Assembly: GCF_026107415.2 (NCBI RefSeq)
Contig: NZ_JAPCHX010000002.1
Coordinates: forward strand, 434,001 to 498,000
Source of the DNA: Microbacterium sp. MPKO10
GTDB taxonomy: Bacteria; Actinomycetota; Actinomycetes; Actinomycetales; Microbacteriaceae
Direction of reading: 5' to 3'
Length of the DNA stretch: 64,000 nucleotides
A program made the translations under genes and the position numbers. Positions 1 to 64,000 of this stretch are shown piece by piece. The first letter of the stretch is position 1. Each line of letters begins with the position of its first letter. The notes below the pieces were generated by a model. It worked only from the letters and a program-made list of their open reading frames with translations, was not told the origin of the DNA and did not search any database.

Positions 1-953
1 GCATCCTGAACCTGCCACGCACTGGAGGGCCCGGGGAGCGAGGATGCCGCCGCGCGCTGCGCCGGCTTCGACGACAGCGACCGCGCGAACACGGCCTCGG
101 CGATTCCCGAGACGGGGATGCCAAGATCAAGCGCCGTCTGCACGGTCCACGCTCCGGTGCCTTTCGCTCCGGCCTGGTCGAGGATGACGTCGACGAGCGG
201 CTTGTCTGTGGTCGCGTCAACCTGACGGAGCACCTCTGCGGTGATCTCGATGAGGTACGACTCGAGCTCGCCGGTGTTCCACTCGGCGAAGATGTCGGCG
301 ATCTCTGCCGGGGTCTTGCCCGTGCCGCGGCGGATGAGGTCGTAAGCCTCGGCGATGAGCTGCATGTCGGCGTATTCGATGCCGTTGTGCACCATCTTGA
401 CGAAGTGGCCGGCACCGTCGGTACCGACGTGCGTGACGCAGGGCTCGCCTTCGGCGACGGCGGCAATCGACTTCAGGATCGGGCCGAGCGTTTCCCAGGC
501 TTCGGCCGAGCCGCCGGGCATGATGCTCGGTCCGAGCAGTGCGCCCTCTTCGCCGCCCGAGATGCCAGCGCCGACGAAGTTGATTCCGGTGTCGCGCACA
601 GCCTTCTCACGGCGAATCGTGTCCGTGAACAGGGCGTTGCCGCCGTCGACGATGATGTCGCCGGGCTCGAAGTGCTCGGTGAGCTGGTTGATGACAGCAT
701 CCGTGCCCGCACCGGCCTTGACCATGATGATGGCTGTGCGCGGAGTCGACAGCGATGCCACGAAGTCCTCGATCGACTCGGAGGCGATGAACCCGGCGTC
801 CGGGAACTCCTCGACGACGGCGCGGGTCTTCTCGGGCGAGCGGTTGTAGATTGCGACAGTGTTTCCTTCGCGACTTGCCAGGTTGCGCGCGAGATTGGAG
901 CCCATCACCGCCATCCCGATGACGCCGATGTTGGCCTGTGCGGTATCCGCCAT
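1..953 (-). CDS. gnd: 6-phosphogluconate dehydrogenase, decarboxylating (partial, C-terminus beyond the window)
   Basis: Oxidatively decarboxylates 6-phosphogluconate to ribulose 5-phosphate with NADP(+) or NAD(+) in the cytoplasmic pentose phosphate pathway. About 317 residues are visible of a family length near 480. The start ATG at 953 follows a strong GAGGAG ribosome site. The N-terminus begins MADTAQANIGVIGMAVMGSN, a Rossmann nucleotide site of the 6PGDH type. Further in come DGGNALFTDT, VGAGISGGEEGA and the substrate/catalytic segment HFVKMVHNGIEYADMQLIAE, which together identify the enzyme clearly. The frame runs off the left edge without a stop. It is divergent from a sugar-acid dehydratase and gluconokinase, which feed the same intermediate, so joint control is plausible. 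Confidence 0.97.
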   Translation of the reverse strand, partial: MADTAQANIGVIGMAVMGSNLARNLASREGNTVAIYNRSPEKTRAVVEEFPDAGFIASESIEDFVASLSTPRTAIIMVKAGAGTDAVINQLTEHFEPGDIIVDGGNALFTDTIRREKAVRDTGINFVGAGISGGEEGALLGPSIMPGGSAEAWETLGPILKSIAAVAEGEPCVTHVGTDGAGHFVKMVHNGIEYADMQLIAEAYDLIRRGTGKTPAEIADIFAEWNTGELESYLIEITAEVLRQVDATTDKPLVDVILDQAGAKGTGAWTVQTALDLGIPVSGIAEAVFARSLSSKPAQRAAASSLPGPSSAWQVQD

Positions 954-1024
954 GAGATCTCCTCGTTTGTCTGTGGGCGAAAGGGAAAGTCGTATGCGCA
1001 CGCATGACTGGCAGGTGCACCGGA

Positions 1025-1054
1025 GTTCTGCAACGCTGGAGATTCCAGGGTCAA
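1025..1054 (-). promoter_or_regulatory. Candidate gnd promoter with a small palindrome in the spacer
   Basis: On the minus strand TTGACC (1054-1049) and CAGAAC (1030-1025) are separated by 18 bases, a reasonable sigma-70-type pair upstream of gnd. The spacer contains the perfect inverted repeat CTGGAGATTCCAG (positions 1036-1048). A repressor such as a GntR-type gluconate regulator could bind there, but this is inference. Confidence 0.4.
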
Positions 1055-1265
1055 CGCTAGCAAATGGGGTGTGCAGGGTCGCGCAGATGACGACATGCTC
1101 TTCGTTGCGCGAGTGACTGAGGCTGAGCGCGACGGTGTGCGGAGCCCGTGGAGCGCAGTCTCCGGCATACTCAAGCACAGACGTCGCCACTGCGCCGAAG
1201 CGGAAGTTCCTTCTCCGTAACTGAGGTGTACCTTTCATTCTGAACCGAAACAAGGAGAGATCCCC

Positions 1266-2504
1266 GTGAAGATCGACAAGGCCGAGGTCGTTGTCACCAG
1301 CCCGGACCGCAACTTCGTCACCCTCAAGCTGACGACCGACGATGGTCTCACCGGCGTGGGCGATGCCACGCTCAACGGCCGTGAGCTTGCCGTCGTTGCC
1401 TACCTTAAAGAGCATGTCGTTCCGCTCTTGATCGGGCGGGACGCCTCCAGCATCGAAGACACTTGGCAGTTCCTCTACCGCAGTGGCTACTGGCGCCGCG
1501 GCCCCGTCACGATGGCATCCATCGCCGCCGTGGACATGGCACTGTGGGACATCAAGGGTAAAGCAGCTGGCATGCCGGTCTATCAGCTCCTCGGCGGAGC
1601 AAGCCGCACCGGGATGATGGCATACGGCCATGCCTCAGGTAAAGAATTGCCCGAGCTCTTCGACTCGATCCGTGAACACCAGGCTCTCGGTTACCGTTCG
1701 ATCCGCGTACAGACCGGCGTCCCCGGTCTCGAGTCGATCTACGGCATTGCCTCCAACAGAGGTCTTCCCGGCAACGAAGGTGTGCGCTACGACCACGAGC
1801 CGGCTCAGCGCGGCGCACTGCCCGCCCAGGAGGATTGGGACACTCGCTCGTACCTGCGCCACGTGCCGACCGTGTTCGAGGCCGTGCGCAACGAATTCGG
1901 GCCCGAGCTGCCGCTGCTGCACGACGGCCACCACCGGATGACCCCGTTGCAGGCGGCGAAGCTCGGCAAATCGCTCGAACCGTACGACCTGTTCTGGCTC
2001 GAGGACTGCACGCCCGCTGAGAATCAGGAAGCTCTGCGCCTCGTGCGCCAGCACACGACAACGCCCCTCGCGATCGGCGAGATCTTCAACACCGTGTGGG
2101 ACTTCCAGTCGCTCATCTCAGAGCAGCTCATCGACTACGTGCGGGCAGCATCCACACACTTCGGCGGCATCTCTCCGCTCAAGAAGGTCATGGACTACGC
2201 GGCAATGTTCCAGATCAAGTCCGGCTTCCACGGGCCAACGGACATCTCGCCCATCGGGTTTGCTGCTCAGCTGCACGTCGGACTCGCGATCCACAACTAT
2301 GGCATCCAGGAGTACATGCAGCACGGCGACAAGACGAACGCGGTCTTCCAACAGTCGATGACCTTTGAGGACGGATACCTGCACCCGGGTGACAAGCCAG
2401 GGCTCGGGGTGGAATTCGACGTCGACGAGGCCGGAAAGTACCCGTACGCCACCGCTTACCTGCCCTACAACCGCCTCGCCGATGGAACAGTTCATGACTG
2501 GTGA
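1266..2504 (+). CDS. manD: Enolase-superfamily sugar-acid dehydratase, D-mannonate dehydratase (ManD/RspA) type
   Basis: A 412-residue member of the mandelate racemase/ManD branch of the enolase superfamily. In this branch D-mannonate (or D-gluconate) is dehydrated to 2-keto-3-deoxygluconate. Residues fit the characterised ManD pattern: Arg147 and Tyr159 in the active-site loop, Asp220 and His222 in LLHDGHHRM, Glu246 in FWLEDC and Glu272 in AIGEIF. The N-terminal capping domain carries [11 protein letters not shown] and the barrel [12 protein letters not shown]. The GTG start at 1266 has AAGGAGAG 6 bases upstream. The next gene, gluconokinase, starts around its stop, suggesting one gluconate/mannonate operon. 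Some ManD-like proteins have very low activity, so the exact substrate is uncertain. Confidence 0.88.
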
Positions 2505-2523
2505 CCCGTTAAGCTCGAGGGAC

Positions 2524-3063
2524 ATGACTTCCACGACGAGCCCGCGGCACACACCCCAGATTGTGGTGATGGGCGTCTCTGGGTCGGGCAAGAGCACAGT
2601 TGGCGCGCAGCTCGCCGAGGTGCTTGACGTGCCCTTCATCGACGGGGACGGGCTGCATCCCGAGTCGAACATCGAGAAGATGGCTGCGGGGACACCGCTC
2701 ACCGATACCGACCGCTGGCCGTGGCTCGCCGAGGTAGGGCGTGTGCTGCGCGATTCGGGGGAGTCGGGGGAGGGCGCCGTCGTCGCTTGCTCGGCACTGC
2801 GGCGCGCGTATCGCGATGCGATTCTGGACGCCGCCCCCGATGCCCTGTTCGTGCACCTCACCGGCGACCATGACGTTTTGGCTCGGCGGATGTCGGGCCG
2901 CAGCGACCACTTCATGCCGACAACCCTCTTGGACTCGCAGATCGACACCCTCGAACCGCTCGATTCCGACGAACCCGGTATCACCATCGATATCGACCAG
3001 TCCGTCGACGGCGTTGTCGAAGCGGCGCGGGCACAGATCGCCCGGGAGATCGCGCACCGCTGA
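2524..3063 (+). CDS. gntK: Gluconokinase
   Basis: Phosphorylates D-gluconate to 6-phosphogluconate using ATP, feeding the enzyme encoded at 1-953. The 179-residue protein has the P-loop GVSGSGKST near residues 17-25, then DGDGLHPESNIEKMAAGTPL, DRWPWL and ACSALRRAYRD, which are hallmarks of the GntK shikimate-kinase-like family. GRSDHFMPTTLLDSQ is the family substrate/lid segment. I place the start at ATG 2524 (preceded by GAGG). An in-frame ATG at 2494 overlaps the stop of the upstream dehydratase and would add ten residues. Either way the two genes are translationally close and very probably cotranscribed. Confidence 0.93.
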   Translation: MTSTTSPRHTPQIVVMGVSGSGKSTVGAQLAEVLDVPFIDGDGLHPESNIEKMAAGTPLTDTDRWPWLAEVGRVLRDSGESGEGAVVACSALRRAYRDAILDAAPDALFVHLTGDHDVLARRMSGRSDHFMPTTLLDSQIDTLEPLDSDEPGITIDIDQSVDGVVEAARAQIAREIAHR

Positions 3064-3108
3064 TCACCGAACCCGAGTGCCTGTCGACATGTCGCTGGTG
3101 GTTCCCTC

Positions 3109-3114
3109 TACACT
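3109..3114 (+). promoter_or_regulatory. -10 box of a leaderless gene
   Basis: TACACT lies 7 bases before the ATG at 3122 and no ribosome-binding site is visible, so transcription probably starts at or next to the start codon. Confidence 0.5.
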
Positions 3115-3121
3115 CAGTGGC

Positions 3122-4213
3122 ATGAGCGAGAATCCGGATGCTGCCACGAGCAGGCGCGCCTCGACGGGCGCCCCTCCGTGGCAGCGACGTGTCGCGAGCG
3201 CCGTCGTGGCGATCGTCGCACGGTTTCTCGGCCTCGGTCTCGTGTACTCCGGTGCAGCGTCCGTACCGAACGGCGGCACGGGCGATGCCCTGTTCGGGAC
3301 AGCAGACTGGGTGAGCATCACGGCAGGACTCGTGTTGATCGGAATCTCGGCGGCCACGCTTGTCGTCTCGACGATCGGCATGGTGATCGTCGCTTCGGCC
3401 GAGATCGTCGTTTCGCTCCTGGCAGTCGTGATTCCGTTCTCGCTCGGCAGCCGCGACATCCACCCGGTGAATTGGCCGCGGGCCGTCTACGCCGTCGTGT
3501 TTCCGGACGGCGCCGAGGTCGCTGGCCTCGCGACAGCATCCGGATTTCTGCTCGTTCTGGGCGGAGTCTCTCTCGCGGCAGCACTCGCGCACCGCGGTCG
3601 GCGGCGCTCCGGCTCGCGCGTCTCGCAGCTGGGTCGCATCATCGCTATGGGGGCGGCCGTCATCCTCAGCGTTCCCGCAGCGGCATTCGTCTGGGCAGGC
3701 GGATATGAGCTGATCGTTGAATATCGCGTGTTCGCCGTGTCAAACGCCCCGATCGGGCCCGTCGTCATGGTCATCGTCGGTGCCGTACTGGGTACAGCGG
3801 TGGCGGCAGCTGGCCGTCTCTCGGCGGCGGCGCTCTACGCGCTCGGTCTGTTCTGGGTCATGATGTCGGTGGCGCTCGGTCTGTTCCTCTCATCGGCAAC
3901 GACCGAAACAGCGTCGATCATCCCCGTGTGGGCGACGACGACAGCCGTGTTCTGGTGTGTGAGCGGATTCGGAGCCGTCCTTGCCGTGTTCCTGTTGGTG
4001 GCGGGCGTTGCCATGCGTGTGGTGTCTCGATCGGCCCGGATGCGGCTCGGTGGAGTTTCTGCCGGCGACGAGAAAGTTGCATTGGGAGACGAAACGGGCG
4101 ACGCCGCGGACGATGCCACAGCCCGTCGCAACGCAGTCGACGACGCAACCCGCGGCGATGCAGACGACGACGCACGCGTTGACGATGAGAGCGGCAGCCC
4201 GGGCGAATACTGA
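3122..4213 (+). CDS. Multi-pass membrane protein, function unknown
   Basis: 363 residues starting at ATG 3122, chosen because TACACT sits 7 bases upstream as for leaderless genes. After a polar N-terminus there are roughly seven or eight hydrophobic helices. Examples are VSITAGLVLIGISAATLVV, GLATASGFLLVLGGVSLAAA, IIAMGAAVILSVPAAAFVWA and AVFWCVSGFGAVLAVFLLVA. The last 60 or so residues form a hydrophilic tail rich in Asp, Ala and Thr. I recognise no catalytic motif or family. It lies between gntK and rplY and shows no functional link to either. Confidence 0.8.
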   Translation: MSENPDAATSRRASTGAPPWQRRVASAVVAIVARFLGLGLVYSGAASVPNGGTGDALFGTADWVSITAGLVLIGISAATLVVSTIGMVIVASAEIVVSLLAVVIPFSLGSRDIHPVNWPRAVYAVVFPDGAEVAGLATASGFLLVLGGVSLAAALAHRGRRRSGSRVSQLGRIIAMGAAVILSVPAAAFVWAGGYELIVEYRVFAVSNAPIGPVVMVIVGAVLGTAVAAAGRLSAAALYALGLFWVMMSVALGLFLSSATTETASIIPVWATTTAVFWCVSGFGAVLAVFLLVAGVAMRVVSRSARMRLGGVSAGDEKVALGDETGDAADDATARRNAVDDATRGDADDDARVDDESGSPGEY

Positions 4214-4229
4214 GCCTGCGCTGATGCTG

Positions 4230-4272
4230 TAGACTTGCGGATTGAACTTCGGCGAGGGACACCACGGTGTCC
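4230..4272 (+). promoter_or_regulatory. rplY promoter and structured leader
   Basis: TAGACT at 4230-4235 is a good -10 box about 165 bases before the rplY start. The leader of roughly 155 bases opens with a perfect hairpin, GGACACC-AC-GGTGTCC (4257-4272). A second G/C-rich self-complementary stretch lies just before the ribosome site (around 4370-4385). The leader may carry autogenous control, but no known riboswitch class is recognisable. Confidence 0.45.
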
Positions 4273-4399
4273 GTTATCGACGCGGTGGATGGGCACAGGC
4301 TTGTCCTCACGCTGACATGCGTTCGAGTCGACACCACAATCGTTACCTGGGCCCCGTGCCCAACCGACCAGCCGGCCCCGCCGGCAAGGAGACATCACC

Positions 4400-5017
4400 A
4401 TGGCTGATCAGCTCACACTCGACGCCGACGCGCGCGAGTCCTTCGGCAAGGGTGCGGCGCGCAAGCTCCGCGCCGCAGGCAAGATCCCCGCAGTGGTCTA
4501 CGGCCACGGCGCAGCCCCCCTGCACGTCACGCTTCCCGGCCACGAGACCATGCTTCTGCTGCGCCGCAGCAACGCGCTCATCGAGCTCACCGTCGACGGC
4601 AAAAAGCACCTGACACTGGTCAAGGACGTTCAGCGTGACCCGGTGACGCAGATCATCGAGCACGTCGACCTCATCGTCATCAAGAAGGGCGAGCGGGTTG
4701 ACGTCGAGGTTCCGGTCCACCTCGAGGGCGAGTCCTTCAGCGGAACCATCGTCATGGTTGACGTCACCACCGTGCGCCTCAACGTGGCTGCCACGAACAT
4801 CCCCGAGAGCCTGACCTTCTCGATCGAAGGGGCCGAAGAAGGCACGCAGGTTCTCGCGGGCGACATCGAGCTGCCCGAGGGCGCCGAACTCGCCGAAGAG
4901 GCAGACCTGCTCCTCGCACAGGTCACCGTGCCGAGTGCTCCCACGGAGGAAGAGGAAGAGGCAGCAGAAGAAGCCGCTGCCGAGGCCGACGCTGCCGAGG
5001 GCGAGACCGAAGAGTAG
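4400..5017 (+). CDS. rplY: 50S ribosomal protein L25, general stress protein Ctc form
   Basis: Binds 5S rRNA in the large ribosomal subunit. The 205-residue protein has the N-terminal L25 domain (SFGKGAARKLRAAGKIPAVV, then VYGHG) and the C-terminal TL5/Ctc beta domain (RVDVEVPVHLEGES, DIELPEGAELAEEADLLLAQV). It ends in a long Glu/Ala tail typical of actinobacterial L25/Ctc. ATG 4400 has an AAGGAG site 10 bases upstream. The pth gene follows after 81 bases, the usual rplY-pth pairing. Confidence 0.97.
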   Translation: MADQLTLDADARESFGKGAARKLRAAGKIPAVVYGHGAAPLHVTLPGHETMLLLRRSNALIELTVDGKKHLTLVKDVQRDPVTQIIEHVDLIVIKKGERVDVEVPVHLEGESFSGTIVMVDVTTVRLNVAATNIPESLTFSIEGAEEGTQVLAGDIELPEGAELAEEADLLLAQVTVPSAPTEEEEEAAEEAAAEADAAEGETEE

Positions 5018-5098
5018 TCACCGTCAGTTCCGGGCTCGCAGCTCGCCTTCCCTGGAAGCGCGGGCGCGGGCCCGGATCTGTCTGCGAGGAGGGCAGGA

Positions 5099-5683
5099 AT
5101 GGCAGCCGACACTTGGCTCGTCGTGGGACTGGGAAACCCGGGCTCCCACTATGCGAGCACGCGCCACAACATCGGCCAGATGGTCGCTGACGAGCTGGCA
5201 CGCCGCCTCGGCACTGGCTTCTCGCGGCACAAGGCGCACGCCCTCGTCGCCGAGGGGCGCACGGCTCCCGGCGGGCCCAAGATCGTTGTGGCAAAGAGCA
5301 TGTCCTACATGAACACGTCGGGCGGTCCTGTCGCCGCCCTCCTGTCGTACTACTCGCTCGACGTCGACAGGCTCATCGTGGTCCACGACGAACTCGACAT
5401 TCCCTTCGACACGATCAAGCTCAAGACCGGCGGCGGTCACGGCGGACACAACGGCCTGCGCGACATCGGTAAGGCAGCATCCGCCGACTTCACCCGTGTG
5501 AGGGTCGGCATCGGTCGGCCCCCGGGCCGTCAGGATGCTGCCGACTACGTGCTGCGCTCGTTCTCTGCCGCCGAGCGCTCCGACCTGCCGTCCGTGATCG
5601 CGGATGCTGCCGACGCGGTCATGCTGATCATCGACGACGGCCTTCTGGCGGCCCAGCAGAAGGTGCATGCACCGCGCGCGTGA
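5099..5683 (+). CDS. pth: Peptidyl-tRNA hydrolase
   Basis: Releases tRNA from peptidyl-tRNAs that drop off the ribosome. The 194-residue protein shows the family motifs in order: LVVGLGNPGSHYASTRHN with the catalytic His in RHNIG, KSMSYMNTSGGPV, VVHDELDIPFDTIKLK, and GGGHGGHNGLRDI. AGGAGGGC lies just upstream of ATG 5099. It follows rplY and probably shares its transcript. Confidence 0.97.
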   Translation: MAADTWLVVGLGNPGSHYASTRHNIGQMVADELARRLGTGFSRHKAHALVAEGRTAPGGPKIVVAKSMSYMNTSGGPVAALLSYYSLDVDRLIVVHDELDIPFDTIKLKTGGGHGGHNGLRDIGKAASADFTRVRVGIGRPPGRQDAADYVLRSFSAAERSDLPSVIADAADAVMLIIDDGLLAAQQKVHAPRA

Positions 5684-5706
5684 CCCGCGACCCGCTTGCT
5701 CCCGCG

Positions 5707-5712
5707 TAGAAT
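5707..5712 (+). promoter_or_regulatory. -10 box of leaderless mfd
   Basis: TAGAAT ends 6 bases before the GTG at 5719. No ribosome-binding site is present, so mfd is probably transcribed separately from pth as a leaderless message. Confidence 0.6.
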
Positions 5713-5718
5713 GCTCGA

Positions 5719-8700
5719 GTGAAACTCCAGGGCCTCAGCCGCATTCTCGCCCACGACTCCAGCTTCTCAACAGCGCTCACGTATTCGGGGCAGAACGCCG
5801 ATTTCTCCGTCATCGACGGGATGCGTCTGCCCCTGCTCGCGGGGCTCATCGAGCGGCGTCGGGCCGCGGGCCAACCGCCGGCCGTTCTTGTCGTGACGGC
5901 AACGGGCCGAGAGTCCGAGAGCGTGCAGCAAGCGCTGCCGAGCTTTCTTCCTGATGCCGAAGTCGTTCCCTTCCCGGCGTGGGAGACACTGCCGCATGAA
6001 CGTCTGAGCCCTAGCTCCGAGATCGTCGGCCGTCGCATCGACGCCCTCTGGCGCATGGCCGAGTGGACAGGCGAGCGCCCCCTCGTCGTCGTGGCCTCCG
6101 TGCGTGCAGCGCTGCAGCCGATCGCGCACGACCTCACAGCCATCGAACCGATCCGGCTGCGTACCGGAAGCCGCGGACACGAGCTGAACGACATCGTCAC
6201 GCGCCTCGTCGAGCTCGCGTATTCGCGCGTCGACCTGGTGTCACGTCGCGGTGAGTTCGCGGTGCGCGGCGGCATCCTCGACGTCTTTCCCACGACGGCC
6301 GACCACCCGGTGCGCATTGAGCTGTTCGGCGATGAGGTCGACCAAATCAAGCCGTTCTCGGTGTCTGACCAGCGCTCCAGCACCGAAGAATACGACGACG
6401 TCACACTGCTACCCAGCCGTGAGCTGCTGCTCACCGCGAATGTGAGGCAGCGTGCCACCGAGATGCTGCCCGAGTTTCCCAGTCTCTCGACGATGCTCGA
6501 GAAGGTGGCAGCGGGCATCCCGGTCGAAGGAATGGAGTCCCTCGCCCCGGCACTCCTCGACCGCCTCGTCTCGATCGCCCACTATCTGCCCGAGGGCACG
6601 GGCGTCGCCGTGCTCTCGCCCGAGCGTGTCGTCGCCCGGTCTCTCAGCCTGTCCGAGACGAACCGGGAGTTCCTCGAGGCGGCGTGGAGCGCGGCGACAG
6701 CGGGTGCCGAGGCTCCGATCGACCTCGGTGCGGGCGAGTTCATCTCGCTGAACACGCTGCGCGATGATGTTCTCTTCACACGCCCGGGGGAGCAGAAGGC
6801 AGAGAACCCGTGGTGGACGTTCAGTCCGTTCCAGCAGGGCCCGGATGATCTGCTGCCCGAGGAGCTCGAACTCGACGATCTGATGGAGGTTCGCGTCGCC
6901 GCGGATTCGGTTCCGAGCTTCCAAGGCAATGTTGATGGTGCCATCGCGCACATCGACGAGCGCCGGAAGGCCGGCTGGTCGATCGTCGTCGCCGCGCAGG
7001 GGCAGGGGCTCGTCGAACGCGGCCTCGATGTCTTGTCCGAACGCGGTGTTCCCGCGCGCATCGTCGAAGAGATCCCGGATGCTGCCGAAGCCGGCGTCGT
7101 GTATCTGGTGCAGGCTGTCGTTGAGAACGGCTTCGAACTCGCCGACGTCTCGTTCGCTCTGCTTGGCGAGGCCGAGTTCTACGGCCGCTCCGTCGGCTAC
7201 GACTCGCGTGCGGTGAAGAAACTTGCCACCCGACGCAAGAACGTCGTCGACCCGCTGCAACTGAAGGCGGGAGACCACGTCGTGCACCAGACGCACGGCA
7301 TCGGGCGCTTCGTGGAGATGACCCGCCGCGAGGTGTCGACGGGCGGGCGCAATGCGGTGAAGACGATGCGCGAGTACCTCGTGCTTGAATACGCGCCGTC
7401 GAAGCGCGGCTACCCCGGCGACAAGCTCCTCGTGCCCACCGACCAGCTCGACCTGCTCACCCGCTACGTCGGCGGCGAGGCTCCGCAGCTGTCGAAGATG
7501 GGCGGAAGCGACTGGTCGCAGGCGAAGAGCCGTGCGCGCAAGGCCGTGCGGGACATTGCCGTCGAACTGGTCAAGCTCTACGCGGCGCGAATGGCGGCCA
7601 AGGGGCACGCTTTCGGCCCGGACACCCCGTGGCAGCGCGAGCTCGAGGACGCCTTCCCGTTTGCGGAGACACCCGACCAGCTCACCACGATCGACGAGGT
7701 GAAGCGCGACATGGAGCGCCCGATCCCCATGGACCGTCTGCTGTCGGGGGACGTGGGCTTCGGCAAGACCGAAGTCGCGGTGCGAGCCGCGTTCAAGGCC
7801 GTGCAAGACGGCAAACAGGTGGCGATCCTCGTGCCCACGACACTGTTGGTGAAGCAGCACGGTGAGACGTTCCAGGAGCGCTTCGCCGGCTTCCCCGTGC
7901 ACCTGCGCCAGCTCAGCCGCTTCCAGTCGGACAAAGAGGCGCGCGAAACTCTCGAGGGTCTGGAGCAGGGCACCGTCGACGTTGTGATCGGCACTCACCG
8001 GCTGCTCACTTCGAAGGTTGCATTCAAGAACCTCGGTCTCGTCGTCGTCGATGAGGAGCAGCGCTTCGGTGTTGAGCACAAGGATGCTCTCAAGAAGCTC
8101 AAGACGAACGTCGACGTTCTCGCGATGAGCGCGACGCCGATTCCGCGAACGCTCGAGATGGCCGTCACCGGCATCCGTGAGATGTCGACGCTCGCGACAC
8201 CGCCGGAAGAGCGGCATCCGATTCTGAGTTATGTGGGGCCCCGCAACGACAAGCAGATCGCCGCGGCCATTCGTCGTGAGCTGCTGCGCGAGGGCCAGAT
8301 CTTCTTCGTGCACAACCGGGTCGCCAACATCACCCGCATCGCGAACCAGCTGGCAGAACTCGTGCCCGAAGCGCGCATCGCCGTCGCGCACGGAAAGCTC
8401 TCTGAGGCGACGCTCGAGCAGGTCGTCGTCGACTTCTGGGAGCGCAGATTCGACGTTCTCGTCTGCACGACCATCATCGAGACGGGCCTCGACATTCAGA
8501 ACGCCAACACGATCATCATCGACCGGGCGGACAAGTATGGACTGAGCCAGCTCCACCAGCTGCGCGGCCGTGTCGGGCGCGGGCGTGAACGCGCATACGC
8601 GTACTTCCTCTATGACAGCGACAAGCCGCTCTCCGAGACCGCGCAAGACCGCCTCGAGACGATCGCGGCGAACAACGAGCTCGGCAGCGGAATGCAGGTG

Positions 8701-9339
8701 GCGCTCAAGGATCTCGAGATCCGCGGCGCCGGCAATCTGCTTGGCGGCGAACAGGCCGGGCACATTGCGGGTGTCGGCTTCGACCTGTACCTGCGCATGA
8801 TCGGCGAAGCTGTCTCCACATTCCGCGGTGATGTCGCTGAAGGGCAGACCGAGCTGCGTCTGGAGATCCCCGTGGACGCGAACCTGCCCGAGGACTACAT
8901 CGACAGCGAACGGCTGCGCCTCGAGGCCTATCAGAAACTGTCAGCGGCGGCCGCTCCGACGGCGGCAGATGACCAGATCGACCTCGTGATCGATGAACTC
9001 GTGGACCGCTACGGCCCGCTGCCCGAGCGTGCATTGAACCTCGTCGCCGTCACGCGGCTCCGGAAGCGGGCGCAGCGCTCCAACCTGTCTGAGGTCATCA
9101 CGATGGGCACGAACTTGCGCCTCGCGCCGGTGGACCTTCCCGATTCGATTCAGGTGCGGCTCAAGCGGATGTACCCGAAGGCGCGAGAGCTGCGCCAGGC
9201 GAACGCCCTCATTGTGCCCATTCCGCAGCCGAACGGCGAATCGTTGTCTGACACCGACCTGATTGCCTGGGTGGAGCAGCTGTTTGACGCGATCTTCCCG
9301 GTGAAGGCGAAAGAGCCGGACAGCGCAGCGACGACGTAG
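5719..9339 (+). CDS. mfd: Transcription-repair coupling factor
   Basis: ATP-driven translocase that removes RNA polymerase stalled at DNA lesions and recruits UvrA. The 1206-residue product has the full family layout. First is the N-terminal UvrB-like region (FPAWETLPHERLSPSSE). Next is the RNA-polymerase-binding domain around KAGDHVVHQTHGIGRF. The RecG-like translocase follows, with GDVGFGKTEVAVRAAF (Walker A), DEEQRFGV (Walker B box) and SATPIPRTLEMA. It continues with GLDIQNANTIIIDRAD and HQLRGRVGRGRERAYAY, and ends with the TRCF domain. GTG 5719 fits a leaderless start. Confidence 0.98.
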   Translation: MKLQGLSRILAHDSSFSTALTYSGQNADFSVIDGMRLPLLAGLIERRRAAGQPPAVLVVTATGRESESVQQALPSFLPDAEVVPFPAWETLPHERLSPSSEIVGRRIDALWRMAEWTGERPLVVVASVRAALQPIAHDLTAIEPIRLRTGSRGHELNDIVTRLVELAYSRVDLVSRRGEFAVRGGILDVFPTTADHPVRIELFGDEVDQIKPFSVSDQRSSTEEYDDVTLLPSRELLLTANVRQRATEMLPEFPSLSTMLEKVAAGIPVEGMESLAPALLDRLVSIAHYLPEGTGVAVLSPERVVARSLSLSETNREFLEAAWSAATAGAEAPIDLGAGEFISLNTLRDDVLFTRPGEQKAENPWWTFSPFQQGPDDLLPEELELDDLMEVRVAADSVPSFQGNVDGAIAHIDERRKAGWSIVVAAQGQGLVERGLDVLSERGVPARIVEEIPDAAEAGVVYLVQAVVENGFELADVSFALLGEAEFYGRSVGYDSRAVKKLATRRKNVVDPLQLKAGDHVVHQTHGIGRFVEMTRREVSTGGRNAVKTMREYLVLEYAPSKRGYPGDKLLVPTDQLDLLTRYVGGEAPQLSKMGGSDWSQAKSRARKAVRDIAVELVKLYAARMAAKGHAFGPDTPWQRELEDAFPFAETPDQLTTIDEVKRDMERPIPMDRLLSGDVGFGKTEVAVRAAFKAVQDGKQVAILVPTTLLVKQHGETFQERFAGFPVHLRQLSRFQSDKEARETLEGLEQGTVDVVIGTHRLLTSKVAFKNLGLVVVDEEQRFGVEHKDALKKLKTNVDVLAMSATPIPRTLEMAVTGIREMSTLATPPEERHPILSYVGPRNDKQIAAAIRRELLREGQIFFVHNRVANITRIANQLAELVPEARIAVAHGKLSEATLEQVVVDFWERRFDVLVCTTIIETGLDIQNANTIIIDRADKYGLSQLHQLRGRVGRGRERAYAYFLYDSDKPLSETAQDRLETIAANNELGSGMQVALKDLEIRGAGNLLGGEQAGHIAGVGFDLYLRMIGEAVSTFRGDVAEGQTELRLEIPVDANLPEDYIDSERLRLEAYQKLSAAAAPTAADDQIDLVIDELVDRYGPLPERALNLVAVTRLRKRAQRSNLSEVITMGTNLRLAPVDLPDSIQVRLKRMYPKARELRQANALIVPIPQPNGESLSDTDLIAWVEQLFDAIFPVKAKEPDSAATT

Positions 9340-9345
9340 ATCGGG

Positions 9346-9834
9346 TCAGCCGATGCGCACGTCGTCGTGTGCCGCAAGCGTTCTCACGGTCTCGGTGATG
9401 CGTGAACGCAGCTGGGCGTGTTCCGGGCCGAGTGCGGTCGCCGGGTTGCTCCAGTTCGATGGGTCGTAGTGCCAGACGGGTTTTGGAATAAGGTGTTCGG
9501 GCTCCCATTGGTAGCGCGGCCACACGTGGGCGTGAACGAAAGCATCGGTATTGCCCAGGATCTCGAGGTTGATCCGACGAAAATCCGCGTCGATTTCGCG
9601 GCAGGACTGCTCAACAGCTGTTGCGAGAAGATCGGCATCGGCGAGAAACTGCACACGCTCCCGCCTTGGCATGTCGGCCAGGGACCGTGCTCGGGGGTCG
9701 CGCCCGAGCAAAACGCAATACCCGGGCAGAAACTGTACGTCGCCGATAACGGCGAAACCGCTCGTCAGTTCTGCGATGACTGTCGGGTTCTCGCCCCGGG
9801 CTGCTGATCCGATGCGGTCATGACGCCAATCCAT
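9346..9834 (-). CDS. HIT-family hydrolase
   Basis: 162 residues with the histidine triad HAHVWP near residue 125 (FVHAHVWPRYQWE). The family consists of nucleotide hydrolases or transferases acting on Ap4A, AMP-lysine-type or similar substrates. The upstream half (GYCVLLGRDPRARSLADMPR and FRRINLEILGN) matches the HIT fold. The start ATG at 9834 lies 6 bases after a TAGGGT -10 box (9846-9841, minus strand), so it looks leaderless. It converges on mfd with a 6-base gap. The substrate cannot be told from sequence. Confidence 0.85.
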   Translation of the reverse strand: MDWRHDRIGSAARGENPTVIAELTSGFAVIGDVQFLPGYCVLLGRDPRARSLADMPRRERVQFLADADLLATAVEQSCREIDADFRRINLEILGNTDAFVHAHVWPRYQWEPEHLIPKPVWHYDPSNWSNPATALGPEHAQLRSRITETVRTLAAHDDVRIG

Positions 9835-9953
9835 GGTGACACCCTACTGCGTGTATCGAACGCGACTCTTTTCACAACGTCAGTTGTTCTTTGGAGATCG
9901 AACACGGGCGGGGTCTCGGTATCTGCGTACGTAGCTGGGAGGTACCCTGCTCA

Positions 9954-9979
9954 AAAGTGAGATGCCACGATCGGCCCCT
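9954..9979 (+). repeat. IS-like terminal repeat, copy 3 of an element also at 57932 and 60131
   Basis: These 26 bases, centred on GTGAGATGCCACGATCGGCC, match 25 of 26 positions of 60128-60153 and are closely related to 57932-57953. In the other two places the sequence forms one arm of a long inverted repeat. Here only one arm is present, followed 57 bases later by an ORF with a transposase-like helix-turn-helix. It therefore looks like the left end of a decayed insertion sequence. Confidence 0.6.
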
Positions 9980-10035
9980 CGGCAGCGCGGCGGAATCATA
10001 TGGTCGACGCAATGCTCTGATTGATTGGAGTACTG

Positions 10036-10190
10036 ATGTCGAAGTCGGATCGTGGCAATCGTTTCGGGCAAGAGACGCGTGATGCGTTCGTTGATCTGGT
10101 TTTCTCCGGAGCGAATCTGGCTGAGGCCGCGATCGAGCTGGGCACCTCGGTGGCGACAGCGGAAGTTTTCACGGAAGAATGGGGCAATGA
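10036..10190 (+). pseudogene. Truncated transposase-like helix-turn-helix ORF
   Basis: ATG 10036 has a good GGAG site 5 bases upstream. The first 50 or so residues (MSKSDRGNRFGQETRDAFVD, then SGANLAEAAIELGTSVATAE) read as the N-terminal helix-turn-helix of a transposase, of the IS30/IS3 OrfA sort. Past about 10190 the frame loses protein-like character and runs on antisense into nhaA, while the adjacent +1 frame carries an unrelated protein end. I read it as the surviving 5' end of a deleted insertion sequence gene. The exact family is uncertain. Confidence 0.5.
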
Positions 10191-10312
10191 CCTCGACCTT
10201 CACCCTCGCATCGCCGATCTTCGGGCGTCTGGCGGAACGCATCGTACTTGTGCCCTACCTCCGTCGCCTGATCGTCAAGCGAAACACCGAGCTCATCGCC
10301 GCGCTGAGCTGA
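10187..10312 (+). pseudogene. C-terminal remnant of an SRPBCC/cyclase-like protein
   Basis: In the +1 frame relative to the preceding ORF, about 41 residues ending in FGRLAERIVLVPYLRRLIVK then RNTELIAALS precede a TGA at 10310. This pattern resembles the C-terminal helix end of SRPBCC (polyketide cyclase/START-like) proteins as I know it. The N-terminal part of such a protein is missing. The simplest reading is that an IS inserted into this gene and an adjacent deletion fused the two fragments. Confidence 0.45.
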
Positions 10313-10360
10313 TTCGACGCATCGCTGACCCGTCATCCCGTGTGAACGGCGGGGAACCGG

Positions 10361-11695
10361 TCAATTGTCGCCGCGATTCTCGTAGACATCCGGGATGCCG
10401 TTTTCGTCTGCGTCGATCGTCTCCCGTTCAGCGAGGCGACGGTAGTGCCTGTTGCGTGCGCGAAGGACGACCGCGGCGAGCAGAGCGGCAAGAACGGATG
10501 CTGTGAAGATGGCGATCTTCGCATGGTCACCGTGCGGGCTGTCGTACCCAAAGCTCAGCTCAGCGACGAGCAGTGACACCGTGAATCCGATGCCCGCCAG
10601 CATCCCGACACCGATGACGTCAATCCACGCGAGAGAACCATCGAGCCTGGCCTTTGTGAAACGTGTGAGCAGCCACGTGGTGAGCGTGATTCCGATCGGC
10701 TTGCCGACGACGAGACCGGCAAGGATGCCGATCATTACCGTGTCGGTGAGAGCCTCGACAAAACCCTCAGGACCGCCGATCGCAACACCGGCCGCGAAGA
10801 ACGCGAAGACCGGCACGGCGAACCCGCTGGAGATCGGACGCAGCCGGTGCTCGAGCACCTCGGCAAGACCGCGACCGGCATTCGGGCCACCATGCTTGGC
10901 GAGGCGGCGGACAGGTACGGCGAACCCGAGGGCGACGCCCGCGATTGTCGCGTGGATGCCGGAGGCATGGAGCAGCGCCCACGCGACGACGCCGATCGGA
11001 AGAAGAATGACCCACGATGCCCATAAGTGACGCCCGAAGAACCGCGGAAACACGTGCGTGAGCGCAGCGTATGCCGCAAGCGGAATGAGCGTGAGCAGCA
11101 GCGGCGTGAGCGCAAAGCCCTCGGCGTAGAAGATGGCGATGATGACGATCGCGATGAGGTCGTCGACGACGGCGAGGGTGAGCAGGAAGATGCGCAGCGC
11201 GCTGGGCAGGTGAGAGCCGAGGATCGCCAGAACCGCGACGGCGAACGCGATGTCCGTGGCCGTCGGGATCGCCCACCCCTGAAGTGCGCTGGGTGAGGTG
11301 GCATTGACGATGACATAGAAGAGAGCAGGAACGGCGACACCGCCAAACGCGGCTGCGACGGGAACCAGCGCGGTTGCAGGGGAGCGGAGATCGCCGATCA
11401 CGAACTCCTTCTTGAGTTCGAGTCCGGTGAGGAAGAAGAAGATCGCGAGCAGGCCATCTGACGCCCACTGCCCGATCGACAGCTCCAGATGAAGCTCGGG
11501 GATGCCAACCGTGATATCGCGCACTGTGAAATAGCTGTCGGCCCAGGGAGAGTTCGCCCACACGATGGCGATGACGGCCGCGCCGACGAGCAGGAGACCG
11601 CCCACGGTCTCGGTGCGGAGGATCTCGCCGACCCTCGATACCTCGGCAAAGCTGCCGCGGCTGAGAATTGTTCGGGTGCGTCCTGACGGTGACAT
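10361..11695 (-). CDS. nhaA: Na+/H+ antiporter NhaA
   Basis: Electrogenic exchanger expelling sodium in return for protons, in the cytoplasmic membrane. 444 residues from ATG 11695, which has GAAAGG 4 bases upstream; an open frame runs further back but has no better start. Typical segments are [19 protein letters not shown], the ion-site region [16 protein letters not shown] with its paired Asp, [15 protein letters not shown], and GIGMTVSLL-like [19 protein letters not shown]. About eleven or twelve transmembrane helices are seen. The hydrophilic tail ends [17 protein letters not shown]. Confidence 0.97.
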
Positions 11696-11754
11696 ACGGC
11701 CTTTCGGGGTCGACGACGGGAATTGCCGACCAGACTTCCCGGCGCACCGCTCCC

Positions 11755-11760
11755 AGTATA
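11755..11760 (-). promoter_or_regulatory. Candidate nhaA -10 box
   Basis: On the minus strand TATACT (11760-11755) is a near-consensus -10 box about 60 bases upstream of the nhaA start. The -35 region is weak. Confidence 0.45.
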
Positions 11761-11993
11761 GGGAGGTGGCAGGAAAGCGACAGAACCCGATCGAGGCCCG
11801 CCCGGAGACGGTGAGGGCCGGAGCCTGTGGAGACCGGAGACAGTGTTGACCAGAGACCGTCAAGGTCAGCACACGTAAAGGCCAGGCCAGGTGGTGTCGG
11901 TCGGCTGGGTTGACGGGAGAGTGGCCGCGTGATGCACAGGGCCACCACGTAGTGTTGTACGAACCGGAACCGAACCGCATAAAGGGGGAGCCC

Positions 11994-13415
11994 ATGTCGA
12001 CGAAGACGACGGATGCCGCCGCTGCCGTGACGCACGTCCGTGGTGCGTTCGAGCGGGGCGTGACGAAGCCCTATGCCTGGCGGCGTGAGCAGCTCGAGGC
12101 ACTGCGGTCGATGATCCTCGACAACCAGGAGATTCTCGAGCGCGCGCTGTTCCGCGACCTTGGCAAGCACGCGACCGAGGCTCAAACCACAGAAATCGGG
12201 TTCGTACTCACCGAGCTGGACCACACGCTGCGACACCTCCGCCGCTGGCTGCGCCCACGGCGCGTCGCCGTTCCGCTGGTGCTGGCACCAGCATCCGCTC
12301 GCACCGTGTACGAGCCGCTCGGCACGGCGCTGATCATGGGGCCGTGGAACTATCCGGTGCAGCTGATCCTCGCACCGCTCATCGGGGCGCTCGCCGCGGG
12401 CAATGCCGTCGTGCTCAAGCCCAGCGAGCTTGCTCCCGCGACAAGCGAGGTGCTCGCCTCGCTCATTCCCGTGTACCTCGACGAGCGCGCCGTGACGGTT
12501 GTGGAAGGCGATGTCTCGGTCGCGAGCGACTTACTCGCTCAGCGCTTCGACCACATCTTCTTCACGGGGAGCACGGCCGTCGGACGGATCGTCGCGAAAG
12601 CGGCATCCGAGAACCTGACGCCCGTCACCCTGGAGCTGGGCGGTAAATCACCGACGTTCGTTGATGACACGGTTGACCTTGTCGCTGCCGCACGCCGCCT
12701 CGTCTGGGGCAAGCTCATGAACGCGGGACAGACGTGCGTCGCGCCCGACTACGTGCTCACGACGCCACGCACAGCAGACGTGCTGATTCCGCATCTGCGC
12801 CGGGCAATCGCCGAGTTCTACGGCGAGGACCCATCGCTCAGCGTCGATTACGGGCGCATCATCACCACGCGACACACAGAGAGGCTGCGTGACCTGCTCG
12901 ACGGGCACGATCCCGTGATCGGAGGCCGCGTCGACGTCGACGAGCAATACGTTGACCCCACGGTGATCAACGGCGTCGATCCGGATTCGGCGATCATGAC
13001 CGAGGAGATCTTCGGGCCGATTCTGCCGATCGTGCACGTGGCCGATGCGACGGAGGCCGTGCGTTTCATCAGCGCGCGCGACAAGCCCCTGTCGCTGTAC
13101 GTGTTCTCTGACGACCCGGCGGTCAGACGGCGCTTTCTGCGCGATACCTCATCCGGAGCCATCGCGTTCGGTGTGCCCGCCGCGCATCTGACGGTTCCGG
13201 ATCTGCCCTTCGGGGGAGTGGGCGCGAGCGGCATGGGCGCCTACCACGGCGAACTGTCGTTTACGACGTTCAGTCACGCGAAGGCTGTGCTGTCGAAGGG
13301 ATTGATTCCTGACACGCTCTCGCTCGTGTACCCGCCGTTCACCGAAGGAAAGAGCGCCATAGCCCGGCGCGTCATCGCCCGAACGTCGCCGCTCCTCGGG
13401 GGTGACGATGACTGA
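11994..13415 (+). CDS. Aldehyde dehydrogenase (class 3-like)
   Basis: NAD(P)-dependent oxidation of an aldehyde to the acid. 473 residues from ATG 11994, preceded by AAGGGGGAG. Family motifs are [58 protein letters not shown] with the general-base Glu, [13 protein letters not shown] with the catalytic Cys, and [11 protein letters not shown]. The size and C-terminal [18 protein letters not shown] fit the short class 3/fatty-aldehyde group. The actual substrate is unknown. A TTA codon is used at 12531-12533, rare in this genome. It overlaps the start of mazG. Confidence 0.93.
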
Positions 13416-14292
13416 CGCAGAGCCGCAGCGTTCCACGCGCGGCACTGCACTCGGCACGACGGTCGCCCGCACAGGCAGTTCCGAGGTCGACATCGACGGG
13501 CACGTGTCGTCTGCTCTGCCCGATTCTCCGCACACGGCGCAGCTTCTCGCCGATATGACCGAGGTGCTCGATCGGTGCGTGTGGAGTCAGTCGATGACAC
13601 ACGAGTCGCTCATCACCTACCTCGTCGAAGAGAGCTACGAGCTCGTCGACGCGATCGAGGAGGGCGACCCGCAGGCGATGCTCGAGGAGCTGGGCGACGT
13701 GCTCTGGCAGGTGGTGTTCCACGCGGAGATCGCGGCACGCACCGCGGGCGAGAACTTCTCGTTCGACGACGTTGCCCGTGTCGCCCACGAGAAGGTCGTG
13801 CGTCGGCATCCGCATGTCTTCGGTGAGGAGTTTGCACCGACACTTGACGATGTGTTCCGGGTCTGGAGCGCCGCCAAAGCACGTGAGAAGAGCACGCGCA
13901 CGAGCGCGCTTGACGGCATCCCCGCCCAACTGCCTGCTCTCGCGCTCGCCGACAAGGTGATCGGGCGTGCCACACGGGCCGGTGTTCTCGCGCCGACGTC
14001 CGAAGCCGCTGGCGCCGCGTCGATGCCAGGGGCTCCGGATGCTGTCGCGACCGTGAGCCGGGACGCCCGCTCACGCACCGTGGCGGACGCCGCTACAGGA
14101 ACGGATGCTGATGCGGGCACGGATGCTGTCGCAGGCCAAAGCCCGGATGCTGATGCAAACGAGACCGCGCTCGGCGACCAGCTTCTCGCGATCGTCCGCG
14201 ACGCCCACGAACGCGGGCTCGACGCCGAACGGGCCCTCCGCTTGGCCGTGCGACGCCTCAGCGCCGAGGTCCGGGAACGCGAACAGGGGTAA
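13408..14292 (+). CDS. mazG: MazG-family nucleoside triphosphate pyrophosphohydrolase
   Basis: Hydrolyses (d)NTPs to NMP plus pyrophosphate, cleaning the nucleotide pool. The MazG core has LITYLVEESYELVDAIEEGD and MLEELGDVLWQVVFHAEIAA (metal-binding EExxE...ExxD), then HEKVVRRHPHVFGEE. The core is followed by a low-complexity insertion of about 65 residues (Ala/Asp/Thr rich). A short region (ALGDQLLAIVRDAHERGLDA) then resembles the second MazG half. ATG 13408 overlaps the aldehyde dehydrogenase stop; an in-frame GTG at 13402 is possible. Four copies of octamer GGATGCTG fall in the insertion and just before it. Confidence 0.92.
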   Translation: MTDAEPQRSTRGTALGTTVARTGSSEVDIDGHVSSALPDSPHTAQLLADMTEVLDRCVWSQSMTHESLITYLVEESYELVDAIEEGDPQAMLEELGDVLWQVVFHAEIAARTAGENFSFDDVARVAHEKVVRRHPHVFGEEFAPTLDDVFRVWSAAKAREKSTRTSALDGIPAQLPALALADKVIGRATRAGVLAPTSEAAGAASMPGAPDAVATVSRDARSRTVADAATGTDADAGTDAVAGQSPDADANETALGDQLLAIVRDAHERGLDAERALRLAVRRLSAEVREREQG

Positions 14293-14319
14293 CCGGCGGA
14301 CCGTGCCAGAATTGAACGC

Positions 14320-15645
14320 ATGGCCTCCTCAGTGACACCTCCGCGCGGCATGCGCGATTACCTCCCCGCAGACAAGGCAAAACGTGAATACGCGCTCGGT
14401 CAGATCCGCGACGTGTACACGCGTTACGGCTTCGATGAGATCGAGACCCCGGTCGTCGAGGACTATGGCCGTCTGCATGGAGGTCTCGGAGGCGACAACG
14501 AGAAGCTGACATTCAACGTCCTGAAGCGCGGCCTGAGCGCCGATGACCTGCGCGCCGCCGCCGACTCCGGCGATACCTCAGCCATCGCCGACCTCGGTCT
14601 GCGTTTCGATCTCACCGTTCCTCTTGCCCGGTTCTACACGACCCACCGCGGCGAGCTGCCGCCGGTGTTCCGTGCCATTCAGATCGCCCCCGTGTGGCGC
14701 GCCGAGCGGCCGCAGAAGGGCCGCTACCGGCAGTTCGTGCAATGCGACATCGACATCTTCGGCGAGCCGGGCCCGCTCGCCGAAGTCGAGCTCATTTCGG
14801 CGACTGCTGCTGCTCTACGCGAGCTCGGGATCACCGGCTTTACCTTCCGCCTCAATGACCGGCGCATCCTCACCGGCATGCTCGACGCGTTCGGCTTCGA
14901 CCCCGCCGAACACCCCGGAGTCTTGATCACAATCGACAAGCTCGACAAGATCGGTGTCTCCGGCGTCATCGCCGAGCTGCGCGATCGTGCGGTGACAGCA
15001 TCCGCCATCAATGAGCTCGAGGCCTACCTCGCGCGCATCGAGACTGCCGAACGGAACGGGTTCGGCGTCGAGCAGATCCGCGCGCTCCTTCCCGAGGGAG
15101 TAGACGAGCACGTCATCGCCGAACTGGCGAGCATCGGTGAGGCCGTGGCGCACTCGTCGGCCGTCGCCGGAGCAGGTGGCGCTGAGGGGTCGAGTGCTGC
15201 GCCGCTCGTGCAGTTCGATCCGTTCCTCGTGCGCGGCATGGGGTACTACACCGGCCCGATCTTCGAGATCCACCACCCAGAACTGGGTTACTCTCTCGGC
15301 GGAGGCGGGCGCTATGACGGCGTCGTCGGGCGCTTCCTCGGGCAAGACGTTCCCGCATCGGGCGCATCGCTCGGATTCGACCGCATCGTCGACCTCATTG
15401 ACACGGATGCTGTCACACGCGAAGACGCGCTCGTTCTCGTGCATGAGAAGGGCGCTGACCCGGCTGCGCTCGTCGCTCTCAAGACGCAGCTCGTGGCGCG
15501 CGGAACCCGTGTTCGCCTGGAGAAGCGGGTGAAGAATCTCAAGGGTCTGCTCGACCGCGTCACGGCCGCGGGCTTCACACGATTTGCCCTCGTTCCCGCG
15601 GACGCGACGGGCATCGAGGACCTGGAGATCAAGCCGCTCGGCTGA
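14320..15645 (+). CDS. hisS: Histidyl-tRNA synthetase
   Basis: Class II synthetase charging tRNA-His. The 441-residue protein has motif 1 region PPRGMRDYLPADKAKREYAL, motif 2 (FRAIQIAPVWRAERPQKGRY, then RQFVQCDIDIFG), histidine-binding motifs LVRGMGYYTGPIFEI and SLGGGGRYDGVVGRF, and the C-terminal anticodon-binding domain (LVARGTRVRLEKRVKNLKGL). The ATG at 14320 lies 7 bases after CAGAAT (14307-14312), consistent with a leaderless start. Confidence 0.97.
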   Translation: MASSVTPPRGMRDYLPADKAKREYALGQIRDVYTRYGFDEIETPVVEDYGRLHGGLGGDNEKLTFNVLKRGLSADDLRAAADSGDTSAIADLGLRFDLTVPLARFYTTHRGELPPVFRAIQIAPVWRAERPQKGRYRQFVQCDIDIFGEPGPLAEVELISATAAALRELGITGFTFRLNDRRILTGMLDAFGFDPAEHPGVLITIDKLDKIGVSGVIAELRDRAVTASAINELEAYLARIETAERNGFGVEQIRALLPEGVDEHVIAELASIGEAVAHSSAVAGAGGAEGSSAAPLVQFDPFLVRGMGYYTGPIFEIHHPELGYSLGGGGRYDGVVGRFLGQDVPASGASLGFDRIVDLIDTDAVTREDALVLVHEKGADPAALVALKTQLVARGTRVRLEKRVKNLKGLLDRVTAAGFTRFALVPADATGIEDLEIKPLG

Positions 15646-15675
15646 GCCGACCGTGAGCTTTGCTCGTGGTGTGGC

Positions 15676-15681
15676 TAGACT
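15676..15681 (+). promoter_or_regulatory. eno -10 box
   Basis: TAGACT with a weak GTGAGC 17 bases upstream (15653-15658) lies about 60 bases before eno. Here, unlike many neighbours, the gene keeps a ribosome site (GAGGAG at 15727-15732), so the message has a short leader. Confidence 0.5.
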
Positions 15682-15728
15682 TGGCCGCGGGCCAACGACG
15701 TTCCATGCACACACACATTCCGGCATAG

Positions 15729-17021
<1,293 letters not shown>

Positions 17022-17034
17022 AACCTCGCGTGAC

Positions 17035-17076
17035 AACGCTCCCGGTGCCGCGCTGAGGCGCAGCGCCGGGAGCGTT
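17035..17076 (+). terminator. Terminator-like hairpin after eno
   Basis: AACGCTCCCGG (17035-17045) pairs with CCGGGAGCGTT (17066-17076), and the loop contains a smaller inner hairpin. A run of T is only partial (GTTTCCC), so it may act as an imperfect intrinsic terminator that lets some transcription reach the divisome gene downstream. Confidence 0.65.
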
Positions 17077-17099
17077 TCCCGTTTCACCAGGAGGATGCC

Positions 17100-17663
17100 A
17101 TGGCACGACGACCCGCGAACCCGCGTCGTACAGCGTCGCGCCGCAGCCGTGATGACAGCGTGGTGATGGAGCAATCCGAGAAGGGACGCTGGGTCGGCGG
17201 CATCCATTTCTCTGGGTTCTCGCTCATGATGATGGTGCTTCTCGTGCTCGGCGTCGTGGTGCTCGCTCCGAACCTGAAGGCGCTCGTCGAGCAACGGCAG
17301 CAGATCGCCGACCTCAGACAGCAGGTGGCCGACCAGAAAAGCGACGTCGAGAGCATGCAGCGTGAGCGCGAACGCTGGAACGATCCCACCTATGTGCAGA
17401 CGCAGGCCAGGGAGCGCTTCTTCTACGTCAGCCCCGGCGAGATCAGCTTCATCGTCATCAATGACCTCGACGAGGCGCTCCTCTCAGATACGTCTGAGCC
17501 GATCAGCGACCAGCTCACGACCACGGACGTCGATTGGGCATCGTCGCTGCTGAGCTCGATCATGACATCCGCATTCACCCCGGTGAAGGACGACACGGGC
17601 GGCGATGAGCCAGGCTCGACGTCAACACCGAGCCCCACCCCGACCTCGACCGAGAAGAAGTGA
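17100..17663 (+). CDS. FtsB/DivIC-family septum formation initiator
   Basis: Bitopic divisome protein. A basic N-terminal cytoplasmic segment (about 40 residues) is followed by one transmembrane helix (SGFSLMMMVLLVLGVVVLAP). A periplasmic-side coiled coil (KALVEQRQQIADLRQQVADQ) comes next, then the DivIC signature WNDPTYVQTQARERFFYVSP. The Ser/Thr/Pro-rich C-terminus is lineage specific. The order eno-divIC-DUF501 is the usual actinobacterial arrangement. ATG 17100 has AGGAGG upstream. Confidence 0.93.
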   Translation: MARRPANPRRTASRRSRDDSVVMEQSEKGRWVGGIHFSGFSLMMMVLLVLGVVVLAPNLKALVEQRQQIADLRQQVADQKSDVESMQRERERWNDPTYVQTQARERFFYVSPGEISFIVINDLDEALLSDTSEPISDQLTTTDVDWASSLLSSIMTSAFTPVKDDTGGDEPGSTSTPSPTPTSTEKK

Positions 17664-17667
17664 CAGC

Positions 17668-18192
17668 GTGACAACCCCACCCTTCACTCCCGTGACGGAT
17701 GCTGACATCGCACAGGTCTCGGCACAGCTCGGGCGTCCCGCCCGCGACGTCGTCGGCATTGCCGCCCGCTGCGTCTGCGGACGCCCCACCGTGGTGTCCA
17801 CGCGGCCCCGGCTGTCAGACGGAACGCCGTTCCCGACGTTCTACTATCTCTGCCACCCGGGAGCGACAGCGGCGGCGAGTGCGCTGGAAGCCGAGCACGT
17901 CATGGTCGAATACAACGAGATGCTTGCAGAGGACGAGTCGCTTCGCGAAGCCTACGCGGCGGCGCACGAGTCGTACCTCCGAGATCGCGAGAGCATTGCG
18001 CACGTCTCAGAGATCGACGGGATTTCGGCAGGAGGAATGCCTACGAGGGTGAAATGCCTGCACGCGTTGCTCGCGCACGCACTGGCCGCGGGTCCCGGAG
18101 TGAATCCGATCGGTGACCGTGCGCTCGAGCGCTCACGATGGTCACCAGAGACCTGCACGTGCACAGGTGACGCGTCGACGGGAAAGGGCTGA
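17668..18192 (+). CDS. DUF501 family protein
   Basis: 174 residues matching the conserved actinobacterial DUF501 family, which almost always follows eno and divIC. The visible pattern is QLGRPARDVVGIAARCVCGR, FPTFYYLCHPGATAAASALE, and ptRVKCLHALLAHALAAGPG, ending with a cysteine pair in ETCTCTG. The conserved Cys and His residues suggest metal or nucleotide chemistry, but the function is unknown. GTG 17668 starts 4 bases after the divIC stop. Its own stop overlaps the next start (ATGA), so translation is coupled into the protease. Confidence 0.9.
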   Translation: MTTPPFTPVTDADIAQVSAQLGRPARDVVGIAARCVCGRPTVVSTRPRLSDGTPFPTFYYLCHPGATAAASALEAEHVMVEYNEMLAEDESLREAYAAAHESYLRDRESIAHVSEIDGISAGGMPTRVKCLHALLAHALAAGPGVNPIGDRALERSRWSPETCTCTGDASTGKG

Positions 18193-19499
18193 TGAAATAC
18201 AGGGTGATGAAAAACCAGAAAGGCCTACGCCCCACACTGCTGTGGGTGCGACGCAGCATTGCCGTGCTCGCCGTCGCAGGTGGTTTCCTCAGCGTCGGGG
18301 TGGCACCAGCGGCCGCCGCGTCAATTGACCGCAGCGACCAGTACTGGCTCGACAGCGGATACGGCGTTCAGCGTGCCTGGGACGTGACCAAGGGCAAGGG
18401 CGCAGTCATCGCGGTCATGGATACGGGGATCAAAAAAGGGCCGAAGGAGTTTTCCGGTGTGATTGGTGGCACCGACGTCTCAGGCGTTGGAAGTTCTGAC
18501 GGACGCACCCCCCTCGGCGACGACATGGAGAAGAATCACGGCAGCTGGGTGGCCTCACTCGCCGCGGGCCGCGGCGATGGAACAGCAGACGGACTTCTCG
18601 GAATCGCACCCGAGGCATCGCTCCTGTCGATCTCTCTCGGCTTCCCCTCGAGCGGCAGCACGGTCTCGTTTGTCGACCAGGTTTCCGAAGGCATCCATTG
18701 GGCCGTTGACAACGGCGCTGACGTCATCAACATGTCGTTCACGACAAACACCAAAGAGTGGGACCCTTCCTGGGACGAGGCTTTCCAATATGCGTATGAC
18801 AACGACGTCGTTGTCGTGGCAGCAGCAGGAAACCGGGGCAGCGGCACGGATGTGATCGGTGCACCGGCGACGATCCCCGGAGTTCTCGTTGTCGGTGGAG
18901 TGGACAGGCAAGGCGAGATCAGCGTCAGAGCTTCAACGGACGGCATCACGATCGCGGTCACGGCACCCAGCGAGAAACTCACGGGTGTGAGTGCCGATGG
19001 CAGCCATGTGGAATGGGCGGGAACGAGCGGCGCGTCTCCGATCGTCGCGGGAATGGTGGCTCTGCTCCGCGCGAAGTACCCGGACATGAACGTGGATAAC
19101 ATCATCAACCGTCTTATTCAGACCGCGAATCCCTCTGTCAACCAAGGAGACGAGGTTCCCTCGCCTGACTACGGGTATGGATTCGCAAGCATCGGCGCGG
19201 CATTGACCGACGACATCGAGCCCGTCGACGCGAACCCCATGGGCAGCCTGGCCGATTGGGTGAAGGTCAACAGGCGCGCGGAAGCAGACGACGTGACACC
19301 GCCAGAGGACACATCGACGGTGAAGGCACTGCCCTCGAGGAAAGAAGCGACGGCGAGCGAGTCGCCCCTGCTCCCAACACAGCAGACGTTGCGCTACGTC
19401 AGCGTTCCAGCCGCTTTCATTCTGGGCGTGGGGTCCCTCATCGTACTGGGCCTCATCGGGGCCCGGCGCCATTGGGCACGCGTCGAACGTGAACGGTAA
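18192..19499 (+). CDS. Membrane-anchored S8 (subtilisin-like) serine protease, first of a tandem pair
   Basis: 435 residues. An N-terminal signal sequence ends near VAPAAAAS. The S8 catalytic triad is Asp77 (AVMDTGI), His116 (KNHGSWVASLAAG) and Ser279 (AGTSGASPIVAG), with oxyanion Asn214 in AAAGNRGS. A Pro/Thr/Ser-rich linker leads to one C-terminal helix (AAFILGVGSLIVLGLIGA) and a basic cytoplasmic tail. This is the layout of mycosins, the type VII secretion proteases, but no ESX genes are nearby. ATG 18192 overlaps the DUF501 stop. The next gene encodes a close paralogue. Confidence 0.93.
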   Translation: MKYRVMKNQKGLRPTLLWVRRSIAVLAVAGGFLSVGVAPAAAASIDRSDQYWLDSGYGVQRAWDVTKGKGAVIAVMDTGIKKGPKEFSGVIGGTDVSGVGSSDGRTPLGDDMEKNHGSWVASLAAGRGDGTADGLLGIAPEASLLSISLGFPSSGSTVSFVDQVSEGIHWAVDNGADVINMSFTTNTKEWDPSWDEAFQYAYDNDVVVVAAAGNRGSGTDVIGAPATIPGVLVVGGVDRQGEISVRASTDGITIAVTAPSEKLTGVSADGSHVEWAGTSGASPIVAGMVALLRAKYPDMNVDNIINRLIQTANPSVNQGDEVPSPDYGYGFASIGAALTDDIEPVDANPMGSLADWVKVNRRAEADDVTPPEDTSTVKALPSRKEATASESPLLPTQQTLRYVSVPAAFILGVGSLIVLGLIGARRHWARVERER

Positions 19500-19598
19500 A
19501 CGTGGAGTCCTCCCCATGGGCAAAGCCCACCTCCTCGTGGAAGTATGAGTGATGATGGCGTCGTTTTGCCTAATGGTTTGATGCAGAGGAGTGCTGAG

Positions 19599-20900
19599 AT
19601 GACCCAGCGACCACGGATGCGCGATCGCTTACGCGTCAGGGGAGTGATCGGTCGTGCCGTCGCCGTCGTCGCAACGGCGGGAACGCTACTGGTTCTCACC
19701 GCGTCGCCCGCCGCGGCGTTCTCAGGAACGCGCGCCGATCAGTACTGGCTCGACAGCGGCTACGGCGTACAAGAGGCCTGGAAGACGACGAAGGGCAAGG
19801 GCGCCGTCATCGCCGTCATGGACACCGGAATCGGCAAAGGCCCCAAAGACTTCGCCGGCGTGACAGGCGGCACTGACGTTTCCGGCGTTGGGTCCTCCGA
19901 CGGTCGCACCCCGCTGGGCAGCGAAGAAGAGAAGAACCACGGCAGCTGGGTTGCCTCGCTTGCGGCCGGTCGTGGTAACGGCTCGGCTGACTCTCCGATC
20001 GGAATTGCGCCCGAGGCCACGCTGCTTGCGATCTCCATCGGCTTCCCCTCCAGTGGTGCGACGGTGCCCTTCGTCGATCAGGTCTCTGAAGGCATCCATT
20101 GGGCCGTCGACAACGGTGCCGATGTCATCAACATGTCGTTCTCGACGAACACGAAAGAGTGGGACCCCTCGTGGGATGAAGCGTTCAAGTACGCGCACGA
20201 CAATGACGTGATCATCGTCGCTGCGGCGGGAAACCGAGGAAGCGGAACCGAGATGGTCGGCGCGCCCGCAACGATTCCTGGCGTCCTGACCGTCGCTGGG
20301 GTCGACAAATCAGCGAAAGTTAGCCAGGGAGCATCCACCGAAGGCATCACGATCGGCGTCTCCGCTCCCAGTGAGGAGCTGACGGGTGTGTCTGCCGATG
20401 GCTCCCTCGTGCAATGGGCAGGCACAAGTGGCGCCTCACCGATTGTTGCGGGAATGGTGGCGCTGCTGCGCTCGGCCTACCCCGACATGGACGCGAACAA
20501 CATCATCAACCGCCTTATCAAGACCGCGCACCCGACCGAGGGCCAGGGAGACGAGGTTCCGTCTTCCGATTACGGTTACGGCCTCGCGAACATCGGTGAC
20601 GCGATCGACAAAGACATCGAGAACGTCGACGCGAACCCGATGGGCAGTCTGGAGGAGTGGATCACGGTCAACAGACGTGCCGACGCCGAGAATGTTGAGC
20701 CACCCGTCGACAAGACGAAAGTCAAGGCCCTGCCGCCGATCGAGAAGGCAAGCCCCAGTACAAATCCGTTGCTTCCCACCGCGGATACCCTCCGGTACGT
20801 GAGCGTTCCTGCAGCCCTCCTTCTCGGCGCTGGTACACTAATAACGCTTGGTGCCATCGGCGCTACCCGGCATGCCAAACGGGTGGCACGCAAGAAGTAG
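19599..20900 (+). CDS. Membrane-anchored S8 serine protease, second of a tandem pair
   Basis: 433 residues, closely similar to the preceding gene over its whole length. It keeps Asp75, His114 and Ser277, a signal sequence ending near TASPAAAFS and a C-terminal anchor (AALLLGAGTLITLGAIGA). I chose ATG 19599 because GAGGAG lies 7 bases upstream; in-frame ATGs at 19545 and 19581 are less well served. The paralogues differ mostly in the signal peptide, the linker and the strand after the oxyanion Asn (VDKSAKVSQG against VDRQGEISVR). About 100 bases separate the genes, with a small hairpin TGGGC-AAA-GCCCA near 19517. Confidence 0.93.
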   Translation: MTQRPRMRDRLRVRGVIGRAVAVVATAGTLLVLTASPAAAFSGTRADQYWLDSGYGVQEAWKTTKGKGAVIAVMDTGIGKGPKDFAGVTGGTDVSGVGSSDGRTPLGSEEEKNHGSWVASLAAGRGNGSADSPIGIAPEATLLAISIGFPSSGATVPFVDQVSEGIHWAVDNGADVINMSFSTNTKEWDPSWDEAFKYAHDNDVIIVAAAGNRGSGTEMVGAPATIPGVLTVAGVDKSAKVSQGASTEGITIGVSAPSEELTGVSADGSLVQWAGTSGASPIVAGMVALLRSAYPDMDANNIINRLIKTAHPTEGQGDEVPSSDYGYGLANIGDAIDKDIENVDANPMGSLEEWITVNRRADAENVEPPVDKTKVKALPPIEKASPSTNPLLPTADTLRYVSVPAALLLGAGTLITLGAIGATRHAKRVARKK

Positions 20901-20946
20901 TACGCTCGTTTGCTGTATCTGCGATCCAGTAGGAGATTATTTCACC

Positions 20947-22506
20947 GTGCCCAAGATTCTCGTCGTCGGCGGAGGTTACGCCGGCTTTTACACCGCATGG
21001 AAGCTCGAGAAGCACCTGCGTGCAGGAGAGGCAGAGGTCACCGTCGTTGACCCCCGTCCCTACATGACGTACCAGCCGTTCCTTCCCGAGATCGCGGCCG
21101 GCTCGATCGAGCCCCGTCACGCTGTCGTTCCGCTGCGCCGCCACCTCAAACGCACCGAGGTGATCACGGCGAAGGTGACGTACATCAACCACGCCGAGAA
21201 GACGGCGACGATCACTCCGGATGTGGGTGAGTCGTATGACTTCGAGTACGACCAGGTCGTCGTGACCGGTGGCGCTGTCTCGCGGACATTCCCAATTCCG
21301 GGTCTTGCCGACGAGGGCATCGGGCTCAAGACCGTTGAAGAGGCCGTGGCGATCCGAGACCGCGTGCTCGACAACTTCGCCAAGGCGGCGCACCTGCCTG
21401 CCGGGCCTGAGCGCGACCGCCTGCTCACGTTCGTCGTCGTCGGCGGAGGTTTCGCCGGCATCGAGGTATTCGCCGAGCTGCGGTCGTTCGCGAGCGCGCT
21501 GCTCAAGTTCTACCCGCAGATCGAATTCGACGACATCAAATTCCACCTGGTGGAGGCCATGGGCCGCATCATGCCCGAGGTGTCACTCAAGACCAGCCAC
21601 TGGGTGCTCAAGGACCTCGCCAAGCGAGGTGCTCTTGTGCACCTCGACACGCAGTTCTCATCGTGCATCGACGGCAACATCGAGCTGTCGACCGGTGAGA
21701 AGTTCGAGTCTGACCTCATCGTGTGGACGGCGGGCGTCATGGCGACGCCACAGATTGTGCGCCACACTGACCTCCCGATCGAAGAGCGCGGGCGTATCAT
21801 GACGCGTGCTGATCTGCGCGTGGGCACGGACGACGAGCCGATCGAAGGTGCCTGGGCCGCGGGCGATGTGTCGCGCGTTCCTGACCTCACCGGCGGAGGT
21901 GTCGGTGGCTACTGCGTGCCGAACGCGCAGCACGCCGTGCGTCAGGGCAAGCTTTTGGCGACGAACGTCATCGCCGTGCTCCGGGGCGAGGAGCCGAAGC
22001 AGTACATCCACAAGAACCTTGGTGCCGTTGCCGGTCTTGGCCTCGGAACTGGAGTGTTCCAGTCGGGAAAGATCGCGATCAAGGGCTTCCCCGCCTGGGT
22101 TGCGCACCGCGGCTACCACGGTCTGGCAATGCCGACGTGGGAGCGCAAGTTCCGGGTCTTCTGGGGCTGGGTGAACAACTTCTTCCTCGGCCGTGACATC
22201 GCCTCGCTGTCTGCCCTGCAGCAGCCGCGCGCCTCGTTCGAAGAGTTCGCCGCGCGGCCGAAGCCTCCGGCACCCGCTGAAGAGAAGCCAGCCGAAGAGA
22301 AGTCGACCGAGGTGAAGTCCGCTGACGCGGTCGCCGAGAAGAAGGCCCCGGCGAAGGCTGAAGAGAAGGCTCCGGCGCAGAAGACTCCGGCCAAGAAGCC
22401 CGCTGCATCGAAGGCACCCGCATCCTCGTCTTCTGCGAAGAAGCCGGCGACTAAAAAGCCGGCGGCGAAGAAATCAGAGCAGAGCACGAGCGATTCTGTC
22501 GCCTAG
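20947..22506 (+). CDS. Type II NADH dehydrogenase (NDH-2) with a Lys/Ala-rich C-terminal tail
   Basis: Single-subunit FAD enzyme passing electrons from NADH to quinone without pumping protons. Two Rossmann motifs are seen, ILVVGGGYAGFYTAWKLEKH at the N-terminus (FAD) and TFVVVGGGFAGIEVFAEL (NADH). These are followed by GVMATPQIVRH, GAWAAGDVSRVPD and an amphipathic membrane-binding stretch near the C-terminus of the domain (FRVFWGWVNNFFLGRDIASL). The last 80 or so residues are a repetitive Ala/Lys/Pro/Glu tail. GTG 20947 has AGGAG 12 bases upstream. Confidence 0.95.
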   Translation: MPKILVVGGGYAGFYTAWKLEKHLRAGEAEVTVVDPRPYMTYQPFLPEIAAGSIEPRHAVVPLRRHLKRTEVITAKVTYINHAEKTATITPDVGESYDFEYDQVVVTGGAVSRTFPIPGLADEGIGLKTVEEAVAIRDRVLDNFAKAAHLPAGPERDRLLTFVVVGGGFAGIEVFAELRSFASALLKFYPQIEFDDIKFHLVEAMGRIMPEVSLKTSHWVLKDLAKRGALVHLDTQFSSCIDGNIELSTGEKFESDLIVWTAGVMATPQIVRHTDLPIEERGRIMTRADLRVGTDDEPIEGAWAAGDVSRVPDLTGGGVGGYCVPNAQHAVRQGKLLATNVIAVLRGEEPKQYIHKNLGAVAGLGLGTGVFQSGKIAIKGFPAWVAHRGYHGLAMPTWERKFRVFWGWVNNFFLGRDIASLSALQQPRASFEEFAARPKPPAPAEEKPAEEKSTEVKSADAVAEKKAPAKAEEKAPAQKTPAKKPAASKAPASSSSAKKPATKKPAAKKSEQSTSDSVA

Positions 22507-22519
22507 CAACGCCCGTTTT

Positions 22520-22558
22520 CACGTGAGGACCTACCCCGAAGGGGCGGGTCCTCACGTG
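22520..22558 (+). terminator. Strong hairpin terminator after NDH-2
   Basis: CACGTGAGGACC (22520-22531) pairs perfectly with GGTCCTCACGTG (22547-22558), and the loop holds an inner CCCC-GAA-GGGG hairpin. No long T run follows. The position right after the NDH-2 stop and before the tRNA promoter supports a terminator role. Confidence 0.7.
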
Positions 22559-22580
22559 CATGACGGGTCTGCGATTCCCG

Positions 22581-22586
22581 TAATGT
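22581..22586 (+). promoter_or_regulatory. Candidate tRNA -10 box
   Basis: TAATGT lies about 10 bases before the first base of the mature tRNA, as expected for a tRNA promoter. Confidence 0.45.
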
Positions 22587-22595
22587 AGGGGAGTG

Positions 22596-22672
22596 GCCCC
22601 TATAGCCCAACCGGCAGAGGCAGGCGACTTAAAATCGCTACAGTCTGGGTTCGAATCCCAGTGGGGGCACCA
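22596..22672 (+). tRNA. tRNA with anticodon UAA (Leu by code), short variable loop
   Basis: The acceptor stem GCCCCTA pairs with TGGGGGC and the 3' ACCA is encoded. The anticodon stem GGCGA/TCGCT encloses loop CTTAAAA, giving anticodon UAA. The T arm is CTGGG-TTCGAAT-CCCAG. Total length is 77 with CCA. The variable region is only about 5 bases (ACAGT), whereas bacterial tRNA-Leu normally has a long variable arm. By anticodon it should read UUA leucine codons. The D stem is three clear pairs (GCC/GGC). Confidence 0.9.
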
Positions 22673-22744
22673 GAGCGTCGTTGTTCACACCAGTGACGAT
22701 CCCAGATTTACCTGTCTCGGTTTCGCCTCCTGTTTGGAGGACGA

Positions 22745-22930
22745 GAGGGGTGGCCGGGGGCCCGGAACTGGACAAAACATCGACGGGGCGCTTGCGGTTC
22801 GGCGTCAATGCCATCCTCATCGGTGAGGTGAGTCGAGGAATGCACTTCTCGGGCGAGTTCGCCTCGGTAACCGTGCAAGCGATGGGTGTTGTGCCAGCCC
22901 ACCCAGCGCGTTTCAGCGAGGTGCTCAGGT
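22745..22930 (-). pseudogene. Remnant of an IS3-family transposase C-terminus
   Basis: On the minus strand this piece reads HLAETRWVGWHNTHRLHGYR then GELARE, matching the WVxWxNxxRLH signature near the end of IS3/IS481-type integrase-core transposases. No upstream catalytic DDE region remains, since the SGNH hydrolase gene begins immediately. At its far end the minus strand reads TGTCCAGTTCCGGGCCCCCG, which resembles an IS3-type terminal repeat. It sits directly beside the tRNA, a common insertion neighbourhood. Confidence 0.5.
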
Positions 22931-22949
22931 GATGGTCGCGCCGCGAGGT

Positions 22950-23585
22950 TCAGAGGGCAATCTGTTCCCAGAGCGCCTCGGCCCACAAGGCGTGACCGCG
23001 TTCATTGGGGTGGAAACGGTCACTGGCAAAGGTACGCAGATACCTGGCAAGGGAGAGGCTCTTGGTTGCGGTGTGGATGTCGGCGATCGAATGACCGCTG
23101 GCTTTAGCCGCTGCGCCGATGGCCTCGTTGGCTTTGCGCGCGCGGCCTTCATACGGCCAATGCAGAAAATACGGCACGAGGCCCACGACGAACCCCTCGG
23201 GCAGTCGGGTGGTGATGGCCTGCATTGCCTCGGCGAACTCACGGGTGCGGAATAACGGTGCCCAAGCCACGTCGTTTCCACCGATGACGCAGGTGAGCAC
23301 ATCAGGCGTGGCCGTTGTTGAGAGTTGGGGTATCTGTGTGTTCAGAACGTCGTGTGCCCGCGCGCCACTGACCGACAGGTTGACGGTGCGCACAGAGTGC
23401 CCCGTCGTCTCCGCGAGACGGTCGGCGATAACGCCGACGTAGCCGCGCTGAGGGTCATCGACCCCGACGCCGACCCCGGCCGAGTCACCGAGTGCCACAT
23501 AGGTCAACGTCCCTGTCTGCGGGCGAGCCCAGTACGCCAAATGGTTGCGGGCCTGGCCCCTGCTGCGTCGTGCTGCGGGTCCCAT
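22950..23585 (-). CDS. SGNH/GDSL-family hydrolase
   Basis: 211-residue esterase/lipase-like protein. Block I is YVALGDSAGVGVGVDDPQRG with the nucleophile Ser, block III is CVIGGNDVAW, and block V FHPNERGHALWAE supplies the Asp/His pair (SDRFHPN). No convincing signal peptide is seen, so it is probably cytoplasmic, like many acyl-ester SGNH hydrolases. ATG 23585 lies 8 bases after TATGGT (23599-23594, minus strand), consistent with a leaderless message. That -10 box is partly covered by the palindrome at 23597-23613. Confidence 0.88.
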   Translation of the reverse strand: MGPAARRSRGQARNHLAYWARPQTGTLTYVALGDSAGVGVGVDDPQRGYVGVIADRLAETTGHSVRTVNLSVSGARAHDVLNTQIPQLSTTATPDVLTCVIGGNDVAWAPLFRTREFAEAMQAITTRLPEGFVVGLVPYFLHWPYEGRARKANEAIGAAAKASGHSIADIHTATKSLSLARYLRTFASDRFHPNERGHALWAEALWEQIAL

Positions 23586-23596
23586 ACCTGTAGACC

Positions 23597-23613
23597 ATAC
23601 CCCAGTGGGGTAT
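23597..23613. promoter_or_regulatory. CsoR-like operator palindrome
   Basis: ATACCCCAGTGGGGTAT is a perfect inverted repeat (7+3+7). It closely resembles the G/C-tract palindromes bound by the copper-sensing repressor CsoR (general form TACCCC-N3/4-GGGGTA). It overlaps the -10 box proposed for the SGNH hydrolase gene. No csoR or copper-export gene is in the window, so the regulator would act in trans. Confidence 0.5.
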
Positions 23614-23743
23614 TAAATAGAACCCGACGAATCGCCGTCGGTAGTGGCACGTGCGAGTTTGAGAACCGCCCAACGAGGCGCACCGGACGCCGTACGACGG
23701 CTGGGGTGCGAAAGATTTGCTTCCTCGCGTCGGACGCTGGTCG

Positions 23744-23749
23744 TAGAAT
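23744..23749 (+). promoter_or_regulatory. -10 box of the leaderless nucleotidyltransferase gene
   Basis: TAGAAT ends 6 bases before GTG 23756 and no ribosome site is present. The stretch from 23614 to 23743 holds no other recognisable gene. Confidence 0.55.
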
Positions 23750-23755
23750 TCCGGA

Positions 23756-24403
23756 GTGACGGAATTGACGGACGACGAATTCACCCGGCTTTACGGCGAG
23801 TGGGCCGGACACACTCCCACCGATGCTGCCGCCTTCTTCGCCGAATACCAGGGAACGTGGTGGGTCGCTGGAGGATGGTCGATCGAAGCCTTCACCGGTG
23901 TGACGCGTCCGCACGACGATATCGACATCTCCATGCTGTCGGCAGAGCTCCCTCAGCTGCGCCGGTTTCTTGCCGGTCGGCTCGATGCCTGGATGGCCTC
24001 GTCAGGAACGCTGACGCCGCTGCTCGCGGATGACCGACCAGATGCTCCGGCCAACGAACTTCTGCCCGAAGGCGGTTCGCAGCTGTGGACGCGTGCTGAC
24101 GCAGCATCCGCATGGGAATTCGATATTCTCCTGTCGCCCGGCGATGAGCACACCTGGGTGTACAAGCGCGATCCCACGATGCGGATGCCGATGAGCGATG
24201 CCGTGTGGAGCCGCGACGGAGTGCGGTACCTGCGCCCCGAGATCCAGATGCTCTACAAAGCCAGGGGCGACCGGGCCAAGGACCGTGCGGACTTGCGGGC
24301 CGTCGTTCCGCTGCTCGAGCCCGCACGCCACTCCTGGCTGATTGACGGGCTCACTCGCGCAGACCCGCAGCACCCGTGGCTGGCCATGCTCGAGCAGCCC
24401 TGA
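23756..24403 (+). CDS. Nucleotidyltransferase-fold protein (aminoglycoside adenylyltransferase-like)
   Basis: 215 residues with the pol-beta nucleotidyltransferase core: TWWVAGGWSIEAFTGVTRPH then DDIDISML, giving the GG(W)S loop and the paired metal-binding Asp, and the third acidic site in AWEFDILLSP. The later segment YLRPEIQMLYKARGDRAKDR is shared with ANT-like and antitoxin-like transferases. The family includes aminoglycoside nucleotidylyltransferases, but resistance cannot be claimed from sequence alone. GTG 23756 is served by a TAGAAT box. Confidence 0.82.
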   Translation: MTELTDDEFTRLYGEWAGHTPTDAAAFFAEYQGTWWVAGGWSIEAFTGVTRPHDDIDISMLSAELPQLRRFLAGRLDAWMASSGTLTPLLADDRPDAPANELLPEGGSQLWTRADAASAWEFDILLSPGDEHTWVYKRDPTMRMPMSDAVWSRDGVRYLRPEIQMLYKARGDRAKDRADLRAVVPLLEPARHSWLIDGLTRADPQHPWLAMLEQP

Positions 24404-24493
24404 GTCGGGAAGGTCCGGGCCAGGGCGCTATAGGCCAGGCTGTCCGCGGCAGAGCGTCCTGCGGCAGGCCGTTCCGAATGGGAGTGCCCTGGG

Positions 24494-26059
24494 TCAGCTG
24501 GCTGCCACCTGCGCGAACTCGAGCGGCTCGGCGAAGAACCGCAGTTCGTGCTCGGCCGACAGCCGGAACGCACGCCACATGCGGTCGCGCGTTGCCGAGT
24601 CGGCATCCGCGGCCAGACGCGTCACAATCTCGATCGCGCGCGTGCTCGCGTTGGCGAACGTTGGGTCTTCGTAGGTGCTCAGCCACGGCATGTACGGGGT
24701 GTCCGAGGCCGCATTTGGCAGCATCCGGGTTCCGACATCGACGTAGATCCAATAGCAGGGCAGCAGCGCAGCCGCGAGAACGGCATACGAGTCCCGCGCA
24801 GCCGTCGCGGCGAGATGGTTCGTGTAGGCGATGGTCGCCGGGGCCTTCGGCGCGGCGTCCACGACCGAAAGATCGCCGAGGAAATGCGCGTGCACGGCCG
24901 TCTCACCCGCGAGAGCATTGAGCGCACCGGATGCCCAGAACTCCTGCTCGGCGACTGTTGGAGCCAGCGTGCTGGCCGCCGCGAGCATCCGCGAATAGTC
25001 CCGCAGATACAGGGTGTCCTGCACCAGATAATGGCGGAACGCGGCCGGGTCGAGTGTGCCGTCGGTAAGCCCGGTGATGAAGGCGAGGTCGTCAATATCG
25101 GCGCGCACATCGGCGATTCCGCTCCACCAGTGCTCGGCGATCTCACCCGCCGTGAGCGGTGCTGCTGCCCGGCGCCGGAGCGTGGCGAAATGATCGACGG
25201 GGCCATGGCCCGAGCCGACGTTCAGACGGGATCCATTCCGGATGCTGTCGGCGAGCCACTGCTTCGCCTGCTCCAGCGCGCTGGCCCATTCGCCCGTTTG
25301 CGCGTACAGCGTTGCGATCGCCGACGAGAGCGAGCATCCGGTGCCGTGCGTGTTCGTCGTATGGATGCGTGCCGCCGTGAACTCTGCAATGACTCCGGAT
25401 GCTGACACGAGGGCATCGTGCACGGCGTCGCCGTTCGCGTGCCCGCCCTTCGCGAGCACGAGTGTGTCGTGGTGTTCCGCGACGCGCTGCGCCTGTGCGA
25501 TCACGTCGGACCAGGCGCGCACGCGGGGTTCACCCGCGAGCACGGCGAGCTCGGGGATGTTGGGGGTGACGAGGTCGGCGTGCCGCAGCATCCGGCCGAG
25601 CGCTTCCTCGGCCGACGCGTCCAGCAGCCTGTCGCCGCTTGTTGCGACCATGACCGGGTCGACGACGACAACGGGTGCCTGCGTGCGCTCCAGCCAGCGG
25701 TCCACGACCTCGATGTATTCAGCCGTGGCCAGCATCCCGATTTTCACGGCATCGATCTGCACGTCGTCGCTCACCGCATTGAGCTGCTCGGCGAGGAACT
25801 CGGGCGGCGGCGTGTGCACCGAGTTCACCCCGCGCGTGTTCTGCGCGACGAGAGCGGTCACCACGGCCATGCCGTAGCCGCCGTGCGCGGCAATCGATTT
25901 GAGGTCAGCCTGGATTCCCGCTCCGCCCGACGGATCCGTTCCGGCAATGCTGAGCACCCGAGGAATCACCGCCACATCATGCGGACCGGGGGAGCCCTGA
26001 CGAACGGTCGCCTCGGGCGGCGTGAGCGTGGCTGACTGTGTTTTCGGCGTACGCGACAT
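24494..26059 (-). CDS. thiD: Bifunctional HMP/HMP-P kinase and thiaminase II-like protein (ThiD-TenA fusion)
   Basis: Thiamine pyrimidine branch. The first 300 residues are ThiD (LSIAGTDPSGGAGIQADLKS, DPVMVATSGDRLLD, HTTNTHGTGCSLSSAIATLY), phosphorylating hydroxymethylpyrimidine and its phosphate. The last 210 residues are TenA-like (YLVQDTLYLRDYSRMLAAAS, with the active-site Cys in LLPCYWIYVDVG and a C-terminal Glu in HELRFF), which salvages pyrimidine from degraded thiamine. ATG 26059 is chosen because the GAAGGG site lies about 10 bases upstream inside the TPP riboswitch; ATG 26068 directly abuts it. Confidence 0.95.
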   Translation of the reverse strand: MSRTPKTQSATLTPPEATVRQGSPGPHDVAVIPRVLSIAGTDPSGGAGIQADLKSIAAHGGYGMAVVTALVAQNTRGVNSVHTPPPEFLAEQLNAVSDDVQIDAVKIGMLATAEYIEVVDRWLERTQAPVVVVDPVMVATSGDRLLDASAEEALGRMLRHADLVTPNIPELAVLAGEPRVRAWSDVIAQAQRVAEHHDTLVLAKGGHANGDAVHDALVSASGVIAEFTAARIHTTNTHGTGCSLSSAIATLYAQTGEWASALEQAKQWLADSIRNGSRLNVGSGHGPVDHFATLRRRAAAPLTAGEIAEHWWSGIADVRADIDDLAFITGLTDGTLDPAAFRHYLVQDTLYLRDYSRMLAAASTLAPTVAEQEFWASGALNALAGETAVHAHFLGDLSVVDAAPKAPATIAYTNHLAATAARDSYAVLAAALLPCYWIYVDVGTRMLPNAASDTPYMPWLSTYEDPTFANASTRAIEIVTRLAADADSATRDRMWRAFRLSAEHELRFFAEPLEFAQVAAS

Positions 26060-26061
26060 TC

Positions 26062-26138
26062 GCGACATCCCTTCGCTAGTACGAGCTAGATCAGGTTCGA
26101 CGGGTCTTATCTCAGCCCCGAAGGGCACCCCGTGTCAC
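26062..26138 (-). promoter_or_regulatory. TPP (THI-box) riboswitch
   Basis: The minus strand shows the conserved core ACGGGGTGCC, GGGCTGAGATAAGACCC, CGAACCTGATCTAGCTCG and TACTAGCGAAGGGATG. The closing stem pairs GTGACA near 26138-26133 with TGTCGC at 26067-26062. The 3' side of the aptamer holds both the purine-rich ribosome site and the first ATG. Thiamine pyrophosphate binding should therefore block translation initiation of the ThiD-TenA gene directly. Confidence 0.95.
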
Positions 26139-26189
26139 TGGTGACGGCCACTCTACCCGATGCTCGAGCTGCTTGTGCTCCCACCTGGG

Positions 26190-27848
26190 TCACGCATCGG
26201 CGTAACAGCATTCGATCGCGACGTCGAGCGGAAAGTCGATGGGGAAGTCGCCGAAGAGTCCGCGCCCAGCCGCGGCTGCGGCATCACGAACGGCCTCAGC
26301 GACGAGCGATGCCGACTGTTCGGGCGTGTGGATCACGAGCTCGTCGTGCAGAAAATACACGAGATGCGGATGCTGCTCGCCGCTGCCGAGCGGTCGCAGA
26401 CGGTGGCGCAGCTCGGCCATCCAGCACAGCGCCCACTCGGCGGCCGTGCCCTGCGCGACGAAGTTGCGGGTGAAGCGGCCCCAGTCGCGGGCTGCTCGGC
26501 GTGCGGCGCGTTCGTCTGCAGGCGTTGCCGTGACCTGCGCGCCGGCGCGTGTGACAGCGCGCCAGCCCTCTGACGGCTCGGGGGAGCTGCGACCGAGCCA
26601 CGTCGTCACTTGCTCACCACGTTCACCCGCGCGCGCCGCGGCTTCGACCAGGCCCGTGGCACGTGGATACGCGCGCATGAGGCGCGGCATGAGCCGGGCA
26701 CTCTCGCCGGTCGTGGCACCGTACAGCGCACCGAGCATGGCGATCTTCGCGTGCTGACGGGTGTCGACGGTTCCCGCGTCGACGAGCCCCTGATACAGAT
26801 CTGTTCCGTACCCCGCCGCGGCCATAGCAGTGTCGCCAGCCATGGCCGCCACAATACGTGGCTCCAGCTGCGCGGCGTCCGCGATCACGAACGTCCAGCC
26901 CTCGTCGGCGACGACAGCGGGCCGGATCTGCGCGGGCAGCTGCAGGGCACCGCCGCCGTCCGTCGCCCAGCGCCCCGTCACCACGCCCGCGACAATGTAT
27001 TCCGGGCGGAACCGGTCGTCATGAACCCACTCGTCGAGCCAGGCCCAGCCGTTCGCCGTCATCAACCGTGACAGGGACTTGTAGCGCAGAAGCGGCTCGA
27101 TCACCGGATGCTCGTGGCGCTGCAGTTCCCATTTGCTTGTCGACTCGACGGTGATTCCTGCTGAGCGCAGAGCCCGCAACAGGTCAGCGTGGGAATCCGG
27201 ATTGAGCCCCGGAGCATCGAGCTCGGTGCGGATGCTGTCAGCCAGCCTTTCGAGCACGGCGGGGCGACCGCCGAACACCGGCCGGGGGCCCAGCGCCTCC
27301 GTGAGGAGCCGCTCGTGCACGTTGCGGCGCCACGGCAGACCGTCGTACCGGATCTCGACGGCGATCAGCGCGCCGCACGACTCCGCGGCCAGAAGGCTTC
27401 GGAGCCTCGCGGGCCTGGTCGACGCGGCGACGGCAGCGAGCTGGCGCTGCAGCTCAGCGACAGCATCCGGTCTCTCGGACCCGCCCGTCAGCTCAGCGAA
27501 GCCCGTCAGGCCATCGTCGCCGCGGGCGGCCTCCCACGCGGCATCCCATTCATCACCCGTCTCGGGGAACACCTCGCCGGAGGGCACAGTCGTCGACCGT
27601 CGTAGGATCGTGCGGCAGAGGGCAAGGTCGTGGCTTCGGCTGAGTCGCACACCGCGTTCGACAAGCTGCGGATAGAGTTCAGCGGTGTGGCCGAACACCC
27701 AGCGGACGCCTTCCTGATCACGCTGCGCCAGCACAGTCGGCGCCTCGTCCCAGCTGACGTCGACCTCGCCTGCCGCCTGCCCGGTCTCGTCTGCATCGAC
27801 CAAGCGCAGCCCGGAGATCGTGGGCGAGGGTTCGATGACGACATGCAC
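26190..27848 (-). CDS. PolA-like family A DNA polymerase lacking a 5' nuclease domain
   Basis: 552 residues corresponding to the actinobacterial short PolA-like protein annotated as bifunctional 3'-5' exonuclease/DNA polymerase. The polymerase part has motif A (FVIADAAQLEPRIVAAMAGD), motif B (QHAKIAMLGALYGATTGESA) and motif C (VYFLHDELVIHTP). The N-terminal 200 residues look like a degenerate exonuclease fold without clear DxE acidic pairs. Motif A has Ala where most PolA enzymes have Tyr-Ser. A role in repair is likely, but activity needs testing. GTG 27848 lies 6 bases after CAGAAT, consistent with a leaderless start. Confidence 0.88.
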   Translation of the reverse strand: MHVVIEPSPTISGLRLVDADETGQAAGEVDVSWDEAPTVLAQRDQEGVRWVFGHTAELYPQLVERGVRLSRSHDLALCRTILRRSTTVPSGEVFPETGDEWDAAWEAARGDDGLTGFAELTGGSERPDAVAELQRQLAAVAASTRPARLRSLLAAESCGALIAVEIRYDGLPWRRNVHERLLTEALGPRPVFGGRPAVLERLADSIRTELDAPGLNPDSHADLLRALRSAGITVESTSKWELQRHEHPVIEPLLRYKSLSRLMTANGWAWLDEWVHDDRFRPEYIVAGVVTGRWATDGGGALQLPAQIRPAVVADEGWTFVIADAAQLEPRIVAAMAGDTAMAAAGYGTDLYQGLVDAGTVDTRQHAKIAMLGALYGATTGESARLMPRLMRAYPRATGLVEAAARAGERGEQVTTWLGRSSPEPSEGWRAVTRAGAQVTATPADERAARRAARDWGRFTRNFVAQGTAAEWALCWMAELRHRLRPLGSGEQHPHLVYFLHDELVIHTPEQSASLVAEAVRDAAAAAGRGLFGDFPIDFPLDVAIECCYADA

Positions 27849-27901
27849 GTGTCCATTCTGGCGGCACCCGATGACATGCTGCGCCGTGTGAGGATGGAAA
27901 C

Positions 27902-28210
27902 ATGAAAGAGATCGCCGTCACCGACCTTGCCGCACGAGTCAAGCAGGGCACCGCCACCATCGTCGACGTCCGTGAGCCTGACGAATGGCAGAGCGAGCAC
28001 GTTGAGGGCGCGGTGCACATTCCGATGTCGCAGTTCATGGAGCGCGAAGGCGAATTGCCGGATGCTGACGAGCTGCACATCATGTGCCACTCGGGCGGCC
28101 GCAGCGCGCGCGTCGCGCAGTATCTCGAGCAGAAGGGCATTGACGCTGTCAACGTCGACGGTGGCATCGTCGCGTGGCAGCAGGCCGGGCTTCCGGTCGT
28201 CTCGGGCTGA
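27902..28210 (+). CDS. Rhodanese-like sulfurtransferase domain protein
   Basis: 102-residue single rhodanese domain: IVDVREPDEWQSEHVEGAVH at the N-terminus and the active-site loop IMCHSGGRSARVAQYLEQKG, with a catalytic Cys in CHSGGRS. Such proteins carry persulfide sulfur to acceptors in the cytoplasm. ATG 27902 has GAGG about 9 bases upstream. The gene is divergent from the PolA-like gene and ends 2 bases before the convergent surface-protein gene. Confidence 0.93.
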   Translation: MKEIAVTDLAARVKQGTATIVDVREPDEWQSEHVEGAVHIPMSQFMEREGELPDADELHIMCHSGGRSARVAQYLEQKGIDAVNVDGGIVAWQQAGLPVVSG

Positions 28211-28212
28211 CT

Positions 28213-30411
28213 CTAGGAGTTCGCGAGAAGCGGCTGAACGTAGCGCTTCCACAGCCACACGGAGATGCCCAAGGCCGCGAAGGCGAACACGAGGGCGAGT
28301 GCGGCAAGCAGGTTGCCCGTCGCCCGCCAGTTCTCGATGCTCGGGCCCAGCATGACGAAGAGGGCTGTGAGGATTGCGAGAACCGAGGCGAGCCACAGGG
28401 GGCGTGACCAGGCGAAGATCGCCCGTCCGCTCAGCCGCCCGAGTGGAACCATCATGATCGCGGATGAGCCGATGCCGACGAGCGCCGTGATGTTCGCCGT
28501 CTCGATGAGCAGCTGAGTGAAAAAGCCGCCGCCCTGCGGCACAAGCGCGGCGAGCAGCCAGGCGAGCACGCCGACGACGAAGACACCGCCGATGCGCGTG
28601 AGAGCCAGGCGCGCGAGAACCGTGCGGTTTAGCACCGTTGGCACGCGAACCGTCGTGACGAGAGCGAAGAGCAGCGCGGGGTGCAGATCGAAGACCCGTG
28701 ACGCGAGCACGGCCGCGGCCACGAGGAGCAGCCAGCGGGGGTTGAACTGCACTTCGGTGAAGCCGCATTGCCACACGTGCGACAGGATGCGCGGCACCCA
28801 CGCGGCCACGGCATTGACGAGGGCAGCCGCGAGAATGGCGGCGATGAGCAGCCTCAAGAACGCGGGTCTGCCGTCGACGGGATTCGCGAAGATCGTGAGT
28901 GTTCCGGTGGCGGCGATTCCGATGACGATCATGGCGACGCGGCTCGGTGTGGCGAGCATCGGTGCTCTGTCGAATTCGGCCGCGGAACGGTTGCGCCCGG
29001 TGACGGAGATTCCGGATGCTGCGACGCGCCGCCGTGCGAGTGTGCCGGCCAGCATCCTCGCGGGAATCAGAATGAGCGCGACGGTCAGCAGGGCGAGCAG
29101 CAGGGCGCGGAGCCACCCGGCGATGGCCTCGGCACCGACGGCGGACGGCAGAGACTCCGTAAAGGGTGTCGCGTGGTTCCACGGACCGGGACCGTTCGGC
29201 GGTGCGGCGGGTGGCGGCACTGCTTCGTCTCGTGAGTCGCTGTCGTCGCTCTCAGATGGTTCGGGCTTCTCGTCCTTGGGGGTCGTGGAGTTGCCATCGT
29301 CGGGCGAGCTGTTCTCCTCACCCGGTTTGTCTGAGGGAGTCTTCTCTGGCGGATCCGACGGCGACGACGAGGTGCCGAATATTACGGTGATGGCGGGACC
29401 GTCGCCGCTGGAGTTTCCGGCGTTATCGTCAGCCTTCGCGACGATCTTTTGCGAGCCCGATGAAGCGATCTCGGCAGCCGTGCACGACCATTGTCTCGAA
29501 GAAGACACCTCGACGGTGCACAGTGTCTGCGAGCCCGCGAACACCTTGACGGTTGAGCCAGGCTCACCGGTGCCGGAGATTTTTGCTCCGGATGCTGGCA
29601 CGTTCGAGCCGTCCGCAGGGGAGGTGATCGTCGGTGCTTGTGGGGCCGTGAGATCGACGGTGATCTTTACAGCGGGACTCTTGTCGGAGTTTCCATCCGC
29701 CCATGATGTCGTTTGCGTCGCGGTGGCTGAGATGTTGGAGAATTCACGATCGACGCTGATCGACCATTCGCCCTGAGAACTCGCGGTCGCGGTGTACGAG
29801 TGCCCGTCGATCGATACCGTCACATCGGCGTCGGAATACGCCTTGCCTCGAATAACGCCGCCGCTCCCGATCGGACCCTCCGGCTTCTCAATAGTGGGCG
29901 GAAAGAGAACGTCAACCTTCGCATCGGCTGCAGTGCCCACGTTCGAGTCGGCAAAGCTGGCGGTGACTTTCTGCTCGGGACCCTCGGATACGTCTACGTC
30001 TGTCTCGAACTGGTTGCCGTCAACTTCTACGGATTGTGAGTCCACGGCTGACGCGACGGTGATGGTGGTGCCGTCGGGGACCGAGTCGTCAATCGACCCC
30101 ACGACGTGAACCGATGAATCCGGCGAGAAATCGTCAACCTCGAGCTTGATAGTGGGCGTCGAGGTCTCGTCATCCGTGTCCTTGTTCGCATCATATGACG
30201 GCGGAGGCGTCCCATCATCGGTCTCGGCAGCGAGGGGAGACGACGGCATTGCAGCCGAGGCTGGACTTGCAAGCGCGACGGGGAGTGCCAACGCTGCGAC
30301 AGCGATCAGTGTGACAGCCAGAAACCGCCATCGACCACGCGATCTCACCGGTACGTCCGGAGAGATGTGCTGTGCTGTGTCTGTGAAAGTCCGCCCCACT
30401 TCATCATCCAT
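28213..30411 (-). CDS. Large secreted/membrane protein with Ig-like repeats and a multi-helix C-terminal domain
   Basis: 732 residues. A signal-like segment (FLAVTLIAVAALALPVALAS) is followed by about 280 residues of beta-rich repeats of bacterial Ig-like type (TITVASAVDSQSVEVDGNQF; PTITSPADGSNVPASGAKIS; GTGEPGSTVKVFAG). A Pro/Ser/Asp/Glu-rich linker comes next, then roughly nine hydrophobic helices over the last 310 residues. Two cysteines in LCTVEVSSSRQWSCTA could form a disulfide. I do not recognise the membrane domain. The protein could link an extracellular adhesive or sensing part to a membrane channel or transporter-like part; this is inference only. Confidence 0.88.
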   Translation of the reverse strand: MDDEVGRTFTDTAQHISPDVPVRSRGRWRFLAVTLIAVAALALPVALASPASAAMPSSPLAAETDDGTPPPSYDANKDTDDETSTPTIKLEVDDFSPDSSVHVVGSIDDSVPDGTTITVASAVDSQSVEVDGNQFETDVDVSEGPEQKVTASFADSNVGTAADAKVDVLFPPTIEKPEGPIGSGGVIRGKAYSDADVTVSIDGHSYTATASSQGEWSISVDREFSNISATATQTTSWADGNSDKSPAVKITVDLTAPQAPTITSPADGSNVPASGAKISGTGEPGSTVKVFAGSQTLCTVEVSSSRQWSCTAAEIASSGSQKIVAKADDNAGNSSGDGPAITVIFGTSSSPSDPPEKTPSDKPGEENSSPDDGNSTTPKDEKPEPSESDDSDSRDEAVPPPAAPPNGPGPWNHATPFTESLPSAVGAEAIAGWLRALLLALLTVALILIPARMLAGTLARRRVAASGISVTGRNRSAAEFDRAPMLATPSRVAMIVIGIAATGTLTIFANPVDGRPAFLRLLIAAILAAALVNAVAAWVPRILSHVWQCGFTEVQFNPRWLLLVAAAVLASRVFDLHPALLFALVTTVRVPTVLNRTVLARLALTRIGGVFVVGVLAWLLAALVPQGGGFFTQLLIETANITALVGIGSSAIMMVPLGRLSGRAIFAWSRPLWLASVLAILTALFVMLGPSIENWRATGNLLAALALVFAFAALGISVWLWKRYVQPLLANS

Positions 30412-30564
30412 TCACGGCGATGAGACGGGCGATGTCAAGCGGGCGCGACGCATTATGACGCGCTTCCCAGCCCTACTCCAGCCTGATGCGCGACAAACGT
30501 GAGAATACCTCTCTTTGCTCGCCGAGGGAAGGCCGATATCGTGGCAGAGGACGAAAGGCTCTCA

Positions 30565-31818
30565 ATGGCGATTTCCCTAACCGCACAACACGAGCGCATC
30601 GGAGTGAACTCGGCACCCTGGCGCTCGCCGGAAGCATATTGGTCCTCGATCGACAGTGCGACAGCTGCTGAAGACCCGCCGTTCGGCGTCCTCCACCTCG
30701 ACGCGCTTCGCTTCAATGCGCACGACATGATCCGCCGCGCATCGGGCACCCCCATCCGCATCGCCAGCAAGTCAGTGCGCGTCCGCTCGGTTCTGGATGC
30801 TGCGCTCGAACTGCCGGGATTTGACGGTGTTCTCGCCTATACACTTCCGGAAGCCCTGTGGCTTGCCGAGACGATCGATGACGTCGTCGTCGGATACCCG
30901 ACAGCGCACCGTGCGGCCATCTCACGGCTCGCGGAGTCCGAGACTCTCGCGTCACGCGTCACGCTCATGGTTGACAGCGCCGAGCACCTTGACGCGATCG
31001 ACGCGGTTCTTCCGCCCGAGAAGCGTCAGTCGATCCGGGTGTGCCTCGAGCTCGACGCCTCGTGGGATGCCCCTGCGCCCCTGGGCCGGCTGGGAATGTG
31101 GCGCTCGCCGATCCATACGCCCCAGGCCGCGCGTTCCCTGGCGGAGTACATCGTCAGCCGCCCCGGTTTCACGCTCGTTGGCATGATGGCCTACGAGGGG
31201 CAGATCGCCGGTGTGCCAGACAAGGCTCCGGGTAAGGCAGCGATGAACGCCGTCGTGGGGTGGGTGAAGACCCGCTCGCGAGCCGAACTCGCCGAACGAC
31301 GAGCCGAGGCCGTGGCGCTGGTGCGCGAGGTCGCCGATCTTGAGTTCGTGAATGGCGGTGGGACGGGCTCACTCGAGAGCACGTCCAGCGATGACTCTGT
31401 GACGGAGATCGCCGCGGGCAGCGGTCTCTTCGCCGGGCACCTCTTCGACGGGTTCGGTGCATTTCAGCCTGCCCCGGCAGCATCCTTCGCTCTCTCTGTC
31501 GTGCGCAAGCCACGACGTGACATGGCGACGATCCTCGGCGGCGGCTGGATCGCCTCCGGCCCGCCCGGACCCGAGCGGCTGCCCCAAGCTGTGTGGCCAG
31601 AGGGGCTGCGCATGATGCCGCGCGAGATGGCCGGTGAGGTGCAGACTCCCGTCGAGGGCGACGCCGCCGCACGGCTGACCTTGGGGGATCGTGTCTGGTT
31701 CCGCCACAACAAATCGGGCGAACTGAGTGAGCGGCTGAACGAGTTCGTCGTCGTTCACGGTGACGAGATCGTCGAACGCGTACCGACATATCGCGGCGAG
31801 GGGAAGGCATTCCTATGA
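30565..31818 (+). CDS. Fold-type III PLP enzyme (alanine racemase N-terminal domain; amino-acid deaminase/aldolase-like)
   Basis: 417 residues. PLP Lys is in RIASKSVRVRSVLDAA, in the position used by alanine racemase and D-threonine aldolase type barrels. The barrel continues with GVLAYTLPEALWLAE, FTLVGMMAYEGQIAGVPD and EFVNGGGTGSLEST. The C-terminal beta domain ends with ERLNEFVVVHGDEIVERVPT, containing the metal-site-like residues of D-threonine aldolase relatives. I chose ATG 30565 (GAAAGG upstream); the frame is open from GTG 30499. It overlaps the next gene by ATGA, so the two are translationally coupled. Confidence 0.85.
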   Translation: MAISLTAQHERIGVNSAPWRSPEAYWSSIDSATAAEDPPFGVLHLDALRFNAHDMIRRASGTPIRIASKSVRVRSVLDAALELPGFDGVLAYTLPEALWLAETIDDVVVGYPTAHRAAISRLAESETLASRVTLMVDSAEHLDAIDAVLPPEKRQSIRVCLELDASWDAPAPLGRLGMWRSPIHTPQAARSLAEYIVSRPGFTLVGMMAYEGQIAGVPDKAPGKAAMNAVVGWVKTRSRAELAERRAEAVALVREVADLEFVNGGGTGSLESTSSDDSVTEIAAGSGLFAGHLFDGFGAFQPAPAASFALSVVRKPRRDMATILGGGWIASGPPGPERLPQAVWPEGLRMMPREMAGEVQTPVEGDAAARLTLGDRVWFRHNKSGELSERLNEFVVVHGDEIVERVPTYRGEGKAFL

Positions 31819-33128
31819 CGGTGACCGGTGGAACCTGGACGAACTGGGGGCGCACAGAAGAAGCGAAGCCCATTCGTGTCGAGCGCCCGCGCACCGCAAG
31901 TGCCGTGCAGCGCGCTGTCGCCGCCGCGGCTGGAAGCGGGATTCCGATCAAGGCGGTCGGTGCGAGCCACAGTTTCAGCGGTATCGCCGCCCCAGCCGGC
32001 GTCCTGATCGAACTCGACGACCTGAGCGGGCTGATCGACGTTGACGAGACCCGCGGCTACGCGACGTTCTCTGCGGGGACTCGGCTGCGTGATGTTCCAC
32101 GCCTTCTCGCACGCCACGGGCTCGCCATGGAGAACCTCGGCGATATCGATAGCCAGTCGCTCGCGGGTGCCATTTCGACGGGGACGCACGGCACGGGCGC
32201 GGGGTTTCGCGGCCTTGCCGCTCAGGTAGCTGGGGCGACGCTTGTGACGGGCGCGGGGGAGCTGTTGCATGTCGACTCCGAGAACAACGCCGACCTTCTG
32301 CCAGCCGTCGCGCTCGGGCTCGGTGCTCTCGGCATCCTCGTCGATGTAACGCTGCGCTGCGTGCCCGCGTTCGACCTCACCGCCGTCGAAAAGCCCGAAC
32401 CGCTCGATGCCGTTCTCGAATCGCTGACCGAGCGGGTCGCGGCGGCCGATCACTTTGAGTTCTACTGGTTTCCGCACACCGAGACAGCGCTGACGAAGAC
32501 AAACACGCGGATGCCGTCGGGTGCCGCCCGCCGCCCGCTCTCTCCCGCCAAACGCTGGATCGACGACACTGTCGTCTCCAACGGGCTCTACCGCGTGACG
32601 TGCGGGCTGGGCTCTGCCGTGCCCGCGATCGTCCCGACCGTCAATCGAATGGCCGACAAGCTCACGGGAAACCGAGAGTTCAGCGACGCGTCGCACCGCG
32701 TCTTCACGACGAAACGCACGGTGCGCTTTGCCGAGATGGAGTATGCGTTGCCCGCGGACCGGGTCGTCGATGCGCTGCGCGCCGTGAAGAGTCTGATCGA
32801 CACGTCGGGGTGGAACATCTCGTTTCCGGTCGAAGTGCGCTTCGCAGCATCCGATGACCTGTGGATGTCGACCGCGACGGGGCGGGAGACGGGATACATT
32901 GCTGTGCACCGGTATGTGCGAGACGCTCCCGCAGAGTACTTCCGGGCCGTCGAGGAGATCATGCGTGAACGCGACGGGCGCCCGCACTGGGGCAAAATGC
33001 ACTGGCGCGATGCCGAGAGCCTGCGGAGCACGTATCCGCGATTCGACGACTTCGTTGCGGTGCGTGACCGGCTCGATCCGGCTCGGCTCTTTCGCAATCC
33101 GTACCTTGACCGGGTACTCGGATCCTGA
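31815..33128 (+). CDS. FAD-dependent sugar-1,4-lactone oxidase (D-arabinono/L-gulono-lactone oxidase family)
   Basis: 437-residue VAO-type flavoprotein. The N-terminal FAD domain has KAVGASHSFSGIAAPAGVLI, ENLGDIDSQSLAGAISTGTH and GLGALGILVDVTLRC. The ALO C-terminal domain ends with HWGKMHWRDAESLRSTYPRF, the HWxKxHW flavin-site motif of aldonolactone oxidases. The product would be an ascorbate-like or keto-lactone compound; the real substrate is unknown. It starts within the stop of the PLP enzyme gene, suggesting a joint pathway. Confidence 0.93.
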   Translation: MTVTGGTWTNWGRTEEAKPIRVERPRTASAVQRAVAAAAGSGIPIKAVGASHSFSGIAAPAGVLIELDDLSGLIDVDETRGYATFSAGTRLRDVPRLLARHGLAMENLGDIDSQSLAGAISTGTHGTGAGFRGLAAQVAGATLVTGAGELLHVDSENNADLLPAVALGLGALGILVDVTLRCVPAFDLTAVEKPEPLDAVLESLTERVAAADHFEFYWFPHTETALTKTNTRMPSGAARRPLSPAKRWIDDTVVSNGLYRVTCGLGSAVPAIVPTVNRMADKLTGNREFSDASHRVFTTKRTVRFAEMEYALPADRVVDALRAVKSLIDTSGWNISFPVEVRFAASDDLWMSTATGRETGYIAVHRYVRDAPAEYFRAVEEIMRERDGRPHWGKMHWRDAESLRSTYPRFDDFVAVRDRLDPARLFRNPYLDRVLGS

Positions 33129-33174
33129 GAAACACGCGTGCAACCGGCGTTGGCAGCCGGATTTGACGGTGAAT

Positions 33175-33196
33175 TTCAGCAAGCTGAACGTAGACT
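33175..33196 (+). promoter_or_regulatory. lemA promoter with a palindrome before the -10 box
   Basis: TAGACT at 33191-33196 is a good -10 box. Immediately upstream is the perfect palindrome TTCAGC-AA-GCTGAA (33175-33188), in the spacer where a repressor could block RNA polymerase. The best -35-like word, TTGACG (33163-33168), is 22 bases from the -10, longer than usual. Confidence 0.45.
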
Positions 33197-33250
33197 AGGC
33201 AAACGCGGCTCCGACCGAGTCGCACACAGCACAAAGGGAGTACGCAAAGC

Positions 33251-33817
33251 ATGGAATGGCTCATTCCCGTTCTGATCGTCGTGGCGTTGGTCGTCATCAT
33301 CGGTATTTACCTGTGGGTGACGTACAACTCGCTCGTGACACTCGGGGTACGCGTCAATGAGGCATGGAGTGACATCACCGTGCAGCTCAAACGTCGTGCC
33401 GACCTGATTCCGAACCTCATTGAAGCCGTCAAGGGGTACGCTGCGCACGAGAAGTCGGTGTTCCAGAACGTCACCGAGGCACGTGCGGAAACTCTGAACG
33501 CGCAGGGTCCAGCCGAGGCTTCAGCGGCAGAGAACCACATGCAGCAGGCGCTCAAGTCGATCTTTGCGGTCGCCGAGGCTTACCCGCAGCTTCAGGCGAG
33601 CAACAACTTTCTGCAGCTGCAGAGCGAGCTCGTCGACACGGAAGACAAGATCCAGGCTTCGCGCCGCTTCTACAACGGCGGCGTTCGCGAGCTGAACACG
33701 AAGATCCGCGTGTTCCCGAACAACCTGTTTGCGAAGGGCCTCGGCTTTCAGCTGCGCGAGTTCTTCGAGGTCACCGACAGCGCAGCAATCGCTGAACCGC
33801 CACGGATCCAGTTCTAG
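33251..33817 (+). CDS. lemA: LemA family protein
   Basis: 188 residues. One N-terminal transmembrane helix (LIPVLIVVALVVIIGIYLWV) precedes the LemA helical domain: YNSLVTLGVRVNEAWSDITV, RRADLIPNLIEAVKGYAAHE, YPQLQASNNFLQLQSELVDT and RRFYNGGVRELNTKIRVFPN. The cellular role is not established. LemA proteins are commonly encoded beside HtpX-type metalloproteases, as here. AAAGGGAG lies 10 bases before ATG 33251. Confidence 0.95.
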   Translation: MEWLIPVLIVVALVVIIGIYLWVTYNSLVTLGVRVNEAWSDITVQLKRRADLIPNLIEAVKGYAAHEKSVFQNVTEARAETLNAQGPAEASAAENHMQQALKSIFAVAEAYPQLQASNNFLQLQSELVDTEDKIQASRRFYNGGVRELNTKIRVFPNNLFAKGLGFQLREFFEVTDSAAIAEPPRIQF

Positions 33818-33890
33818 GCTGCGAGCGGCGGCTCCGGGCTGCCGACGACAGCCTCGTCTTTCCCACTCGTCGCCTGCGTAAGGGTCACTG

Positions 33891-34784
33891 ATGTATCGCG
33901 CCATCCGCAAGAACAAGATCAACACCGTGGTGATCATCTTTGTGTTTCTTGTGATCATCGGCGGGCTCGGTGTTCTTGCCGGCTACGTGTACAACAGCTG
34001 GACGATCACGATCATCGTTCTGGCCGTGGCGACCGGGTACGCGCTGCTTCAGTACTTCATGGCTTCGTCGCAGGCTCTTGCGATCAGCGGCGGCAAGCAG
34101 ATCAGCAAGGCAGACAATCCGCGTCTCTATCGCGTCGTTGAGAACCTCAGCATCGCGACGGGAACGCCGATGCCTAAGGTGTACATCATCAATGATCCCG
34201 CGCCGAACGCTTTCGCCACAGGCCGGGATCCTGAGCACGCCTCCGTCGCGGCAACGACGGGTCTGCTCGAGATCATGACCGATTCCGAGCTCGAAGGCGT
34301 CATGGCGCATGAGCTCGGCCATGTGCGCAACTATGACATTAGGGTCTCGATGATCGTCTTCGGGCTCGTGGTCGCGATCGGCTTTATTGCAGACCTCTTC
34401 CTGCGGATGATGTGGTTCGGCGGAGGCCGAGGCGGGAACAATCGCGGTGGGGGAGGGAACCCCATCATCATGATCATCGGCATCGTCGCGATGCTGATTG
34501 CGCCCCTAGTTGCGATGCTAGTGCAGCTTGCCATTTCGCGGCAGCGTGAGTACCTCGCGGATGCGACGGGTGCGTTGACCACGCGGCATCCGGATGCTCT
34601 CGCGAGCGCACTGCTGAAGCTGGACTCGCACGCGCGGCCGATGAAGCGGCAGAACACGTCGATGGCGCACCTGTGGATCAACGACCCGCAGAAGAAGCCC
34701 GGTGTCGCGAAGCGGCTGATGAGCTCGCACCCGCCCATTCCGGATCGCGTGCAGCGCCTCCGCGATATGGGCGGCAGCTTCTAA
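33891..34784 (+). CDS. htpX: M48-family membrane zinc metalloprotease HtpX
   Basis: Membrane-protein quality-control protease. The 297-residue protein has two N-terminal transmembrane helices (IIFVFLVIIGGLGVLAGYVY and TITIIVLAVATGYALLQYF). The zinc motif is VMAHELGHVRNYD. Two more helices follow, and the third ligand region is QREYLADATGALTTRHPDAL. A Gly/Asn-rich loop (GGGRGGNNRGGGGNP) separates the last helices. SSHPPIPDRVQRLRDMGG at the end is the family C-terminus. The pair with lemA is probably an operon (73-base gap). Confidence 0.95.
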   Translation: MYRAIRKNKINTVVIIFVFLVIIGGLGVLAGYVYNSWTITIIVLAVATGYALLQYFMASSQALAISGGKQISKADNPRLYRVVENLSIATGTPMPKVYIINDPAPNAFATGRDPEHASVAATTGLLEIMTDSELEGVMAHELGHVRNYDIRVSMIVFGLVVAIGFIADLFLRMMWFGGGRGGNNRGGGGNPIIMIIGIVAMLIAPLVAMLVQLAISRQREYLADATGALTTRHPDALASALLKLDSHARPMKRQNTSMAHLWINDPQKKPGVAKRLMSSHPPIPDRVQRLRDMGGSF

Positions 34785-35064
34785 CGACGACCCCTGGGCC
34801 GCGCACTCTGGGCCCGGCGCGAGGGGTATCGGCCTGCTGTGAGAGCGTCTCGTCGTTGTCATGGGCTCACTGAGCCGGCCCATTGTTGTGGCTGTTGTTC
34901 GTGCTCTGGGGAGCCGAATGTTTCTGCCTATTCTGCTCCGTTAAGAGCATCACTGAGGTGCTCTGCATACTGCTTCTCCGTCCACAGGCATGCGACTTTT
35001 GGAGTTATCCACATTGGTGTGTTGATCGGGGGTTTGTGTTGGTGGGAATGTCGGTGGCTGCTGT
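34785..35064. other. Intergenic stretch, unusually T-rich
   Basis: No gene is recognisable between htpX and the HNH gene. The second half is visibly richer in T than the rest of the window (for example around 34900-35050), as is the start of the HNH gene that follows. This fits a recently acquired or relaxed region. Confidence 0.4.
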
Positions 35065-35076
35065 CACAATGTGTCC

Positions 35077-36912
35077 ATGGTTAACGCAGGTTCGGCACCC
35101 GGGTTTGGGTCTTCGGAGGAGCCGGAGAACCATGCCCGGCGGGCGGCTCCGGGTGTGCCTGAGAGCTCAGAGTGTCAGCAGTCTCAGGGGAGCCTGGATG
35201 CTGTTGCGTGTGCTGCAGGTGAGCGGCTTCTGGATGCTCTGACTGATCTGCGTGATGTTGATCCGCATGGTCTGAGCTCGGACGGGCTGCTGCATTACGT
35301 GGGCCTTCTGGGTACCGCGACCCGGTTCCTCGAGGGTCGTCAGGTCGGCAATGTTGGTGATATTGCCCGACGGTCAGACACGGGCGCGGGGTTGGATGGT
35401 CTTGCTGCTCGTCACGGCTCCGCGTCACCGGCGGCACTGTTTGAGAAGGTCACGGGGGTGAAGAACTCCACCGCCCACCGGTACACGAAGCTCGCTCAGC
35501 GCACCACTCCGCGGGTCTCGGACACGGGTCTTCCTCTGGAGCCGGTGTTTGCCCAGACCGCCGAAGCACTTGCCGAGGGCACCATCGGTTTGGACGTTGC
35601 CGAAGCAATCACCTCCACGCTTGCCCCGGTTCTTCCGCGTGTGGCGCCGGAGCAGATGGACTGGGCCGAAGCCACACTTCTCGGTAACGCGACCGGTGCT
35701 GATGGTGAGGTTCCGGTGGCGGCGGATGCGTTGCGGGGTCAGGCGCGCATGTTTTGTGCCGTGTTGGATCCGGATGGTGTGCAACCGTCGGCGAAGGAAC
35801 TTCATGAGGCCCGGAGTTTGGTGTTTCGTCATCTGGATGATGGGAGTATGCGTCTTACCGGGGTGCTCTCTCCGGAACAGGCAGCACACGTCACCCCGGT
35901 GTTTGACGCGTTCATGTCCAAACGCACCAGCCCGGCGTTTATGCAGGCGGATGAACTCGCCGATAAGGAACAGGCACCGGAGAACCGGTCGAGGCCGCAG
36001 GAACGTGCGGACGTGTTCACCAGCATTATTGCTGGCACCGGCACACAGGACAGCACCCCGAAACTGCACGGTCGTGCCCCGACGGTGTTGGTGACCGTCA
36101 AAGACACCGACCTGGAGAACGGGAACGGTGCGGCATGGTCGCCGGGGACACCGGCAGCGTTGCCCATGAGTTTTGTGAAACAAATGCGGTGCAACGGCAA
36201 CACGAGACGGGTCACGCTGGATCAGCACGGGGATGTGTTGAACCTGGGAGACACGGAACGGTTTTTCACTGCGAAGCAGCGCCTGGCTCTGGTTGCGCGG
36301 GATGGGACCACGTGTGCGGCAGCGGACTGCGACATCCCCGCCTGGTTGTGTGAAGCACACCACATTCAGGGGTGGGACAACGGCGGCCCCACCAACCTCG
36401 ACAACGGCGTCCTGCTCTGCTGGTTCCACCACCGGTTAGTCGAACACGGCGAATGGGCGATCACCCGCAACCACGACGGCCACCCGAAACTCGTGCCACC
36501 AGGCTGGTACGTGAACCGGAAGTATCTCGGCAAACGACACCGGCCAGGCGATCATCCAGGCGACGACCCCGGCGACAATCCCGGCGGCGATGCTCCCGGC
36601 GAGAATCCACGCGGCGGCGGCTGCGGCGACGGTCCCGGCGAGACCCCAGGCTGCGGCGACGGTCCCAGCGGCGGTGACCGACCAAGCGGTAGTGACCGGC
36701 TCAGCGATGGTGGCAACTCCGAAGGCGGTGGCCATCCAGGCGGTAGTGGCCGTCCCAGAGGCAGTGGCAGCTTCGGAAACGGTGGCAGTTCCGGAAGCGG
36801 CGCCGGTTACGGAAGCGATGGCGGTTCCGAACAGAGAGGTAATCCCGAGGACCCAGACAGTCCCGGAGGGCACCCGCCCGATGATGGGCGAGATACCGGG
36901 CCGCGCACCTAA
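35077..36912 (+). CDS. DUF222 and HNH endonuclease domain protein (13E12-like) with a Gly-rich tail
   Basis: 611 residues. The DUF222 region (residues 50-350; GLLGTATRFLEGRQVGNVGD) is followed by an HNH nuclease domain: ALVARDGTTCAAADCDIPAW, CEAHHIQGWDNGGPTNLDNG and LLCWFHHRLVEHG. Here the Cys pairs bind zinc and the HH/N/H residues form the active site. The last 120 residues are Gly/Asp/Pro/Ser repeats. Such genes are multicopy in Microbacteriaceae and mycobacteria; their role is unclear. Codon use in the first third is AT-richer than the surroundings, and a TTA codon occurs at 36436. CACAAT lies 6 bases before ATG 35077. Confidence 0.92.
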   Translation: MVNAGSAPGFGSSEEPENHARRAAPGVPESSECQQSQGSLDAVACAAGERLLDALTDLRDVDPHGLSSDGLLHYVGLLGTATRFLEGRQVGNVGDIARRSDTGAGLDGLAARHGSASPAALFEKVTGVKNSTAHRYTKLAQRTTPRVSDTGLPLEPVFAQTAEALAEGTIGLDVAEAITSTLAPVLPRVAPEQMDWAEATLLGNATGADGEVPVAADALRGQARMFCAVLDPDGVQPSAKELHEARSLVFRHLDDGSMRLTGVLSPEQAAHVTPVFDAFMSKRTSPAFMQADELADKEQAPENRSRPQERADVFTSIIAGTGTQDSTPKLHGRAPTVLVTVKDTDLENGNGAAWSPGTPAALPMSFVKQMRCNGNTRRVTLDQHGDVLNLGDTERFFTAKQRLALVARDGTTCAAADCDIPAWLCEAHHIQGWDNGGPTNLDNGVLLCWFHHRLVEHGEWAITRNHDGHPKLVPPGWYVNRKYLGKRHRPGDHPGDDPGDNPGGDAPGENPRGGGCGDGPGETPGCGDGPSGGDRPSGSDRLSDGGNSEGGGHPGGSGRPRGSGSFGNGGSSGSGAGYGSDGGSEQRGNPEDPDSPGGHPPDDGRDTGPRT

Positions 36913-37530
36913 CGTACGCGGCGGCCCCGACACCTGAGACGCACAAGCAGTACAGCTTGAAGCGCTACTCAACGTGCGCTGCTGCCGCGAGAGTCGTCCC
37001 CGGGCAATTGCAGTGATGGTACTTGAGCACCAGACCGCCTGCCTCGGCTGGGGCAGCCGGTGAGAAGGGAGCCATCCGCTACGACGCGTAGATCGCACCG
37101 GTGCTGACCGATGACGATCACTGCGGCTGACGAGATGACGAGCGTCTAATGCGTCGGTATACCGCCAGAATCGACGCCCTGCGGGCATGTGAGCGACGGC
37201 CGCTGGACATGCGATCCCGGCGGCGGCCCCAACACACACAACCCACGAGAAGACACCCCTGCAGCGCTATTAGGCATGTCCAGGCGCCGAGAGACGAATC
37301 GTCTGATCAGTTCGAAGCGTGGCGAAGCGTGACCTAGAGCAGATAGGTAAACCGCCTGAGCTGTTTGAAAGGCCCGTGGAATACCCACACACCTGCCGCT
37401 CTCATAGTCTCCGACAGACTCACTGGGCCCGGGTAAAGCTGATCCGCTTTTTCGCATGATGCGCGTTCAAAGCTATTTGGCCACAGAGCTCGATCCCGTC
37501 TGCCGGGCCGGTCACCGTGAGACGCACGAA
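36913..37530. other. Long intergenic region without a recognised gene
   Basis: About 620 bases between the HNH gene and the convergent surface-protein gene. A 103-residue minus-strand frame at 37146-37457 is rich in Ser, Pro and Arg and matches nothing I know; its codon choice is not gene-like. I see no tRNA or repeat. It may be decayed sequence attached to the HNH element. Confidence 0.4.
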
Positions 37531-37563
37531 AGCGGGGGCCGGTCCACTGGACCGACCCCCGCT
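37531..37563 (-). terminator. Bidirectional hairpin terminator
   Basis: AGCGGGGGCCGGTCC (37531-37545) pairs with GGACCGACCCCCGCT (37549-37563), a 15-base-pair stem with one mismatch and a 3-base loop. It lies 32 bases after the stop of the minus-strand surface-protein gene. Confidence 0.7.
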
Positions 37564-37594
37564 AGACGGTGGTGCTACAGGTAATTCGTGCGGT

Positions 37595-38992
37595 TTACCA
37601 GTACTCGATGACGACCTTGTCGCCGTCAATCGTGATGTCGCCGTAGAACGTCCAGTAAGTGCGGGGCTCAAGGTCGCCCGTTACTTTCTCACCGGAGTAG
37701 TCCTTACCGGTAACGGTGTACTTGACCTCGCCGCCCTCGGTCTCGAAGCTGCGCCCAGAATCGTCAACCGTAACTGTGGGGTACTCGACGACCTTACGCT
37801 CGACCTTGGTCACTTCGGACATACCGATCACATACGTCACATCCATGTCGCAGTTCTCGTCGACCTCCTTCGAAGTCTCCTTTGCGCACTTGTCGATCAT
37901 GGCGTTGAGCTGATTCTGAACCTCTTCCGTCAGCGCATCAGTCGGTGCCAGGTTCAACTCGGCCGGCTGGTAGCCCGCCTTGGAGCCTGTGGCAGCAACG
38001 ACTGTCTGGTCCTCAGCCTCAAACCACTTGCTGTCGGGAGCCCCGATCTTGTAGACGCCGGGGTAAGCCTGAAGCGTGCCCTGTTCACCAAAGTCAACGT
38101 TTACCCCGTTGACCGTGGCCTCGGTTCCCTGCGAGATGTAGACGCTGACGTCGACCAGCAAAGGCTTGTCGATCTTCCAATCGTCAAAGAACACGGCCTG
38201 CTTGCCCTGGTTGCTGAGCGTCAGCGTACCGTCGTAGGTCGTACCGTCGAGCTTGTAGCTAAAGGCAACGCGTGCACTGTCGCCCTCGGTCGCGGTCTTG
38301 GTGACCTTCGGGTCCGAGATGCGCGAGCTCTTCTCCTTGAGGATCTTGTTGTTGAGCAGCGCGGCCTTTTCCTTCTTGACGCCCGTCTTCACCAACGAAT
38401 TGGCTTCCTTGGCGTTACCCGCGGAGATCGTCGTGAGGTACTTCTCAACAACCGCCTGCGGACCATACGTCGATCCGTTGATGACGTTGATGACGACCGT
38501 GGCGATGATCAGGAGGACCACAACAGCACCAGCAATCGAGCTGATGAGGATGATCTTCTTCTTGTTCGGGTTTGGCGCGGCTGGTGCTGCGGCACCGTAG
38601 GCACCTGCCGGGTAAGCCCCGCCCTGAGGGGCGTACTGGCCTTGAGGCGTGTACTGCCCCTGCGGCGTGTACTGACCCTGGGGTGAATACTGGCCCTGTG
38701 CAGCATACTGGCCCTGCGGTGCCTGCTGCTCCTGCGGTGCCTGCTGCCCCTGCGGAGTGTATTGACCCTGCGGCGTGTACTGGCCCTGCGGCGTGTACTG
38801 GCCCTGCGGCTGCTGCGTATTCGCGTCTGGCTGCCCCTGGGGCGTGTACTGACCGCCCTGCGGTGCGTACGATGCCTGGTCGCCCTGCGGTGCGTACGAC
38901 GCACCCTCGTCGCCCTGGGGCGGCTGGGCGCCGCCTGTGTTGTCTGCCGGGTTGCCCCCCTGAGCGCCCGGTGCGTTTTCGTCCGATGCCAT
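37595..38992 (-). CDS. Type II membrane protein with Gln/Pro-rich tandem repeats
   Basis: 465 residues. The first 135 are a cytoplasmic low-complexity region built from repeats of the hexapeptide QYTPQG and variants (QQAPQG, QYAAQG, QYSPQG). Then come a basic NPNKKK stop, one transmembrane helix (IILISSIAGAVVVLLIIATVV) and a 300-residue extracytoplasmic domain. That domain has an apparent disulfide pair (IDKCAKETSKEVDENCDMD) and DUF4878/lumazine-like features that I cannot assign firmly. ATG 38992 has AAGGGGAAG 9 bases upstream. Similar proteins are common in actinobacteria as putative cell-surface or lipoprotein-like factors. Confidence 0.88.
   Translation of the reverse strand: MASDENAPGAQGGNPADNTGGAQPPQGDEGASYAPQGDQASYAPQGGQYTPQGQPDANTQQPQGQYTPQGQYTPQGQYTPQGQQAPQEQQAPQGQYAAQGQYSPQGQYTPQGQYTPQGQYAPQGGAYPAGAYGAAAPAAPNPNKKKIILISSIAGAVVVLLIIATVVINVINGSTYGPQAVVEKYLTTISAGNAKEANSLVKTGVKKEKAALLNNKILKEKSSRISDPKVTKTATEGDSARVAFSYKLDGTTYDGTLTLSNQGKQAVFFDDWKIDKPLLVDVSVYISQGTEATVNGVNVDFGEQGTLQAYPGVYKIGAPDSKWFEAEDQTVVAATGSKAGYQPAELNLAPTDALTEEVQNQLNAMIDKCAKETSKEVDENCDMDVTYVIGMSEVTKVERKVVEYPTVTVDDSGRSFETEGGEVKYTVTGKDYSGEKVTGDLEPRTYWTFYGDITIDGDKVVIEYW
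38622..38816 (-). repeat. 18-bp coding minisatellite
   Basis: About ten tandem 18-base units encode QYTPQG-type hexapeptides (three exact, then QQAPQE, QQAPQG, QYAAQG, QYSPQG, two exact, QYAPQG). The nucleotide repeats are near-identical in places (TACTGGCCCTGCGGCGTG), which favours slippage and length variation between strains. Confidence 0.85.
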
Positions 38993-39092
38993 TGTGCGTC
39001 ACTTCCCCTTCAACATGAATGTGATAACAGTAAAGCTATCAGCGCAGGTGTGTACAGAGCACTGGGGAGAACTGCCCATGCGCCAGTGGGCG

Positions 39093-40322
39093 TCAGGGCG
39101 ATTCATGCCGTGGTGCGACGAGGCTCTGCGCCAGAGTGTCGGCCGCGTTTCCCCGTGACCCGACACTGATCGAATCGTGTTCTTGCCACTGTGCGGTGGC
39201 GCGCAACACCTGCGAGAGTCTTTCTACCGTATCAGGCGGCGCACCGGACTCTCGCCATGCGGATTGCACACGCAACACGTGTGCCTGTCTGTCGCTCTTC
39301 AGATCGACTCGAGCGACGAGGCGATCCCCGATCAGTACCGGGAGAACGTAGTAGCCGTGCACCCGCTTGTGCCGTGGAGTGTAGATCTCAATTCGATATC
39401 GAAAGCCGAAAAGACGCTCAGCACGCTGACGTGACCACACAACAGGATCAAAGGGCGAGAGCAGAGCGTCTGCCGTCACGGCTCGCGGCCGCACCAGCCC
39501 TGCCGGCATCCATGCATCGAGTTGGCGATCACCCGCACGCCAGCCGTCGACATGGACGCGCGTCAGCACACCAGCATCCTGCAGCTCTCTTATCGCTTGA
39601 GCGGTTGCGTTGACGGGAAGGCGATAGTAATCAGCCAAATCGGATGCTGTCGCGACACCGGTCGCGACAGCGGCGCGCCGGACCAGCTCGCGCACGGCAT
39701 CCTCACGGGGGATCTCCGTGGCTCGCACGTGACTCGGGATGATGTGATCGGCCAGCGCGTACCGGCGCTCGAACGTCGACGTACGGCCCGCGATTGCCAC
39801 TTCACCCCACCGAAACAGTGTCTCGAGGGCCCGCTTCACCGTCGACCAGTCCCACCAGGTGCCTCGTGACCGACCGACATCCGTCTCCATCTCACGCGCG
39901 AGCGAGGGCCCGCGTGCGGCGAGCTCACCCCGCACCCAATCAAGCTCAGCCGTGTGCGCCTTCGCCCACGAGTCGCGTTCAGCGAGGTCGCGCTCGCGCA
40001 GCGCACGCATCTTCCAGCCCCAGAGCGGAAGGTCTTCCGTGCGAACGAACGTCGCCTCGTGCGCCCACCACTCGGTGACCCGCTCGGGGCGACTGTGCGT
40101 CAGAGCGTCCAGAGCCGACTTGTCGTACGCGCCGAGACGCGCGAAGACCGGAAGATAGTGGCTGCGTTCGAAGACGTTCACCGAGTCGATCTGGAGAACA
40201 CCCAGAGAATCCAGCACGCGCGAGAACTGGCGCAGGCCGGGGCGGGCAGGGCGGGGCCGCGTGAATCCCTGAGCGGCAAGAGCGATGCGCCGAGCAGCAT
40301 CCTGAGAAATCGTCTGTGACAT
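39093..40322 (-). CDS. Winged-helix DNA-binding protein of the AlkZ/YcaQ (HTH_42) family
   Basis: 409 residues. The family comprises DNA glycosylases that unhook interstrand crosslinks or excise bulky bases. The catalytic Q-x-D motif is present in LDSLGVLQIDSVNVFERSHY, followed by ALDALTHSRPERVTEWWAHE, FRWGEVAIAGRTSTFERRYA (winged helix) and the C-terminal LLSPFDPVVWSRQRAERLFG and RIEIYTPRHKRVHGYYVLPV. I chose ATG 40322; the frame is open to 40391. Activity is inferred from family membership. Confidence 0.87.
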   Translation of the reverse strand: MSQTISQDAARRIALAAQGFTRPRPARPGLRQFSRVLDSLGVLQIDSVNVFERSHYLPVFARLGAYDKSALDALTHSRPERVTEWWAHEATFVRTEDLPLWGWKMRALRERDLAERDSWAKAHTAELDWVRGELAARGPSLAREMETDVGRSRGTWWDWSTVKRALETLFRWGEVAIAGRTSTFERRYALADHIIPSHVRATEIPREDAVRELVRRAAVATGVATASDLADYYRLPVNATAQAIRELQDAGVLTRVHVDGWRAGDRQLDAWMPAGLVRPRAVTADALLSPFDPVVWSRQRAERLFGFRYRIEIYTPRHKRVHGYYVLPVLIGDRLVARVDLKSDRQAHVLRVQSAWRESGAPPDTVERLSQVLRATAQWQEHDSISVGSRGNAADTLAQSLVAPRHESP

Positions 40323-40393
40323 CTCGATGACGTTATCAGCGACCTCCGACAGGCGTGTAGTCGCATATTCCGTCCTCGCGCAGCGGGGCATCG

Positions 40394-40399
40394 TAGACT
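40394..40399 (+). promoter_or_regulatory. -10 box of the leaderless AI-2E transporter gene
   Basis: TAGACT ends 7 bases before GTG 40407; there is no ribosome-binding site. Confidence 0.6.
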
Positions 40400-40406
40400 G
40401 TCACGC

Positions 40407-41645
40407 GTGTCGGAATCACGCAGGCCCCGCTGGTGGGCACGCATGTTCGCCGCCCCTGCGATTGAGCGAGATGCCGTGGAACCGGAGCCGGAACGGCACG
40501 TCTCGTCAGACGAGATCGTCGACACGATTCCGCCGGGCATCCGGATCGCTGCCGCGTGGAGCTGGCGGCTCATCCTGATCGCGATCGCCACCGCGATCCT
40601 CGTGTTCCTGATCGTCCAGTTGAGATTGATCGTGATTCCGGTCTTCGTGGCCGTGCTGCTGTCGGCGCTTGTGCTCCCGTTCGTGAACTTCCTCGTGGGG
40701 CATCGGTGGAACCGGGGGCTCGCCGTCGCGGTCGCCATGATTACAGCGATCGCCGCGGTGGGGGCGCTTGTCTGGCTCGTCGTGTGGCAGGTGGGCGCCC
40801 AGGCAGGAGAGGTGCGTACACGCACGGTCGAGTCCATCGAGTCGTTTAAATCGTTCCTGCTCCACTCGCCGCTGCATCTGACCGACAACAAACTCGGCGT
40901 GATCTTCGACGATGTCTGGGCGGCGATTCAGGAGGACACCAGCACGTTGCTGTCAGGGGCCCTGTCGATCGGGAGCACGTTTGGGCATCTCGCCGCAGGT
41001 ATTCTCCTGGCGATGTTCTCGCTGCTGTTCATCCTGATCGACGGCAAGAACATCTGGAAATGGCTGATCCTCTTCGTGCCGCGTCGCGCACGTGCCGCCG
41101 TTGACGGTGCTGGACAGGCCGGATGGACCACTCTCGAGAATTACACGCGCACGCAGATCCTCGTCGCCTCGATCGATGCGACAGGTATCGGCCTCGGCGC
41201 GTTCTTCCTTGGGCTTCCACTGGCGATCCCCATCGGCGTGCTGGTGTTCCTCGGAGCCTTCGTTCCGATCGTCGGTGCGATCGTCACCGGTGCCGTCGCT
41301 GTGTTCATCGCTCTCGTGTATAACGGTCCGATCATCGCCGTCATCATGCTCGGCGTCGTGCTTCTTGTTCAACAGGTCGAAGGGCACATTCTGCAGCCTT
41401 TGCTCATGGGCACCGCCGTCAAGGTGCATCCGCTCGGCGTCGTGCTCGTGGTGACGGCGGGTTCGCTTGTCGCGGGCATCCCCGGTGCGCTCTTCGCCGT
41501 ACCCGTCGCCGCCGTCGTGAACGTTGTCATCGGCTACATCTCGTCCGGAGCGTGGAAAGACCCGGAAGCCACGTACAAGGTCGATACGATCTGGCGCACC
41601 GTCCCCGCTGAGGGACGACTGCGTCGAGACACCTCGTCTAGGTAA
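40407..41645 (+). CDS. AI-2E family transporter
   Basis: 412-residue permease-like protein of the TqsA/PerM superfamily. It has eight or so helices: WRLILIAIATAILVFLIVQL, IPVFVAVLLSALVLPFVNFL, the long amphipathic middle, AAGILLAMFSLLFILIDGKN, then IDATGIGLGAFFLGLPLAIP, VFLGAFVPIVGAIVTGAVAV and the family signature VEGHILQPLLMGTAVKVHPL. Members transport varied substrates, often Na+/H+ or quorum signal related; none can be assigned here. It ends 13 bases before ilvA and probably shares its transcript. Confidence 0.93.
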   Translation: MSESRRPRWWARMFAAPAIERDAVEPEPERHVSSDEIVDTIPPGIRIAAAWSWRLILIAIATAILVFLIVQLRLIVIPVFVAVLLSALVLPFVNFLVGHRWNRGLAVAVAMITAIAAVGALVWLVVWQVGAQAGEVRTRTVESIESFKSFLLHSPLHLTDNKLGVIFDDVWAAIQEDTSTLLSGALSIGSTFGHLAAGILLAMFSLLFILIDGKNIWKWLILFVPRRARAAVDGAGQAGWTTLENYTRTQILVASIDATGIGLGAFFLGLPLAIPIGVLVFLGAFVPIVGAIVTGAVAVFIALVYNGPIIAVIMLGVVLLVQQVEGHILQPLLMGTAVKVHPLGVVLVVTAGSLVAGIPGALFAVPVAAVVNVVIGYISSGAWKDPEATYKVDTIWRTVPAEGRLRRDTSSR

Positions 41646-41658
41646 GAAGGAATCGCGA

Positions 41659-42891
41659 ATGTCGCAGACAATCCCCTCGCTCAGCTCGATCGAGCAAGCG
41701 CAGCAGCTGGTATCCCGTGTCGCCCAGCACACGCCGATGGAGAGCTCCCGGTACCTCGCCGAGGTGCTTGGCGAATCGGTGTATCTCAAATGCGAGAACC
41801 TTCAGAGAACCGGGTCGTACAAGATCAGGGGAGCGTACAACCGCCTCGCCCAGCTGAGCGATGAGGAGCGCGCCAGGGGAGTGGTGGCCGCATCAGCGGG
41901 GAACCACGCGCAGGGTGTCGCTTTTGCCGCACGCGAGCTGGGCATTGCCGCGACGATCTTCATGCCCGTCGGAGTTCCGCTGCCTAAATTACAGGCGACG
42001 CGCCGCTATGGTGCAGACGTGGTCCTGCGCGGACACACTGTCACAGAGCCGCTGCAGGCCGCCGCCGAGTATGCCGAGAAGACGGGGGCCGTGCTCATCC
42101 CGCCGTTCGATCACATTGACGTGATCACCGGTCAGGGGACGCTGGGGCTTGAGATTCTCGATGACGTCCCGGATGCTGCCACGATCGTCGTTCCGATCGG
42201 CGGCGGTGGCCTCATTGCCGGTGTCGCGGCGGCGGCGAAGCAGCGTGCCAAGCGCGAAGGGCGTGAGATCCGCATCGTTGGCGTGCAGTCGCAGAACGCG
42301 GCAGCGTATCCACCCTCGCTTGCCGAAGGGCACCCCGTCGACATCGAGATCCAGCCGACGATCGCCGACGGGATCGCCGTCAGCCGACCCGGCGCTCTGA
42401 ACTTCGATCTCATCCGCGAGCTCGTCGACGATGTCGTGACCGTGACGGAAGATGAGATCGCCAAGGCACTGCTGATGCTCCTCGAGCGGGCGAAGCTCGT
42501 CGTCGAGCCGGCTGGGGCTGTGACTGTTGCGGCAATCATCGAGGGCCGGGTCAAGGCCACGGGTCCGACCGTCGCGATCCTGTCGGGTGGCAACATCGAT
42601 CCGCTCCTCATGCAACGGATCGTCGCCCACGGCCTCTCAGCCGCCGATCGGTACATGACACTGCGCATTCCGCTTCCGGACCGGCCGGGCCAACTGGCGC
42701 GCATCGCAGAGATTCTCGCGCACGCCAATGCGAACGTCGTCGAGGTTCTGCACACCCGTCACGGCACCGGAATGCAGATCAGCGAGGTCATGATCGACCT
42801 CAGCGTCGAGACGCGGGGTGCCGACCACAAAATGAGCGTCGTTGAAACGCTGCAGGCGGCCGGCTACAACCCCGCGATCGTCGAGGGCTGA
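41659..42891 (+). CDS. ilvA: Threonine ammonia-lyase, biosynthetic/catabolic type with ACT domain
   Basis: PLP enzyme deaminating threonine to 2-oxobutanoate for isoleucine synthesis. 410 residues. PLP Lys is in LQRTGSYKIRGAYNRL, then SAGNHAQGVAFAARELGI, the phosphate loop PIGGGGLIAG, and VEPAGAVTVAAI. A C-terminal ACT domain begins about residue 325 (MTLRIPLPDRPGQLARIAEI). The single ACT domain and length fit the TdcB-like/IlvA actinobacterial form. A TTA codon occurs at 41989. AAGAAGG lies 9 bases before ATG 41659. Confidence 0.95.
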   Translation: MSQTIPSLSSIEQAQQLVSRVAQHTPMESSRYLAEVLGESVYLKCENLQRTGSYKIRGAYNRLAQLSDEERARGVVAASAGNHAQGVAFAARELGIAATIFMPVGVPLPKLQATRRYGADVVLRGHTVTEPLQAAAEYAEKTGAVLIPPFDHIDVITGQGTLGLEILDDVPDAATIVVPIGGGGLIAGVAAAAKQRAKREGREIRIVGVQSQNAAAYPPSLAEGHPVDIEIQPTIADGIAVSRPGALNFDLIRELVDDVVTVTEDEIAKALLMLLERAKLVVEPAGAVTVAAIIEGRVKATGPTVAILSGGNIDPLLMQRIVAHGLSAADRYMTLRIPLPDRPGQLARIAEILAHANANVVEVLHTRHGTGMQISEVMIDLSVETRGADHKMSVVETLQAAGYNPAIVEG

Positions 42892-42950
42892 AACTGCTGA
42901 TCGGTGATCTGGAGGATCCAGGTTCGAGAGCTGGAACTCGAGGCTGAGGC

Positions 42951-43439
42951 TCAGCCGGTGTACGCCTCGACGCCCGTGATCTTCACCGAGATCGACTTGC
43001 CGTTGGGTGCCTCGTAGCTCGTTGAGTCGCCGACCTTCATGCCGATGATCGATTCGCCGAGCGGGCTCTGCTCGCTGTAGACATCGAGGTCAGAGTCGCC
43101 CGAGATCTCACGGCTGCCGAGAAGGAACTTCTCTTCGCCACCGGCGACGATGGCGCTGATCACTGTTCCCGGCTGGACGGTTCCGTCGGCCTCGGGGGCC
43201 TCGCTCACCGTCGCAGTGCGCAGCAGTTCCGTCAGTGTGCGGATCCGTGCCTCCTGCTTGCCCTGTTCATCTTTGGCGGCGTGATATCCACCGTTCTCCT
43301 TGAGGTCGCCCTCCTCGCGCGCGGCTTCGATGCGCTTGGCGATCTCGTCGCGCCCGACGGTGGACAGGTGCTCAAGCTCGGCCTGGAGGCGGTCGTAGGC
43401 CTCCTGAGTGAGAAACGTGACCTGTGACGCATCAGTCAT
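42951..43439 (-). CDS. greA: Transcription elongation factor GreA
   Basis: Rescues backtracked RNA polymerase by stimulating transcript cleavage. The 162-residue protein has the N-terminal coiled coil with acidic tip (REEGDLKENGGYHAAKDEQG) and the C-terminal FKBP-like domain (SEQSPLGESIIGMKVGDSTS). ATG 43439 is preceded by AAGGAAG; the open frame extends to 43496 without a better start. It converges on ilvA. Confidence 0.97.
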   Translation of the reverse strand: MTDASQVTFLTQEAYDRLQAELEHLSTVGRDEIAKRIEAAREEGDLKENGGYHAAKDEQGKQEARIRTLTELLRTATVSEAPEADGTVQPGTVISAIVAGGEEKFLLGSREISGDSDLDVYSEQSPLGESIIGMKVGDSTSYEAPNGKSISVKITGVEAYTG

Positions 43440-43521
43440 TGGAAACTTCCTTACATGAACAGGCGCCCCGACGTCCGTCAGGGCGCTGTGAACCAACCCA
43501 CCTCGTGGGTATCAGAAGATC

Positions 43522-43980
43522 TTAAGGCAGCCAGCAGCGGTAAATCAAACCAGTGACGGCCAGATCCACGGTCTTCACGGTGTCGGTGAGCTCCCGCGTG
43601 CGGGTGTCGGAGGCGGGAAGTTCGACGATCTTCCACCCCACAATCGAGTGATTGTCGTCTTGCGCCTGCAGCGCGCACATCGCATCGGTGCCGGGCTCCA
43701 CCGAGAGTCGGTATGTGATCTCGACGGAGTGCTCGTCGACGACGGTGTGCGCCACGTCGACAGCATCAACGTTCGCTGCGGGCGTGAGAAGCCCGGCCCA
43801 GATCACCCAGGCGCCAAACACCACGGTGATGAACGCACCGAGCGACCACAGCAGCGCCTTCACACGCAGACGCGATCCGCGGGTGTTCCCGTAGCGGGCA
43901 TCGAGCCGCTGCGACGTCGTGAGATTTCCGTTCGCTGACGTGCTGCCGACAGCATCCGTCGGCTCGTGCCGATCTGACAT
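43522..43980 (-). CDS. DUF4307 membrane protein
   Basis: 152 residues of the actinobacterial DUF4307 family. A polar N-terminus with RLDARYGNTRGSRLR is followed by one transmembrane helix (ALLWSLGAFITVVFGAWVIW). The extracytoplasmic beta-rich domain has two Cys (AMCALQAQDDNHSIVGWKIV and IYRCWLP at the end). Genes of this family commonly sit between greA and mca in actinobacteria, as here. Function unknown. Confidence 0.9.
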   Translation of the reverse strand: MSDRHEPTDAVGSTSANGNLTTSQRLDARYGNTRGSRLRVKALLWSLGAFITVVFGAWVIWAGLLTPAANVDAVDVAHTVVDEHSVEITYRLSVEPGTDAMCALQAQDDNHSIVGWKIVELPASDTRTRELTDTVKTVDLAVTGLIYRCWLP

Positions 43981-44051
43981 TCACCCCACCCACACGTCGC
44001 AGCGATTACTCTTGTTACTAGGTTATTCGCTCCCACCTGAAAGCAGGCCAC

Positions 44052-44927
44052 GTGACGTATCGTCTCCTCACCGTGCACGCGCATCCGGATGACGAATCTT
44101 CGAAGGGATCCGCGACGCTCGCCGCCTATCGGGCGCGCGGCGTCGAGACCATGGTCGTCAGTTGCACGGGAGGCGAGGGCGGCGATCTTCTGAATCCCGC
44201 GCTCGCCGACGTCGCGATGATCGAGCGCGACATGGCGGGCTACCGTCGCTTCGAGATGGCCGCCGCGCGTGAGGTTCTCGACACACAGCACCGGTGGCTT
44301 GGCTACCACGATTCGGGCATGCCGAACGATGACGGCACAGCGCCAGCGCGCTCGTTCGCCGCGATTCCCCTGCACATTTCCGCCGGTGTTCTCGTGCGGG
44401 TGATTCGTGAGTTCCGGCCTCACGTGATGATCACGTACGACGAGAACGGTGGCTACCCGCATCCCGACCACATCCGTTGCCACGAGGTGTCGATGGAGGC
44501 TTTCGAGGCGGCGGCCGACCCCGCCCGCTACCCGGATGCTGGTGAGCCGTGGTCCGTGTCAAAGCTGTACTACGACCACATCTTCAACTTCGCCCGCGTC
44601 AAGGCGAACTACGACATGCTGTTGGCGACGACGCCCGACGATCCTCTGGCCGAGCGGCTGGGCGAGATGCTGAGCTGGCGTGAAGAGCGCAGCGGCACCG
44701 AGGACCGCACGACGACGCACATTCCCTGTGGCGATTTCTTCGAGACACGGGATGCTGCGCTGCGCTCACATGCATCGCAGGTTCCCGCGGACAGCCCGTT
44801 CTTCTTCTGGTCGAACGACCTGCAGCGCGCGGCCTGGCCGTATGAGGACTACGAACTGGCGCGCACGCGCCTGGACACGCCCGAGGACGAGCACGACTTC
44901 TTCGCGGGAATCGAGGACGACCGGTGA
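44052..44927 (+). CDS. mca: Mycothiol S-conjugate amidase
   Basis: Zinc hydrolase that cleaves mycothiol-toxin conjugates to a mercapturic acid and GlcN-inositol. The 291-residue protein carries the zinc sites AHPDDESSKG and GYPHPDHIRCHEVSM, and the family pattern DLLNPALADVAMIERDMAGY, GYHDSGMPND and FFFWSNDLQRAAWPYEDYEL. Its presence implies a mycothiol-making actinobacterium. It overlaps the next gene by GTGA. Confidence 0.95.
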   Translation: MTYRLLTVHAHPDDESSKGSATLAAYRARGVETMVVSCTGGEGGDLLNPALADVAMIERDMAGYRRFEMAAAREVLDTQHRWLGYHDSGMPNDDGTAPARSFAAIPLHISAGVLVRVIREFRPHVMITYDENGGYPHPDHIRCHEVSMEAFEAAADPARYPDAGEPWSVSKLYYDHIFNFARVKANYDMLLATTPDDPLAERLGEMLSWREERSGTEDRTTTHIPCGDFFETRDAALRSHASQVPADSPFFFWSNDLQRAAWPYEDYELARTRLDTPEDEHDFFAGIEDDR

Positions 44928-45355
44928 TCGCGCACATTTTATGGAGATCAGAGTCGACGCCCACGCCCACGCCGTCGTCCGATCTTGACCCGAACGCCGT
45001 GACCCCCGGGGTGATCGGCTTCATTGCGATCTTCGTCGTCGCCGTTCTCGTTGTTCTGCTGATCCTTGACATGGTGCGTCGTGTCCGGCGCGTCAACTAC
45101 CGGGCGCAGGTCAACGAGCAACTGGATGCCGAAGAACGCGAACACGCTGCGGAAAACGGCGGCTCACAGCATCCGGATCATGCCGGGAACCCGGGGAACG
45201 CGGGTGATCCTGGGCAGCGGCATGACGCCGAACCTCGGGACGGCACGGGGGACCACGGCGACGTGGGGCAGCAGAGCGACGCCGAATCTCCGGACGGTGG
45301 CACAGACCGCACGCAGGATCGTGATGATCCTCGGGGAACCAACGACTCGGAGTGA
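44924..45355 (+). CDS. Small single-pass membrane protein downstream of mca
   Basis: 143 residues: a short Pro/Thr/Ser segment, one transmembrane helix (GVIGFIAIFVVAVLVVLLIL), a basic RRVRRVNYRAQ stop and a long hydrophilic tail rich in Asp, Gly, Pro, His and Asn. Position and overlap with mca match a small membrane protein often found there in actinobacteria. GTG 44924 overlaps the mca stop. No function is known. Confidence 0.8.
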   Translation: MIAHILWRSESTPTPTPSSDLDPNAVTPGVIGFIAIFVVAVLVVLLILDMVRRVRRVNYRAQVNEQLDAEEREHAAENGGSQHPDHAGNPGNAGDPGQRHDAEPRDGTGDHGDVGQQSDAESPDGGTDRTQDRDDPRGTNDSE

Positions 45356-45361
45356 CGACTC

Positions 45362-46093
45362 TCAGCCGTAAAGCGGGTGGATCGTGATCAGGAGGATCCC
45401 GGTCCAGTGGCAGAGGAATGCCAGCACGGTGCAGACGTGGAAGATCTCGTGGAACCCGAAGTTTTCGGGCCACGGATTGGGGCGCTTGATGCCGTAGACG
45501 ACGGCACCGCCCGTGTAGAGCAGCCCGCCGGCGATGACGAGCACCATTGTGGCAAAGTTCGCGTGGGCAATGTCGACGATGTACGCGACAGCGGCCCAGC
45601 CGAGCGCGAGGTACAGCGGAACGTACAGCCATCGTGGCGCGCTCGTCCAGAAGACGCGGAATCCGATGCCGAGCAGGGCTCCGGCCCAGACGATCACGAG
45701 AAGCAGAATTCCCGTGTCGCGCGGCAGTGCAACGGCGGCGATCGGCGTGTACGTGCCGGCGATCAGCAGAAAGATGTTCGCGTGGTCGAGGCGGCGGAAG
45801 ACCATGCGTGTCTTCGGCTTCCACGGGATGCGGTGGTAGAGCGCCGAGATTCCGAAAAGCAGCAGCGACGTCGTCATGAAAACAGCGCTTGACCACTTCG
45901 CTACAGCGCCGTCGGCCAGAGTGATGAGCACGATGCCCGCGGCGAGGGCGACAGGGAAGGTGCCCACGTGGATCCAGCCACGCCATCGGGGCTTCGCCTC
46001 GACATGGTGCGCTGCAGCATCCTCGATCAGCGGGATGCGGGGCAGATCAGGTCCCGCTTGGCCGGGGGGCTCGGGGGAAGCGCGACGCGTCAT
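45362..46093 (-). CDS. trhA: Hemolysin III/TrhA family membrane protein
   Basis: 243 residues, seven transmembrane helices of the PAQR/hemolysin III fold. Family markers are FGISALYHRIPWKPKTRMVF, RRLDHANIFLLIAGTYTP and NFGFHEIFHVCTVLAFLCHW, containing the conserved His residues of a putative metal site. The family is linked to membrane energetics or lipid homeostasis; a true hemolytic role is not implied. TACTCT lies 6 bases before the start on the minus strand, suggesting a leaderless message. Confidence 0.92.
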   Translation of the reverse strand: MTRRASPEPPGQAGPDLPRIPLIEDAAAHHVEAKPRWRGWIHVGTFPVALAAGIVLITLADGAVAKWSSAVFMTTSLLLFGISALYHRIPWKPKTRMVFRRLDHANIFLLIAGTYTPIAAVALPRDTGILLLVIVWAGALLGIGFRVFWTSAPRWLYVPLYLALGWAAVAYIVDIAHANFATMVLVIAGGLLYTGGAVVYGIKRPNPWPENFGFHEIFHVCTVLAFLCHWTGILLITIHPLYG

Positions 46094-46142
46094 GAATCAA
46101 GAGTACGGCAGGCGGCTGTGTGGGGTGTGTCTCGACGTGCAC

Positions 46143-46148
46143 TAACGT
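46143..46148 (+). promoter_or_regulatory. -10 box of the leaderless uppS gene
   Basis: TAACGT ends 6 bases before GTG 46155. It is divergent from the trhA promoter in a 61-base gap. Confidence 0.5.
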
Positions 46149-46154
46149 ATTCGT

Positions 46155-46940
46155 GTGAGGATCGCGACGGAAACGATGGGGCGCGGGTTGCTGTACAACC
46201 TGTACCAGAAGCGACTTCGCCGTGCCTTGAACCCACAGATGATGCCGCATCACGTGGGGATGATCATCGACGGGAATCGCCGCTGGGCCAAGCAGCTCGG
46301 CTACACGACAGCGGCACACGGGCATCGAGCCGGTGCCGCCAAGATGCGGGAATTCCTCACCTGGTGCGATGACCTCGGCATCAACGTGGTCACCCTGTAT
46401 CTGCTGTCTGCCGACAACCTCGCCCACCGCGCGAGCGACGAGATCGACGATCTGCTCGAGATCATCGCTGACCTGGCCGACGACGTGTCGCGATTCCGTG
46501 ACTGGCGCATCAAGCATGTGGGGAACGCCGACTGCCTTCCGACACGGCTCACCGAGGTTCTCGAAGCCGCCGAGCACCGCACCGAAGGCAAAAAGGGCCT
46601 CCACATCAACCTGGCCGTCGGGTACGGGGGCCGTACCGAGATCGTGGATGCGATGCGCCAGATCGTCCGTGAGCACGAACTCGAGGGGCGCAGCCTCGAG
46701 GAGCTCGCGAAGATGCTCACGCCGGATATGATCGGCGAGCACCTGTATACGGGAGGACAGCCGGACCCCGACCTGGTGATCCGGACGTCGGGGGAGCAGC
46801 GGCTGTCTGACTTCATGCTGTGGCAGAGCGCGCACAGCGAGTTCTACTTCGTTGAGGCGCTGGGCCCGGACCTGCGTGAGGTCGACTTCCTGCGCGCACT
46901 GCGTGACTATGTCGGCAGAAGCCGGCGTTTCGGGGGCTGA
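46155..46940 (+). CDS. uppS: cis-Prenyltransferase (isoprenyl transferase, UppS type)
   Basis: Builds the long polyprenyl diphosphate used as lipid carrier for peptidoglycan and glycan assembly. The 261-residue protein has the catalytic HVGMIIDGNRRWAKQLGYTT, GAAKMREFLTWC, NLAVGYGGRTEIVDAM, and the diphosphate-site end DLVIRTSGEQRLSDFMLWQS followed by SEFYF. The chain-length product (decaprenyl or other) cannot be told. The aminotransferase gene starts 1 base after its stop. Confidence 0.95.
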   Translation: MRIATETMGRGLLYNLYQKRLRRALNPQMMPHHVGMIIDGNRRWAKQLGYTTAAHGHRAGAAKMREFLTWCDDLGINVVTLYLLSADNLAHRASDEIDDLLEIIADLADDVSRFRDWRIKHVGNADCLPTRLTEVLEAAEHRTEGKKGLHINLAVGYGGRTEIVDAMRQIVREHELEGRSLEELAKMLTPDMIGEHLYTGGQPDPDLVIRTSGEQRLSDFMLWQSAHSEFYFVEALGPDLREVDFLRALRDYVGRSRRFGG

Positions 46941-46941
46941 C

Positions 46942-48066
46942 ATGACAACGATTGACGCTTTTCGCGAGACATTCCTCGAGGATCCCGGCTACCTGAACTA
47001 CGCGTCCATTGGTCCGGTCTCGTCGACAGTGCGCGCCGAGGCACTCGCTGAATACGACAGCCTCTCGCGCATGAGGTTCGGCGCGGGGGAACGCACGACG
47101 AGTCACGATGAGCGACTGGCCAGTGCCGTCAGCGCCATGACGGGCCACGATGCCGGAAACGTCATCGCCGTGCCGAGCACGAGCACCGGCCTGCTACGTG
47201 TGCTGTTCGGGCTGAACGGACACATCCTGATGTCGCGAGACGAGTTTCCGAGTCTTCCCGTCGCCGCCGTCCGAGCGCAGAGCGCTCTCGACCGGCTGTC
47301 GATCACCTGGCTCGACGTCGCCGACGGTCGCGTCACACCACGCGCACTCTCACAGGCGCTGAGCGATGACGTCACGGTCGTCGCCGTGTCACTCGTCGAC
47401 GCCCGAACCGGATACCGCGCCGACCTCACCCGCATCCGTGAGACCATCGGCGACCGCCTGCTGATCGTCGATGCCATCCAGGGAGCCGGCGTCATCGACG
47501 CCGATTACGCGGCAGCCGACGTCGTTGCCACGGGCGGTCAGAAATGGCTGCGCGCCGGGTGGGGGACGGGATTTCTCTCGTTCAGCGACCGGGCACTTGA
47601 ACGTCTCGACCCGGTGATCTCCGGGTATACGGGTACAGACGAGTACGAGCCGTGGGGGCACGTTCCCTCACCGTCACGCGCGGCCGCGACGGCGTTCACG
47701 GAATCGAATCCGGACTTCCTGGCTGAGGCGCTCCTTGCATCCGCGATCGAGGAGGTAAACGCTGTCGGCACCGACGCCATCGAGAATGCGGTACTCGACC
47801 GCGCTGACGAAGTCATCGAAATGCTCGACGGCGCCGATCTTCCCCTCGTCTCGTCTCGCACACGGGACGAACAGTCCGGCATTGTCGTCGTCCGGCCAGA
47901 CGAGGGGCGGTTGGGGCCCTTGGGCGCAGCCTTGCACAACACCGGGCTGACGACGACGTCCCGTCTGGGCACTGTGCGCTTCAGCATCCACGCGGGCACC
48001 TCCGATTCGACATTCCGGATGCTGAGACAGGCTCTGTTGGTCTATCGGTCATCGATCGCCTCCTGA
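46942..48066 (+). CDS. Class V aminotransferase-like PLP protein
   Basis: 374 residues of the fold-type I class V group (cysteine desulfurase/serine-pyruvate aminotransferase relatives). NYASIGPVSSTVRAEALAEY starts the domain. The PLP-binding Lys is in VVATGGQKWLRAGWGTGFLS, the Asp contact in RLLIVDAIQGAGVIDADY, and the C-terminal small domain has SGIVVVRPDEGRLGPLGAAL. No desulfurase Cys loop is visible, so aminotransferase or lyase activity is likelier. Substrate unknown. It starts 1 base after the uppS stop. Confidence 0.85.
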   Translation: MTTIDAFRETFLEDPGYLNYASIGPVSSTVRAEALAEYDSLSRMRFGAGERTTSHDERLASAVSAMTGHDAGNVIAVPSTSTGLLRVLFGLNGHILMSRDEFPSLPVAAVRAQSALDRLSITWLDVADGRVTPRALSQALSDDVTVVAVSLVDARTGYRADLTRIRETIGDRLLIVDAIQGAGVIDADYAAADVVATGGQKWLRAGWGTGFLSFSDRALERLDPVISGYTGTDEYEPWGHVPSPSRAAATAFTESNPDFLAEALLASAIEEVNAVGTDAIENAVLDRADEVIEMLDGADLPLVSSRTRDEQSGIVVVRPDEGRLGPLGAALHNTGLTTTSRLGTVRFSIHAGTSDSTFRMLRQALLVYRSSIAS

Positions 48067-48141
48067 TGTTCATCGCGCCGACAGCGGCCGTTTCGGCGTG
48101 GCGAGGCTGAATTGTCGTCGCCGAGTCGTAGCGTCGGGCAT

Positions 48142-48160
48142 ATCAGGTGCATTACCTGAT
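48142..48160. promoter_or_regulatory. Perfect palindrome upstream of the PhoH gene
   Basis: ATCAGGT-GCATT-ACCTGAT is a perfect 7+5+7 inverted repeat about 90 bases before the PIN-PhoH start. Its length and symmetry fit a dimeric repressor operator. The regulator is unknown. Confidence 0.4.
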
Positions 48161-48215
48161 CGAGCCGGCCGGGAGATCGACTCGAACCACGGGCCCGGAC
48201 GACTCGCCATGTGAG

Positions 48216-48233
48216 CCGAGCGGATTCGCTCGG
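48216..48233 (+). promoter_or_regulatory. Hairpin in the PhoH leader next to the ribosome site
   Basis: CCGAGCG-GATT-CGCTCGG (7-base-pair stem, 4-base loop) ends 4 bases before the TTGGAG ribosome site of the GTG at 48248. It could influence translation or mark an attenuator. Confidence 0.4.
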
Positions 48234-48247
48234 GGTTGGAGCCGGAC

Positions 48248-49624
48248 GTGACTGCCAGCGATACCACGCAGATGACACCGTCGACAGAGGGCCATGCGCA
48301 TTCGCTACCCTCGAGCGATTCCTCGCTTCTTCAGGCCGAACGGACGTACGTGCTCGACACGTCGGTTCTGCTGTCTGATCCACGGGCCATGTTCCGCTTT
48401 GCCGAGCACTCTGTGGTGATCCCCGTCGTCGTTGTCGGTGAACTCGAGAAGAAGCGGCATGACCCCGAGATCGGGTATTTCGCCCGTCAGGCTCTGCGGC
48501 TGCTCGATGACCTGCGAGTGAAGAACGGGAGGCTCGACTTCGCCGTTCCCGTCGGGGACGGCGGAAGCCTCCGCGTGGAACTCAACCACAGCAACATGAC
48601 GGTTTTGCCGAGCGGACTGCAGCTGGGGGACAACGACTCGCGGATACTGGCCGTCGCGCAGAACCTGGCCAATGACGGGCTCGCCGTCACCGTCGTGTCG
48701 AAGGACCTTCCGATGCGCGTCAAAGCGTCGTCAATCGGGCTCGCGGCCGAAGAGTATCGTGCCGAACTTGCCGTGGATGAGAGCTGGACAGGCCTGGCGC
48801 AGGTTCACGTCGGAGCCGACGACATGGCGACGCTGTACGAGACCGAGACGCTGCCGGGCGAACACACTGACGGTCTGCCGGTGAACACCGGTCTGGTCAT
48901 CCACTCCGAACGCGGATCCGCGCTTGGGCGGATTTCGTCAGACGGCAGCGCCCGGCTGATCAACGGAGACCGTGAGGTTTTCGGTCTGCGTGGCCGCTCG
49001 GCCGAGCAGCGCATCGCCATTGACTTGCTTCTCGACCCGAGCGTCGGGATCGTTTCGATGGGAGGGCGAGCCGGAACAGGGAAGTCTGCTCTCGCGCTCT
49101 GCGCAGGCCTCGAGGCGGTTCTCGAACGGCAGATGCACCGCCGGATTATGGTATTCCGCCCGCTGTACGCCGTCGGCGGTCAGGAACTCGGATACCTTCC
49201 CGGTGACCAGGGCGACAAGATGAACCCCTGGGGCCAGGCCGTCTACGACACGCTCGGCTCGGTCGTTTCGCAGAACGTCGTCGACGAGGTGATTGAGCGC
49301 GGACTCATCGAGGTGCTGCCGCTCACGCACATCCGGGGGCGCTCGCTCCACGATGCCTTCGTCATCGTTGACGAAGCGCAATCGCTCGAGCGGAACGTGC
49401 TTCTGACGGTTCTCTCACGAATCGGGCAGAACTCACGCGTTGTACTCACCCACGATGTTGCACAGCGCGATAACCTCCGGGTCGGACGGCATGACGGTGT
49501 CGCCTCGGTGATCGAGACGCTCAAGGGTCAATCGCTCTTCGGACACGTCACGCTCACGCGATCCGAACGCAGTGCGATCGCGGCGCTCGTGACCGAGCTT
49601 CTCGAGGGCACCGAGATCGGCTAG
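48248..49624 (+). CDS. PhoH-family protein with N-terminal PIN domain (PIN-PhoH, PhoH2)
   Basis: 458 residues. The N-terminal PIN RNase domain has [39 protein letters not shown] and the acidic end [16 protein letters not shown]. The C-terminal PhoH helicase/ATPase has Walker [41 protein letters not shown], and Walker [14 protein letters not shown]. PhoH2 enzymes unwind and cleave RNA in an ATP-dependent way. GTG 48248 is chosen because GGAG lies 7 bases upstream; an in-frame TTG at 48236 is weaker. Confidence 0.95.
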
Positions 49625-49768
49625 CCCACAGCGCAGCGCGGCTCAGCTGCGTACGGCAGCGGAGTAGGGCACAGCACAGTACCGCTCGGCACCGGGCGGG
49701 AGGCACAGGACAGGCTGCACATCCGACCCGCCCTGTGGATAACTTTTACGCGCTCTCGATGCCGATAC

Positions 49769-49774
49769 TAGAGT
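49769..49774 (+). promoter_or_regulatory. -10 box of the leaderless prepilin peptidase gene
   Basis: TAGAGT ends 7 bases before ATG 49782 and no ribosome site is seen. Confidence 0.55.
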
Positions 49775-49781
49775 CCTTGGC

Positions 49782-50366
49782 ATGACCGAGGGCCAGACCG
49801 TGCACGCCGTACAACCGGTGGCCCGGTGGATGCCGGTGGCGGCCACGTTCGTCACTCTCATGGCGATGACCGTCCTGGCCGTCGGCTGGAGCTGGCTGTT
49901 GCTGGGCCTCGCGGCTGTTGCGCTGGTAACGTGGCCGCTTGTCGTCGCCGACACCACGGAACACCGGCTGCCCAACCGGATCGTGCTTCCCTGCTATCCG
50001 GTCGCCATCATCAGCGTCGGGCTTCACACGGTCGTCACGGGAGAATCAACGGTCGTGCCGATTATTGCCGGTGCCGGAGCGGTCGTCTTCTTTGGGCTTA
50101 TGCACGTGCTGGGCGGCATGGGAATGGGCGACGTCAAACTGGTCGGCATCCTCGGCCTCCTGCTGGGCTCGTTCGGTCTGACGCCCGTCATCGTGGGCTG
50201 TGCCGCTGCCTTTCTCTTCGGTGCAATCGCCGGTGCCTGGGCGATGGCGACCCAGCACCGGGCGGCGACACACCGCATCCCCTTCGGCCCGTTCCTGCTC
50301 GCGGGTTTCTGGCTAGGCATTGTCGTGCCCGCACTGCCCGCACTGCCCGCCGGGTGGGGCCCATAG
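49782..50366 (+). CDS. A24-family prepilin peptidase
   Basis: 194 residues, mostly membrane helices. The two catalytic Asp of type IV prepilin peptidases are seen, one in LVVADTTEHRLPNRIVLPCY and the other in the signature GGMGMGDVKLVGILGLLLGS. The N-terminal methylase domain of long PilD enzymes is missing, as usual in actinobacterial Tad-type peptidases. No pilin genes are in the window. Its stop codon forms part of the next gene's -10 box. Confidence 0.92.
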   Translation: MTEGQTVHAVQPVARWMPVAATFVTLMAMTVLAVGWSWLLLGLAAVALVTWPLVVADTTEHRLPNRIVLPCYPVAIISVGLHTVVTGESTVVPIIAGAGAVVFFGLMHVLGGMGMGDVKLVGILGLLLGSFGLTPVIVGCAAAFLFGAIAGAWAMATQHRAATHRIPFGPFLLAGFWLGIVVPALPALPAGWGP

Positions 50367-50369
50367 ACT
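50364..50369 (+). promoter_or_regulatory. -10 box of the leaderless aldo/keto reductase gene
   Basis: TAGACT ends 6 bases before ATG 50376 and contains the TAG stop codon of the prepilin peptidase gene. Confidence 0.6.
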
Positions 50370-50375
50370 TGTTGC

Positions 50376-51359
50376 ATGGAACAACGAACTTTAGGACGCA
50401 CAGGTCGTCCCGTGTCACCCGTCGGCTTGGGCACGTGGCAATTGGGCGGCGACTGGGGCGACGTCTCTGACGCCGATGCGCGTGCCGTTCTCGAGGCGTC
50501 AGCTGAGGCCGGCGTCACGTTCTTCGACACCGCTGACGTCTACGGCGACGGACGCAGCGAAAAGTCGATCGGACGCTTCCGCGCGGCGAATCCGGGCACA
50601 GAACTCACAATCGCCACGAAGATGGGGCGACGAGCCGATCAGATTCCCGAGAACTACGTGCTCGAGAACTTTCGGGCCTGGACGGATCGTTCGCGCCGCA
50701 ACCTCGGCATGGACACGCTTGACCTCGTGCAGTTGCACTGCCCGCCGACGGCCGTTTTCCACAGTGACGAGGTGTTCGACGCGCTGGACACACTCGTCGA
50801 CGACGGTGCGATCGTGCACTACGGCGTCAGCGTCGAGACGTGCGATCAGGCGCTCACCGCAATTGCACGACCGGGCACCGCGACCGTGCAGATCATCATC
50901 AACGCCTTCCGCCTCAAGCCGTTCGACGAGGTCGTCCCCGCAGCGCAGACAGCCGGGGTGGGGATCATCGCGCGCGTACCTCTCGCCTCCGGCCTGCTCA
51001 CGGCGCGCTACACCGAAGACACCGAGTTTGCCACGACAGACCATCGACACTTCAATCGCGCCGGCGAGGCTTTCGACGTGGGCGAGACCTTCTCAGGCGT
51101 CGACTACGCGGAGGGGGTGCGCGCGGCAGGGGAGCTTGCGGCGCTCGCTCCAGAACACGCGACACCGGCGCAGGCAGCGATCGCGTGGGTGGCGCAGCAG
51201 CCGGGCGTCACGTCGGTGATCCCGGGCGCACGTTCCGTTGAACAGGCACGGGCGAACGCTGCGGCGGGGGAACTCGATGCGCTTCCGGAACGCTACACGG
51301 ATGCTGTCACTTCGCTCTATGCGTCCCGGTTCAAAGCCTCAGTGCACCCTCGCTGGTGA
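50376..51359 (+). CDS. Aldo/keto reductase
   Basis: 327-residue NADPH-dependent oxidoreductase. Landmarks are LGTWQLGGDWGDVSDADARA, the catalytic Asp/Tyr region FFDTADVYGDGRSEKSIGRF, the catalytic Lys in TIATKMGRR, the barrel segment DLVQLHCPPTAVF, and the cofactor end TSVIPGARSVEQARANAAAG. Substrate unknown. Confidence 0.93.
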   Translation: MEQRTLGRTGRPVSPVGLGTWQLGGDWGDVSDADARAVLEASAEAGVTFFDTADVYGDGRSEKSIGRFRAANPGTELTIATKMGRRADQIPENYVLENFRAWTDRSRRNLGMDTLDLVQLHCPPTAVFHSDEVFDALDTLVDDGAIVHYGVSVETCDQALTAIARPGTATVQIIINAFRLKPFDEVVPAAQTAGVGIIARVPLASGLLTARYTEDTEFATTDHRHFNRAGEAFDVGETFSGVDYAEGVRAAGELAALAPEHATPAQAAIAWVAQQPGVTSVIPGARSVEQARANAAAGELDALPERYTDAVTSLYASRFKASVHPRW

Positions 51360-51488
51360 GACTGCCGCAGCGTCCCAGGCAGGTGAGGCAGGGTTGCGCG
51401 CTGCTCCGTACACGGTCAGCCGCGTGTCTGTCACTCGCGTGATCTTCTGCTCTCGGTTCCACGCGGACGTGCGCCAGTGTTGTTCCAT
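51339..51488 (-). CDS. Possible small protein downstream of fumC
   Basis: A 49-residue frame starting ATG 51488 (MEQHWRTSAWNREQKITRVT, then DTRLTVYGAARNPASPAWDA) lies beyond the fumC terminator and overlaps the end of the aldo/keto reductase gene by 20 bases. The composition looks more protein-like than a random shadow. It has no clear ribosome site and I do not recognise it. It may be non-coding. Confidence 0.25.
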   Translation of the reverse strand: MEQHWRTSAWNREQKITRVTDTRLTVYGAARNPASPAWDAAAVSPARVH

Positions 51489-51551
51489 GCTCACGGGCGG
51501 CCACTTGCTGCGCCTCACCCGTCGGCAGTGCCACATGCGCCGTCATGCAGT

Positions 51552-51582
51552 GAGGGCGGAGAGCCGAAGCTGCTCCGCCCTC
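51552..51582 (-). terminator. fumC terminator hairpin
   Basis: GAGGGCGGAG (51552-51561) pairs perfectly with CTCCGCCCTC (51573-51582) around an 11-base loop, 14 bases after the fumC stop on the minus strand. It can also stop transcription from the plus strand. Confidence 0.7.
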
Positions 51583-51595
51583 CGCACGTGTTCGC

Positions 51596-52990
51596 TCAGT
51601 TCGGGTGCGTCATCGAGAGCAGGTCAAGAGCAGCATCCAGCTGTTCCTCGGTGATCTCGCCGCGCTCGACGTAGCCCAGGTCGATGACGGCCTCGCGCAC
51701 AGTGATGCTCTTCGCAACCGAGTGCTTGGCGATCTTCGACCCAGCTTCATAGCCGATGATCTTGTTGAGCGGCGTCACCGTCGAGGGCGACATCCCCGCG
51801 AGCTCTGCGGCCCGTTCGGTGTTCGCCTCGAGGTCGTTGATCGTTTTGTCTGCCAGGACGCGTGACGCGTTCGAGAGCAGACGAATCGACTCGAGGAGCG
51901 CCGTTCCCATGACCGGGATCTGCACGTTGAGCTCGAATGCTCCGGATGATCCGCCCCAGGCGATGGTCGCATCGTTGCCGATGACCCGTGCGGCCACCAT
52001 CAGCACGGCTTCGGGGATGACCGGGTTGACCTTCCCCGGCATGATCGACGATCCGGGCTGAAGGTCGGGGATGTGCAGTTCGCCGAGACCCGTGTTGGGG
52101 CCGGATCCCATCCACCGAAGGTCGTTGCAGATCTTGGTGAGGCTCACGGCGATCGAGCGCAGCGCACCGGAGCTTTCCACGAGTCCGTCGCGGTTGGCCT
52201 GTGCCTCGAAGTGGTCTTCGGCCTCGGTGATCGGCAGCTCTGTCTCGTCCTGCAGCAGCGAGATCACCAGCTGCGGGAATCCGGTGGGTGTGTTGATGCC
52301 CGTCCCCGTCGCCGTGCCGCCCAGCGGCACCTCGGCCACACGTGTCAGGGAAGAACGCACCCGCTCAATGCCCAGGCGGATCTGCCGGGCGTAACCACCG
52401 AACTCCTGGCCGAGGGTCACGGGCGTCGCATCCATGAGGTGCGTGCGACCGGACTTCACGGCGTCCTTCCACAGCTCGGCCTTCGCCTCGAGGGCGACGG
52501 CGAGGTGGTCGAGGGCGGGGACCAGCTCGTCGATGAGCGCGCCAGTCACGGCGATGTGCACGGAGGTGGGGAAGACATCGTTCGACGACTGCGAGCAGTT
52601 CACATGGTCGTTCGGGTGAACCGTGCTGCCGTGACGCTGCGTGGCGAGCGTGGCGAGCACTTCGTTCATGTTCATGTTCGATGACGTTCCCGACCCCGTC
52701 TGATAGGTGTCGACGGGGAACTGCGCGTCGTGCGCGCCGGAAATCACCTCGTCTGCTGCCGAGGCGATGGCGTCAGCGATGTCGCCGTCGAGCACGCCCA
52801 GCTGCTTGTTCGCCAGAGCCGCCGACTTCTTGATGCGCGCCAGCGCGGCGATCTGGGCGCTCTCGAGACCCGATCCTGAGATCGGGAAGTTCTGCACGGC
52901 ACGCTGCGTCTGCGCGCCGTAGAGCGCGCCTATGGGCACGCGCACTTCGCCCATCGTGTCGTGTTCGATGCGGTACTCGGTGTCGGCCAC
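51596..52990 (-). CDS. fumC: Class II fumarate hydratase
   Basis: Interconverts fumarate and malate without an iron-sulfur cluster. 464 residues: [93 protein letters not shown], and the superfamily signature [16 protein letters not shown]. The start is GTG 52990, which follows GAGGAGGAAT. It is the most distal gene of a minus-strand cluster that includes carbonic anhydrase. Confidence 0.98.
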
Positions 52991-53059
52991 GGATTCCTCC
53001 TCTATGGTCTGCGCATCACTGCGCGGTTGTGTGTTCGGGGATGCCTGTCGCATCACATG

Positions 53060-53704
53060 TCAATCGTCGGGCAGCTCGGAGATTCCCACCATCGCATCGG
53101 CGACGACGCGGCCTTCGGCCAGCTTGTAGTTCGCGCCAACGATTCCGAGCGTGTTCGCGGCCACAGCCTCGCTGATCATCTCGGACCGTTCGAGAATGTC
53201 GGTGATGGTCTGGCGGATGTGCAGCCGGCCGGATTCGAAAGGATCAGCCTCTCCCGGGGGAACGGATGCTGACGCGGCAGCCTGGCGGACCGACGGGACG
53301 ATCTGCTGCACGAGCCCGTCGATCGCCGGTGGCAGCGGAGCGGCATCCGGTTTCAGCGAATTGATCGCAGCGGCGACCGCACCGCAGCCGTCGTGTCCGA
53401 GCACGACGAAGAGCGGAACGTTGAGGATGCCCACGGCATACTCCAGCGAGCCGATCGCGGAGTCCGAGACGACCTGCCCGGCATTGCGCACGACGAAGAG
53501 GTCGCCCAGGCCCTTGTCGAAGATGATCTCGGCGGCCAGGCGCGAGTCAGAGCAGCCGAACAGTACGACGTCAGGATGCTGGACATCAGCGAGCGACTCG
53601 CGGCGCCCGATGTCCTGCCGCGGGTGCCGCGGCTCACCCGCCACGAATCGCGCGTTGCCGCGCATCATCTCAGCCCATGCTTTGCCTGGTCGCTTCTGTG
53701 GCAT
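53060..53704 (-). CDS. Beta-class carbonic anhydrase
   Basis: Zinc enzyme interconverting CO2 and bicarbonate. 214 residues with the zinc ligands in VVLFGCSDSRLAAEIIFDKG (Cys and the Asp-Arg pair) and VVLGHDGCGAVAAAINSL (His and Cys). The middle part GDLFVVRNAGQVVSDSAIGS completes the family pattern. A GAGAGGAAA site precedes ATG 53704. It lies between DUF4245 and fumC in the same direction. Confidence 0.95.
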   Translation of the reverse strand: MPQKRPGKAWAEMMRGNARFVAGEPRHPRQDIGRRESLADVQHPDVVLFGCSDSRLAAEIIFDKGLGDLFVVRNAGQVVSDSAIGSLEYAVGILNVPLFVVLGHDGCGAVAAAINSLKPDAAPLPPAIDGLVQQIVPSVRQAAASASVPPGEADPFESGRLHIRQTITDILERSEMISEAVAANTLGIVGANYKLAEGRVVADAMVGISELPDD

Positions 53705-53724
53705 CAGTTGTTTCCTCTCATCGC

Positions 53725-54378
53725 CTATGCGTTGGCCTTGACCTGCTCGGCGACGGCCTCCGCAACGGTGCGGATGTCATCGTCTGTCGCTGTGCCGTAG
53801 ATCAGAATGGTGCTGGTGCCAGACTCCGTTGCGAGCGCGTACTCGACGTTGCCCTGATCACTGGGGCCGCTGCCATCCCGGTTGTCGTACACCGTCCACT
53901 CAACGCCGTCGATCGTGACGGTGGTGTCCGCAAGCGAGTCGTTCAGTTGCCTGGCCATCCACGTGGCGTCGGCGTCAAAGCCCTGTTTGATGCCGACGAA
54001 CTCTTCATCCGGTGTGATGAGGCCGATGTACCAGTACGAGATCTGCGGCGCCTCGACCGAGTTCAGCTTGGCCTGATTGCTCGTCCAGCCACTCGGGAGT
54101 TCTGGATCGAGGATCACCTCGTCGCGCGCCGACTGGGCATCCTGCGCGGCGGAGTGGAAATCAACGTCGGGAAGCAACGACGTCTCAGAGCGGGGAACGA
54201 TGAGCACGATCACGAGAACAAGAGCCAGCGTGGCGAGCAGCGAATACACGAGGTTGTTGACGGTCTTGCGCTTGCGGTAATTGCGCGAGTTCTCGTCTTT
54301 GCGTGCCGCTGTCTCTTCGGGCGTCTCAGGGCGCCCGAGCTCCGCCACGACGCGAGGCGGCTTGTTCCGTGGGCTCAT
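53725..54378 (-). CDS. DUF4245 domain membrane protein
   Basis: 217 residues. The N-terminus [20 protein letters not shown] and a basic [10 protein letters not shown] segment precede one transmembrane helix ([20 protein letters not shown]). The extracytoplasmic domain ([34 protein letters not shown]) matches the actinobacterial DUF4245 family. Its ATG overlaps the xseB stop (ATGA), so it is translationally coupled to the exonuclease genes, as in many actinobacteria. Function unknown. Confidence 0.9.
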
Positions 54379-54602
54379 TCGTCTTCCGCGGACTCAGCCT
54401 GGGCGACGCGGGCAGCCTCCAGGCGCTTCTTCGCTCCCAGCAGCCACTCTTCGCACCGCCCGGCAAGAGCCTCACCGCGCTCCCACAATGCCAAGGACTG
54501 CTCGAGCGTCGACGCGCCCTGCTCGAGCTCGGCGACCACGCGCACCAGTTCGTCGCGGGCGTCCTCATAGCTCAACGTCGATACATCGGGGGAAGAAGAC
54601 AT
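54375..54602 (-). CDS. xseB: Exodeoxyribonuclease VII small subunit
   Basis: 75 residues: [40 protein letters not shown] and the end [15 protein letters not shown] are the XseB pattern of two helices. It caps the large subunit XseA, encoded just upstream, in the enzyme that degrades single-stranded DNA to oligonucleotides. Confidence 0.95.
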
Positions 54603-54634
54603 GGTTCCATCCTAACCGCGGCGTAGCGCCGTCT

Positions 54635-55852
54635 TCATCGTTCGGCCGGGCCCTCCGACGTGGCGGCGATCGCGCCATCTGCGAGGGTGAGGGTGAGCGA
54701 CGTGCCGTGTGGAGCATCGTCCGTCGAGCGGGCGACCCGGCCATCGCTTGTCTGCGCGATGGCATACCCACGATCCAGCGTGCGCTGCGGTGAGAGTGCC
54801 CGAACGGATGCTGCCAGCTCGCTCACCCGGTTCTGCTCGCGCTCGAGCTTGCGGTCAACGAGCTCGGCCCCCCGCGCCACATAGCGGGTCAGCTCTTCGG
54901 CACGCTGATCGATGATCCAGGTGTGTGAGGCCAGTGCGGGGCGCGAGCGCAGCTGCTCCAACCGGCCGATCTCGTGAGTGATGAGCGTCGTCATGCGCCC
55001 GGTGATGCGTGCTCGCGCCTGCTGAATGATGAGCTGCTGCTCTGCGACGTCAGGGACGACGCGTTTGGCAGCATCCGTGGGCGTCGAAGCGCGAAGATCG
55101 GCGACATCGTCGAGCAGCGGCCGGTCGGCCTCGTGTCCGATGGCGCTGACGAGCGGTGTGGTGCACGCGGCGGCCGCGCGCACAACGGCCTCGTCAGAAA
55201 ACCCGAGGAGATTCTGGAAGTCGCCACCGCCGCGCGCGACGATGATCACGTCGACCTCCGGGTCGGCGTCCAGCTCAGCGATCGCCGCGACAACGTCAGC
55301 TACCGTGCGCTCACCCTGGACAGCGGCGTGGCGCACGCGGAACTCAACGGCGGGCCACCGCAGCTGCGCGTTGCGCAGGACGTCCTTCTCAGCATCCGAG
55401 TCTTTCCCCGTGACCAGTCCCACGCAGTCGGGAAGGAACGGCAGTCTCTTTTTGCGTGCCGGGTCGAAGAGTCCCTCGGACGTAAGCTGGGCGCGCAGGC
55501 GCTCCAGGCGCTCGAGGAGGTCGCCGAGGCCGACATGCTTCATCTGCAGAACTTGCACCGTGAGCGTGCCGCCCTTGACCCAGAAGTTGACCTTGACGAG
55601 GGCGACGACCCGGTCGCCCTGCTTCAGATCGGCCGGGATTTTCTGCCGGACGGACTGCCAGATCGTGAAGCTGACCGTCGCATCGGCAGAAACGTCCTTG
55701 AGCTTGCCGTAGACGTTGCGGCCCGAGACGCCCCACTGGGTGATCTCGCCTTCGATCCAGACCGTGCCGAGCCGCTCGATGTAGTCGTGGAGCTTATGGC
55801 CGAGCTCGGCGACCGGCCACGGATTCTCCATCGTCGCGGGTGCGTTCGCCAT
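54635..55852 (-). CDS. xseA: Exodeoxyribonuclease VII large subunit
   Basis: 405 residues. An N-terminal OB fold ([20 protein letters not shown], then [16 protein letters not shown]) is followed by the catalytic domain ([57 protein letters not shown]). A long coiled coil and a final [20 protein letters not shown] segment complete it. ATG 55852 has GGAAGGA upstream. It is divergent from ispH with a 43-base gap. Confidence 0.96.
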
Positions 55853-55882
55853 GTTCTGGGTCCTTCCTCAGTCGCTGCCGCC

Positions 55883-55888
55883 TAGAAT
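55883..55888 (+). promoter_or_regulatory. -10 box of leaderless ispH
   Basis: TAGAAT ends 7 bases before GTG 55896. Confidence 0.6.
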
Positions 55889-55895
55889 CGGGGGT

Positions 55896-56957
55896 GTGAG
55901 CGATGTGACAATCAACCTTCCGATGCCGAGAGTCCCCGGAGCTACGTCAAAGCTCAAGGATATCCCGGTCGACGGCAGCAAGCGGGTGCTCCTGGCCGCA
56001 CCGCGGGGGTACTGCGCCGGGGTCGATCGTGCCGTGATCGCCGTTGAGAAGGCTCTTGAACGCTACGGGGCGCCCGTCTACGTGCGCAAGCAGATCGTGC
56101 ACAACATCCACGTCGTGACCGAACTCGAGACGAAGGGCGCGATCTTCGTCGACGAGGTCGATGAGGTTCCGCCGGGCGCGCACGTCGTCTTCAGCGCCCA
56201 CGGCGTGTCACCGGCCGTTGTGAATGCGGCATCCGATCGTGGGCTTCAGGCCATCGACGCGACGTGTCCCCTTGTCACCAAGGTGCACAAAGAGGCTGTG
56301 CGATTCGCGCGCAACGACTACGAGATTCTGCTGATCGGTCACGACGGTCACGAAGAAGTCGAGGGAACTGCGGGGGAGGCACCCGACCACGTCACGCTCG
56401 TGGGCAGCCCGGACGAGGCCGACACGGTTGAGGTGCGCGACCCGGACAAGGTGGTGTGGCTGTCGCAGACGACACTGTCTGTCGACGAGACCATGCAGAC
56501 CGTCGACCGGCTGCGTGCCCGATTCCCGAACCTGCAGGATCCGCCGAGTGACGACATCTGCTACGCCACCCAGAACCGGCAGGTCGCCATCAAGAAGGTG
56601 GCGACGGATGCTGACCTGGTCATCGTCGTCGGATCGGCGAACTCGTCGAACTCGGTGCGGCTCGTTGAGGTGGCGCTTGAGCAGGGCGCACAGGCCGCGC
56701 ACCGCATCGACTACGCGTACGAACTCCAGCAGGAGTGGTTTGACGGTGTGCGCACCGTCGGAGTGACAAGCGGAGCATCGGTTCCCGAGGTGCTCGTCGA
56801 CGAGGTTCTGCTCGCGCTCGCCGAGGCGGGCTATGCCGATGTCGAGCAGATCACCACGGCCGAAGAGGATCTCGTGTTCTCTCTGCCGAAAGAGCTTCGC
56901 ACGACAGTGAATGGAGATCGCGATGCGCGTGCGCTTGGTGGGCGCACCCGCAGCTGA
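55896..56957 (+). CDS. ispH: 4-Hydroxy-3-methylbut-2-enyl diphosphate reductase
   Basis: Last step of the MEP isoprenoid pathway, making IPP and DMAPP through a [4Fe-4S] centre. 353 residues. The three cluster cysteines are in [34 protein letters not shown] and [16 protein letters not shown]. Conserved [20 protein letters not shown] and [17 protein letters not shown] are also present. GTG 55896 is chosen because TAGAAT lies 7 bases upstream; the frame is open 45 bases further back. Confidence 0.97.
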
Positions 56958-56963
56958 CAGCCT

Positions 56964-57677
56964 ATGAGTGACAACGAATCAGACGAACGCCCTCGCCCGG
57001 CATACGGCGAGTATGCGAATGAGAAGCGGAAGCGTCCGCAGTTCGGGGAGTATGCGACTCCCGAGCAGCAGCGCGCCGCGATCCGCGTGCCGGCGAGCGA
57101 TGATAACGAGTCAGTTCCGATCGAGAAGCACGACGACAGCGTCCGCACGGATGACCGGACGCGAAACGAGGGCACACGCCCGGACCACCGTGCCGGCAAC
57201 GCGGAGCAGGAACCCGACCAGCGTCCCCATCAGTGGCCGAATCACCAGAAGAACCAGCAGGCGGCACCCGCAGACACCGATCCGGTCGCCGAAGCCCGAC
57301 GCCGGACTGATCGGTTCTCGACGTACATCCTGCTCGGCGTCGGTCTCTTCAGCGTGCTGTCGACGGCGCCGTCACTGCTGCAGCTGCCGAAGATGCTCAC
57401 TCAGGCGTACGGACAGTTCGGCATGGGGGAGTACACGAACACCGAGCTCGCCACGACGATCGGGTGGGTCATCCTGATCGTCTACGCCGGTCTCTGGGTC
57501 GTCGCACTTCTGCTGTCGCTGCGGCGGCTCGCCGCGCGCAAGACCACGTGGTGGGTCCCGTTCGTCATCGGCGTCGTCGCGAACCTGGTCTATCTCATTC
57601 TGCTGACGGTCGCGATGGTGAACGACCCGGCCTTCATGCAGTACGTGAACGGCATCGCGCAGGGAACAGCAGGCTGA
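56964..57677 (+). CDS. DUF6264 membrane protein
   Basis: 237 residues. The N-terminal half is hydrophilic and holds a repeated motif, RPRPAYGEYANEK and KRPQFGEYATPEQQ. After a Gln/His/Asn-rich linker come three transmembrane helices (TYILLGVGLFSVLSTAPSLL, IGWVILIVYAGLWVVALLLS, WVPFVIGVVANLVYLILLTV). The YGEYA motif plus three helices fit the Microbacteriaceae family DUF6264. It starts 6 bases after the ispH stop, so it is probably cotranscribed. Function unknown. Confidence 0.85.
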   Translation: MSDNESDERPRPAYGEYANEKRKRPQFGEYATPEQQRAAIRVPASDDNESVPIEKHDDSVRTDDRTRNEGTRPDHRAGNAEQEPDQRPHQWPNHQKNQQAAPADTDPVAEARRRTDRFSTYILLGVGLFSVLSTAPSLLQLPKMLTQAYGQFGMGEYTNTELATTIGWVILIVYAGLWVVALLLSLRRLAARKTTWWVPFVIGVVANLVYLILLTVAMVNDPAFMQYVNGIAQGTAG

Positions 57678-57697
57678 CCGTTGTTTGATCTGCAGGT

Positions 57698-58017
57698 CAG
57701 TTGACCTGATGAGGTGTCGGGGCTGGCCGCCACGCGAACCGCAGACGGAGTCAGACCTGCCTTCTGCATCGCGTCTGTGTGGGTGATCGTGCGGCACGGA
57801 CGCAGTGAGGCGGTAATTCACAGCCATTCTCTGCAACTCACGTGCCAGCGCGCGGATGCGGGGTGCGGGGACACCCGGTCTGACGAGAGGGCGGAATGCT
57901 GTCGCGGCATGCTCCGTTGTCGCTCCGCAACGTGAGAAGACACGATCGGCCCCTGTCGAGGTGCGGCAGAAGGGCCGATCGTGGAGTCTCACCTGTGGTG
58001 AGAGATAGAGCCCCAGG
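57698..58017. repeat. Direct repeat copy 1 (R1), ending in a long hairpin
   Basis: About 320 bases that align with 59900-60207. The stretch from roughly 57767 to 58000 differs at only a handful of positions. It ends in a long inverted repeat (57932-57992): GTGAGA plus CACGATCGGCCC pair with GGGCCGATCGTG plus TCTCAC around a 19-base loop. The copy lies between the convergent DUF6264 and alpha/beta hydrolase genes. No convincing gene is inside it. From 58018 to 58178 I see nothing recognisable. Confidence 0.85.
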
Positions 58018-58178
58018 CGCCCAGGCCCACACGCATACCGAGGGCAATGCACTAACGACGAGCAGGTGGTCAATCTCGTGTACGTCGCCAATTCGTCTGA
58101 ACCGCCTTTCGCGACGAATGCGGACCGTATCTGCGTCGAGGGCAGGGGACTCCCCGACACTCGCGAGCTTGGTCAGCG

Positions 58179-58964
58179 TCATGCGGCCGAGAGACTGTTC
58201 GCGAACGACTCGATCACCGAGACCAGTTCGGTCGGAGCCTCCAGGGGGATGAGATGGCCGGTACGCGGAATAACAATCAGCTCGGAGTGCGCAAGGTAGG
58301 GCAGCAGATTGCGGCGCAGCACGTCCGTCGGCTCCACCTGGTCGTACTCGCCAGTGACGACCAGGGCAGGAACCGTCGCTTGCGAGGTCTCCGCGCTGAT
58401 GTCCTGGGCGATGCCGTGGAGCGGCCATTCTGCCGCGGCAGCCGCGGCACTGCTTCGGGAATCTTGCACAATCTGCGTCTTCACAGTGTCAGCGAGGGAC
58501 GTGGCGGTGAGGACGTTGTCGCGTGCCCATGCAGCGGATTCGTCGCTGTCGTAAGCGTGTGAAAGTCCTTCCTGATGTTCGGGCGTGATCTCATCGGCCG
58601 GCCTGGCCGGCGCTGAGCCGACGAGTACGATGCCGCGCAGGCCATTCGGATGCGCCGACGCGACGAGCTGGGCTACCTTGCCACCCATGGAATGTCCCAC
58701 CAGCATGTAGTCGGCGATCTCGGCATCCGCGATGACATTCAACGTGTCGTTCGTGAGCTGCTGCAGCGAATAGGGACCGGGGAGAGAGCTCGACCTGCCC
58801 CATCCTCGGGAGTCAATGGTGAGGATGTCGCGTCCGCCGAGGCCGGTGATGACGGATGCCCAGGTACGAGCCGAGCCACCCCAGTAGTGCACGAAGACCA
58901 GTGTTGGTCCGGTTCCGTGCACATGGTCGTACACCGGTAAGTCGTTTGTCATTGATGCGTTCAT
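58179..58964 (-). CDS. Alpha/beta hydrolase
   Basis: 261 residues. VFVHYWGGSARTWASVI gives the oxyanion region, DYMLVGHSMGGKVAQLVASA holds the nucleophile Ser, VTGEYDQVEP supplies the acid, and IVIPRTGHLIPLEAP the catalytic His. The family covers esterases, dehalogenases and C-C hydrolases; substrate unknown. It is divergent from an AraC-type regulator across a 92-base gap, and the pair sits between direct repeats R1 and R2. Regulation by the neighbour is likely. Confidence 0.92.
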   Translation of the reverse strand: MNASMTNDLPVYDHVHGTGPTLVFVHYWGGSARTWASVITGLGGRDILTIDSRGWGRSSSLPGPYSLQQLTNDTLNVIADAEIADYMLVGHSMGGKVAQLVASAHPNGLRGIVLVGSAPARPADEITPEHQEGLSHAYDSDESAAWARDNVLTATSLADTVKTQIVQDSRSSAAAAAAEWPLHGIAQDISAETSQATVPALVVTGEYDQVEPTDVLRRNLLPYLAHSELIVIPRTGHLIPLEAPTELVSVIESFANSLSAA

Positions 58965-59056
58965 CGCTGGCTTCCCATCGATTGTTTTTTATGGTCTTGG
59001 TGCTTTACAGTCAACAGCGATATTTGCGACGTGGCAGTAGGTCTTGTGGACAAGGA

Positions 59057-59911
59057 ATGGTGAAAACTGGACCAGTGACAACGATTCAACAGATGACCTA
59101 CCATCCGGTTGACGGATCGTCCGCTCCCCTAGAGATGATGACGTTCGATGCGCTCCGGGCGGCGAACGACGGCGGCACCCAGAGAGCTGACTTTGTCGTC
59201 GTTGCTGTCGTTATGGCGGGGCATGGCCTGGTCGACATCGATTTCGCCACCCACGCCCTTTCGGCGCGATCTGTCGTGTGGATCGCGCCCGGCGCAGTTC
59301 ACCGCTGGTCCGATATCGATGATCTGCGCGGTGAGCTTGTGCTGTTCACACCAACTGCACCAGTCTCATTCGCGACTCGAGAGCGTGCAGTGACGTTCGA
59401 CGCCGACGCCGCGTGGACGGCAAGTGGCGAGTCGTGGCCATTCATCATCGCGGGTCTTGAGCACCTCCGTGTGGAAGCTTCGTCGCAAGCAGGGGGAGCC
59501 GCGGCGGAAATCCCGACGATCCTGCTGTCCGCACTGATCGCCAGGCTCGGACCGTCGGCTCCGTCGAGCAGCCCACGTGACTCTGCGTATCAACTGTTCC
59601 GCGCCTCGGTCGAGGAGAACTTTCGCGCGCATCATGACGTCGGCTTCTATGCGCACAGGCTCGGGTATGCAGCGCGGACGCTGTCGCGCGCATGCGTGCG
59701 GGCCACAGGGCGTACAGCGAAGGCGGTGATCACGGAGCGTGTCATACTCGAGGCGAAACGCCTGCTCGCGCACGATCGGCTGACAGCAGCGCAATGCGCC
59801 GCTGCACTTGGATTCGCCGATGCGTCGGTCTTCTCCGCTTTCTTCCACCGCGAGTGCGGAATCAGACCGGGTCGCTGGCAGGCCCGGACATTCGCGAGTC
59901 AGCTGACGTGA
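59057..59911 (+). CDS. AraC-family transcriptional regulator
   Basis: 284 residues. The N-terminal cupin-like sensor (FVVVAVVMAGHGLVDIDFAT, WIAPGAVHRWSDIDDL) is followed by the two helix-turn-helices of AraC proteins (VGFYAHRLGYAARTLSRACV; ECGIRPGRWQARTF near the end, with AAQCAAALGFADASVFSAFF between). The start is uncertain: ATG 59057 directly abuts AAGGA, while GTG 59060 and GTG 59078 also fit. It probably controls the divergent hydrolase. Its last codons form the left edge of repeat R2. Confidence 0.9.
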   Translation: MVKTGPVTTIQQMTYHPVDGSSAPLEMMTFDALRAANDGGTQRADFVVVAVVMAGHGLVDIDFATHALSARSVVWIAPGAVHRWSDIDDLRGELVLFTPTAPVSFATRERAVTFDADAAWTASGESWPFIIAGLEHLRVEASSQAGGAAAEIPTILLSALIARLGPSAPSSSPRDSAYQLFRASVEENFRAHHDVGFYAHRLGYAARTLSRACVRATGRTAKAVITERVILEAKRLLAHDRLTAAQCAAALGFADASVFSAFFHRECGIRPGRWQARTFASQLT

Positions 59912-60207
59912 GGTGCAGAAACTGGCCGCTGTGGGAACCGCCGACGGATTCAGAACTACCGTCTGTAACGCGTCTGTGTGGGTGATCGTGCGGCACGGAC
60001 GCGATGAGGCGGTAATTCACAGCCATTCCCTGCAACTCACGTGCCAGCGCGCGGATGCGGGGTGCGGAGACACCCGGTCTGACGAGAGGGCGGAATGCTG
60101 TCGCGGCATGCTCCGTTGTCGTTCCGGAAAGTGAGATGACACGATCGGCCCCTGTCGAGGTGCGGCAGAAGGGCCGATCGTGGAGTCTCAGCTGTGGGTG
60201 AGGGATG
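59900..60207. repeat. Direct repeat copy 2 (R2), ending in a long hairpin
   Basis: Second copy of the sequence at 57698-58017, with the same hairpin at 60131-60191. The left edge overlaps the stop of the AraC gene (CAGCTGACGTGA against CAGTTGACCTGATGA in R1). It lies between the convergent AraC and fba genes. R1 and R2 have the same orientation. Confidence 0.85.
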
Positions 60208-60250
60208 GTGAGGGACGAAGCTGCGTTCCGCGACGTGGTATACACAAAAA

Positions 60251-60291
60251 ACGGCGGATGCTGTCGGGCGAGGCCCGACAGCATCCGCCGT
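60251..60291 (-). terminator. Intrinsic terminator of fba
   Basis: ACGGCGGATGCTGTCGGGC (60251-60269) and its exact reverse complement (60273-60291) form a perfect 19-base-pair stem closed by a 3-base loop. On the minus strand it is followed by a run of T (complement of 60245-60250), a classical rho-independent signal 18 bases after the fba stop. The stem contains the octamer GGATGCTG. Confidence 0.93.
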
Positions 60292-60309
60292 CTGTGAATC
60301 CCGAGCGAC

Positions 60310-61341
60310 TCAGATCGTGAGCGAGTTGCCTTTCGAACCGAGGTGGCCCGCCGACTCGACAACGCGAGCGGCCATCGCCGTCTCAGCCACCTTGCCCCAG
60401 GCGCGCGGGTCGTACTTCTTCTTGTTGCCGACCTCGCCATCGATCTTGAGAACGCCCTCGTAGTTCTCGAACATGTAACCGGCGATCGACCGCGTGAACG
60501 CGTACTGGGTGTCGGTGTCGACGTTCATCTTGATGACGCCGTTGTTCACGGCCTCAGCGATCTCAGCATCCGTCGAACCGGAGCCGCCGTGGAAGACGAG
60601 GTCGAGCGGCTTTGCTCCCGTGCCGAACTTCTCGGCGATGCCGGCCTGGATCTCGCCAAGCAGCTCCGGGCGCAGCTTGACGTTGCCCGGCTTGTACACG
60701 CCGTGCACGTTGCCGAAGGTGAGCGCCGCGATGTAACGACCGTTCTCTCCGAGCCCGAGGGCCTCGACAGCCTTGGTGACGTCGCCGACCGTCGTGTACA
60801 GAGCCTCGTTGGTGCCCTCGTGCTTTACGCCGTCTTCTTCGCCGCCCACGACGCCGATCTCGACCTCGAGGATGGCGTTGATCGCCTTCGTGCGCTTGAG
60901 CATGTCTTCGGCGATCTGAATGTTCTCGTCGAGCGGCACGGCCGAGCCGTCCCACATGTGCGACTGGAAGATTGGGTTGCGACCGGCCTTGACCTCTTCT
61001 TCGCTCGCGGCGATGAGCGGCATGACGAAGTCGTCGAGGGCGTTCTTGGGGCAGTGGTCCGTGTGCAGTGCGACCGTGATGGGGTAGTTGTCGGCAATCT
61101 CATGAACGAACTTGGCGAAGGCGAGAGCGCCCGACGCTCGGTTCTTGACGGTGTGCCCGGCGAAGTAGTCTGCGCCGCCCGTCGTCACCTGGATGATGCC
61201 GTCTGAACCGGCCTCCGTGAGTCCTTGCAGCACTGCGTGAATGGTCTGCGAGCTCGAGACGTTGAACGCCGGGAACGCAAAGCCCTTGGACTTGGCGTTG
61301 TCGAGCATCTGTGCGTACTGCTCCGGGGTTGCAATGGGCAT
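60310..61341 (-). CDS. fba: Class II fructose-bisphosphate aldolase
   Basis: Zinc-dependent cleavage of fructose 1,6-bisphosphate in glycolysis, reversed in gluconeogenesis. 343 residues: AFPAFNVSSSQTIHAVLQGL, the zinc/catalytic TVALHTDHCPKNALDDFV, EVEIGVVGGEEDGV, TFGNVHGVYKPGNVKLRP, LVFHGGSGSTDAEIAEAVNN and GVIKMNVDTDTQYAFT. ATG 61341 has AGGAGAAG upstream. It is divergent from two fructose-bisphosphatase genes, an arrangement that balances glycolysis against gluconeogenesis. Confidence 0.98.
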   Translation of the reverse strand: MPIATPEQYAQMLDNAKSKGFAFPAFNVSSSQTIHAVLQGLTEAGSDGIIQVTTGGADYFAGHTVKNRASGALAFAKFVHEIADNYPITVALHTDHCPKNALDDFVMPLIAASEEEVKAGRNPIFQSHMWDGSAVPLDENIQIAEDMLKRTKAINAILEVEIGVVGGEEDGVKHEGTNEALYTTVGDVTKAVEALGLGENGRYIAALTFGNVHGVYKPGNVKLRPELLGEIQAGIAEKFGTGAKPLDLVFHGGSGSTDAEIAEAVNNGVIKMNVDTDTQYAFTRSIAGYMFENYEGVLKIDGEVGNKKKYDPRAWGKVAETAMAARVVESAGHLGSKGNSLTI

Positions 61342-61426
61342 GACTTCTCCTAGCGGGGCGTGACTTTGGTTGCCCCCACAGCTTACTGATGCCGCGCAGC
61401 ACCTCGCACCCCGTGACGCGCTGCGG

Positions 61427-61432
61427 GATGAT
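61427..61432 (+). promoter_or_regulatory. -10 box of the first, leaderless glpX gene
   Basis: GATGAT ends 6 bases before ATG 61439; no ribosome site is seen. Confidence 0.4.
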
Positions 61433-61438
61433 GGGCAG

Positions 61439-62383
61439 ATGAACTTCGAGGCGAGCAACCGGGCGCTGCACGACCATTTCCTCCGGATTACAGAGCAGGC
61501 TGCCGTCGCAGCATCCGCGTATGTCGGCTCGGGCGACAAGCTCGCTGTCGACGACGCGGCCGTGCAGGCGATGCGCCTGGCTTTTGAAGAGGTCCCGGTG
61601 AGCGCGCGGATCGTCGTGGGCGAGGGCGAGAAGGACCGGGCACCGATGCTGTACACGGGGGAAGAGCTGGGAGCCGGTGGACCGGAGGTCGATGTCGCCG
61701 TTGACCCCGTCGACGGCACGCGGCTCGCCGCGCAGAACCTCCCGGGCTCCGTCGCTGTCATGACGCTTGCGCCGCGCGGGAGCCTGTTCGACCCCGGGCG
61801 CGTCTTCTACATGGAGAAGCTCGTCACCACTGCGGCAGGAGCGACACTTTCGCTCGAACGGTCGCTGACCGAGAACCTGATGATCCTCGCCTCTGAGCTC
61901 GGCCGACCGGTCAGCAAGCTCCGGGTGGCGGTGCAGGATCGCCCGCGAAACAGGCGATATCTCACCGAGATTGCGGATGCTGGTGCCGAGCCTGTGCCGT
62001 TCGCTGACGGAGACGTCGTGGAGTCGCTGCGCGCGGCCCGTGGCGACGGCATCGACATGCTCATTGGTATCGGAGGAGCGCCCGAGGGGGTGCTGACCTC
62101 CGTCCCCGTCGCGGCGCTCGGCGGCCATATGCAGGGGCGCCTGGCTCCGCAGACCGACGGGGAGAAGGCCCAGGCGGATGCTGTCGGCCAACGCTATGGC
62201 GACATTCTGCGCCTCGGCGACCTCGCGGCCGAGCCGGGGGTCTTCGTGCTGTCGGCGGTCACTGCCGCTGCTGGACTCGACGGTCCGACGCGCGAGCAGG
62301 GCGAGGTCGCCGTGCACAGCCTGGTGATCGACGCGAGCGGCGAGCCGCGGCGCGTCGCCTGGCGGCATCCGGTCACGCGCTGA
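61439..62383 (+). CDS. Class II fructose-1,6-bisphosphatase-like protein, first of two
   Basis: 314 residues of the GlpX family: AASAYVGSGDKLAVDDAAVQ, VVGEGEKDRAPMLYTGEELG, the metal site VDVAVDPVDGTRLAAQNLPG, VFYMEKLVTTAAG and IGIGGAPEGVLTSVPVAALG. It keeps the DPxDGT and GEGEKD residues, but the DPVDGT segment is followed by RLAAQNLPGS, where the second copy has SLTAAGRQNA. It is shorter than the second copy (314 against 331). It may have a different phosphatase substrate. ATG 61439 fits a leaderless start. Confidence 0.9.
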   Translation: MNFEASNRALHDHFLRITEQAAVAASAYVGSGDKLAVDDAAVQAMRLAFEEVPVSARIVVGEGEKDRAPMLYTGEELGAGGPEVDVAVDPVDGTRLAAQNLPGSVAVMTLAPRGSLFDPGRVFYMEKLVTTAAGATLSLERSLTENLMILASELGRPVSKLRVAVQDRPRNRRYLTEIADAGAEPVPFADGDVVESLRAARGDGIDMLIGIGGAPEGVLTSVPVAALGGHMQGRLAPQTDGEKAQADAVGQRYGDILRLGDLAAEPGVFVLSAVTAAAGLDGPTREQGEVAVHSLVIDASGEPRRVAWRHPVTR

Positions 62384-62581
62384 CTCTAGAACGTCGAATG
62401 ATTCTGGCGCCACTGAAGGATTCTGAATACGCACGGGATTCGGGGCATACGTGACCTGCGCGACACCGTGCACACCCGTGCACAGTTGTTCATGTGGTCA
62501 TGCCAGAACAGTGACGCGGTTAGGCTGATAGTGGCGTGGACGTCCGGCCAATTCGTTATCACCGCCAAAACAGAGGACATC

Positions 62582-63577
62582 GTGAGCACAACTGACTCCG
62601 CATCCCACTTCCGTCACCCTGACCGCAACCTCGCACTTGAACTGGTGCGCGCCACCGAGGCGGCAGCGATCCGCGCCGTCCCCTTCATCGGTCGCGGTGA
62701 CAAGAATGCCGCCGATAAAGCAGCCGTCGATGCGATGCGCGCATTTCTGGGCACCGTCAACTTCGACGGCCGCGTCGTGATCGGCGAGGGGGAGAAAGAC
62801 GAAGCCCCGATGCTGTTCAACGGAGAGGCCGTGGGCAACGGTTCGGGCCCGCACTGCGACATGGCCGTCGACCCGATCGACGGCACGAGCCTCACGGCCG
62901 CAGGCCGTCAGAACGCATTGTCCGTCATCGCCGTCTCTGATCGCGGAACGATGCTCGACGCGTCGAGTGTGTTCTACATGGACAAGATCGTCACGGGCGA
63001 AGAGGGGATCGGCGTCGTCGATATCCGCAAACCCATTGGCGAGAACCTGCGCGCACTCGCGACAGCCAAGGGCAAGAAGGTCGAAGACCTCACGGTCGCT
63101 GTTCTGGATCGTCCTCGCCACGAGCAGCTGATCAACGACATCCGCGCTGCTGGGGCAGGCACGCGACTTATGCTCGACGGTGACGTCGCGGGCGGAATCA
63201 ACGCCGCGCTGTACGGAACACGCATCGATATGTGCGTCGGCACCGGCGGCAGCCCCGAGGGCATCGTCACGGCCTGTGCGCTCAAAGGCCTGAACGGGTT
63301 CATCCAGGGGCGGATGGCGCCGAAAGACGACGACGAGCGTCAGAAGGGCATCGACGCGGGTCTCAAGATGGATTACGTCTACGAGGCAGACGAGCTTGTC
63401 AACAGCGACAACACATTCTTCGTGGCGACGGGCGTCACCGACGGTGGTCTCGTGCAGGGCGTGCGTCGCCTCGGCCCGATCATTCGCACGTCAAGTGTTG
63501 TGTTGCGGTCGAAGTCGGGCACGATTCGGCGAATCTCAGCCGATCACCTGGCGAAGAAGTGGCTGGACGAAGAGTAG
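62582..63577 (+). CDS. glpX: Class II fructose-1,6-bisphosphatase
   Basis: Gluconeogenic phosphatase releasing fructose 6-phosphate. 331 residues with full GlpX motifs: VPFIGRGDKNAADKAAVDAM, VVIGEGEKDEAPMLFNGEAV, DMAVDPIDGTSLTAAGRQNA, SVFYMDKIVTGEEG, MCVGTGGSPEGIVTACALKG and FFVATGVTDGGLVQGVRR. GTG 62582 follows AGAGGA. The 198-base gap after the first glpX has its own space for a promoter. This copy is the likelier true FBPase because it matches the family more closely. Confidence 0.96.
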   Translation: MSTTDSASHFRHPDRNLALELVRATEAAAIRAVPFIGRGDKNAADKAAVDAMRAFLGTVNFDGRVVIGEGEKDEAPMLFNGEAVGNGSGPHCDMAVDPIDGTSLTAAGRQNALSVIAVSDRGTMLDASSVFYMDKIVTGEEGIGVVDIRKPIGENLRALATAKGKKVEDLTVAVLDRPRHEQLINDIRAAGAGTRLMLDGDVAGGINAALYGTRIDMCVGTGGSPEGIVTACALKGLNGFIQGRMAPKDDDERQKGIDAGLKMDYVYEADELVNSDNTFFVATGVTDGGLVQGVRRLGPIIRTSSVVLRSKSGTIRRISADHLAKKWLDEE

Positions 63578-63670
63578 ATCTCGCAGGGGTAGATCTCGCC
63601 CGTGACCTGTCCTCGCCGGTGACGTGCATGGGATGGCTGCCCACGCAGGACGTCAGGAGCTGCTGACCAT

Positions 63671-64000
63671 TTAGACGTCATCGGATGCTGCCGAGCGACG
63701 TTCCTCGAGCGCGGCGGCGTCGAGCTCGGCCACCAGCTCGTCAGCGACCAGCTCGCGCGGTGCCTCTTCGACATCGCCCAACGCCGGGATGAGCCTCGAC
63801 TCGTCCATCTTGTTGAGCTTGCGCGCCGAGGGCAGAACGGTGCGCTCGAGCGAGCCGACGAAGCGGTTGTAATCGGTGACGGTCGACCGGACCGAACGGC
63901 CGAGCTTGTCGATATGCCCGGCCATCGTGCTGAGGCGTGAGTACAGTTCGCGGCTGAGGTCGAACAGCTGCTTCGCCTCGGCGGTGATGAGTTCCTGCTG
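63671..64000 (-). CDS. rmuC: RmuC family protein (C-terminal part; the start is beyond the window)
   Basis: DNA recombination/inversion-limiting protein of the PD-(D/E)XK-like RmuC family. Only the last 109 residues are visible: LITAEAKQLFDLSRELYSRL, AGHIDKLGRSVRSTVTDYNR and FVGSLERTVLPSARKLNKMD match the coiled C-terminus of RmuC. The catalytic domain lies upstream, outside the window. The frame is open to the right edge. Confidence 0.9.
   Translation of the reverse strand, partial: QQELITAEAKQLFDLSRELYSRLSTMAGHIDKLGRSVRSTVTDYNRFVGSLERTVLPSARKLNKMDESRLIPALGDVEEAPRELVADELVAELDAAALEERRSAASDDV

What the first reader, a model, noticed from the sequence alone, without database searches (positions are those of the whole stretch)
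57698..60207. Two-gene module (alpha/beta hydrolase and AraC regulator) bracketed by about 310-bp direct repeats
R1 (57698-58017) and R2 (59900-60207) align over their whole length in the same orientation and flank exactly two divergent genes. Each copy carries the same long hairpin and sits in a convergent gap. The module looks like an insert between DUF6264 and fba that could be lost or amplified by recombination between repeats.
Basis: partly seen in the sequence, partly recalled or inferred. Interest (0 to 1): 0.6.

Follow-up and report, generated by a model that had tools for sequence, protein, structure and literature searches.

The report
Duplicated hairpin spacer around two genes
A divergent hydrolase/AraC-regulator gene pair sits between two 91%-identical copies of a roughly 300-base non-coding spacer that carries terminator-like hairpins; the pair is a patchily kept gene island, and the repeats look like a duplicated spacer rather than the ends of a mobile element.

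Summary
R1 (57710-57998) and R2 (59909-60197) are direct repeats, 91% identical over 289 bp, flanking a divergent alpha/beta-hydrolase and AraC pair between DUF6264 and fba. The module is an optional insert: three same-genus genomes have DUF6264-fba gaps of about 74-184 bp and no module. A fourth, G003, carries orthologues of both genes (78-79%) at the same site inside a larger six-gene island without R, so R is not needed for insertion or maintenance there.

R occurs twice in this genome and nowhere in about 299 sampled genomes of the family, plasmids or phages. It encodes no conserved protein and matches no Rfam family. R contains a 61-bp hairpin of a low-copy family of this genus (fixed length, GTGAG/CTCAC feet, 22-bp stem with two-sided base-pair changes, often A-/T-flanked), usually downstream of genes and about half the time in convergent gaps. 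Such a hairpin sits beside fba in G003 and G004, so R2 looks like inherited fba-side spacer and R1 like a copy.

Best reading: a duplicated bidirectional-terminator-type spacer, its inner part homogenised or constrained. R1 x R2 recombination could delete the module, but this was not observed.

The parts
56964..57677 (+). DUF6264 gene, conserved left neighbour
   Evidence: Pfam DUF6264 E 2.7e-61; neighbour of fba in all five genus genomes
57710..57998 (+). R1, left direct repeat (ungapped core; the gapped repeat spans about 57698-58010)
   Evidence: 91% identical to R2
57710..57840 (+). R1 copy of the long branched stem, 5' arm decayed
   Evidence: fold and comparison with R2
57932..57992 (.). 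61-bp hairpin in R1, GTGAG...CTCAC
   Evidence: pattern and fold
58179..58964 (-). alpha/beta hydrolase
   Evidence: Abhydrolase_1 E 5.9e-19; 78% orthologue at the same site in G003
59057..59911 (+). AraC-family regulator
   Evidence: HTH_18 E 6.3e-19; 79% orthologue at the same site in G003
59909..60197 (+). R2, right direct repeat, starting at the AraC stop codon
59906..60042 (+). long branched stem in R2; its outer arms match the dispersed GTGAGTTGCAGAAAATGGC arm type
60131..60191 (.). 61-bp hairpin in R2
60251..60291 (-). fba terminator-like hairpin followed by a T-run on the minus strand; conserved in sister species
   Evidence: 19-nt perfect inverted repeat; counterparts in G001, G002, G003 and G004
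   Evidence: 93-96% identical in four genus genomes

Best explanation
R1 and R2 are two copies of one non-coding, hairpin-rich spacer at convergent gene ends that most likely acts as a bidirectional transcription-terminator region. The hydrolase/AraC pair is a small, patchily kept island at a variable site between DUF6264 and fba. R2 is probably the older copy: it sits where sister species carry a 61-bp GTGAG hairpin beside the fba terminator, and its first bases are the AraC stop codon. R1 is a copy placed between DUF6264 and the hydrolase, probably by segmental duplication or homologous repair during remodelling of the island. The inner about 230 bp stayed nearly identical through gene conversion or constraint while the 5' edge of R1 decayed. 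Shown: the repeats, the empty sites, the larger R-less island in G003, the hairpin family. Inferred: terminator function, direction of copying, gene conversion. Recombination between R1 and R2 could delete the module as a side effect, but nothing indicates that R is a dedicated mobility signal.
For: Repeat geometry and uneven divergence. Empty sites in G001, G002, G004 and a larger R-less island in G003. 61-bp hairpin beside the fba terminator in G003 and G004. Genus hairpin family of constant 61 bp, arms covarying, A-/T-rich flanks, mostly downstream of genes. A second duplication of hairpin-bearing spacer in the same genome, 87-bp repeats at 85%, 255 bp apart in one convergent gap. No coding signal in R. 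No R elsewhere.
Against: Termination was not measured. T-runs are short or absent, and both R hairpins are followed by CTGTGG. The hairpin in R2 lies about 60 bp from the fba terminator, against 7-14 bp in G003 and G004, and its stem sequence differs, so orthology rests on position. The direction of copying rests on few bases. No intermediate genome was available.
Confidence: 0.6

Rival explanations
1. Recombination cassette: the module entered by a single crossover between an R in the DUF6264-fba gap and an R on incoming DNA, leaving R on both sides, and it can be lost or amplified by the same route.
For: Direct repeats exactly flank the pair. Empty sites exist. The inner part of R is nearly identical, as ongoing recombination would keep it.
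Against: Empty sites carry no R. G003 has the pair at the same site without R. R is found nowhere else. No integrase or relaxase gene lies between the repeats.
Confidence: 0.22
2. R is a mobile palindromic element (MITE- or REP-like compound) that inserted independently on both sides of the module.
For: Dispersed hairpin arms and a fixed 61-bp length. The GTGAG foot overlaps gene stop codons at several loci.
Against: Whole R has only two copies, both here and in the same orientation. No target-site duplication was evident by eye (not tested systematically). A transposase was not searched for.
Confidence: 0.1
3. R encodes a structured regulatory RNA, kept in two copies to control the flanking genes.
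For: Strong folding: z -4.9 for R2 and -3.4 for R1 on the + strand. The centre is much better kept than the left edge.
Against: No Rfam match. No relative of whole R in about 299 genomes. The long stem is decayed in R1. Much of the z-score can come from the terminator-type hairpin.
Confidence: 0.06

Closest known systems
Bidirectional intrinsic terminators in convergent gene gaps
   Same: Long GC-rich hairpin in convergent gaps; many family members have A-runs before and T-runs after
   Different: Fixed 61-bp size, shared GTGAG/CTCAC feet, short or missing T-runs, duplicated together with about 230 bp of further spacer
REP elements (GTAG/CGTC-tagged palindromes; PMC3733652, abstract)
   Same: Dispersed palindromes between convergent and co-directional genes, predominantly downstream of coding regions
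   Different: REPs are 20-40 bp, in high copy and tagged by unpaired GTAG or CGTC; these are 61 bp, low copy, with a paired GTGAG foot
Strain-variable gene islands between conserved neighbours (general knowledge)
   Same: Present or absent between conserved DUF6264 and fba; the pair is conserved at other loci in other actinobacteria
   Different: Here flanked by duplicated spacer, which the G003 island lacks

Membership tests
Repeat-bounded mobile cassette (composite-transposon- or Campbell-type insert) | Direct repeats at both ends | tested here: met
Repeat-bounded mobile cassette (composite-transposon- or Campbell-type insert) | Empty site retains one repeat copy | tested here: not met
   G001, G002 and G004 lack R; only sister species, not strains, were available
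Repeat-bounded mobile cassette (composite-transposon- or Campbell-type insert) | Repeats accompany the same genes at other sites | tested here: not met
   no R at the G003, G004, G203 or Sphaerisporangium copies
REP element | 20-40 bp palindrome with unpaired GTAG or CGTC tag, high copy number | tested here: not met
   61 bp, paired GTGAG foot, roughly ten copies or fewer per genome by pattern search
REP element | Associated RAYT transposase | not tested
Bidirectional intrinsic terminator | Stable hairpin in a convergent gap | tested here: met
   R1 -42.0 and R2 -43.6 kcal/mol; both gaps convergent
Bidirectional intrinsic terminator | T-run after the hairpin on each strand | tested here: inconclusive
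   clear in some family members, weak or absent at R1 and R2

The most novel reading that the evidence does not exclude
The 61-bp GTGAG...CTCAC hairpins are an undescribed family of fixed-geometry palindromes in this actinobacterial genus and perhaps its family. Their stems change on both arms between species while length and feet stay fixed, and different stem types occupy corresponding sites in sister species. Spacers bearing them get duplicated, and R1/R2 is one such duplication that now bounds an optional gene module.
Probability: 0.2. Interest if true: 0.5.

Novelty: new member of a known kind. Interest (0 to 1): 0.3.

Why it matters
For the finding as given the value is modest: it is an optional gene pair at a variable site with duplicated spacer on both sides, and a caution against reading every pair of direct repeats as mobile-element ends. 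The side result, a fixed-length hairpin family whose stems covary between species, could be a tractable case for how convergent-gap terminators or REP-like palindromes evolve and spread in actinobacteria.

Tried and rejected
R as a decayed gene: two long minus-strand ORFs cover R but have no Pfam match, and codon changes between R1 and R2 are mostly non-synonymous in every frame. R as a known RNA: only weak miRNA-family matches, at the fba terminator and not in R. R as a remnant of the extra genes of the G003 island: blastn of the extended repeats against that locus finds only the AraC tail and the fba terminator. R on plasmids or phages, and its core on viral contigs: none. The third genome match to R (C2:604949) is only a hairpin of the same family in the citrate synthase / penicillin-amidase gap. 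The G011 match is a 22-bp identity within ORFs and was taken as chance. The single genome-contig scan with AraC returned one relative, in Sphaerisporangium. A literature search for such repeats in Microbacterium returned nothing.

Full report
Observation. The direct repeats are real. The genome holds no other copy: a third, weaker match covers little more than a hairpin elsewhere. The repeats enclose an alpha/beta hydrolase (58179-58964, minus) and a divergent AraC-family regulator (59057-59911, plus). R1 lies between DUF6264(+) and hydrolase(-), R2 between AraC(+) and fba(-); both gaps are convergent.

Site comparison. In the four other genomes held for the genus, DUF6264 and fba lie at the same site. 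G001, G002 and G004 have only about 74, 77 and 184 bp between them, with no module and no R. G003 has the orthologous hydrolase and AraC (78 and 79% identity) at this site, inside a larger island: nitrilase, AraC, hydrolase, AraC, second hydrolase, HxlR regulator. Concatenated neighbours and citrate synthase put G003 with G004, apart from G000 and G001. The module is thus either ancestral with several losses or transferred between lineages at the same site; I cannot separate these. The hydrolase/AraC pair is also divergent and adjacent at other loci in G004, G203, G187 and Sphaerisporangium. R is absent from the G004, G203 and Sphaerisporangium copies, from 299 sampled genomes of the family and from plasmids and phages, and its core from viral contigs.

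Anatomy of R. Each R ends with a 61-bp hairpin, GTGAG...CTCAC (CTCAG in R2), at 57932-57992 and 60131-60191. R2 also has a long branched stem, 59906-60042, whose outer arms match a dispersed hairpin-arm type GTGAGTTGCAGAAAATGGC. In R1 the 5' arm of this stem is decayed. Ungapped, R2 begins at the AraC stop codon. Of 25 differences between R1 and R2, 16 lie in the first 60 bp, so the inner part is homogenised or constrained and the left edge of R1 has drifted. No reading frame shows protein-type conservation. No Rfam family matches R.

The hairpin family. A search of the genus for GTGAGNTG...CANCTCAC palindromes of 48-72 bp returned 12 elements of exactly 61 bp in G000, G001, G003 and G004, plus three of other lengths in G000 that look like chance; reversed-pattern controls gave 0-2 per genome. 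The CACGATCGGCCC stem type was found only in G000, the TTGCAGAAAATGGC type mainly in G001 and G000. Aligned without gaps, 22 elements pair at 88% of the 22 stem positions, against a mean of 73% (maximum 81% in 2000 trials) when arms are swapped between elements; 15 positions show changes on both sides. Part of the set was collected by requiring palindromic ends, so only the inner pairs are unbiased, and related elements are not independent. By a rough gene caller, 15 of 28 lie in convergent gaps, 10 between co-directional genes and 3 in apparently divergent gaps (with AraC and HxlR placed by hand). Several are preceded by A-runs and followed by T-runs. This fits bidirectional terminators without proving it. 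At the fba side, G003 and G004 have such a 61-bp hairpin next to the fba terminator, with other stem sequences, so R2's hairpin is probably the inherited one. In the citrate synthase / penicillin-amidase gap G000, G001 and G004 carry hairpins of different stem types; G003 shows none and G002 has a different hairpin.

A parallel duplication. At C2:189.2-189.5 kb of the same genome two hairpins lie in one convergent gap within 87-bp direct repeats, 85% identical, 255 bp apart. Duplication of hairpin-bearing spacer has thus occurred at least twice in this genome.

Interpretation. The insert is real as an optional gene pair, but R is not shown to be its boundary in any mobile sense: the empty sites lack R, and the G003 island has none. 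The simplest account is a terminator-type spacer copied to the other side of the pair while the island was being remodelled. Deletion of the pair by R1 x R2 recombination is mechanically possible and testable by PCR or more strains. The function of the hydrolase cannot be named beyond its fold; its best curated models (PcaD-like lactonases) score far below their cut-offs.

Limits. One background paper on REP elements was consulted, by its abstract (PMC3733652).

Noticed in passing
G000 C2:189220-189535 (L106 1483-1824): Two 61-bp hairpins in one convergent gap, within 87-bp direct repeats at 85% identity, 255 bp apart: a second duplicated hairpin spacer in this genome.
   Followed up: partly
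L003 1501-1560, L004 1463-1523, window 59909-59911, L097 1501-1504: The GTGAG foot of the hairpin, or of the long stem in R2, overlaps the TGA stop codon of the adjacent gene at several loci.
   Followed up: partly
window 9957-9977 (G000 C2:443957): A lone GTGAGATGCCACGATCGGCCC arm without its partner arm.
   Followed up: no
L014 1461-1521 (G000 C1:643 kb): A chimeric hairpin: the left arm is of the CACGAAATGCCCC type, the right arm of the GATCGGCCCC type.
   Followed up: no
window 61370-62383 and 62468-63577: Two adjacent paralogous genes (38% identical, labelled glpX-like here without a family search) next to fba, kept in all five genus genomes.
   Followed up: no
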